From Verrucomicrobiota bacterium (GTDB lineage: Bacteria; Verrucomicrobiota; Verrucomicrobiia; Chthoniobacterales; UBA10450): 35,474 nt of DNA. The notes below the pieces were generated by a model that worked only from the letters and a program-made list of their open reading frames with translations, searched no databases and had not been told where the DNA came from. The stretch is taken from NCBI GenBank assembly GCA_003218475.1, contig QHNR01000123.1, forward strand, positions 1 through 35,474. The letters are read 5' to 3'. How positions within the stretch are numbered: the stretch's first letter is position 1; each line of letters starts with the position of its first letter. A program made the position numbers and the translations under genes. Shown here piece by piece: positions 1 to 35,474 of this stretch.

Positions 1-17
1 CAAAATGAAAATTGTAC

Positions 18-36
18 CGCTTCGCTGCGCGAAGCG
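18..36. other. Short perfect hairpin downstream of rpmF
   Basis: CGCTTCG and CGAAGCG (7 bp) flank a 5-base loop. It lies about 50 bases beyond the rpmF stop. Read on the minus strand it is followed by a T-rich stretch, so it could be a weak terminator or a repeat relic. Nothing else recognisable is seen in bases 1-87. The neighbouring bases 63-84 form a second, imperfect hairpin. Confidence 0.35.
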
Positions 37-87
37 TTAGTGCTGAGCATGCGACATTTGGCGTCGCTCACAGACCGACGGCTACAA

Positions 88-270
88 TCATTTGCTTTCG
101 AGCGTCAACACCTGTCGCCCGCGGTAATAACCGCACGATGGGCAGGCGATGTGTGACGGGACGCTGCTTCCGCACTGGGGACACTTGTTCAGCTGCGCTG
201 CATGCCAGCGGTTTGCCGCTTTGCGCGTGCGTAATCGCATTTTGGATGTTTTGCGTTTTGGGACTCCCAT
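88..270 (-). CDS. rpmF: 50S ribosomal protein L32
   Basis: This is a 60-residue bL32 of the large ribosomal subunit. The N-terminus MGVPKRKTSK is the family signature, followed by a basic stretch and a zinc ribbon with Cys30, Cys33, Cys43 and Cys46 (CPQCG and CPSCG), then YYRGRQV. Length is normal, and this is a zinc-binding (C+) form. It lies downstream of the yceD-like gene in the common yceD-rpmF order. In many bacteria plsX and fab genes follow, but the window ends before any such gene could be seen. Identification is secure. Confidence 0.96.
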   Translation of the reverse strand: MGVPKRKTSKMRLRTRKAANRWHAAQLNKCPQCGSSVPSHIACPSCGYYRGRQVLTLESK

Positions 271-373
271 GGCAGGCGGCTATGAAAGCATATTTGAAGA
301 AGAAAACAACGTTGGAGCCTTAAAAGATTGAAGCGGTGACGCGTTTTAGTCTCAGCTTTGACGCTTCAACGAA

Positions 374-771
374 TTACCGATTAAGCTTCAGCTTATCCAA
401 CGCGCTCCAATCGGACTTTCGCTTTGTATCCTGATTCGCTGTCTCAATCTGTTTCCCTTTGCAAACCCGATCGCCGTCCCTGTCGCAATGCGGATGCGCC
501 GGGAGGTTTAGCAAAATATCCTCGCGCATAAACGGCGTAAGATCGACAGTCTCTGGTCCGTGGAGCTCTGTGTGCACAGCAAACGCAGGCACTCTGGCTG
601 TGATAGCGAGCCGTTCGCCCACAATCCGCCCCCAGCAACGCCAAGATCGATATCGTAGTGGAGGCGGCCGGCGCAACGAATTCCCTCTGATTCCAGTTCC
701 TGGATTGGGCATTCCTCTTCGCCTTCCAGATGCAGACCCTGGGTTGGAATTTGTTTCAGGTGAACCTTCAT
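374..771 (-). pseudogene. yceD: YceD/DUF177 family protein, frame disrupted
   Basis: The DUF177 (YceD) family is linked to 23S rRNA accumulation and commonly sits before rpmF, as here. The start at 771 has a GGAGG eight bases upstream and gives MKVHLKQIPTQGL and about 55 plausible residues ending near WANGSL. Family-like sequence then continues in another frame: RVPAFAVHTEL, VDLTPFMREDILLNLPAHP, and a C-terminal SALDKLKL. The switch lies at about 600-625. The segment that usually holds the Cys-X-X-Cys motif between these halves also seems to be missing, which suggests a small deletion as well as a frameshift. It could be a real pseudogene or a sequence error. Family assignment is good; the state of the gene is less certain. 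Confidence 0.72.
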
Positions 772-792
772 GAGCTAAGCCTCCGAACTTCA

Positions 793-1269
793 TCAATGAA
801 ACTTCCTGCTCAGCGCTTTAGCCACGCAAACCGGAACAAGACTGGAGACATCGCCCCCAAGACGCGCGATTTCTTTTACAATACGAGAGCTGAGATAGGT
901 ATATTCCTCCTTCGGCATTAAGAAAATCGTTTCTACCGCGGCATCTAGTTTTCTATTCATGAGCGCCATTTGAAATTCGAACTCAAAATCGGAGACTGCG
1001 CGCAAACCACGGATCACCGCTCCGGCTTTTTGTGCCCTGGCGAACTCGACAAGTAATCCATTGAACTCAGCGATCCGGACGTGATCGATCTTGGCTGCGG
1101 TTTCTCGAAGCAGCTCCAGGCGTTCCTCGAGAGAGAAGAGTGGTTGCTTTTCGTCATTGTGCGCCACGGCCACGATGACTTCATCGAAGAGTTTTCGCGC
1201 TCGCTCAATCACATCCAGGTGGCCATTGGTCACCGGATCAAAGCTGCCTGGATAAATCGCGCGTCGCAT
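793..1269 (-). CDS. coaD: Phosphopantetheine adenylyltransferase
   Basis: CoaD catalyses the fourth step of coenzyme A synthesis, converting 4'-phosphopantetheine and ATP to dephospho-CoA and pyrophosphate in the cytoplasm. The protein has 158 residues, normal for the family. It starts MRRAIYPGSFDPVTNGHLDV, containing the T/HxGH-type nucleotidyltransferase motif (TNGH). The family block AVIRGLRAVSDFEFEFQMA follows, then YTYLSSRIVKEIA. The frame is open upstream to 1377, but the ATG at 1269 places the beta-1 strand correctly and is preferred. It is the first visible gene of a minus-strand coaD-yceD-rpmF run. Confidence 0.96.
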   Translation of the reverse strand: MRRAIYPGSFDPVTNGHLDVIERARKLFDEVIVAVAHNDEKQPLFSLEERLELLRETAAKIDHVRIAEFNGLLVEFARAQKAGAVIRGLRAVSDFEFEFQMALMNRKLDAAVETIFLMPKEEYTYLSSRIVKEIARLGGDVSSLVPVCVAKALSRKFH

Positions 1270-1385
1270 CTGCGAAAATTCGCAGAGGAAATTATAAATG
1301 GAAAGCCGAATGGTATGGGGGCTTGCCGGGCGCGCGGTCTCTACCTTGCCGAATTTCCGTCGAGGGCGACAGTTCAACAGGTCTC

Positions 1386-2210
1386 ATGCCTGATTCTTCG
1401 CCTTATAAAACAATCGCCGTCGCGAGCACGTTTTCACCGCGGTTTAAACAGGTCCTCACCGAAGCCAAGCGAATCCGAGAACGCTTTCCGGCTGATCTTC
1501 ATCTGATCTATGCAGGCAAGCGAAGTGAAGAAGCGGCAATAAAGTTTCGTGACGTGCTACAGGAGCTCCAGCTTCCCGCCGATTCGACGATTCATTATCA
1601 AGAGGGAGATCCAGCCGAAGCTATTTTGCGCACTCTCACTCGTGAGAAGATCGACGTAATCGTTGCTGGCGCGCTGGAAAAGGAGGTGGTGTTGCATCCG
1701 TTTCTCGGCAATGTCGCGCGTCGCCTCGTGCGAGAAGCGCCGTGCTCGGTTATGCTCTTTACCAAACCAGCGGCGAAACCCAAGCCGCTGCGCCGGATCG
1801 TTTTCGTTGCCGATTATTCCAGTCACGGATTGGAAGCTTTGAAAAAAACACTGGCCCTTGCTGCGGCCGAATCGTGCGAGCGGCTTTATGTGATTAGCAT
1901 CATTACGACGTTTGATCAGGCCCGCGCATCGATTAGCTCAGGTGCCAGCAAGCGTAAAGATTCCGGCGCGCACGACGAGGAGGAAGAGGCGCTGGAACAA
2001 TTCGTTCTATCGGCAGGCGCAACAGAAGTCCCGATTGAGGTCCAGTGTGTCCGCGGCAATACGGGATTAGTAGCGTCGGACTTTGTTCAATCGGTAAAAG
2101 CGGATTTGCTGGTAGTGCCGCTGCAGAAAGGCGAACCCAGTCAGCCGCCACCCAGCAACATCGCCTGGATTACCGATGTTATTCCATGCAATCTCTGGGT
2201 GATCCGTTAA
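1386..2210 (+). CDS. Tandem UspA-domain universal stress protein
   Basis: The 274-residue protein carries two UspA-like domains, at about residues 5-125 and 137-274. The first begins YKTIAVASTFSP and ends with a block like the Usp nucleotide loop (VAGALEKEV..HPFLGNVARRLVREAPCSVML). The second begins LRRIVFVADYSS, and its final part (ADLLVVPLQKG ... ITDVIPCNLWVI) resembles the Usp C-terminus. The G-x2-G-x9-G-S/T motif is not cleanly conserved in either half, so ATP binding is uncertain. The ATG at 1386 is preferred over the one at 1323 because the earlier codons have no Usp similarity and overlap the coaD leader. The partner or stress is unknown. Confidence 0.8.
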   Translation: MPDSSPYKTIAVASTFSPRFKQVLTEAKRIRERFPADLHLIYAGKRSEEAAIKFRDVLQELQLPADSTIHYQEGDPAEAILRTLTREKIDVIVAGALEKEVVLHPFLGNVARRLVREAPCSVMLFTKPAAKPKPLRRIVFVADYSSHGLEALKKTLALAAAESCERLYVISIITTFDQARASISSGASKRKDSGAHDEEEEALEQFVLSAGATEVPIEVQCVRGNTGLVASDFVQSVKADLLVVPLQKGEPSQPPPSNIAWITDVIPCNLWVIR

Positions 2211-2220
2211 GCGGAAGCTA

Positions 2221-2338
2221 CAAGTTCCAATACCCAAGTTCCAGAGAAATTCCAATCACCAAGCTCCAGATTGGGGAACTTGTTGATGATTGGAGCTTTG
2301 GATTTCTCTGGATGTTGGAGCTTGGATTTTGGAATTTG
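2221..2338. repeat. Imperfect long inverted repeat of TTGGAATTTGG type
   Basis: The left arm (about 2221-2268) and right arm (about 2290-2338) are reverse complements of each other with several mismatches. Both are built from short units such as CAAGTTCCA and CAAGCTCCA; the loop is about 20 bases. A folded RNA or single strand would form a long hairpin between the stress-protein and membrane-protein genes. It resembles the low-complexity intergenic repeats common in Verrucomicrobiota genomes (from memory, not checked). Confidence 0.75.
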
Positions 2339-2349
2339 TCTTTCTTTGC

Positions 2350-3090
2350 ATGAACGACGCGCCTCAGTTTCAAGCGTACGGCTTGCCGCACGTCACGGTC
2401 ATTTTTCTTACGATCGTCCTGCCCTTCGCGCTTGCGGCGATCGTGCGGCGCTCAAAATCGCAGCGACTCGAGAAGATCATTATTGGCGTTCTCTCTGCCG
2501 TGCTGATTCTGAACTACGTGATCTATTTAATCTTCATTCGCAGCCGTGGGCTTGTGGATTGGCGGCAAATCTTGCCGATGCAAATGTGCGACTGGGGCAT
2601 GGTCGTCGTGATCGTGGCAATGTGGACCGGAAATCAGCGCTGGTTTGAAGTGGCATACTTCTGGGGCATCGGCGGTACGTTGCAAGCCGTACTCACGCCG
2701 AACCTGCGCTTTGGTTTTCCAGACTGGCGGTTCATCAGTTTTTTTACCTCGCACTGCGGTATCATCGTGGGCGTGATTTTCCTGATGTTGACCCGGCGAT
2801 ATCGGCCCCATCCAATGTCGATCGTGCGCGTGTGGCTGTGGTCCGAGTTTTATTTTGTGGTGACGCTTATCGTCGATGAGCTCACTGGCGTTAACTATGG
2901 ATTTCTGCTGCACAAACCGGAGGCGTTTTCTATTTTGAGTTTTCTCTCCGATTCCCGGCAGCTTTACCTTCTGCAGGTGCACGGAGTCGCACTGCTCTTT
3001 TTCCTCGCATTGTATGCGCCGTTTGCCATTTTCGATCTTGCAACGGGCAAATCGCTGAGGAATGCAGGAAAGCACAAAGGAGCCCTTTGA
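2350..3090 (+). CDS. TIGR02206/YwaF-type integral membrane protein
   Basis: The 246-residue protein has about seven hydrophobic segments, starting at residues 10-30 (VTVIFLTIVLPFALAAIV). It shows the hallmarks of the TIGR02206 (YwaF-like) family: HVTVIFLTI near the start, the LPMQMCDW block after the second helix, and HCGIIVGVIFLM later. The family has no firm biochemical role; it is distantly related to eukaryotic TMEM164-type acyltransferases, so a lipid-linked function is possible but unproven. The ATG at 2350 is chosen because upstream codons derive from the intergenic repeat. kdsA begins 33 bases downstream. Confidence 0.8.
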   Translation: MNDAPQFQAYGLPHVTVIFLTIVLPFALAAIVRRSKSQRLEKIIIGVLSAVLILNYVIYLIFIRSRGLVDWRQILPMQMCDWGMVVVIVAMWTGNQRWFEVAYFWGIGGTLQAVLTPNLRFGFPDWRFISFFTSHCGIIVGVIFLMLTRRYRPHPMSIVRVWLWSEFYFVVTLIVDELTGVNYGFLLHKPEAFSILSFLSDSRQLYLLQVHGVALLFFLALYAPFAIFDLATGKSLRNAGKHKGAL

Positions 3091-3123
3091 AATTCCTGCG
3101 TTCCTGCTTTCCTTAGAGATCCC

Positions 3124-3957
3124 ATGGCGAAGTCAAGAGCATTGCCGGTCGGGAAAGTGACCATTGGGGGTAAACGTCCCACCTTCATTCTCGGCCCATG
3201 TGTGATTGAGTCGGAGAAGTTTGTTTGGCGCATGGCGAAGAAGATCGCTGAAATCTGTTCCGCGGAAGATGTTGACTTGATTTTTAAGACGTCGTACGAC
3301 AAAGCGAATAGAAGTTCGGTGCATTCGTTTCGCGGAATTGGAGTACGCGAAGGCTGCGAGATTCTTTTCGCTATAGGCAGCGAATTAAAAATCCCAGTGA
3401 CGACAGACGTTCATTCCCCGAATGAAGCAGCGATCGCCGGCGAAAAGATCAATATGCTGCAAATCCCGGCATTTCTCTGTCGGCAGACTGATCTGCTTCG
3501 CGCCGCCGCGGAGACCGGCCGGACGATCAATATTAAAAAAGGTCAGTTCCTTGCGCCATGGGACGTGCGAAACATTGCTGAGAAACTGATCGCCTTTGGC
3601 AACTCACAATTCTGTTTCACCGAGCGTGGCACTACGTTTGGCTACAATAATCTCGTCGCCGACATGCGTTCGCTATATTGGATGCGCGAAGCAGGATATC
3701 GCGTCATCTTTGATGCGACACATTCTGTGCAGCGGCCAGGCGGAGCAGGGGACTCGACCTCAGGTGACGGCGCGTTGGCGCCGATACTGGCCAGGGCCGC
3801 GATGGCTGCAGGGTGCGACGGTATATTTATGGAGGTGCATGAAAATCCGGCACGCGCGTTGTCGGATGGGCCGAATCAGATTCCGCTAAAGGATTTGCCG
3901 AAGCACCTGCGCATGTTAAAGGCTATCCATGCTGCCGTTTCAGGTAGGGGCGATTGA
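3124..3957 (+). CDS. kdsA: 3-deoxy-8-phosphooctulonate synthase (Kdo-8-P synthase)
   Basis: KdsA condenses phosphoenolpyruvate with arabinose-5-phosphate to make Kdo-8-phosphate for the inner core of lipopolysaccharide. The 277-residue length is normal. Visible motifs are GPCVIES (residues 24-30), KTSYDKANRSS, TDVHSP, IPAFLCRQTDLL, GTTFGYNNLVADMRS, FDATHSVQ and HENPARALSDGPN. Cys26 in GPCVIES marks the metal-dependent class (Asn in the E. coli type). The last codons and the stop lie inside a copy of the GGTAGGGGCGATTGACC repeat, so the SGRGD tail is probably repeat-derived. It leads the lipopolysaccharide set kdsA-lptC-lptA-lptB. Confidence 0.97.
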   Translation: MAKSRALPVGKVTIGGKRPTFILGPCVIESEKFVWRMAKKIAEICSAEDVDLIFKTSYDKANRSSVHSFRGIGVREGCEILFAIGSELKIPVTTDVHSPNEAAIAGEKINMLQIPAFLCRQTDLLRAAAETGRTINIKKGQFLAPWDVRNIAEKLIAFGNSQFCFTERGTTFGYNNLVADMRSLYWMREAGYRVIFDATHSVQRPGGAGDSTSGDGALAPILARAAMAAGCDGIFMEVHENPARALSDGPNQIPLKDLPKHLRMLKAIHAAVSGRGD

Positions 3958-3966
3958 CCCCAATCG
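3942..3966 (+). repeat. GGTAGGGGCGATTGACC repeat copy at the kdsA stop
   Basis: The 17-base core GGTAGGGGCGATTGACC, followed shortly by CAATCGC, recurs at 22647-22663 where it begins a complete hairpin. Here only the left part is recognisable, and it supplies the last codons and the TGA of kdsA. Confidence 0.7.
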
Positions 3967-4033
3967 CCCGACCAATAAGGACATCACTTCTTGGAAGCGC
4001 GCAGTTCGGGCCTGGCACGCCGTAAGTCGCCAC

Positions 4034-4600
4034 GTGGACAGAAAATGGCTGAAGCGTCCCTCCCTGCGTCGGGTATTATCGGTTTGGTTATTGTTGATCT
4101 CGCTTTTCGTGTTCACACTGGCGCCTCCCGTGCTCGGCCAGTCAAAAGGCCGCAAAAAGAGAACTGGGGCGACAGCGTCGCCGAGTGCATCGCCGGGCGA
4201 ACAAAGTTTAACCAATATTCCACTGCCAATCGGCCACGAAGCCAAAGGCCTTGTGTTACCGGATTTCGATGCCAACGGTCATCTACGGGGAAGAATCGAA
4301 GCAGGCACTGCGCATCGGATGGATGAGGAGCACATAGGATTTCAAAACCTTAAAATTACGACCTACACACCAGATAATCAGTCCGATCTGCGAATCGACA
4401 TGAACACGTCGGTACTTGACTTGAAAACCCGGATTCTAAGCTCGCAGGAACGTACAACAATTCAGCGCGCAGATTTCAACATTGTGGGTGATTCAGTGCA
4501 GTTCGATACGAACTCAAGAACTGCGCGGTTGATCGGAAATGTGAAGATGGTGATCACTGACAAATCTCATCTCACGGCGAAACCCAACGCGTCCGAATGA
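4034..4600 (+). CDS. lptC: LptC-like lipopolysaccharide export protein
   Basis: LptC is a single-pass inner-membrane protein whose periplasmic beta-jellyroll passes lipopolysaccharide from LptBFG to LptA. From a GTG at 4034 the product has 188 residues. It starts with a basic N-terminus and one hydrophobic segment (about residues 13-35, VLSVWLLLISLFVFTL), then a Ser/Pro-rich linker, then an LptC/OstA-like beta region (LVLPDFDANGHLRGRIEAG ... TAHRMDEEHIGFQNLKITTY ... NIVGDSVQFDTNSRTARLIGNVKM). The frame is open back to an ATG at 3929 inside kdsA, but that would put 35 polar residues before the signal anchor. The stop overlaps the lptA start as ATGA. Assignment rests on domain pattern and position; the start is uncertain. 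Confidence 0.75.
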   Translation: MDRKWLKRPSLRRVLSVWLLLISLFVFTLAPPVLGQSKGRKKRTGATASPSASPGEQSLTNIPLPIGHEAKGLVLPDFDANGHLRGRIEAGTAHRMDEEHIGFQNLKITTYTPDNQSDLRIDMNTSVLDLKTRILSSQERTTIQRADFNIVGDSVQFDTNSRTARLIGNVKMVITDKSHLTAKPNASE

Positions 4601-5307
4601 AAAAATTAGCGGTGCTGGTGTTTATTGCTTACACGGTCGGAGCGTGCTTACGCGGACAGATTGCCGCCGCACCAGCAAGCTCGCCTGCGCCAGTAAAGAA
4701 GGCGGAGAAACCAGCCAAGAAGAAAGAGGATAAATCCCCCATAACGAACTTATTTGGATCGAGTGCTGCGGGACCACAATCGAATGAACCAGTGACAACG
4801 CAGATCTACGCGGACGAGGCTTATTTTGATTCAACCAAGAACATAGGCATCTTTAGCGGCCGAGTGAAGGTAATCGATCCGCGTTTCAATCTTCAATCCG
4901 ACAAATTGACAGTGTTCATTACAAAGGGACAAAACCAGAGTCTTGAGAAAGCCATCGCAGAGGGAAACGTTGGATTGGTGCGCGACCGGCCCGACCCGAA
5001 CGGCGGAGCGCCCACGCATGCGGTTGGCCGGGCAGACAAAGCTACTTATACGGCTGCAACAGGAGATGTTGAATTGAAAGGGACGCCGCGCGTGCAAGAG
5101 GGAGCTAATATGCACGTGGCGACTAGTGCTGATACGGTGATGATTATTAACCAAAACAGCCAGCTGTCTACGCACGGACCGAGCCGCACGGAGATTCGTC
5201 AGCAACCTGACGAGGAAAAGAAGGCCAAAGCGGCTCCTGCCCAGACTTCACCCTCTCAGATTTCGCCCGCTCAAACGCCACCTCCCGCGGCTCTCCCGAA
5301 ACCATGA
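4597..5307 (+). CDS. lptA: LptA/OstA-like periplasmic lipopolysaccharide transport protein
   Basis: LptA forms the periplasmic bridge that carries lipopolysaccharide to the outer membrane. The 236-residue protein begins with a signal peptide (MKKLAVLVFIAYTVGACLRGQIAAA) and a Lys/Pro/Ala-rich linker. The OstA/LptA domain lies at about residues 68-200: TTQIYADEAYFDSTKNIGIFSGRVKVIDPRF, LQSDKLTVF, AIAEGNVGLVRD, ATGDVELKGTPRV. It ends in a low-complexity Pro/Ala/Gln tail. It overlaps lptC upstream and lptB downstream by 4 bases each, suggesting translational coupling. A Cys in VGACLRG could suggest a lipobox, but the site fits poorly. Confidence 0.85.
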   Translation: MKKLAVLVFIAYTVGACLRGQIAAAPASSPAPVKKAEKPAKKKEDKSPITNLFGSSAAGPQSNEPVTTQIYADEAYFDSTKNIGIFSGRVKVIDPRFNLQSDKLTVFITKGQNQSLEKAIAEGNVGLVRDRPDPNGGAPTHAVGRADKATYTAATGDVELKGTPRVQEGANMHVATSADTVMIINQNSQLSTHGPSRTEIRQQPDEEKKAKAAPAQTSPSQISPAQTPPPAALPKP

Positions 5308-6089
5308 TCAGTCAAACTGCACCGGTTTCGACTCCCAAGATTTCTTCGCCCCCCAAGGCCAAAGTGGAAACCGTTCTGACAACAGATCAGTTAGTTAAGG
5401 TTTACGGGGGGCGCGCAGTGGTGAATGGCGTCAACATGCATGTAGGTGCCAGCGAAATCGTGGGACTGCTTGGGCCAAACGGCGCGGGTAAAACTACAAG
5501 TTTTTACATGATCGTCGGTCTAGTCAGGCCAAACAGCGGTCGCGTGATTTTTTCGAAAACCGACGTCACGGATTTCCCCATGTACAAGCGAGCCCGGCTC
5601 GGAATGGGTTATTTGCCGCAGGAGGAATCGATCTTTCGGAAAATGACGGTGGAACAAAACATCCTCGCGATTTTGGAGACGCTTCCGCTGAGCAAGGCCG
5701 AGCGACGAAATCGTTGCGATCAACTGCTGCACCAGTTTGGCATCGAGCGGATCGCGAAAAATACAGCGCTTACCCTGAGTGGTGGGGAGAAACGACGCTT
5801 AACAATCGCGCGTTCGCTGGTCACACAACCGAAGTTGCTGATGCTCGACGAGCCGTTTAGCGGCGTCGATCCCATCGCCGTTTATGATGTGCAACAAATT
5901 ATCGTGAACCTGCGCAAATCGGGATTGGCCATCATGATCACGGATCACAACGTGCGTGAGACTCTCTCCATCGTAGACCGCGCTTATCTGATTTACGATG
6001 GCCGCGTGGAAAGCGAAGGCACAAAAGATTTTCTCATCAACGATCCTATCAGCCGACAGCTTTATCTCGGCGAACGCTTCAAGATGTGA
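5304..6089 (+). CDS. lptB: Lipopolysaccharide export ABC transporter ATP-binding protein
   Basis: LptB is the cytoplasmic ATPase that drives extraction of lipopolysaccharide by the LptB2FGC complex. The 261-residue protein has Walker A GPNGAGKT, Q-loop LPQEESIFRKMT (typical of LptB), signature LSGGEKRR, Walker B LLMLDEPFSGVDP and H-loop TDHNVRETL. The ending is LYLGERFKM, also LptB-like. An N-terminal extension of about 25 residues precedes the ATPase fold. The start overlaps lptA by ATGA. LptF and LptG are not in this window. Confidence 0.97.
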   Translation: MISQTAPVSTPKISSPPKAKVETVLTTDQLVKVYGGRAVVNGVNMHVGASEIVGLLGPNGAGKTTSFYMIVGLVRPNSGRVIFSKTDVTDFPMYKRARLGMGYLPQEESIFRKMTVEQNILAILETLPLSKAERRNRCDQLLHQFGIERIAKNTALTLSGGEKRRLTIARSLVTQPKLLMLDEPFSGVDPIAVYDVQQIIVNLRKSGLAIMITDHNVRETLSIVDRAYLIYDGRVESEGTKDFLINDPISRQLYLGERFKM

Positions 6090-6098
6090 CTTCGTGAT

Positions 6099-6116
6099 GC
6101 AGACAATCCTGTCTGC
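6099..6116. repeat. GCAGACA-NNNN-TGTCTGC hairpin, copy 1
   Basis: A perfect 7-bp inverted repeat with a 4-base loop lies between lptB and the riboswitch. The same stem with a different loop recurs at 31701-31718, and a partial relative (GGGCAAGATTGTCTGTGCC) follows at 6131-6149. It could act as a terminator stem for the lpt operon but has no T-run. Confidence 0.6.
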
Positions 6117-6166
6117 AAGGATTGGAGCGCGGGCAAGATTGTCTGTGCCACTTTGCCCGACTTCAC

Positions 6167-6194
6167 TTGATCGGAGATAGGACTGCGGTAGATT
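6167..6194 (+). promoter_or_regulatory. Candidate sigma70-type promoter for the riboswitch operon
   Basis: TTGATC (6167-6172) and TAGATT (6189-6194) are separated by 16 bases. They would place a transcription start at about 6200-6203, just before the riboswitch aptamer. This is a consensus-based suggestion and only moderately strong by itself; its position is what makes it attractive. Confidence 0.4.
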
Positions 6195-6200
6195 CCGGGC

Positions 6201-6268
6201 AAGGGCAATGGAGTTTGCCTTCCTGCTGGCAAAGGTGGGAAAACCGCGATGAGCTAATGACTCCTTCC
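6201..6268 (+). promoter_or_regulatory. Fluoride riboswitch (crcB motif) aptamer
   Basis: The stretch matches the fluoride-sensing crcB RNA. A stem GGCAA/TTGCC (6204-6208 with 6215-6219) closes a loop holding GGAGT (6210-6214). After an extra hairpin-like insert (TTCC...GGAA, about 6220-6240) come the conserved AAACCGC (6241-6247) and GCTAATGACTCCT (6253-6265) blocks. GGAGT in the loop can pair with ACTCC at 6260-6264, the diagnostic pseudoknot. The last helix (near 6246-6254) is short and weak. Fluoride riboswitches are known to control antiporters as well as Fluc and CLC-F exporters. Expected behaviour: fluoride binding stabilises the pseudoknot and turns the downstream genes on. Confidence 0.87.
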
Positions 6269-6286
6269 AATCGGAAGGAGTTTTTT
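6260..6286 (+). terminator. Riboswitch expression platform: intrinsic terminator overlapping the Shine-Dalgarno
   Basis: ACTCCTTCC (6260-6268) and GGAAGGAGT (6273-6281) form a perfect 9-bp stem with loop AATC, followed by six T (6281-6286). The right arm is also the ribosome binding site (GGAAGGAG, 6 bases before the ATG at 6287). ACTCC is shared with the aptamer pseudoknot, so pseudoknot and hairpin exclude each other. The hairpin could therefore stop transcription, hide the ribosome site, or both, in the absence of fluoride. Confidence 0.85.
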
Positions 6287-7570
6287 ATGCTCGAAAATAT
6301 CTGGTTTATCGCAGCAGTCTGGATGGGCTTAGCGCTTATCGCCAGTTTGATCTCGATTGGGACCGGAATCTCAGTCGCACTGATCGAAATTCTGGTTGGT
6401 GTTGTTGCCGGTAATCTCGCTGTCGGTTTGGAGGGCGGCACGCTCCATATCGTCATTGCCGGTACCGTTACAGCCGCAGGGCATGTCCATCACGTGCTGC
6501 AATCCACGGAATGGACCAACTTCCTGGCATTGCTCGGCAGTGGCGTGCTCACGTTTCTTGCCGGAGCAGAGATCGATCCGATTTCGCTGAAGGCTAATTG
6601 GCGCGCGAGCGTGCTGATCGGCGTTCTTTCGTTTGCCATTCCATTTGCTGTCGTGTGGCTCTTTGCACAATTCGTTCTCGGCTGGCCTCTGCACCAGGCT
6701 CAAATCGCTGGTATCGCGCTTTCCACCACCTCTGTCGCAGTCGTTTATGCCGTAATGATCGAGGGCGGATTTAGTGACACTGCCATGGGCAAGATGATCC
6801 TGGCTGCATGCTTTATCACCGATTTCGGAACCGTATTGGCGCTCGGCAGCTTGTTCGCCAACTACAATCTCTGGCTGCTGCTATTTGTCGTCGTCACGTT
6901 GATCGTTCTGTGGTTCATGCCACGGTGGACGCAAGCGATCATTACGCGGTTGGGCGCAACGCAGGTCAGCGAACCCGAGGTAAAGTTCATCTTCTTTGTT
7001 CTCTTCTTTCTCGGCGGCCTCGCTACAACAGCTAAAAGCGAGGCCGTCTTGCCAGCCTATTTACTTGGTCTTGTTGTTGCAGGCGTATTTCTTCGCGACA
7101 AAACCCTTGTTCGTCGCATGCGTAGCATCGCGTTCGCTGTTTTCACTCCGTTCTATTTTATCAAGGCTGGTCTGTACGTTTCGCTTCCGGCCCTGTGGAC
7201 TGGACTCTTTGTCATCAGCGTGCTCCTCGCGCTGAAGATGATAACCAAAATCGCCGGCGTGTTTCCTCTTGCTCGATTGCACTACATGAAGATCAAGGAA
7301 GCGAGCTACACGACGCTGTTGATGGCCACGGGCCTCACCTTTGGAACGATTTCCTCCTTATATGGCCTGCAGAACGGGATCATCGACCAGAATCAGTACA
7401 CAATTCTCGTCAGTGTTGTCATCTTGAGCGCATTTGTGCCGACGCTAATCGCGCAGAAATTTTTCCAGCCAACTGTGGAGATGATGCATGCGTGGGAACA
7501 CCTCTACCGCAAGCGTATACGGGTATTAAGCGTGGAAGATGTGGGGGATAACGGCGATGCAAAAAAATGA
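6287..7570 (+). CDS. CPA2-type cation/proton antiporter under fluoride riboswitch
   Basis: The 427-residue protein has about 12-13 transmembrane helices and resembles the membrane part of monovalent cation:proton antiporter-2 (KefB/NapA-like) proteins. It lacks a C-terminal RCK/TrkA nucleotide-binding domain. Visible features include GVLTFLAGAEIDPISLKANW (family 'aGle.d...l'), ALSTTSVAVVYAVM, and ILAACFITDFGTVLAL, the region that usually holds the ion-binding Asp pair; here only TD is seen. The start at 6287 follows a strong GGAAGGAG; an in-frame ATG at 6257 lies inside the riboswitch and is rejected. The regulatory context suggests a role in fluoride tolerance, perhaps by restoring proton or cation balance. 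Direct fluoride transport is unproven. It overlaps the next gene by ATGA. Confidence 0.88.
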   Translation: MLENIWFIAAVWMGLALIASLISIGTGISVALIEILVGVVAGNLAVGLEGGTLHIVIAGTVTAAGHVHHVLQSTEWTNFLALLGSGVLTFLAGAEIDPISLKANWRASVLIGVLSFAIPFAVVWLFAQFVLGWPLHQAQIAGIALSTTSVAVVYAVMIEGGFSDTAMGKMILAACFITDFGTVLALGSLFANYNLWLLLFVVVTLIVLWFMPRWTQAIITRLGATQVSEPEVKFIFFVLFFLGGLATTAKSEAVLPAYLLGLVVAGVFLRDKTLVRRMRSIAFAVFTPFYFIKAGLYVSLPALWTGLFVISVLLALKMITKIAGVFPLARLHYMKIKEASYTTLLMATGLTFGTISSLYGLQNGIIDQNQYTILVSVVILSAFVPTLIAQKFFQPTVEMMHAWEHLYRKRIRVLSVEDVGDNGDAKK

Positions 7571-9699
7571 GTGAAGAGGCAAAGGCACACGCCTTTAGCG
7601 AAGATCATCAGCGGCATGTGCGCACGACCTTTCAGTACATCGACAAGCTGCTCTCCGAAGCCGAGCACGCGATGAGCGATGCCGGTTCGGCGTCGCCATT
7701 CCAAAGACACTCCGACGACACGACGCCGATCCAACGCAAGGTAACGCACGATTACATCGTTCGGATTCGCGAGGGCGATGCAGCGCGTCATGGAGGAGCT
7801 CCGTATTCCGCCGCCCGAGCCGCACTCCGGCGCCACATGGGCCGCTGCGATTAACCTAATGTACTGCTCAATCTCACTCAACGAGCTCACGCCGGAACGG
7901 ATGCGGGCCTATGGTCCTCTTTCTACGGAGGCCGCAGATAGGTTGGACGGTATCCGCGTCGAGCTGGATGGATCGGTGGCCAAGCTGCGAAATTATCTGG
8001 GCAAAGGCGCCGGCGGCGATCTGCAACAGCGGCTCCAGCGATTGGGCAGGACCAGTGACGAGATTCGCTTGCTTGGCGAAATTGAGAGAATCATCACCGC
8101 GCACGGCCTCGTAGAATTTCGCGGCACGCTCAGCATGCTGCTCGATCGCATGGAATCGGCAGCCTTTGAAGTCGGAGTTTTCGGCAGAGTTAGCTCCGGC
8201 AAGTCGTCGTTGCTCAATTACATTTTGCAAACGGATGTGTTGCCGATCGGCGTTACGCCAGTCACGGCAATTCCAACGCGCATCAGCCACGGACCTGTTG
8301 CGGAAGCTGGGATCGAATTTGCCGAAGCGCAGCCGCAAATCATTCCGTTGTCTGAGCTGCCTGAATTTGCAACAGAGCAAAAAAATCCGGGAAATAAAAA
8401 ACATGTCACGCGCATCTTCGTGAAACTGCCGTCTGACCGACTGGCGGAAGGCGTCACGTTTGTCGACACGCCCGGCCTTGGCTCACTTGCGGTTGCGGGC
8501 GCGGAGGAGACGATCGCATATCTGCCGCGCTGCGATCTGGGCATTGTTCTCATCGACGCGAGTGCGGGCGTTACCCAAGATGATCTCGTCGTCGTGCAAG
8601 CGCTTTATCAAGCGGGCGCGAGCGCCATGATCCTCATCAGCAAGGCCGATTTGTTCAGCGCTTCCGATCGAGAACAAATGATTGCGTATGTGAAAGCGAA
8701 CCTTCGCAGCGAGCTTCGTGTTGAGCCGCCCGTGCACGGGGTAGTATCTTTGGGGCAGACGCCGCGCTGTGTGATCGGTGGTTTGAAACTGAACTGCGCC
8801 CGTTCTTAGCTGAACATCAGCAGCAGGCTATCATTTCACAAAAGCGCAAGATCGGCGGTTTGCGTGAAACTATCATCAGCACGTTGGAGCGCAGGTTACA
8901 GGTCAAACCAGAAATGGTTTCTGAGAAAAGTGGCACGCCGCCGGAGGCAGCCACGGAGGCGCTGCGCAATGGCGACCGAATCTTAGAGCGCGTACAATCT
9001 GAATCTTTTTTTCTCACCCGCAAAATTGCGAAGATGCACAGAGCAATCATCGATATTGCTGCGCAGCGAATCGCAGCAGCACTGACCGAGTCGGCTGAAA
9101 TAGATGCTGCGGCAATTTTTGCCGAGACGCTTACGAGACTTCTGGCCGAACCCGTAGCTGCCACTCTCAATTTGATCGAGCAGACACGCGAGGCTTTGGC
9201 AAAAGCGATGCAAGTTGCTGCATCACTTTCGGGCGAGGACGCGCCGGACGAACTGCCCAAGCCAGCTGGGATGCCACTACGGATTTGAACGAAATTGCCC
9301 AAAACATACTAGTCGAAAAGCCGCGCCTGCTTTCGCTGCTGGGCACGAGCGTGCTGACATGGCATGTCCAGCGAAAGTTGGAGAGCGAATATGATCGGGC
9401 ATTGCTGGAGTTTTTAAGCCTTTACGCGAATCGCTTGCGTCGCTGGATGGAGCAGAGCATCAATGCGTTGCGCAACGGTTTTAACGCGTATGAGGACATG
9501 TATCGCGCGAATTTTGAGGCTGCGCCCGTCGCGGGCTTATCCGAAGAATCAGTGATTCAAAACGATCTTCGGATTTTGCGCGACTGGGCAAAGCCTTTCC
9601 AGGGCTCAAGCGTCTAACACCAAAAGAGTTAGCAAAGAAGGTCTGAACGAAATCACCGACTCGTTTTCAAAATTCATCAAAGGGGCAATCATGGTATGA
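7567..9699 (+). pseudogene. Dynamin-like GTPase, interrupted by four frame breaks
   Basis: Joined across frames this is a roughly 710-residue dynamin-family GTPase. It starts MSEEAKAHAFSEDHQ at 7567 (ATGA overlap with the antiporter). The helical N-terminus runs into VFGRVSSGKSSLLN (G1/P-loop, near 8185), VTFVDTPGLGS (G3) and LISKADLF (G4), then a long helical C-terminus ending SKFIKGAIMV with TGA at 9697. Breaks fall near 7770-7785, 8745-8765, 9260-9285 and 9600-9610, each restored by a single-base change. The correct final frame again gives an ATGA overlap with the next gene, which supports the reconstruction. Such proteins remodel or protect membranes. It is either a pseudogene or a cluster of sequence errors. 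Part (7778-8809) could still make a 343-residue fragment with the GTPase motifs. Confidence 0.8.
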
Positions 9700-10043
9700 A
9701 AATATTTATCATAATTCGAACCGCGTTTCTTCTCGTTTGTTCCAACACGTTCATGACGTTCGCGTGGTACTCGCATTTGCGGAATTGGAGCGACAAAAAA
9801 TGGTACATCGCCGCGATCCTGAGTTGGGGCATCGCGCTTTTTGAATATCTGCTTCAGGTTCCCGCCAATCGCACCGGGTACGCCACGATGAGCCTGGCTC
9901 AGCTGAAAGTCTTGCAGGAAGTGGTCACGCTTCTGGTCTTTCTTCCATTCGCGGTCCTCTACATGCATCAACAGATCAGGCTAAATTATCTCTGGGCGGG
10001 TCTTTGTCTGGTCGGGTCGGTTTATTTCATGTTTCGCTCGTGA
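9696..10043 (+). CDS. DUF486 family small membrane protein (DMT-like)
   Basis: The 115-residue protein has four hydrophobic helices and matches the DUF486 pattern: TAFLLVCSNTFMTFAWYSHLR near the N-terminus, SWGIALFEYLLQVPANRTGY in the middle, then QLKVLQEVVTLLVFLPFAVLYM and a final helix. DUF486 proteins are small relatives of drug/metabolite transporters with no established substrate. Its ATG overlaps the reconstructed stop of the dynamin-like gene as ATGA, making it the third gene under the fluoride riboswitch. A role in ion or small-solute export is inference from that setting. Confidence 0.85.
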   Translation: MKIFIIIRTAFLLVCSNTFMTFAWYSHLRNWSDKKWYIAAILSWGIALFEYLLQVPANRTGYATMSLAQLKVLQEVVTLLVFLPFAVLYMHQQIRLNYLWAGLCLVGSVYFMFRS

Positions 10044-10064
10044 AGCTCAACAACCAAATAACCT

Positions 10065-10775
10065 ATGAAAGCAACAAATGAGCCTGGCCGACGCCGTTTC
10101 ATTAAAGCGGGCGGAATCTTCATTGCAGCATCGGGAGTAGCCGCCGCCATAAACGCCTTCGCGAAAGAAGAAGAAAAGAAAAACCAGGAAGTCTCGCCGC
10201 CAGAGGATCTGATGCGCGAGCACGGCGTGCTCAAGCGCATTCTGCTCATTTACGGTGAAGCCATCCGGCGGATCGATGGCAAAGAGGATTTGCCGCCGGA
10301 GCCGCTGGCTGACTCCGCGAAAATCATTCGCGACTTCGTCGAAGATTATCACGAAAAGCTTGAAGAGAATTTTCTTTTCCCGCGTTTCAAGAAGGCCGAC
10401 AAACTTGTCGATCTTGTGGATGTGCTTTTGCAGCAGCACCAGGCCGGGCGGCGGCTGACCGATATCACGATGCATCTCGCGACGAGCCAGGCGCTCAAGA
10501 ATGAAGATGATCGACGAAAGCTTGCCGATTCGATGCGCCAGTTCATCCGCGTGTATAACCCGCACGAAGCCCGGGAAGACACCGTTCTCTTTCCGGCTTT
10601 TCGCGGAATCGTGAGCGCGCATGAGTTCGATTCACTCGGTGAAGATTTCGAGAAGAAAGAGGACGAACTCTTTGGCGAAGACGGATTCTTCAAAGTTGTC
10701 GATCGCGTTGCGGAGATTGAAAAGAAACTCGGCATTTACGAACTGGCCCAATTCACGCCGACCGCGGCTGACTAA
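10065..10775 (+). CDS. Tat-exported hemerythrin-domain protein
   Basis: The 236-residue protein begins with a twin-arginine type signal (RRRFIKAGG, residues 9-17, then a hydrophobic run to AFA at about 33). A hemerythrin four-helix bundle follows with the full diiron ligand set: His53, His96 with Glu100, His125, and His167 with Glu171. Each HxxxE lies in a repeated block (DYHEKLEENFLFPRF and NPHEAREDTVLFPAF), as usual for this fold. Predicted location is the periplasm, folded with iron before export. Roles for such proteins include oxygen, nitric oxide or iron handling; none can be chosen here. It starts 22 bases after the DUF486 gene and could be co-transcribed. Confidence 0.87.
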   Translation: MKATNEPGRRRFIKAGGIFIAASGVAAAINAFAKEEEKKNQEVSPPEDLMREHGVLKRILLIYGEAIRRIDGKEDLPPEPLADSAKIIRDFVEDYHEKLEENFLFPRFKKADKLVDLVDVLLQQHQAGRRLTDITMHLATSQALKNEDDRRKLADSMRQFIRVYNPHEAREDTVLFPAFRGIVSAHEFDSLGEDFEKKEDELFGEDGFFKVVDRVAEIEKKLGIYELAQFTPTAAD

Positions 10776-10890
10776 CGAACGCGTCGAGAGCATCACGACA
10801 TACTAACGATCGATTGGCAGCCGGCATGAGGTACCAGCCACGCGATGCGTATTGGAAATTGCGCGTTGTTCACGCTAGAAGTTAAACCTA

Positions 10891-11889
10891 ATGGCGGAAC
10901 GACGCGGGATCCAAACGATTACATCCACGAGCAGTCAGCAGAAAAGCGTTCCGATTGTCACTGTAGAAGGGTTTTACAATTCTCATGCTGAAAAGCTGCA
11001 CATGAAGCTGGAAGGCTCGCGTGTGGGGTTTCATCGGAAAATTCGCGAGCCAACCATTAACCGTCCCGGGCTCGCACTGTCCGGGTTCTACACGTATTTC
11101 GCTGAGAAACGCGTTCAGGTGTTGGGAGCAGCTGAGCATTCATATCTAAAAAGTTTGCCCTCAAGCGTCCGGGTAAAGAGGTTTCGCGAATTATGCGGGC
11201 GCAAGATCCCGTGTCTGGTGATGTCGCGTGGGTTTCATCTTGCGCCTGAGTTGCTTGTTGTCACAGCGGAGGCAAAAATCGCGGTATTTCGCACGCCGAT
11301 GATCACGATGAAATTCATTAACGCCGCTACAATTGCCTTGGAGATGGATTTTTCACCGACAGTAACTGAATTCGGCAGCATGGTGGACATACTTGGCATT
11401 GGCGTTTTGATTCGCGGAGCCAGCGGCATCGGAAAAAGCGAGTGTGTACTGGGCCTTATCGAACGTGGTTACAGCCTCGTGGCTGATGACGTCACGCGGA
11501 TTACGATGCTTGAGGGGCGCGAGCTTATGGCGACGGCGCCCGAGCTTACCCGCAATCACATGGAAGTGCGCGGCATCGGCATTATCGATGTAGCGAAGGT
11601 TTTCGGGATTGGCAGTATCCGAGTTGAAAAGCGTCTCGACCTTGTTGTCACCCTGAAGGACTGGCAGGAGGTAGATGAAGTCGATCGGATCGGTCTCGAC
11701 CGCCAGTTTTACGAAATCCTCGCTCTTAAAGTGCCGCATGTAACTATTCCGGTACGACCCGGTCGGGACATGGCGCGTTTGATCGAGGTCGCGGCGATGG
11801 ACGAAAAATTGAAGGGGCTGGGCCAAAATGCAGCCGTGGATTTCAATGCGAAGCTGCTCGGAATCATGGAGCAAAAAGGAGCGACGTAA
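10891..11889 (+). CDS. hprK: HPr(Ser) kinase/phosphorylase
   Basis: HprK phosphorylates or dephosphorylates a serine of HPr in response to metabolic state. The 332-residue protein has an N-terminal domain (about 20-150), Walker A GASGIGKSE (176-184), the acidic VADDVTRI block, and the signature EVRGIGIIDVAKVFG. The C-terminal helix carries RPGRDMARLIEVAAM. The catalytic His that normally stands in an HG dipeptide before VxVDIYGxGVL is not seen: the aligned site reads EFGSMVDILGIGVL, with Phe161. The P-loop and Asp pair remain. It directly precedes ptsH (TAATG overlap), and no sugar EII is seen, so this looks like a regulatory PTS. A 115-base gap upstream (10776-10890) probably holds its promoter. 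Confidence 0.93.
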   Translation: MAERRGIQTITSTSSQQKSVPIVTVEGFYNSHAEKLHMKLEGSRVGFHRKIREPTINRPGLALSGFYTYFAEKRVQVLGAAEHSYLKSLPSSVRVKRFRELCGRKIPCLVMSRGFHLAPELLVVTAEAKIAVFRTPMITMKFINAATIALEMDFSPTVTEFGSMVDILGIGVLIRGASGIGKSECVLGLIERGYSLVADDVTRITMLEGRELMATAPELTRNHMEVRGIGIIDVAKVFGIGSIRVEKRLDLVVTLKDWQEVDEVDRIGLDRQFYEILALKVPHVTIPVRPGRDMARLIEVAAMDEKLKGLGQNAAVDFNAKLLGIMEQKGAT

Positions 11890-12200
11890 TGGCATTGCTG
11901 TATCGCAGAACGGGCCGCTCGGCACCAGTCCAGAAGGTTGAGAAAGAAGTTCCTATCGTGAATCGCCTCGGACTCCATGCCAGGCCAGCCGCCATGTTTG
12001 TGCGCATTGCGAGCCGGCACCGCTCGGAAATTTGGGTCTCGAAAGAAGGCGAGGAGGTGAACGGCAAAAGTATCATGGGGTTGATGATGCTGGCCGCTGG
12101 GCAGGGATCGAAGTTGCGTATTCGTTGCGAAGGGCCGGATGCCGAAAAAGCGATGGAGGAGCTGGAGCAACTGATCAACGCGCGCTTCAACGAAGATTAA
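11889..12200 (+). CDS. ptsH: HPr phosphocarrier protein
   Basis: The 103-residue protein carries the HPr fold with His30 in GLHARPAA (phosphorylated by enzyme I) and Ser61 in NGKSIMG (target of HprK). The His-Ser spacing of 31 equals that of classical HPr (15 to 46). There is an N-terminal extension of about 15 residues (MALLYRRTGRSAPVQ), unless translation starts later. The start overlaps the hprK stop by one base. Both phosphorylation sites are intact, in contrast to the lesions in the neighbouring kinase and enzyme I. Confidence 0.94.
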   Translation: MALLYRRTGRSAPVQKVEKEVPIVNRLGLHARPAAMFVRIASRHRSEIWVSKEGEEVNGKSIMGLMMLAAGQGSKLRIRCEGPDAEKAMEELEQLINARFNED

Positions 12201-12303
12201 TCAGGCCAATCCCCCTGTGACCCAAGAGGACGCATCCAACAACTCATGCCGACTGCAACGCTAAGTTCGCAATGTTTGACATCTGCCTTACTCTCCCAAG
12301 TGG

Positions 12304-14073
12304 ATGAGCGGCGAGAACACGCCAAAAGAAATTCGGTTTGAAGGAGCTGGCGTCTCGCCTGGAATCGCCCGCGCCAGGGTCCACGTTGCCCGCGATGAGC
12401 TGGAGGAGGTCGTGCGTTACCGTATTGCGGCTTCCCAAGTCGCGGATGAAATCGCGCGCTTCGAAACGGCCCTTATTCAAACGCGCATGCAGATTCTGCA
12501 GATGCAGCAGCGCATTGCAGAATCCATTGGAGCGAAAGATGCTGCCATCTTCGATGCTCACCTGCTCGTAGTCGAGGACCGCACGCTGATCGACGAAGTG
12601 CTTCGGAAGTTGGAGACCGATCTTTGCAATGTGGAATGGATTTTTCAGGAAGTCGCCACGCGATACGCCGAGACGCTGAATAGAATCGATGATCCCTACC
12701 TGCGAGAGCGCGCGCTCGATATCCAGGACGTTACAAAGCGCGTAATTCGCAATCTGCAGGGAAAAGGTCCCAAAACATTCCTTGCTTTGAACGAGCCGCA
12801 CATTCTGGTCGCCCATAATCTCACTCCGTCGGACACAGCAAGCATTAACAAGGCGAACGTGCTCGGGATCGCGACGGATCTCGGTAGCCGCACCTCGCAT
12901 GCGGCGATTCTGGCGCGTTCTCTCAATATTCCAGCGATAGTCGGGTTGCATGATATCACTGCAAGACTCGAGACCGGCGAGCAGGTGCTCCTTGATGGGA
13001 ATGACGGCTGGTTGATCGTGGATCCGACACCGAAAACGCTTGCGGACTACGCGCAGATCGAATCAAGAAGAGCCAAGGTGGCGGCGAAACTGAAAGAGCT
13101 GCGCGGGACAACTTCAACCACGCGCGACGGTCGCCACATTGTTCTCTCGGCAAACATCGAGTTGCCTGGAGACGTTGATGCAGTGGAGGCGAACGGCGCG
13201 GAGGGCGTCGGACTTTATCGCACCGAGTTCCTGTACTTGAACCGACCTAGTCTACCAACTGAAGACGAACAATATGAAATCTATCGAAAAGTTGCGGAGC
13301 GCGTCCGGCCGGATCCGCTGATTATTCGAACGTTTGACCTCGGCGGCGACAAATTGGCGCCGGGAACAGTAGATATCGCCGACGAGTTAAACCCGTTTCT
13401 TGGCTGGCGCGCGATCCGTTTCTGTCTTGAGAACATAGACCTCTTCAAAACGCAGTTGCGCGCTATTCTGCGTGCCAGCTCCGTCGGTAACGTCAAAATC
13501 ATGTTTCCGATCATCTCCGGGTTGGATGAGCTGCGCCGCGCGATCGCGGTGCTCGATGAGTGCAAAGAGGAGCTTCGCAGCTCGAAAATCGATATGGCCG
13601 AACGACTCGAGGTTGGGGCAATGATAGAGATCCCGAGTGCGGCCATCTGCGCAAGCGTACTCGCACCCGAGGTCGATTTTTAAAGTATCGGAACAAACGA
13701 TCTGATTCAATATGCGCTTGCGGTCGATCGCGTGAACGAGAAGATCGCACATCTTTACCAGCCGACGCATCCGGCAGTACTGCGTTTGCTCAAAATGATC
13801 GCCGACGGGGCGCACGACCACAATCTTTGGGTTGGCGTCTGTGGCGAAATGGCAGGAGATATCGCGCTCATCCCGCTCTTGCTCGGTCTCGGCATGGACG
13901 AGCTGAGCACGGCCGCGATCCTGGTGCCGAGAGTCAAGCGCGCCGTGCAAAGTCTGGCAATTCCGGAATGTCGCGAACTGGTTGAGGAAACATTCAAGCT
14001 CGACACTGCATCCGAAATCCTGGCGCGTTGCCTGGAATTGGCGGACAAACGCTACGGTGATCTTTTGGGCTAG
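12304..14073 (+). pseudogene. ptsI: Phosphoenolpyruvate-protein phosphotransferase (enzyme I) with in-frame TAA
   Basis: Enzyme I takes phosphate from phosphoenolpyruvate and passes it to HPr. The complete frame spans 589 codons, a normal length. It contains the active-site His199 (GSRTSHAAILAR), GAEGVGLYRTEFLY, and, downstream, SIGTNDLIQYALAVDR and the catalytic Cys block VGVCGEMAGD. Codon 460 (13681-13683) is TAA, at the first of the two positions before SIGTND where the family has Phe-Phe. The frame continues open after it to 14073. A product ending at the TAA would lack the catalytic Cys and part of the PEP site. This may be a sequence error, a recent nonsense mutation, or readthrough. 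Downstream ATG 13732 could start only a fragment. Confidence 0.88.
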
Positions 14074-14105
14074 TGCCAGCGACCAAGCGTTTAAGCGGGC
14101 TGTCG

Positions 14106-14200
14106 TTGTCATGTTGAGCGAAGCGAAACATCTCTGATTGTCGCCTCAGGGTTGGCCGCATGAATCGATCAGAGATTCTTCGCTTCGCTCAGAATGACAA
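14106..14200. repeat. Long hairpin of TGTCATTCTGAGCGAAGCGAA type
   Basis: Left arm 14106-14138 and right arm 14168-14200 are 33-base inverted repeats with a few mismatches (left TTGTCATGTTGAGCGAAGCG, right the reverse complement of TTGTCATTCTGAGCGAAGCG). The loop is about 29 bases. It lies between the convergent ptsI and bifunctional nuclease genes and might end transcription from both sides. Single-arm relatives occur at 16891-16923 and, more decayed, near 18331-18352. Confidence 0.85.
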
Positions 14201-14226
14201 TAGCATTTAACGCTTTAACGCGTTTT

Positions 14227-14697
14227 TCACTCTTCCGTTTCCGATTCCGGTCTTAATCCCTCTTCCTCCATCTTGCGCAGGACGTCGCTCATGTCGTCCA
14301 CTTCGTCCCAGACCTCCTGACTCACATAAATGGGCGCCTTCTGCTGGGTGGCCATGGCAATGCAGTCGCTCGGCCGGCCGTCCAGCTCGATGATTTTCTT
14401 CTGCTGTAACTCGTTTTGGACACGAATGATGACCCGCGCGTAGTAAGTAGCATTTTTCAGATCATTGATGATCACTCGATCGACTTTTGCACCGAGGGCC
14501 GTCATTAAATGTCCCATCAAATCATGGGTGAGGGGGCGTTCCTTGGTGATCTGCCTCATGAACATGGTGATCGCGCTGCCCACCGCTTGATCGACATAGA
14601 TGATGAACACTTTTTCGTTGTTGCCAATAAACACTGCGCACCCGCCGCTCGTCGGTAAAACCGCCCGCACCTGCACCTCGATCACCGTCTTGTTCAT
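14227..14697 (-). CDS. Bifunctional nuclease family protein (DUF151)
   Basis: The 156-residue protein has the bifunctional nuclease (BFN, DUF151) domain over about residues 3-130: VFIGNNEKVFIIYVD, MRQITKERPLTHDLM, GAKVDRVIINDLKNATYYARVII and the family signature LDGRPSDCIAMATQQKAPIYVS. Plant and bacterial relatives have been reported to cleave DNA and RNA, but the physiological role in bacteria is unclear. The C-terminal tail is acidic (ESETEE). The ATG at 14697 is chosen because the frame upstream lacks family similarity. Its promoter would lie in 14698-14876, divergent from speA. Confidence 0.88.
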   Translation of the reverse strand: MNKTVIEVQVRAVLPTSGGCAVFIGNNEKVFIIYVDQAVGSAITMFMRQITKERPLTHDLMGHLMTALGAKVDRVIINDLKNATYYARVIIRVQNELQQKKIIELDGRPSDCIAMATQQKAPIYVSQEVWDEVDDMSDVLRKMEEEGLRPESETEE

Positions 14698-14876
14698 CGA
14701 CGTAACGGTACCTGCGCGAAAATGAAAAACAAGCCGGGGACTGTACACGCCACGTTTGTGTCATCGGTCGCATGGCATATGAGTGATATGAAATTTTTGG
14801 GGCGTCGGGCTTGAATGTTCGACGCGCTGATTGAATATGCGTTTTCGAACTTTTCGCGGCCGAGTGAGGAATCGAC

Positions 14877-16832
14877 ATGAAAACTGAGTGGGACTTGGAG
14901 TCCGCCATCACTACATACAACGTCGATGGATGGGGCGAGGGTTATTTTACTGTCAACAGCGCCGGGAACGTGGAGGCGAAGCCGCTAAAGGATGGCGGCG
15001 GTTCCATCGATCTCCTGGCAATAGTCAATGAAGCGCGCGCCAGAAATCTCAGTTTTCCATTGCTGGTTCGATTTCAGGATTTGCTCCGGCACCGCGTCGA
15101 ATCGATCAATCGCGCATTTCAAAACGCGATCGCTGAATTCGGTTATCACAATCAATATCGCGGCGTTTTTCCCATCAAAGTCAATCAGTTGCGCGAGGTC
15201 ATCGAGGAAATTGTCGATGCGGGCGAACGATTTCACTTTGGGCTCGAAGCAGGCAGCAAACCGGAGCTGGTTGCTGCGCTTGCCATGCAGAAAGACCCTG
15301 AGAGTTTGATCATCTGCAACGGCTATAAAGATCCCGCTTTCATTCGCATTGCGCTGCTTGGCCGCAAACTTGGCAAAACGGTTATCATCGTCGCGGAGAA
15401 ATTCGAAGAGCTGGAGCAGATCATTCGTGCATCGAACGAGGTCGGCGTCGAGCCCTATATTGGCATTCGTGCTCGCTTGTATAGCAAAGGCTCCGGCAAG
15501 TGGTCGCCGAGCGGCGGCGAGAACGCCAAATTCGGTCTGGACACCACCAATCTAGTCGCTGCAAGCCAGATGTTGAAAGAGGCCGGGCTGACGCAATGCC
15601 TGAAGCTCCTTCATTTCCATGTCGGATCGCAGGTGCCTGATATCTCAACCATCAAGCGAGCCGTGCGCGAAGGGGCGCGCTATTACGCAAAGCTTTCCAA
15701 GCTCGGACACCAACTCGGTTATCTGGACGTCGGTGGCGGTCTCGGCGTGGACTACGATGGATCGCGCAGTGATTTCGATAGCTCGACAAACTATTCGCTC
15801 CAGGAATACGCCAATGACGTGATCTGGAACATCATGGATGTGTGCGACTCCGAAGGCGTCTCGCATCCGACTATTGTGAGTGAAAGCGGGCGCGCCATTG
15901 TTGCGCACCATTCCGTGCTGGTGTTGGAAGCGTTTAGCTCGATCGAAAAAACTGCGCCGAAGCTGAAAGTGGAAGCCAGCGAGAAAGATCACAAACTGGT
16001 GGGTGACATCCTCGACGTGAAACAGCGCTTAAAGCGCGGAAATCGTCTTGAGAGCCTGCACGACATCCAACAGATAAAGGAGGAAGCACAGCAAACGTTC
16101 GATCTTGGCCTGCTCGATCTCGAATCGAAAGCGAAGATCGACACCGTTTATTGGCAGGCCGCGCATCAAATCGTCAACATGCATCGCGGCCTTCGTTATG
16201 TGCCTGATGAGGTGAAGCAGCTCGAGACGACGCTGGGCGATCAGTACATCTGCAATTTTTCTGTGTTCCAGTCGCTACTAGATCACTGGGCGCTCGGCCA
16301 GTTGTTTCCCATCATGCCCATTCATCGTCTGACTACGCCGCCGGATCGCCACGGTACCATCGTGGATATTACCTGTGACTCGGATGGGAGGGTCTGCAAG
16401 TTTACCGATTTGCAGGATGTAAAGGAAACGCTGCCGCTGCACCGGATTCAACCGGGAGAAATATATTATCTGGGTGTTTTTATGGTGGGCGCTTACCAAG
16501 ACATCATGGGTGATCTCCACAATTTGTTTGGCCGCGTAACAGAGGTGCATGTTTTCCTCGATCCCGACGAAGAATCCGGCTGGTATATTGAGGAAGTGAT
16601 TGAGGGCAGCACGATTGGGGAAGTTCTTGCAATGACGCAGTGGGACAAAGTCGAGTTGATGCGGCTGCTGAAGTCGCAAGTCGATAACGCTATTAAAACC
16701 GATCGCCTTAAGCCCAACGATGCCATGAGACTGCTGGACGATTACGAGCGGCTTTTGCAGGAATATACGTATCTATCTCTCAATGGCGTTAAGCCGCCGC
16801 CTCAACCAGGCAATTGGCTGCCGCTAAGTTAA
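14877..16832 (+). CDS. speA: Biosynthetic arginine decarboxylase
   Basis: SpeA converts arginine to agmatine, the first step of the agmatine route to putrescine and spermidine; it requires pyridoxal phosphate and Mg. The 651-residue length is typical. The PLP lysine is Lys101 in GVFPIKVNQ. Other blocks are FGLEAGSKPEL, FHVGSQVPDI, YLDVGGGLGVDYDGS and VSESGRAIVAHHSVLV. The N-terminus WDLESAITTYNVDGWGEGYF is diagnostic for SpeA. It stands alone on the plus strand; agmatinase or agmatine deiminase is not in view. Confidence 0.97.
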   Translation: MKTEWDLESAITTYNVDGWGEGYFTVNSAGNVEAKPLKDGGGSIDLLAIVNEARARNLSFPLLVRFQDLLRHRVESINRAFQNAIAEFGYHNQYRGVFPIKVNQLREVIEEIVDAGERFHFGLEAGSKPELVAALAMQKDPESLIICNGYKDPAFIRIALLGRKLGKTVIIVAEKFEELEQIIRASNEVGVEPYIGIRARLYSKGSGKWSPSGGENAKFGLDTTNLVAASQMLKEAGLTQCLKLLHFHVGSQVPDISTIKRAVREGARYYAKLSKLGHQLGYLDVGGGLGVDYDGSRSDFDSSTNYSLQEYANDVIWNIMDVCDSEGVSHPTIVSESGRAIVAHHSVLVLEAFSSIEKTAPKLKVEASEKDHKLVGDILDVKQRLKRGNRLESLHDIQQIKEEAQQTFDLGLLDLESKAKIDTVYWQAAHQIVNMHRGLRYVPDEVKQLETTLGDQYICNFSVFQSLLDHWALGQLFPIMPIHRLTTPPDRHGTIVDITCDSDGRVCKFTDLQDVKETLPLHRIQPGEIYYLGVFMVGAYQDIMGDLHNLFGRVTEVHVFLDPDEESGWYIEEVIEGSTIGEVLAMTQWDKVELMRLLKSQVDNAIKTDRLKPNDAMRLLDDYERLLQEYTYLSLNGVKPPPQPGNWLPLS

Positions 16833-16890
16833 TTCTTGTAGCCGCCGACCTCTCGACAGGCAGGCAGGTGAGTTAACCACTTCGTGCAAC

Positions 16891-16923
16891 TTGTCATTCC
16901 GAGCGAAGTCGAGGAATCTCTCG
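16891..16923 (+). repeat. Single arm of the TGTCATTCCGAGCGAAG repeat upstream of asnS
   Basis: TTGTCATTCCGAGCGAAGTC and the following GAGGAATCTC match one arm of the 14106-14200 hairpin. In frame with asnS it reads as VIPSEVEES, so a start at 16884 would add a repeat-derived leader; the ATG at 16932 is preferred. Confidence 0.7.
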
Positions 16924-16931
16924 GTGTAAAC

Positions 16932-18323
16932 ATGACGCAGCTTTCTCCGACCTCGATCAAGGATGCATTGCAAAGCAGCGCTCCGATCGCGGCAATTCAG
17001 GCTCAGGGCTGGGCGCGGACGCGGCGCGATTCGAAAGATTTTTCGTTTATCGAGCTGAATGACGGCTCGTCCGTTCGAAATCTTCAGATCATCGCGAAGA
17101 ACACATTACCGAATTACGCAGATGTGCAACGGCTCACCACTGGCGCATCCATTACTGTCACTGGCGCGCTGGTCGCTTCGAAGGGCAAGGGACAGAAATG
17201 GGAACTGGTCGCGGAAAACATCGAGATTATCGGAACGGCTGACGATTCCTATCCACTCCAAAAAAAGGGACACACACCTGAATTTCTCCGCGAAATCGCT
17301 CATCTACGCCCTCGCTCAAATCTCTTCAGTAGCATTTTCCGTGTGCGCAGCCGACTGGCCTTTGCGGTTCATCAGTTTTTCCAGGAGCGCGGTTTCGTTT
17401 ATGTCCATACGCCAATTATCACCGGCAGCGATTGCGAGGGAGCGGGAGAATTATTTCGCATCTCCACGATCGACATCAAAAATCCGCCGCGGAAAAACGG
17501 GGAAATCGATTTCGCGCAGGATTTCTTCGCCCGGCCGACTTATCTGACCGTTAGCGGCCAGTTGGAAGCAGAAGCGTTCGCCCTGGCGCTGTCTAAGGTT
17601 TACACATTTGGCCCAACGTTCCGTGCCGAAAACTCCAACACCTCACGCCACGCCAGTGAGTTCTGGATGATTGAGCCGGAGATAGCGTTTTGCGATTTGA
17701 ACGGCAACATGGATCTGGCCGAAGAGTTTGTGAAGTATTTGATCGCAGATGCGAGAAAGCAGTGCCGCGAAGAGATGGAACTTTTCGCCAGATTCGTGGA
17801 CAGGGAGTTACTTGCCCGACTCGATTTCGTCATTGATCGGCCATTTCAGCGGATTACATATGCCGATGCTGTCGATCTTCTAAAAAAGAGCGGCGAAAGA
17901 TTTGAGTTCCCTATCGATTACGGGTTAAACCTGCAATCGGAGCATGAGCGCTGGTTGACCGAAAAACATTTCAAATGTCCGGTCACGGTTTTCAATTTTC
18001 CGAAGGAGATCAAACCCTTCTACATGCGTGTGAACGACGATGGAAAAACCGTCACCGCGATGGATTTGCTCGTACCTGGCATCGGCGAAATCGTCGGCGG
18101 CAGTCAACGTGAAGAGCGACTCGAGATGCTGGAGGAAAATATGCGCCGGCACAACACGGATCCCGCGGATTACAAATGGTATCTTGATCTACGCCGTTAC
18201 GGTACTGTGCCGCACTCCGGGTTCGGCCTCGGTTTCGAGCGAATGGTGATGTTCATCACCGGCGTTCCAAACATTCGCGACGTGATTCCATTCGCTCGAA
18301 CCCCCGGCAGCGCCGAGTTCTAG
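16932..18323 (+). CDS. asnS: Asparaginyl-tRNA synthetase
   Basis: AsnRS charges tRNA-Asn with asparagine. The 463-residue protein has an N-terminal OB anticodon-binding domain (about 20-115), then a class II catalytic core. Motif 2 is FRAENSNTSRHASEFWMIEPE and motif 3 is GFGLGFERMVMFITG; the GSDCEGAGE block is typical of AsnRS. It ends IPFARTPGSAEF, a normal C-terminus. With AsnRS present, the gatB product downstream is more likely needed for Gln-tRNA (or both) than for Asn-tRNA alone. It converges with the lipoprotein gene at 18382. Confidence 0.97.
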   Translation: MTQLSPTSIKDALQSSAPIAAIQAQGWARTRRDSKDFSFIELNDGSSVRNLQIIAKNTLPNYADVQRLTTGASITVTGALVASKGKGQKWELVAENIEIIGTADDSYPLQKKGHTPEFLREIAHLRPRSNLFSSIFRVRSRLAFAVHQFFQERGFVYVHTPIITGSDCEGAGELFRISTIDIKNPPRKNGEIDFAQDFFARPTYLTVSGQLEAEAFALALSKVYTFGPTFRAENSNTSRHASEFWMIEPEIAFCDLNGNMDLAEEFVKYLIADARKQCREEMELFARFVDRELLARLDFVIDRPFQRITYADAVDLLKKSGERFEFPIDYGLNLQSEHERWLTEKHFKCPVTVFNFPKEIKPFYMRVNDDGKTVTAMDLLVPGIGEIVGGSQREERLEMLEENMRRHNTDPADYKWYLDLRRYGTVPHSGFGLGFERMVMFITGVPNIRDVIPFARTPGSAEF

Positions 18324-18381
18324 CCGCTTTGTCATCCAACCGAAGTTGAGGGAACGTCTGGGTTTTACTTCAGTCCAGAAA

Positions 18382-18720
18382 TCACCGCTGCGTCTCTTTT
18401 ATCCTGGTAAACTCAAGCTTTGGACCGCCAGGCTCTTGCAGGACCATGTGGTCGCCGGAAATTTGCAGCTGATAAACTGTCATTGCGAACGGCGTCTCAA
18501 TTTTGATCCGGTCTTGGTCACCGAATTTGTATCTGCCATGCACGTCGCCGACAAGCACAACACCATTGCTGGAGAATTCCCAAACGGTCGCATTCGCACC
18601 TCCCGACATCCGCCATTTGCCAATGATGCTGCTATGTCCGCAGCCGGCTACGATGCATAGCAATGCTGCCGAAGCGACTATCCTCAAGCTGGACTTCGAT
18701 TGACAAAAGCGAACTCGCAT
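18382..18720 (-). CDS. Small lipoprotein, lipocalin-like beta domain
   Basis: The 112-residue protein has a basic start, a hydrophobic stretch and a lipobox ending at Cys27 (LLCIVAGC), so it is probably lipid-anchored. The mature part reads like a small beta-rich domain: IIGKWRMSGG, TVWEFSSNGVVLVG, GRYKFGDQDRIKIE and MVLQEPGGPKLEFTRI. The GKW...F...G pattern resembles lipocalin-like DUFs. Function is unknown. The ATG at 18720 is chosen over an open frame back to 18906 that overlaps rpsA. It follows rpsA by 61 bases on the same strand. Confidence 0.75.
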   Translation of the reverse strand: MRVRFCQSKSSLRIVASAALLCIVAGCGHSSIIGKWRMSGGANATVWEFSSNGVVLVGDVHGRYKFGDQDRIKIETPFAMTVYQLQISGDHMVLQEPGGPKLEFTRIKETQR

Positions 18721-18781
18721 GAAACTCCACGCATGGATTTTGCTCAGAGTGTTTCCTGCGGGCGAGATAAAAGTCGAAAAC

Positions 18782-20509
18782 TTAATTCTTCTTCGGCTCG
18801 CGCTGCGGTTCTTTTGATTCTGTGGCTGCGCGCTTCGAATCCCCAGGGCGATACTCTTCCTGTTCGGCGGCGGCGAAAGCTTTTTCCAGCCCGACCATGT
18901 CTTCACCAGGACGGAGTGTGTCGAAGGACTCTACTTCTTTGCGCAGTTGCTCCTCAGAATAGTTCGCAGCTTTGATCGACAATCCGATGCGGCGCTCGAC
19001 TTTATCCACCTTAATGACACGCGCCTCGACTTCCTGACCCACCTTGAGCACGTCTTTCACTTTTGCGATGTGATCTTCACTCAATTGCGAAATATGCACG
19101 AGCCCGTCGATGTCGTCCTGCAGTTGCACGAATGCGCCGAAGCTGGCGAGCTTGGTCACTTTGCCCTTCACAAGATCGCCGATCTTGTATTTCTCATCGA
19201 TCGTCTTCCACGGATCGTCGGTGAGCTGCTTCACCCCGAGACTGATCCGCTGATTTACTTTGTCGATGTCGATCACGACGGCCTCAACTTCGTCCCCTTT
19301 CTTAAACGTCTCGCTCGGATGATTGATCTTGCGAGTCCAGCTCAAATCGGACACGTGAATCATGCCATCGATGCCTTCCTCCAGCTCTACGAACGCCCCG
19401 TAGGCAGTCATGTTGCGAATCTTGCCCTTAACGCGGCTGCCGATGGTGAACTTCTTCTCGATTTCATCCCACGGATTTGGTTCGAGCTGGCGCAGACCCA
19501 ATGAAATTTTCTGTTCTTCTTTGTTCACGCCGAGCACCACAGCTTCCACTTCCTGGCCGACGCTCAGAATATCCGAGGGGCGCATGATCCGTTTTGTCCA
19601 TGAAAGTTCGGAAACGTGGATGAGCCCTTCCACGCCTTCCTCGATCTCAACAAATGCACCGTACGGAACGAGATTTGTGATCTTCCCCTTGATGCGCTGT
19701 CCAGCCGGAAAACGCTCTTCGATCTGGTCCCACGGATTCTTCTGAGTTTGTTTCAGTCCCAGCGACACGCGCTCCTTTTCCTTGTTGATGTCGAGCACGA
19801 CGACTTCCAGTTGTTGTCCCACCTTCAATAACTCGCTGGGATGTCCGAGCCGGCCCCATGTCATATCCGTGACGTGCAGCAAACCATCCATGCCATCCAG
19901 GTCGATGAATGCGCCGAAGTCGGTGATGTTTTTCACGGTGCCAGTGACGCGGTCGCCCACGTTTACGCCTTCCATGAATTTTTGTCGTTTTTCGCTGCGC
20001 TCCTGCTCGATCACTTCGCGCCGGCTGAGCACGACGTTCTTGCGATCATCGTTTAGCTTAACGATTTTGAAATCGTAGGTGTTGCCGACGAATTGCTGCA
20101 AATCCTTTGGCGGAACGACGTCGATCTGAGACGCCGGTAAAAACGCCTCAACGCCGATGTTGACCATCAGGCCGCCTTTGACCACCGATTTCACCTTGCC
20201 TTTGATCAGCCCGTCACCTTCAAAAACACCGACGATTTTGTTCCAATTTTGGCGATAGGCGGCTTTCTCTTTCGAGAGAACGACCATGCCTTCTTCGTTT
20301 TCCAATCGCTCTAGGAGAACGTCCACCTCGTCGCCGACTTCCAGCGATTCGATGTCATCAAATTCGGTTAGCGGAATGACGCCCTCCGATTTGTATCCCA
20401 CATCCACCAGTACTTCGCGCGGTCGAATTTCCAAGATCCGGCCCTTGACGATGCTTCCCTCGCGGAAGTCCGGCATCGCCTTCGACATCACGTCCTGCAT
20501 TTGAATCAT
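18782..20509 (-). CDS. rpsA: 30S ribosomal protein S1
   Basis: S1 helps load mRNA onto the 30S subunit. The 575-residue protein contains six S1 RNA-binding repeats at about residues 17-85, 103-170, 189-259, 274-346, 361-433 and 448-517. The last four have the classic GAFV/I-L...GLVHISELSW form. It ends in a charged low-complexity tail (PGDSKRAATESKEPQREPKKN). The six-domain architecture matches Gram-negative S1. The promoter probably lies in 20510-20640, divergent from the thioredoxin-like gene. Confidence 0.97.
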   Translation of the reverse strand: MIQMQDVMSKAMPDFREGSIVKGRILEIRPREVLVDVGYKSEGVIPLTEFDDIESLEVGDEVDVLLERLENEEGMVVLSKEKAAYRQNWNKIVGVFEGDGLIKGKVKSVVKGGLMVNIGVEAFLPASQIDVVPPKDLQQFVGNTYDFKIVKLNDDRKNVVLSRREVIEQERSEKRQKFMEGVNVGDRVTGTVKNITDFGAFIDLDGMDGLLHVTDMTWGRLGHPSELLKVGQQLEVVVLDINKEKERVSLGLKQTQKNPWDQIEERFPAGQRIKGKITNLVPYGAFVEIEEGVEGLIHVSELSWTKRIMRPSDILSVGQEVEAVVLGVNKEEQKISLGLRQLEPNPWDEIEKKFTIGSRVKGKIRNMTAYGAFVELEEGIDGMIHVSDLSWTRKINHPSETFKKGDEVEAVVIDIDKVNQRISLGVKQLTDDPWKTIDEKYKIGDLVKGKVTKLASFGAFVQLQDDIDGLVHISQLSEDHIAKVKDVLKVGQEVEARVIKVDKVERRIGLSIKAANYSEEQLRKEVESFDTLRPGEDMVGLEKAFAAAEQEEYRPGDSKRAATESKEPQREPKKN

Positions 20510-20640
20510 AAAATAGTAGGCCTCCCATGGGGTACAGCGGCGCTCTCAATCGAACGCCGATGTTTCCGCGCAGTAAGCAGCGCAAAATGGGGACGGCACA
20601 GTAGCCAAATTACCAGCGAAGGTCAAACGCTGTGGCTCAC

Positions 20641-20680
20641 GTTCAATGTTGGGCGTTCGGCGTTGAGCGTTGGGCGTTTC
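20641..20680 (+). repeat. TTGGGCGTT-type direct repeat, copy 1
   Basis: Tandem degenerate units (TTGGGCGTTCGGCGTTGAGC then GTTGGGCGTTTC) lie before the thioredoxin-like gene. The 18-mer GTTGAGCGTTGGGCGTTT occurs again at about 34671-34688. It belongs to a family of short degenerate units that encode peptides such as NVERRTLNVQ in one orientation. Confidence 0.75.
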
Positions 20681-20698
20681 CCCTTTACGTTGAAGTCG

Positions 20699-21217
20699 AT
20701 GTCCATCCTACGCTGGTTGATCCTGTTCGTCGCGGCGGCTTCGCTTCGCGCTGAGTCTCCGATTGAACAAAAAGTCCTCGACGCCATCAAATCGCCGGAC
20801 CTCACCGTCGTCCATCTTTGGGCGCCGTGGTGCTCGAATTGCCAGGCTGAACTCAAGACCGGTGGCTGGACTAAAATCCTTAACGAAAATACGAATGTGA
20901 AATTTTATTTCGTCTCGATTTGGAATGATGGACAGGACGGGCGCGCGATGCTGAAAAGATTCAATATTGCCGATCAGCCAAACGTCACAATTCTGGCAGA
21001 TCCCGGCCCCCGTCGTGGCCAGAGCAAGATCAAACAATTTGCCAGCTTGCCGCTCTCATGGATCCCGACGACTTGGATTTACAAAGACGGTGATCTCCGT
21101 TACGCATTAAATTACGGCGAAGTCCGTTTTCCTGTGCTCCAACAATTTCTCGAAGACAGCCAGTCGGAATGGTCGCACAAAGGCGAACCGTCTATCGAGC
21201 AAACTTTACATGATTGA
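20699..21217 (+). CDS. Exported thioredoxin-fold protein (TlpA-like)
   Basis: The 172-residue protein starts with a signal peptide (MSILRWLILFVAAASLRAES) and has a thioredoxin fold with a redox motif WCSNC at about residues 47-51 (HLWAPWCSNCQAELKTGGW). A cis-Pro is likely in SLPLSWIPTTWIY. It should act in the periplasm as a thiol-disulfide protein. Its end overlaps the cystathionine beta-synthase start by 8 bases, so the genes are likely coupled, though one product is exported and the other cytosolic. The ATG at 20699 is chosen because upstream codons are repeat sequence. Confidence 0.85.
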   Translation: MSILRWLILFVAAASLRAESPIEQKVLDAIKSPDLTVVHLWAPWCSNCQAELKTGGWTKILNENTNVKFYFVSIWNDGQDGRAMLKRFNIADQPNVTILADPGPRRGQSKIKQFASLPLSWIPTTWIYKDGDLRYALNYGEVRFPVLQQFLEDSQSEWSHKGEPSIEQTLHD

Positions 21218-22625
21218 GACTTCTGAGGCGTTATCGACTGCGCACGATAAAACGCCCGCAATCCTGTCGCTCATTGGTGACACGCCGCTGGTGGAGATTA
21301 CGCAGTTCGACGCTGGCCCGTGCCAGCTTTTTCTGAAACTTGAAAATCAAAATCCGGGTGGCTCGATCAAGGACCGAATCGCGCTGTCGATGATCGAAGC
21401 GGCCGAGGCCGAGGGAAATTTACAGCCCGGCGGCACGGTCGTGGAGGCTACCGCAGGGAATACCGGTTTGGGGCTGGCGCTCGTTGCCGGCGCCAAAGGC
21501 TATCGCGTCTTGCTGGTGATCCCGGACAAGATGTCGCAGGAAAAGATTTCGCACGTAAGAGCTCTCGGCGCCGAAGTGCGGATCACCCGGTCCGATGTGA
21601 CCCGCGGCCACCCGGAATATTATCAGGACGTGGCCGCACGACTGGCCCAAGAAATTCCGGGCGCGTTTTACGTAAACCAGTTTGGCAACCCGGCGAATCC
21701 GCTGGCACACGAGCGCACTACCGGCCCGGAAATTTGGGAACAAATGCGCCACGATGTCGATGCAATCGTCGTGGGAGTCGGTTCAGGTGGAACGCTGACC
21801 GGTCTTGGGCGGTTTTTCAATCGTGTTAAACCACGGCGCGGCATCGAAATGGTTCTGGCCGATCCGGCCGGCTCGATTCTTTACGAATATGTCAGGGAAG
21901 GCAAGTTCGGAGAGGCAGGAAACTGGGCCGTTGAAGGGATAGGCGAAGATTTTATTCCTGAAATCGCGGACATGTCGCTCGTGACGGAGGCGTTTCAGAT
22001 TGGCGACGAGGAGAGCTTCGCTACCGTGCGAGAGTTATTGCGCAAAGAGGGAATTTTCGGTGGCTCTTCAACGGGCACTCTGGTCGCAGGCGCGCTACGT
22101 TATTGCCGAGAGCAAACGAAACCAAAACGTGTGGTCAGTTTCGTTCCTGACACCGGCAACAAATATCTTTCCAAAATGTACGACGATTTCTGGATGGCTG
22201 AGCAGGGATTTATTCATCGCCCACCGCACGGCGATTTGAGCGATTTGATCTCGCATCGATATGAAGCGGGCGAGGTGATCACGGTTGGGCCGGACGATTC
22301 CCTTCTTACTGCGTTCAAGCGAATGCGCGATTCGAATGTCTCGCAGCTTCCCGTCGTGGATCAAAACGGGCGCGCCATGGGGATTCTCGATGAATCCGAT
22401 GTGCTAGTGAAAGTACACCGCGATCCGTTGCACTTTAATGATCCAGTCAAAAGTGCGATGACCGACAAGCTCGAAACACTGTCCCCCACAGCGAAGATCA
22501 AGGATCTTCTGGATGTATTCGACCGCGGACGCGTTGCGATCGTGATGGAGGACGACAGATTTCTCGGGCTGGTGACGCGCTCCGACCTGCTCTCGTATTT
22601 GCGGTTACACATGCCAAAACAGTAG
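21210..22625 (+). CDS. Cystathionine beta-synthase with C-terminal CBS pair
   Basis: This fold-type II PLP enzyme condenses serine (or O-acetylserine) with homocysteine (or sulfide). The 471 residues comprise a catalytic core (about 15-330) with PLP Lys54 in NPGGSIKDR, ATAGNTGLGLAL, the phosphate-binding loop GVGSGGTLTG, and FGGSSTGT near the end. Two CBS domains follow (about 350-470: DLISHRYEAGEVITVGPDDSL... and VKSAMTDKLETLSPTAKI...). This arrangement is that of cystathionine beta-synthase rather than plain cysteine synthase. CBS pairs usually bind adenosyl ligands and regulate activity. With the next gene it forms a transsulfuration route. Confidence 0.92.
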   Translation: MIETSEALSTAHDKTPAILSLIGDTPLVEITQFDAGPCQLFLKLENQNPGGSIKDRIALSMIEAAEAEGNLQPGGTVVEATAGNTGLGLALVAGAKGYRVLLVIPDKMSQEKISHVRALGAEVRITRSDVTRGHPEYYQDVAARLAQEIPGAFYVNQFGNPANPLAHERTTGPEIWEQMRHDVDAIVVGVGSGGTLTGLGRFFNRVKPRRGIEMVLADPAGSILYEYVREGKFGEAGNWAVEGIGEDFIPEIADMSLVTEAFQIGDEESFATVRELLRKEGIFGGSSTGTLVAGALRYCREQTKPKRVVSFVPDTGNKYLSKMYDDFWMAEQGFIHRPPHGDLSDLISHRYEAGEVITVGPDDSLLTAFKRMRDSNVSQLPVVDQNGRAMGILDESDVLVKVHRDPLHFNDPVKSAMTDKLETLSPTAKIKDLLDVFDRGRVAIVMEDDRFLGLVTRSDLLSYLRLHMPKQ

Positions 22626-22646
22626 CAGGCCGAAAGATCGATATTA

Positions 22647-22704
22647 GGTAGGGGCGATTGACCTCCAATCGCTCGCGCGGGCGGTTCGGGTGAACCACCC
22701 CTAC
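22647..22704. repeat. GTAGGGG...CCCCTAC hairpin repeat
   Basis: GTAGGGG at the left end and CCCCTAC at the right end bracket the roughly 57-base element; inner parts (CGATTGACCTCCAATCG) are also self-complementary. The first 17 bases repeat those at the end of kdsA. It lies in the gap between the cystathionine beta-synthase and gamma-enzyme genes. Confidence 0.75.
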
Positions 22705-22734
22705 CCAGCGAAAGCTAAGAAACGTAAAGAAACA

Positions 22735-23895
22735 ATGAAAAAGCAGCACGAATTTGCAACGCGCGCGATCCACGCCGGTCAGGAGCCGGACCCTTCTACC
22801 GGCGCGGTGATAACGCCGATTTATGCGACGTCGACCTACGTGCAGGAAAGCCCGGGGAAGCACAAAGGCTACGATTATGCGCGCTCAATTAATCCCACGC
22901 GGCTCGCTTACGAAAAATGCATTGCCGATTTGGAAGGTGGGACACGCGGTTTCGCGTTTGCATCCGGCCTCGCCTCAATGGCGACAGTCCTTGAGCTGCT
23001 CGAGAGCGGCTCGCATATCGTAGCGAGTGATGATCTGTATGGCGGCACATTCCGATTGTTCGACCGAGTTCGCCGTCGTTCGGCCAATCTTGATTTCACC
23101 TATGTCGATTTAACTAACGCGAAAGATCTCGAGCGTGCAATCAAATCGAACACGCGCATGGTTTGGATCGAAACGCCGAGCAATCCGCTTCTGAAGCTGA
23201 TCGATCTTGAAGCGATCGGGAAAATCGCGCGCGAGCGCAAGGTTATTTCCGTTTGTGATAACACATTTGCAACTCCATGGATCCAACGTCCGATCGAGGC
23301 CGGCTTTGACATCGTGGTCCATTCCGCAACAAAATATCTTAACGGACATTCTGATCTGGTGGGAGGCGCTGTTATCGTCGGCGATAACAAAGAATACGCC
23401 GATCAAATTGCATTTTTGCAAAATTCAGTCGGCGCAATCGCCGGCGCGTTCGACAGTTTTCTTGTCCTCCGCAGTTTGAAAACGTTGGCGCTTCGCATGG
23501 AGCGGCATTGTTCAAACGCGCTCGAAATTGCGCGTTGGCTGGAAGAACAGGCAGCGGTGAAATCTGTACGTTACCCCGGGCTAAAGTCCCATCCGCAGCA
23601 CGATCTCGCGCGGCAACAAATGCGCGGCTTCGGTGGAATCGTAACGATCATGTTGAAGACTGACCTTGCCGGAACGAACCGTTTTCTCGAAAACACCCAT
23701 CTGTTTGCGTTGGCCGAAAGCTTGGGCGGTGTGGAGAGCCTCGTCAATCATCCTGCGCTCATGACACATGCCTCCGTTCCAAAGGAACAGCGCAAAAAAC
23801 TGGGTATCACCGATTCGCTGGTCAGGCTCTCGGTTGGCGTGGAAGACGTGCGCGATTTAATTGACGATTTGAAGATCGCCCTCGAAGCGATTTGA
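22735..23895 (+). CDS. Cystathionine gamma-synthase/gamma-lyase family enzyme
   Basis: The 386-residue Cys/Met metabolism PLP enzyme has PLP Lys200 in VVHSATKYLNGHSD, plus TRAIHAGQEPDPSTGAVITPIYATSTY, YDYARSINPTR, VASDDLYGGTFRLFD and ETPSNPLL. These are strong family marks but do not separate gamma-synthase (metB) from gamma-lyase (mccB). Placement after cystathionine beta-synthase favours a gamma-lyase making cysteine from cystathionine, by inference. The ATG at 22735 is preferred; the earlier frame runs into the hairpin repeat. Confidence 0.92.
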   Translation: MKKQHEFATRAIHAGQEPDPSTGAVITPIYATSTYVQESPGKHKGYDYARSINPTRLAYEKCIADLEGGTRGFAFASGLASMATVLELLESGSHIVASDDLYGGTFRLFDRVRRRSANLDFTYVDLTNAKDLERAIKSNTRMVWIETPSNPLLKLIDLEAIGKIARERKVISVCDNTFATPWIQRPIEAGFDIVVHSATKYLNGHSDLVGGAVIVGDNKEYADQIAFLQNSVGAIAGAFDSFLVLRSLKTLALRMERHCSNALEIARWLEEQAAVKSVRYPGLKSHPQHDLARQQMRGFGGIVTIMLKTDLAGTNRFLENTHLFALAESLGGVESLVNHPALMTHASVPKEQRKKLGITDSLVRLSVGVEDVRDLIDDLKIALEAI

Positions 23896-23933
23896 TTTCC
23901 GGCAATCGGCCGTGATGGATATCTTCCATCCAA

Positions 23934-25025
23934 ATGGGCAACACATTCGGCCAGCTCTTCCGTGTCACCACCTTTGGAGAATCGCATGGTGGCGGCATCG
24001 GCGTGGTGATCGATGGCTGCCCCCCCCGGGTCGAAATCTCGGAATCTGACATTCAACGAGAACTGGACCGGCGTCGTCCGGGTCAAAGCAAACTCACGAC
24101 ACAGCGGAAAGAGGAAGACCGGTGCGAGATTCTGTCCGGCGTTTTTGAAGGCAAGACGCTTGGGACTGCTGTCGCAATTGCAGTTCGGAACAGAGACGCT
24201 CGGCCTGAAGATTACATCGAGATTGCAAGCAAATTTCGGCCGTCACACGCCGATTATACTTATGAGGCGAAATACGGAATTCGAAACTGGCAGGGCGGCG
24301 GTCGCGCGTCTGCGCGCGAAACGATTGGACGGGTCGCCGCAGGCGCGGTTGCGAAAAGGGTATTGTCTACGTTGCATGCCGACTTCGAGATCGTCGCCTA
24401 CGTGAAGCAAATTCACGACGTCGTTGCGAAAATTGATCGCTCCGCTGTGAAGATGAAAGACGTGGAGAAAAATATCGTCCGCTGCCCAGACGCCGCGGCA
24501 GCGAAACGAATGATATCGCTGATCGAGCAAGTTCGTGACGAAGGCGACTCAGTCGGGGGCGTGATTGAATGCGTGGTGCGTAGCATTGCACCCGGCCTCG
24601 GCGAGCCTGTTTTTGACAAGCTCGAAGCAGACCTCGCGAAAGCGATGCTGAGCATACCGGCCACAAAAGGCTTTGAGATCGGCTCCGGGTTTGCAGCGAC
24701 GCGGATGCGCGGCTCGCAGCACAATGATCCGTTTGAAATGCGGGCTGGAAAAATACGGACAACGACGAACAACTCGGGAGGCGTACAAGGCGGAATCAGC
24801 AATGGCGAAGACATTTATTTTCGCGTGGCGTTCAAGCCACCCGCTACAATCGCGCTTCAACAGAAAACCGTCACCACTTCCAAGAAGCAAAGCGAGCTCG
24901 CGGCGCGGGGACGCCATGATCCCTGCGTGCTTCCCCGAGCAGTGCCAATCGTGGAAGCGATGGCCGCGCTCGTTCTCTGCGATCATGCGCTGCGGCACCA
25001 AGCGATTGGTGGTTGGTCGCAGTGA
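23934..25025 (+). CDS. aroC: Chorismate synthase
   Basis: AroC makes chorismate from 5-enolpyruvylshikimate-3-phosphate using reduced FMN, the last shikimate step. The 363 residues include [19 protein letters not shown], the [14 protein letters not shown] block, [18 protein letters not shown] and the C-terminal signature [21 protein letters not shown]. Length is normal. Its TGA overlaps the GTG of the CvpA-like gene, so the two are probably coupled. Confidence 0.97.
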
Positions 25026-25963
25026 CGCCTGAATCTCAAGCGACGGGTGGTTCGCTGCTTTGGCAAGGAATCTTCATTTCTTTTGCGCTGGTATTGGTTT
25101 TGTTCGAAGTCGTGCGTGGCTGGCGACTGGGGTTGCTTCGCCAACTGATGCGGCTTGCAGCACTTGTCGTTGCATATGCGGCCGCATTCTTCGGGGGCAG
25201 ACTCCTTGTTCCCATCGTGCGACCGCTTCTGAAAATCCCTGATTTCGTCCTGTCGGCGCTGGGAGGCGCAATACTCGCATTCGTTGCGTACGCAGTGGTG
25301 AGCTGCATGGGAGCAATCTTGTTAAAACGAACCGGCGAACAACAGTCGAGGCTCGTGCAACTCATTTACGGAATTGCAGGCGCAATTGTCGGATTGTTTT
25401 TCGGCGTGTTCGCTCTCTGGCTGATCGTGGTGAGCGTGCGCGCTGTTGGCGTCGTGGCAGACGCGCAGGTCCGCAACCGATCAGCTGCGGTGCACACCAC
25501 TCCGGATGGCACATCACATGCTTTGGAGGTCCGGCGGCGCGTTCTCGGGGATGGAAACGAACCATCTGCAGCGTTTGCCGTCTCGTTGGCGCGCTTGAAG
25601 AATTCGCTCGAGCTCGGCGCCTTCGGAAACGTGATCAAGCAGACGGATCCCGTTCCGCAAAAGAGTTATGATACACTCTCAAAAGTTGCTGCGGTATTTT
25701 CCAATCCGGAACGCGCCCGCAGATTTCTTTCCTTTCCAGGTGCGCGCGAATTGAGTGAGCATCCAAAAATTGTTGCCTTACGCGACGACCCGGAAATTTC
25801 TGAAATGATCGCGCAGAAACGTTTTCTCGATCTTCTTCGGGATCAACGGATCATCGCCGCGGCAAACGATTTGGCGCTGGCGGAGCGAATCAAAAAATTC
25901 GATCTTCAGGCCGCGCTCGATTACGCCGTTGAGCAGAAATTAACCACGAATAGACACCAATGA
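25022..25963 (+). CDS. CvpA family membrane protein
   Basis: The 313-residue protein begins with four hydrophobic helices (about residues 10-140). The [30 protein letters not shown] block is typical of CvpA (colicin V production protein family). The soluble C-terminal half ([22 protein letters not shown] ... [33 protein letters not shown]) is helical and has no known motif. GTG at 25022 overlaps the aroC stop; an upstream TTG at 25013 is also in frame. The last residues (LTTNRHQ) come from an inverted repeat. CvpA-like proteins affect envelope integrity in other bacteria; the role here is unknown. Confidence 0.8.
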
Positions 25964-26030
25964 ACACGAATTCGAAGAGCCACAGCTGCGTCCAAGTTCC
26001 TGTTTGTTCGTCTCCATTCGTGATTAATTT
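25937..26030. repeat. Inverted repeat TTAACCACGAATAGACACCA...
   Basis: AAATTAACCACGAATAGACA at the left end and its near reverse complement ending CATTCGTGATTAATTT at the right flank a spacer of about 35 bases. It overlaps the end of the CvpA-like gene and stops six bases before the gatB GTG. It resembles dispersed 'ACCACGAATGGACACGAAT' repeats of several phyla (from memory). Confidence 0.8.
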
Positions 26031-26035
26031 CTGAC

Positions 26036-27496
26036 GTGGCAATCAGCTATATCGCTACCATTGGTCTCGAGGTTCACGTCCAGCTCAAGACGCGCTCCAA
26101 GATGTTTTGTGTTTCTCCAGTTGAATTCGGAGCCGAACCAAATACGCACACTTGTCCGATTTGCATCGGTTTGCCGGGTGCATTGCCAGTGATGAATCAT
26201 GAGGCGTTGCGCATGACGGTGCTAACCGGGCTCATGGTCGGGTGCGACATCGCGCCGATCTCCAAATTCGACCGCAAGAATTATTTCTATCCGGACATGC
26301 CGAAAAACTATCAGATTTCGCAATACGACATGCCGCTTTGCACGAATGGCAGCGTGCCGTTACACGACCTCGCTTATCCGAAGGACGCGCAGAAAAATAT
26401 CGTAACGCCAGACAAGGAAGTGCATCTGGTGCGGATTCATTTAGAGGAAGACGTCGCGAAGAGTTTTCATTTCGAGAACGCTACGGGAATTGATTTCAAT
26501 CGTGCCGGCACACCATTGATGGAGATTGTGACGCAACCGGAGATTCATTCCCCTGAGGAGGCGTTCGCGTTTCTAACGGCGCTGAAACAAATTTTGATCT
26601 ACGGCAACGTAAGCGACGCCGATATGGAGAAGGGCCAACTCCGATGCGACTGCAACGTCTCGGTGCGACCTGAAGAGCAAACCGAACTCGGAGCAAAAAT
26701 TGAGATTAAGAACATGAACTCGATCAGCGGCGTGCGGCGCGCGCTTGCTTATGAGATTCAACGTCAAATCAGCTTGCTGAAGAGCGGCGAACGACTCGAG
26801 CAGGAGACGCGTGGTTGGGACGATACCGCGGGCGAAACGTTTCTCATGCGCACGAAAGAGTTCGCACATGATTATAGCTATTTTCCAGATCCCGATCTGG
26901 TACCGGTGAAAACTGACGTTCTACTGGCCGATGTGCGACAGCGCATGCCGGAGTTACCAAAAGCGAAACGCGCGCGCTTTGTGCAGCAATATCAGGTAAG
27001 TCCATACGATGCCGGCGTGCTGGCGAACGATCTGGAACTTGCCAGATATTTCGAAGCGGCGGCCAAAGGTGCAAAGAAACCGAAAAACGTCGCAAACTGG
27101 ATTCTGAACGATTTGCAAAACGCCCTTACCGCTGCTGGTAAGACCATCCATGATTGTCCGATTCCGCCGGAGGCGATTGATGAATTAGTCAATCTCATCG
27201 ACGGCGGGAAAATCAGCGGCAAGCAAGGTAAGGAAGTCTTCACGGAGATGTTTGCTGGCGGCAAGCGCGCAGCCGCGATTGTAAAGGAAAAAGGTATCGA
27301 GCAGCTGAGCGATTTGAGCGCGATCGAAGCGCTCTGTGACGAAGTGATTCAGGCAAATCCAAAACCAGTTGCAGATTTTAAAGCAGGCAACGTTGCGTCA
27401 CTGAACTTCCTTAAAGGCCAGGTGATCAAATTGTCCAAAGGGAAGGCGAATCCGCAGCTCCTGGGCGAAATTTTAGAACGGAAGCTGAAAGTCTAG
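26036..27496 (+). CDS. gatB: Asp-tRNA(Asn)/Glu-tRNA(Gln) amidotransferase subunit B
   Basis: GatB is the tRNA-binding and kinase subunit of the GatCAB complex, which converts Glu-tRNA-Gln (or Asp-tRNA-Asn) to the amide. The 486-residue protein starts at GTG 26036 and reads AISYIATIGLEVHVQLKTRSKMFC. Zinc-type ligands are in FC...THTCPICIGLPG. The signature DFNRAGTPLMEIVT and KNMNSISGVRRAL are present, and a YqeY-like tail (NPKPVADFKAGNVASLNFLKGQVIKLSKG) ends the protein. GatA and GatC are not in this window. Confidence 0.97.
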   Translation: MAISYIATIGLEVHVQLKTRSKMFCVSPVEFGAEPNTHTCPICIGLPGALPVMNHEALRMTVLTGLMVGCDIAPISKFDRKNYFYPDMPKNYQISQYDMPLCTNGSVPLHDLAYPKDAQKNIVTPDKEVHLVRIHLEEDVAKSFHFENATGIDFNRAGTPLMEIVTQPEIHSPEEAFAFLTALKQILIYGNVSDADMEKGQLRCDCNVSVRPEEQTELGAKIEIKNMNSISGVRRALAYEIQRQISLLKSGERLEQETRGWDDTAGETFLMRTKEFAHDYSYFPDPDLVPVKTDVLLADVRQRMPELPKAKRARFVQQYQVSPYDAGVLANDLELARYFEAAAKGAKKPKNVANWILNDLQNALTAAGKTIHDCPIPPEAIDELVNLIDGGKISGKQGKEVFTEMFAGGKRAAAIVKEKGIEQLSDLSAIEALCDEVIQANPKPVADFKAGNVASLNFLKGQVIKLSKGKANPQLLGEILERKLKV

Positions 27497-27614
27497 CACA
27501 GGCATCTTATCTGGTGCGCCGCGACGAGGGTCGCGTCTGATCCGCCTTCGCGTCCGCAAGAAGCGTCACTCCCAGATACGGGCGCGCCGTCGCTCGGCTC
27601 GTTAGCCGTGCAAA
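27497..27614. other. Gap between convergent gatB and dop with hairpins
   Basis: The gap holds CGCGAC-GAGG-GTCGCG (27520-27535) and a larger pair TATCTGG (27508-27514) with CCAGATA (27572-27578). These could fold and act as a two-way terminator, although no clear T-run is present. No Pup-like or other gene is visible. Confidence 0.4.
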
Positions 27615-29159
27615 TCAATCAATCTGCGCGATGGCGCTCATGAATTCGGAGAAATCTTTGCCGTTGCGAGCCGCATGGTTAAGCGCGTCCAGACGCGGAT
27701 TCATTGCTGCCTCGGGCAGCGCGACGCGACACGAGTATGCTCCGTTTGCGAAAACGATTTCATCCCATTGGATGGAGGAAATCGCGTCATTGAAACGCGC
27801 CACCGCCCGGCCACGGAAAAACGCACGTGTGGTCTCTGGCGGATTAAATATCGCGGACTTGATTTCGTCCTCAGTCGTGACGCGACGCATCAAACCTTTG
27901 CGCAATACTTCGTAGTACAATCCGCGGTCCAGATCAAGGTTGTGATATTCGAGGTCGATGGATTGCAACCAGGGATCGCTCCACGAAAGTTTTTCCTCTT
28001 CCTGCAATGCGTCCAGCAAGAACTTCTTGGCCGCCCAATCGACCCGGTCTCGCGCTGACATCGCATCGCGCTCCAGATCGTTGAGGACATTTCCCCATTC
28101 ACGTAATATCCACGCCCGCTCCTCTTCGCTTGCGGCCACGTCCTGGCCTTTTGAAGGCGGTCCCAGTCTGCTTGCCGCGCGCAAATAAATCCGCTGCACA
28201 TCGATAGCAGAGATTTTGCGGCCATCTTTCAATTCGATGATCCAATCGTAGGTTTGATCGCGGCTGATTGATTTGTTGGCATCAACTGGTTGCGCAATCT
28301 CGAGGTGAGGCGCTTCTCCGCGCTCAATGAGATCCAGTACCAGCGCGGTGGTCCCGATTTTCATGGCTGTGGACCATTCGCTCATGTTTGAATCGCCGAG
28401 AATAACGTGAAACCGGCGATACCGGCTCGCGTCCACATGGGGCTCGTCACGCGTGTTTATCAAGGGTCGCCGGTTCATCGTGTCGATGCTCACGACCACA
28501 CTGAAAAAATCGGCGCGCTGCGAGATTTGATAAATGCCAGGCTCGCTCTGCCCGCTCTCCGCCTCCACACCCATTTTGCCGGCGCCCGCAAAAATCTGTC
28601 GAGTGACGAGAAACGGCAGAATACCGGCGACGATTTGGTCCCACGCAATGTCGCGACGCATCAGGTAATTGTCGTGACAACCGTAACTATGCCCGGAGAA
28701 GTCCGTATTGTTCTTGTAGAGGCGAACTTCGTAACCGGACGGCAACTTCTGATTTCGGCGCCGTGCGCATTCTGCAAGAATGCGCTCGCCGGCTTTGTCT
28801 TGAGCTACGATCTGACGAAGCGTTGTGCACTCTGGCGTGGAGTATTCCGGGTGCGCGTGGTCGTTGTAGAACCGGGCGCCATTTGAAAGAACAAGGTCGC
28901 TTTTTATTTCCTCAAAGCTGAGTGGGCGGCGTTTGTCGATCTCGTAATAGGCTGATTCGTCGGTGTCCTGAAGCAATTCGCGTGCGCGAAACCCGCGCGC
29001 GTCCAGATGTGGATCTTCCAGATCGTAATCCCATTTCATCAGCGCCCCGTGCTCGGTGTAACGCCGCACCAGCTCGATCGATTCGGCCACCACGTCGACG
29101 GTGTCCGCACCGCTAAGAGTAATGCCGTACTCCGTCTCCAGCCCAAAGACGCGTTTCAT
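27615..29159 (-). CDS. dop: Dop-type deamidase/depupylase
   Basis: Dop deamidates the C-terminal Gln of Pup and removes Pup-type tags from proteins; it belongs to the glutamine-synthetase-like Pup ligase family. The 514-residue protein reads GLETEYGITLSG at the start, has the Dop-specific region WDYDLEDPHLDARGF (44-58) and the loop YNDHAHPEYSTPEC, with Asp100 at the catalytic Asp position, LYKNNTDFSGHSYGCHDNYLM, INTRDEPHVDASRYRRFHVILGDSN and NPPETTRAFFRG. DHAHPEY rather than VGSHPEY favours Dop over PafA. It lies 90 bases downstream of arc on the same strand. No Pup/UBact, PafA or 20S genes are adjacent. Confidence 0.93.
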   Translation of the reverse strand: MKRVFGLETEYGITLSGADTVDVVAESIELVRRYTEHGALMKWDYDLEDPHLDARGFRARELLQDTDESAYYEIDKRRPLSFEEIKSDLVLSNGARFYNDHAHPEYSTPECTTLRQIVAQDKAGERILAECARRRNQKLPSGYEVRLYKNNTDFSGHSYGCHDNYLMRRDIAWDQIVAGILPFLVTRQIFAGAGKMGVEAESGQSEPGIYQISQRADFFSVVVSIDTMNRRPLINTRDEPHVDASRYRRFHVILGDSNMSEWSTAMKIGTTALVLDLIERGEAPHLEIAQPVDANKSISRDQTYDWIIELKDGRKISAIDVQRIYLRAASRLGPPSKGQDVAASEEERAWILREWGNVLNDLERDAMSARDRVDWAAKKFLLDALQEEEKLSWSDPWLQSIDLEYHNLDLDRGLYYEVLRKGLMRRVTTEDEIKSAIFNPPETTRAFFRGRAVARFNDAISSIQWDEIVFANGAYSCRVALPEAAMNPRLDALNHAARNGKDFSEFMSAIAQID

Positions 29160-29249
29160 CGAATCCTGCTATTCCCAGGTTCTCCAGCGACAGCACGAAC
29201 GAAAGTCAACTTAAACAGGCGCGGTGCGGCGGCCATTTCCTCCCAGGCA

Positions 29250-30935
29250 TCAGATTACGCCAACGGTTGCGTGTGCACGCGCATCGGAAACCGGTTTCAC
29301 GGGCGAAATCTTAACGACGTTTTCCGGATCATAGTCGATCAGCTTAAGCCAGTCCTCGGTGATATCGGTCGTCGGGAAAATATCGTTCTCCATGTACTCG
29401 GCATTGAATGCGAGTTGCAAATCCGTTTCCCGAATCCCTTCTTCCTGTTGAGTGGCAATAGCCCTTTTGATCGCCATCGCTTTCGCGCGCTCGACGATCG
29501 ACGCAACGATCGCGCCACTGATGAGATCGCTGCGATAAAGCGTCTCCTTGCGTCCACTGCGGAGCGTTACCTCCAGAAATTTGTTTTCGTCGCGGCGCGC
29601 AAACTGCCAGTCCACAAAGCGCTCGATTAGCCGCTCGATGGACGCTCCCAATCCATCGGCTTCTTTCGCAAGCACACCGTCGTAAGGGAGGCTATCGGTG
29701 AGATAAATCCGATAGATTTCGCGCGCCCCCTGCTTGTCTGGCCGATTGACCTTGATCTTTCGATCGATCCGGCCCGGGCGCAGAATTGCCGGGTCAATCA
29801 GATCTGCGCGATTGGAAGCAAGGATAATCACAACGTCGTTGAGCGAATCGATACCGTCCATCTCCGAGCAGAACATCGGCACCAGTGTCGAAAGAATATT
29901 CGAGTGGCGCGACGCGCGGCGCGTTCCGAGAATCGATTCGGCCTCGTCGATAAATAGAAACGGCATGTAGCCTTCGCTTTTCTTCTCGCGAGCGGTGGCA
30001 AAAATTTCGCGCACCATTCGCTCCGATTCGCCCACCCACATGTTCAGAATCTCGGGACCTTTGACGTGCATGAAGTATTCGCGCATTTCGGTTCCGGTTG
30101 TTTCCCGAAGTTGCTTCGTCAAATTATAAGCAGTCGCTTTTCCAATCAGCGTTTTCCCGCAGCCGGGGGGACCGTAAAGCAGAAAACCTTTCGGCGTGGC
30201 GTGCTGAAATTTTTGGAAAAGATCAGGATGCAACAGCGGCAGCTCGATGGCGTCTTTGATTGCCTGGAGCGCTGTCTCCTGGCCTCCAACCTTTTCCCAC
30301 GGCAGGTCGGGCACACTGTCGAGATAATATTCGTGCGACTTCGTGCTCGAGAGCATCTCCAACGCCATCCGGTAATTTGAGTCGACACGGACTTCGTCGC
30401 CTGACTTCAAGGTAGAATGAGCAAGATCAGCCGAACGCTGTAACACCATCGATTGCAAGCCGTGCTCCGATCCCACGCGCAATCGGTCCTTGCCAATTAC
30501 TTCGGTAATTTTTGTCACCGGACCAGCTGTCTCAAATCCAAGATCACCGACAATCACGAAGGCTTCATTGACAAGCACGCGCGTTCCTTTTTTCAATTTC
30601 GCAAGCGGAATGCGTGGATCGATATTGCAGAAGTAATCCGCGCCTCCCACGACGATGTGCGCGGTTTCCTTCGAAGTGGCGCCGAGAAATGTGCCGATCC
30701 GGTTTGCTGGCGAAGTCACTTTCTTTATGACTTCCTCGAGCTTCTCGATTATCCTGCGCGCCTCGACCATCGTCTCCTGCTGATCGAAAATCTGTGGCCG
30801 CAGTTCCAGCAGGTCGCGCCGAACTGGATCGCCTGGAGGCAGCGAGGAAATCACTCGATCAAACGAGTCAATGAGATTGTCCGGAGCCGAGTCCCCAACC
30901 CCGTCCTCAAATCCCTCGCTGCGCTTGTCGCTCAT
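29250..30935 (-). CDS. arc: Proteasome-associated AAA ATPase (ARC/Mpa family)
   Basis: ARC/Mpa rings recognise Pup-tagged proteins and unfold them into a 20S proteasome. The 561 residues contain an N-terminal coiled-coil (about 50-75), tandem OB-like domains (80-195), then one AAA module with Walker A GPPGCGKT (255-262), Walker B FLFIDEAES (Asp330-Glu331) and the Arg-finger region SNRADLIDPAILRPGRIDRK. The end reads ATVGVI; the QYL tail that docks actinobacterial Mpa on the proteasome is absent. Operon with dop is likely. The product might work with a different peptidase or alone as an unfoldase, which is speculation. Confidence 0.93.
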   Translation of the reverse strand: MSDKRSEGFEDGVGDSAPDNLIDSFDRVISSLPPGDPVRRDLLELRPQIFDQQETMVEARRIIEKLEEVIKKVTSPANRIGTFLGATSKETAHIVVGGADYFCNIDPRIPLAKLKKGTRVLVNEAFVIVGDLGFETAGPVTKITEVIGKDRLRVGSEHGLQSMVLQRSADLAHSTLKSGDEVRVDSNYRMALEMLSSTKSHEYYLDSVPDLPWEKVGGQETALQAIKDAIELPLLHPDLFQKFQHATPKGFLLYGPPGCGKTLIGKATAYNLTKQLRETTGTEMREYFMHVKGPEILNMWVGESERMVREIFATAREKKSEGYMPFLFIDEAESILGTRRASRHSNILSTLVPMFCSEMDGIDSLNDVVIILASNRADLIDPAILRPGRIDRKIKVNRPDKQGAREIYRIYLTDSLPYDGVLAKEADGLGASIERLIERFVDWQFARRDENKFLEVTLRSGRKETLYRSDLISGAIVASIVERAKAMAIKRAIATQQEEGIRETDLQLAFNAEYMENDIFPTTDITEDWLKLIDYDPENVVKISPVKPVSDARAHATVGVI

Positions 30936-31195
30936 TTATGGTTTGGGTCAATCCGCCGAACCAAGCCTCACTATAGCTTCATCAGGCGCATTCGCAATCT
31001 TCACGCACGAAACAATTTCGGAGTTCGACGCTATCCCCATACAAAATGTTCAACCAGGACGTCGATCTGTTGTTGCGCAAGACCGAGTTTCTTCACTCGC
31101 GCTGACGCTCTTACTTAAAAAATTGTGAGCGCAAGCAACCGAGCGCGAATAGTTGCGGCTGAGGATCGGCGCCACTACACTTTTGTCTTCCGCGA

Positions 31196-31269
31196 GGAGC
31201 CTTAGCTCAATTGGTTAGAGCGCCGCCCTGTCACGGCGGAGGTTGCGGGTTCGAGCCCCGTAGGCTCCG
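31196..31269 (+). tRNA. tRNA-Asp (GTC)
   Basis: Acceptor stem GGAGCCT/AGGCTCC, D-stem GCTC/GAGC, anticodon stem CCGCC/GGCGG with loop CTGTCAC (anticodon GTC at 31230-31232), and a T-arm with TTCGAGC form a complete 74-base cloverleaf. CCA is not encoded. It stands on the plus strand between the divergent arc and a minus-strand gene. No tRNA is seen adjacent to it. Confidence 0.97.
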
Positions 31270-31283
31270 GAATTCGGCAAAGA

Positions 31284-31610
31284 TCACCGTCGCATGATGT
31301 GAATGGCAAGAATGCGGCCCTGATGACGCGCGAGCAAGTAATCCACAAAATCGCCAATGATTGAGTTGGGCTTGTTACCCAATTTCGTTACGACCCGGCA
31401 AATCAAAGTGCGGCTGCGTCCGTGCCATTCGAGATTGATTGCACCGTGAAGGTCACGAGCGCTATGAATCTTCGCCCAACCATGCGGACGTCCGGGCTGT
31501 TTGGCCCAGACTTTGATGAAGCCAAATTTCGGCTCCAACTGGGGATCATTCATAATCTTGTGGCGCAATGATTCGGGACCCTTTGCTATGACCTGGATCA
31601 CCGTTTGCAT
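31284..31610 (-). CDS. Uncharacterised 108-residue protein
   Basis: I do not recognise this gene. The product is basic and mixed, with no signal peptide, membrane segment or Cys pair. Readable features are a central [35 protein letters not shown] stretch, which looks like a beta-rich folded core, and a C-terminal [23 protein letters not shown]. It ends just 14 bases from the tRNA-Asp gene, tail-to-tail. The codon pattern looks like its neighbours. Coding is likely but not certain. Confidence 0.55.
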
Positions 31611-31700
31611 TCACGAAAAGACTCAGCAGGAAATCACTCCATTTGCAATGTTTCTTTCACGCGATACAAGGATCGTACCCGCGAGCCACAACAGCATCGC

Positions 31701-31718
31701 GCAGACACGATTGTCTGC
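31701..31718. repeat. GCAGACA-NNNN-TGTCTGC hairpin, copy 2
   Basis: A perfect 7-bp stem with loop CGAT lies between two minus-strand genes, two bases from the acetyltransferase stop. The same stem occurs at 6099-6116 with loop ATCC, which suggests a dispersed element rather than chance. Confidence 0.6.
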
Positions 31719-31719
31719 G

Positions 31720-32208
31720 TCACGACAGCAACGAGCGGTACATGACGTAAACATCGACGTATCCTTTTTCAGGATGCCGAAATGCGCCAGGCAAAGTGCC
31801 GACAATTTTGAAACCAAGCTGTTTCCAGAGATGAATTTCTCGCACGTTGGTGGAAACCACGAAATTGAATTGCATGGCGCGGAAACCCATTCGACGCGCC
31901 TCGTTCAAACAGTGCTCGGCCATTCTGCGTCCTACTCCAGCACCCTCGGCGTCTCGTTCGACCATGAAAGCGGCGTTGGCGATGTGAGACCCGGGACCCG
32001 ATTGATTCGGCCTCAAAATGTAAGTGCCGACGCCGCGACCGTTTTCTTCTGCGACGTAAGTATGAGTATCGGCTCGAAACCAATAAGCCAGTGCCTCCTC
32101 GCGCGGCATTTGCGGGTTAAACGCGTATGTATCGCCTGCCGCAATGATCTTATGAAAGATGTTCCAGATTGCGTCGTGGTCTGCGTCAATTGCCGGACGT
32201 ATTTCCAT
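31720..32208 (-). CDS. GNAT family N-acetyltransferase
   Basis: The 162-residue protein has the GNAT fold. It starts MEIRPAIDADHDAIWNIFHKII and contains the acetyl-CoA loop VERDAEGAGVGRRMAEHCLNEARRMGF (R-x-x-G-x-G type), followed by NVREIHLWKQLGFKIVGTLPGAF, the usual motif B. The substrate is not evident; relatives modify small amines, antibiotics or protein N-termini. The ATG at 32208 is preferred because upstream codons lack family similarity. Confidence 0.88.
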   Translation of the reverse strand: MEIRPAIDADHDAIWNIFHKIIAAGDTYAFNPQMPREEALAYWFRADTHTYVAEENGRGVGTYILRPNQSGPGSHIANAAFMVERDAEGAGVGRRMAEHCLNEARRMGFRAMQFNFVVSTNVREIHLWKQLGFKIVGTLPGAFRHPEKGYVDVYVMYRSLLS

Positions 32209-32239
32209 GCGTAATCCAAATGTAGCGCAACCCCAGCGG

Positions 32240-32821
32240 CTAACTGAGCGCGGACCAAGCAGCAACACCTGCAACTTTCTGTTCCGCGCGCCACGGTGCT
32301 TCGGTGTCTCGGCCAAAACTCTGTATCGGACGCCGCAGAGGTTCATTAGACTGCGTGAGTATCACGGCTGCATCGCGGTATGCATCGCGCTCGATGAGAA
32401 CACCCGTGCGAATACGATGTGTCTGCAAAGATTTCTCAATCACGGAGCGAAATAGCCGGCCTTCAAAAGCGTGCGCACGGATGTGCGGATTTGCAACAGA
32501 AGCCGGATCGATCTGGCTTCCGACCACAAGAGCAGCACGCTTGATAGTGAAATTTTGCTGCCGATAGCCCGCGAGAAGTTTCGCAATCGATTTTTCCGTA
32601 ACGTGTCGCACTACCTCCACGCGCCGACTTATTTTCTTCGTATCGGTTTCCAGCCGTTCCATGGCGGCGTGATATGGCTGTCGGGTTCCAGGAAGCTGCG
32701 GATCGGAGAAATCGATCCGCTGGTCATCGCACAGCCGAGGCGAACGAGCGGAGCCGTTAAGCAACACCGCAGCCGCCCAGCCGGATTTTACTCGACACCC
32801 CAGCGCGGCATGCGGCTTCAT
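32240..32821 (-). CDS. Conserved protein of unknown function
   Basis: The 193-residue protein has no signal or membrane segment. It begins MKPHAALGCRVKSGWAAAVLL and has LCDDQRIDFSDPQLPGTRQPYHAAM, a central helix-rich region, and AALVVGSQIDPASVANPHIRAHAFEGRLFRSVIEKSL. The GxRVKSGWA and SDPxxPxTRQPYHA blocks look like conserved motifs I have seen in hypothetical proteins of several phyla (memory, not checked). It may have an RNase H-like or similar alpha/beta fold, but I cannot support this. Start overlaps the previous gene's TGA (ATGA), so the two are translationally linked. Confidence 0.72.
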   Translation of the reverse strand: MKPHAALGCRVKSGWAAAVLLNGSARSPRLCDDQRIDFSDPQLPGTRQPYHAAMERLETDTKKISRRVEVVRHVTEKSIAKLLAGYRQQNFTIKRAALVVGSQIDPASVANPHIRAHAFEGRLFRSVIEKSLQTHRIRTGVLIERDAYRDAAVILTQSNEPLRRPIQSFGRDTEAPWRAEQKVAGVAAWSALS

Positions 32822-33882
32822 CTCGTTTGAAATGTCACCGGAACTGTCGCTTGCCATCCCTGGCTAGGGGCGGATTTCCATTGCCGAAAAGTTTTGATCG
32901 CCGCCTGATCAAAGTACGGGTTCCCCGTCGATTTAATGACCTGCACGTTCGTTACGTTTCCATTTGGATCAAAAGACAGACGGAAGCGACCCGTTCCCGA
33001 AACGCCGCCCTGCGAGACGCCCGGCGGAAAAGCTGGCACAGGCGCGTAGAGCAATCGCGGTTTCGGTGTTGGCTTTGGCGTGGGGAGTGTCTCGGCCGTC
33101 GCCGGCCAGCGGGCCTCGGTAGCAACCGCAACGCGAGATAACAACGACTCAAGTGCACCGGTAGGACGAGCGGTAGTTTTTTCACCCGTTGCCGTGACAA
33201 CACCAACGACTTCGCCATTCTCGTTTACAACAGGAGATCCGACCGAACTGGGAGGAGAGGCGGCCGCGATTTCCAAACGATCGGGTTGTTGTGCAGCAAT
33301 TGTCACTTCACGAGCGATACCGTCATTTACAGCCAGTGCGCTGCCGACTACAACAACGCGCGTGCCGACAGACAGATTGGCGCTTTTGTTTAGCCCGACG
33401 AAGGGCACCTTCTTGGCGTCAACCTGCAGAACCGCCAGATCCAATTCTTTCGAAGCCGCGAGAATCCCGCTGACGTTATAGATTCCGCCGTCCTGTGTCT
33501 TTGCGACGGCATTGACGCCTCCATCGATTGCTCGCTCGGTTGTGACAAGTCTGCCGTCTGCTGAAATAAAGAAGCCACTCTCCGTTCGTAACAAATTTCC
33601 CTTCTGATCAAAGACCGTCACCCAAATTACCGAAGGCTGCACCGTTGTTTGCACTTTCGCTAACTCGGGCGAAGCAGGCTCATTGGGTTTTGCTTGGGCC
33701 GCGGGAGTGACTGACGAGATACGGGCCGGCGATTGAGGCGCGGAAGTCATCGGCGGCACTGATGATGACTGCGTCACGGGGGACTTGCCGATAACCTGGC
33801 TCGTCGATTTTCGTCCGCCGGCCACGCTCACGATCACCGCCAAGCAAACCGCGTATCGAATAATTGGCCGCAACTGTCTCAT
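32818..33882 (-). CDS. Inactive trypsin-like (S1C-fold) domain fused to TonB C-terminal domain
   Basis: The 354-residue protein has a signal-like N-terminus, a Ser/Pro linker, a DegP-like fold (about 75-235: ESGFFISADGRLVTTERAIDGG, KELDLAVLQVD, GSPVVNENGEVVGVV), a Pro-rich hinge, then a TonB C-terminal-like domain (about 285-354: GTGRFRLSFDPNGNVTNVQVIKSTGNPYFDQAAIKTFRQWK). The catalytic His is replaced by Arg117 (TERAI for NHHVI). The nucleophile Ser position, before G-x-P, is Val214. Asp148 remains. So it is probably a binding or sensing domain, not a protease. It should sit in the periplasm, and is coupled to the following unknown gene. Confidence 0.83.
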   Translation of the reverse strand: MRQLRPIIRYAVCLAVIVSVAGGRKSTSQVIGKSPVTQSSSVPPMTSAPQSPARISSVTPAAQAKPNEPASPELAKVQTTVQPSVIWVTVFDQKGNLLRTESGFFISADGRLVTTERAIDGGVNAVAKTQDGGIYNVSGILAASKELDLAVLQVDAKKVPFVGLNKSANLSVGTRVVVVGSALAVNDGIAREVTIAAQQPDRLEIAAASPPSSVGSPVVNENGEVVGVVTATGEKTTARPTGALESLLSRVAVATEARWPATAETLPTPKPTPKPRLLYAPVPAFPPGVSQGGVSGTGRFRLSFDPNGNVTNVQVIKSTGNPYFDQAAIKTFRQWKSAPSQGWQATVPVTFQTR

Positions 33883-33943
33883 TCGGGGTTCAAAACCATT
33901 ACAGTGTGAAACACGGGTGGCATCTTAATCAAGACCGCGAGAA

Positions 33944-34093
33944 CTAATTCCGCTTGAAATACTGAATGGCGCGTTCGTGTTTTTTCGCCGCAGCCCTCGT
34001 CTTGAACGTGCCGAGATTTCTTCGTTTGCCCGCCTTGGGATTTTTCTTCCGCGAATACAGTCGATACTTGTCCGCTTTCAGCTTCCTGATCAT
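33944..34093 (-). CDS. Small basic protein, 49 residues
   Basis: This short ORF is easily missed. It encodes 49 residues rich in Lys and Arg, starting MIRKLKADKYRLYSRKKN and including GKRRNLGTFKTRAAAKKHERAI. The SRKKNPKAGKRRNLGTFKTRAAAxxHERA pattern looks like a compact nucleic-acid-binding or phage-integrase N-terminal-like (AP2/arm-type) motif, by resemblance only. It stands alone between the TonB-fusion gene and the MauE-like gene on the minus strand. Neither function nor partner is known. Confidence 0.68.
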   Translation of the reverse strand: MIRKLKADKYRLYSRKKNPKAGKRRNLGTFKTRAAAKKHERAIQYFKRN

Positions 34094-34192
34094 GACTCCA
34101 TCGAATATTCGCAGGCAAAATGGGCTCCGCGCGTTGAATTGTAGGGCAACCTCCTCAGTCGCCGATTTAAGACACGCAGGCGGAGCGGCCGC

Positions 34193-34696
34193 CTACAAAG
34201 GCTTGGGCGAACGGTTCGAAACCCAAAGAACGACCAACGCAGCGAGAATCCCAAGATTCGTCGCCAGGTGACTAGGAAAGCTCCAGTTCTGGCTGGCGTG
34301 ACCGAAACAGCCGCAGGTGATGTCAAGTCCGCGAACTTTTGCCGCGATAGTCACGAGCGTGAACATAAGAACAAGCGCCATCAAGATCGATAGCGCGCCG
34401 CGATACAACAAACGACCAACCAGCGCGAAGCCGCAGAAAATCTCCAGCCAAGGCAGATAAAAGGCCAGTGCGACACTGATTGGCCATGGGAAAATCTTGT
34501 AATTATCGATGTCGCTGGCGAACTGAACTGGATCGAGTGCTTTGATCGCGCCGGCATAAATAAAAACGCCCGCAACGATAAGATCTACAATGCGCCGAAG
34601 GATGTTTGATGTCCGATTTTTGACGTTTGATGTGCTTGCGTTTCCAGAAAGTTGGACGTTGGATGTTGAAAGTTGAGCGTTGGGCGTTTTACTCAT
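34193..34696 (-). CDS. MauE/DoxX-like membrane protein
   Basis: The 167-residue protein has four helices, starting at about residue 34 (IVDLIVAGVFIYAGAIKALDP). This last block, followed by FPWPISVALAFYLPWLEIFCGFALV, is characteristic of MauE/DoxX-type proteins. A paired Cys motif (DITCGCFG) follows the third helix, consistent with a redox or methylamine-utilisation type role. The first roughly 30 residues (SKTPNAQLSTSNVQLSGNAS) are encoded by a direct-repeat element and may be an artefact of start placement. The start overlaps the rhodanese stop as ATGA. Confidence 0.8.
   Translation of the reverse strand: MSKTPNAQLSTSNVQLSGNASTSNVKNRTSNILRRIVDLIVAGVFIYAGAIKALDPVQFASDIDNYKIFPWPISVALAFYLPWLEIFCGFALVGRLLYRGALSILMALVLMFTLVTIAAKVRGLDITCGCFGHASQNWSFPSHLATNLGILAALVVLWVSNRSPKPL
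34606..34690. repeat. TTTGATG/TTGGACGTT-type degenerate repeat, copy 2
   Basis: Units of 8-10 bases (GTTTGATG, GTTGGACGTTGGATGTTGAA, GTTGAGCGTTGGGCGTTT) are arranged in tandem with drift. An 18-base match occurs at 20641-20680. It lies inside the annotated start of the MauE-like gene. Confidence 0.75.
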
Positions 34697-35118
34697 CTCT
34701 TCTTGAACCATGCTTCCCATCCGCCTTCGAGCACGAACACATCAGAAAGTTGCGCTTCCTTGCGTAGGCGTCGGGCAACCTCCCGGCTAGCATTGCAACT
34801 GAGGCTGCTGCAATAAACGACGACTTTTTTTCCCGGCGACCACACCGCCAGGAATTGCGGCAGTAATTCGTTCCATCGGTCTTCATTTAAGGACAGCGCG
34901 CCTGGAACATGATCGCGTGCGAACTCTTCATCCGGGCGCGCATCCACCCAGATAACGTTTCCCGCCCATGTGCGTGCTTGATCGACGGTAACCAGTTCCG
35001 ACGGCGGAATTGACGATTGCCACGATATTTTTTGGCGAAAATAAACCGCCTCGCCCAGCCCGGGAATGAGCGCGAGCGCTGCCAGAATAAGGATCTGGCG
35101 GATCAGCGAAGATCTCAC
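34693..35118 (-). CDS. Exported rhodanese-domain protein
   Basis: The 141-residue protein begins with a hydrophobic signal/anchor (RQILILAALALIPGLGEAVYF) and a rhodanese domain (about 40-140). The active-site loop is CSSLSC (Cys103 and Cys108) in VVVYCSSLSCNASREVARRL, after VIWVDARPDEEFARDHVPGALSL. It should act in the envelope, handling sulfur transfer or thiols. Upstream is the DUF1573-like gene, 3 bases away; the following MauE-like gene overlaps by ATGA. The three probably form one operon. Confidence 0.88.
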   Translation of the reverse strand: MRSSLIRQILILAALALIPGLGEAVYFRQKISWQSSIPPSELVTVDQARTWAGNVIWVDARPDEEFARDHVPGALSLNEDRWNELLPQFLAVWSPGKKVVVYCSSLSCNASREVARRLRKEAQLSDVFVLEGGWEAWFKKR

Positions 35119-35121
35119 TAC

Positions 35122-35474
35122 TTATTGAACAACCGGGGAATTGGTGATGCGCGCAGTGGCGTAAAAGATCTTCTGTGAATCCTCCGGTTGAATCGTCAGA
35201 GTCGAAGCAACAAGGTTCTTCGTTTCCTGAGGTTGGACGTCGATTTTGAACTCGCCGTTACCCTTTTCCTCCACTTTGGTTTGAAAATCCGGACTCGATG
35301 ACGTGACCTTGATATGCTTCACGGTAAACTCTTTGCCTACCTTCACGGTGATCGTCTTCGGGTCCGGCTTGTCGCCTTGTTTCCAGAAAACAAATGTCGG
35401 GGTGATCTCCAATTGCTGCGGGATAATCGTCTTGAGCGTGAGGACCGTCTTCGAGTTCGCGGCTTCGTCGGTCT
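35122..35474 (-). CDS. DUF1573-like beta-sandwich protein, C-terminal part
   Basis: The frame is open from the stop at 35122 to the window edge, so only about 116 C-terminal residues are seen (TDEAANSKTVLTLKTIIPQQLEITPTFVFW...). An apparent TTG start at 35412 is an internal Leu. The beta-strand pattern (KTITVKVGKEFTVKHIKVTSSSPDFQTKVEE, NLVASTLTIQPED) fits DUF1573 or HYDIN-type Ig-like domains, which often neighbour thiol-active proteins. No Cys is visible. Family assignment is tentative. Confidence 0.55.
   Translation of the reverse strand, partial: TDEAANSKTVLTLKTIIPQQLEITPTFVFWKQGDKPDPKTITVKVGKEFTVKHIKVTSSSPDFQTKVEEKGNGEFKIDVQPQETKNLVASTLTIQPEDSQKIFYATARITNSPVVQ

Follow-up and report, generated by a model that had tools for sequence, protein, structure and literature searches.

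The window analysed here, a 35,474-nt stretch of DNA from a bacterium of the Verrucomicrobiota, contains a short leader in which GGAGU occurs twice and a single ACUCC can pair with either copy. The question raised by this locus is whether one hairpin in the leader could control a Na+/H+ antiporter gene as a transcription terminator and as a cover for the ribosome-binding site at the same time. An earlier note had proposed such dual control by a fluoride riboswitch. Its positions for GGAGT (6210–6214 and 6277–6281), ACTCC (6260–6264), the T-run (6281–6286) and the ATG (6287) proved exact, and the features of the leader and its gene are listed below.

6195–6273, + strand: fluoride (crcB) riboswitch aptamer, RF01734 (cmscan, 42.4 bits, E 1.2e-8)
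6204–6219, + strand: P1 hairpin GGCA/UGCC, the loop of which carries the 5′ pseudoknot strand (Rfam alignment)
6210–6214, + strand: 5′ pseudoknot strand GGAGU (sequence; invariant in 20 genus relatives)
6220–6241, + strand: P2-like optional helix, UUCCUGCU / GGUGGGAA (hairpin at the same place across the clade, with compensatory changes)
6246–6254, + strand: P3, 2 bp GC/GC with a GAUGA loop (Rfam alignment; pair counts)
6259–6282, + strand: alternative hairpin GACUCCUUCC-AAUC-GGAAGGAGUU, predicted Shine-Dalgarno (SD) sequestor and terminator-like stem (folding, terminator scan, relatives)
6260–6264, + strand: 3′ pseudoknot strand ACUCC, which also serves as anti-SD within the 5′ arm of the hairpin (sequence, Rfam alignment, relatives)
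6273–6280, + strand: SD sequence GGAAGGAG within the 3′ arm of the hairpin (sequence; anti-SD CCUCC in the 16S rRNA of the genome)
6281–6286, + strand: U6 tract, putatively terminator tail and SD–AUG spacer at once (sequence; U-tract enrichment)
6287–7570, + strand: gene for a CPA2-type Na+/H+ antiporter of 427 aa (PF00999, E 4.5e-34)

The aptamer and its gene

The leader scored above the 34-bit gathering score of the RF01734 covariance model, and the match is the only one in the host genome (3.16-Mb assembly, about 83% complete). The Rfam alignment contains P1 and P3 as well as the long-range pseudoknot and the conserved core. Among 20 relatives, 98.8% of P1 cells were paired and the pseudoknot was paired in 100%; since the pseudoknot is invariant, it provides no covariation signal of its own. 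The structure-wide covariation score of the 20-sequence alignment, which is in part incorrect for P2 and for the alternative hairpin, exceeded those of all 500 shuffles, which themselves retain relatedness. Folding of the whole leader gave a z-score of −3.3. GGAGTTTTTTATG occurs once more in the genome (G000:C142:23800); this copy was considered as a sister switch and dismissed as chance, as it has no Rfam match and plausible genes lie on the other strand.

A score of 42.4 bits is moderate, as might be expected of a chance or degenerate aptamer that does not respond to fluoride. Against this stands the distribution of the motif: 70 of 213 genomes of the order contain an RF01734 match, and in the 61 that exceed the cut-off the match lies mostly ahead of crcB or of this antiporter gene and its core positions are invariant. 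We consider a chance match very improbable. With about 70 relatives in agreement with the covariance model, the identification as a fluoride riboswitch made in the earlier note is near certain, and the RNA would be expected to bind fluoride.

The earlier note had also pointed to an extra hairpin-like insert and a weak last stem as unusual features of the aptamer. Both exist, and neither is unusual. When folded alone with its flank, the insert (about 6220–6240) is a real stem-loop with arms TTCCTGCT/GGTGGGAA. The lowest-energy fold of a wider piece (6216–6247) pairs the insert bases differently, so for the helix of the window itself we rely on comparison with relatives. An analogous stem-loop of variable length and sequence occurs at the insert position in nearly all of 69 dissected aptamers, with a mean energy per base of −0.41 compared to −0.11 in shuffles; the insert is thus ordinary for the clade, a helix found clade-wide at this position. 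The 2-bp P3 is likewise common in the genus.

The protein encoded downstream is closest to the CPA2 subfamily model TIGR00932, although it falls below the cut-off of that model. Its close homologues in named records come from Verrucomicrobia soil MAGs, Chthoniobacterales and one Candidatus Udaeobacter sp., and members of the subfamily with an upstream RF01734 match were also found in Gemmatimonadetes, Chloroflexi, Caldimicrobium, Ktedonobacter and other Verrucomicrobia. In line with these homologue loci, a review ranks Na+/H+ antiporters directly after exporters in frequency among the classes of fluoride-riboswitch genes (PMC11139923). The leaders of the genus precede either the same antiporter gene or crcB, both fluoride-stress genes, and in one genome (G077) the riboswitch is followed by crcB and the antiporter gene in tandem.

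Several further observations concern the neighbourhood and the gene family. Upstream of the leader is lptB, which ends 105 bases ahead of the aptamer match; a sigma-70 promoter scan upstream of the leader returned no match, although such a scan is of little weight in this phylum. At 6099–6116, between the lptB gene and the aptamer, lies the palindrome GCAGACAATCCTGTCTGC, four exact copies of which occur in 804 kb of the host genome compared to none of its reversed control; it is possibly a short dispersed intergenic element. The conserved aptamer segment AUGACUCC contains, at 6257–6259, an ATG in the antiporter frame, 10 codons upstream of the start, and is a likely trap for automatic start annotation. 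At two homologous loci (L190:3221-3301 and L191:3267-3340) a fluoride riboswitch is also found downstream of the antiporter gene, and a congener copy of the gene (L043, genome G155) contains an in-frame TAG and looks broken. Three further fluoride aptamers of the genus (L066, L088 and L090) are directly ahead of neither crcB nor the antiporter gene.

Probable sequestration of the start region

GGAGU and ACUCC are both part of the fluoride aptamer consensus, as seen in the Rfam model. Because ACUCC resembles an anti-SD sequence, any GGAGU-type SD located just 3′ of it can compete with the pseudoknot, and the occurrence of GGAGU twice follows from how this riboswitch class normally works and is no coincidence. 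In the window leader, ACUCC at 6260–6264 can pair either with GGAGU at 6210–6214 or with GGAGU at 6277–6281. The second pairing lies within a hairpin of 10 bp with −15.4 kcal/mol and a z-score of −5.9, a stability that none of 200 shuffles equalled. In the unconstrained ensemble the SD is fully paired, with an unpaired probability of at most 0.003 in the free state. When the pseudoknot strands were excluded from pairing, the model still predicted some remaining UUCC/GGAA pairing, as well as pairing of the SD core with the coding sequence, a point against the ON-switch model set out below.

Comparison with relatives indicated that this arrangement is conserved. Of the 58 leaders of the order that have an assigned start, 50 show pairing of the pseudoknot strand no more than 16 nt from the start codon, as do 29 of the 30 genus leaders. 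Beyond the fixed ACUCC, standard pairs vary at the seventh position of the arm (GC in 16, TA in 15 and AT in 6 leaders), a count that uses the minimum-energy fold of each leader and thus leans towards pairing. The AUG itself is paired in several leaders. Four variant aptamers with GGAUU/AUUCC strands (L065, L086, L091 and L098) have no SD, and their 3′ strand pairs with the AUG region (GAAUCAUG); three of these (L065, L086 and L098) are the f4/f5 variants with the AUUCC strand, and the proteins downstream of all four are about 440–625 aa in length. As pairing near the start is found in all but one of the genus leaders and extends to leaders and variants that pair the AUG, we consider sequestration of the start region to be the constant element. 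On these comparative grounds translational sequestration is likely, and we hold it with considerable confidence. The earlier claims of competition between pseudoknot and hairpin, and of an SD inside a terminator-like hairpin, both stand with the covariance model and the roughly 70 relatives behind them.

The use of SD sequences in this host bears on whether the covered GGAG is a ribosome-binding site. In 804 kb of the host genome, which served as the background for SD motifs, starts and terminators, SD motifs precede 10.7% of starts compared to 6.2% of internal ATGs, and 6-nt SD motifs precede 1.8% and 0.3%, respectively; the percentages are approximate because gene calls were simple ORF picks. 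As SD motifs are rare at starts, a strong SD before riboswitch genes is unusual for this genome. One could argue from this rarity that the riboswitch acts on transcription only, the GGAG of the 3′ arm merely complementing an ACUCC that belongs to the aptamer consensus itself and never being used by ribosomes. SD-scarce Verrucomicrobia with an intact CCUCC have been reported (PMC10783764), which would accommodate such a reading. Several results speak against it: the anti-SD CCUCC is retained at the 16S rRNA end of this host, pairing extends to the AUG itself in several leaders, and the genus hairpin adjoins the AUG even where the U-tract is missing and hence cannot be just a terminator there. 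A switch confined to transcription is thus improbable.

Proposed termination at the U-tract

The stem of the window hairpin ends at 6282 and the ATG begins at 6287, which places a terminator-like hairpin within the 10 nt of the start codon that characterize a dual platform, a call made here by stem–start distance whereas the original classification used Rnall thresholds. The ribosome-binding site lies inside the 3′ arm, as in dual platforms. The principal alternative is a riboswitch that controls translation only, in which the hairpin hides the SD and the start region while the U6 tract serves as an unstructured, permissive spacer that brings about no termination of consequence.

A run of at least five U residues directly precedes the AUG in 17 of 30 genus leaders compared to 5 of 550 first-ATG starts in the 804 kb of host genome (Fisher p ~1e-20, uncorrected for relatedness and comparing 10-nt with 8-nt windows). 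Such runs recur in several genera, which argues against a spacer without function in termination. Downstream of GGAG the spacer consists of U at 82% and A at 7%, compared to about 22% T and 27% A at genomic starts. This preference for U over A led us to reject a generic AU-rich spacer as the full explanation of the U-run, and such a bias is more readily explained by a terminator tail than by a spacer that is simply unstructured.

The U-tract is nevertheless variable. A run of at least five U residues is missing in 13 of the 30 genus leaders, among them L076, which encodes a protein 95% identical and has an equally stable hairpin but reads UUUAAUG. The hairpin is kept without the U-tract in L076, L077, L008, L080, L007, L011, L016 and L029, of which L007, L011, L016 and L029 form a subgroup that carries GGAGGAGUUAUG. 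These leaders favour translation-only control, as does the near-universal pairing over the SD or AUG in the genus. Intrinsic terminators also look sparse in the host genome, where terminator-like hairpins at gene ends are only about 2-fold enriched (4.5% compared to 2.0% in shuffles).

Distant homologues show how the two elements can be separated. In L198, L199, L200 and L210 a hairpin containing the pseudoknot strand is followed by a U-tail about 25–75 nt before the start, a distance at which the hairpin would serve as a terminator only. The hairpin of L194 lies directly on the start and lacks the U residues, as expected for sequestration only, and L187 and L190 combine terminator and sequestration as in the window leader. 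The occurrence of the same hairpin and U-tail in terminator-only relatives ahead of the antiporter family argues against control of translation alone, which we regard as unlikely, although less so than control of transcription alone. Given the frequency of the U-tract in the genus compared to genomic starts, transcription termination at the tract is likely but lineage-variable. Of the dual control proposed earlier, comparison lends strong support to the translational half, and support for the transcriptional half is moderate, the U-tract being enriched but absent in many close relatives. On balance we lean somewhat towards true dual control.

A proposed fluoride-ON switch and its relation to known systems

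These results are consistent with a fluoride-ON riboswitch that would control the CPA2-type antiporter gene as follows. When fluoride is bound as an Mg–F complex, GGAGU at 6210–6214 and ACUCC at 6260–6264 would be locked in the pseudoknot, leaving the 3′ arm free, the SD and AUG open and RNA polymerase able to read through. When fluoride is absent, the nascent 3′ arm would displace the pseudoknot strand to form the hairpin, which is predicted always to cover the SD and, together with U6, to release part of the polymerases right at the start codon. Taken as a whole, this explanation is probably correct.

Transcriptional fluoride riboswitches are established to work by forming either the pseudoknot or the terminator but not both; in the Bacillus cereus crcB switch the 3′ strand of the pseudoknot forms the base of an intrinsic terminator hairpin that the ligand blocks (PMC11077080), and the first description of the crcB motif already recorded terminators that overlap it (PMC2864571). 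The window leader resembles the B. cereus switch in aptamer architecture, pseudoknot and pseudoknot–terminator overlap. It differs in that its 3′ arm also contains the SD, the start codon directly follows the U-tract, and the aptamer carries an additional P2-like helix and a P3 of 2 bp. Fluoride riboswitches of Pseudomonas syringae and Burkholderia pseudomallei share the aptamer class and control translation without termination (PMC13273304), whereas in the window leader a complete terminator-like hairpin is accompanied by U6.

Terminators with a ribosome-binding site in their 3′ side constitute the 'dual' category of Barrick & Breaker 2007, after Rodionov et al. 2002 (PMC2258182). The kind of double-acting hairpin proposed here is thus already known from other riboswitches, and the leader would be a case of it in the fluoride class; the 2007 survey predates that class, and the present case would be an ON switch in Verrucomicrobia. 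A limited literature search found no description of the dual form for fluoride riboswitches specifically. An engineered dual-control pT181 attenuator also uses one hairpin as terminator and ribosome-binding-site cover and is reported to lower leak (PMC5435934), although that expression part is controlled by antisense RNA rather than by a ligand. Na+/H+ antiporters are already known to be associated with fluoride riboswitches; the gene in the window belongs to a CPA2-like subfamily that is found in several phyla.

We tentatively propose that in this lineage of Verrucomicrobia the hairpin has repeatedly changed between forms that only terminate, forms that only sequester and dual forms, on an unchanged aptamer, and that strong SDs next to riboswitches in an SD-poor genome have been kept mainly as a regulatory handle; this may well prove too broad. 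If it is true, the 30 close leaders amount to a natural experiment on the share of control that a single hairpin exerts at transcription and at translation. Naturally occurring close leaders that either have or lack the U-tract provide a set for measuring the contribution of each control layer. With this locus, the fluoride class in uncultured soil Verrucomicrobia would join those with a dual terminator/SD platform, and a CPA2-type antiporter subfamily of several phyla would be tied to fluoride stress.
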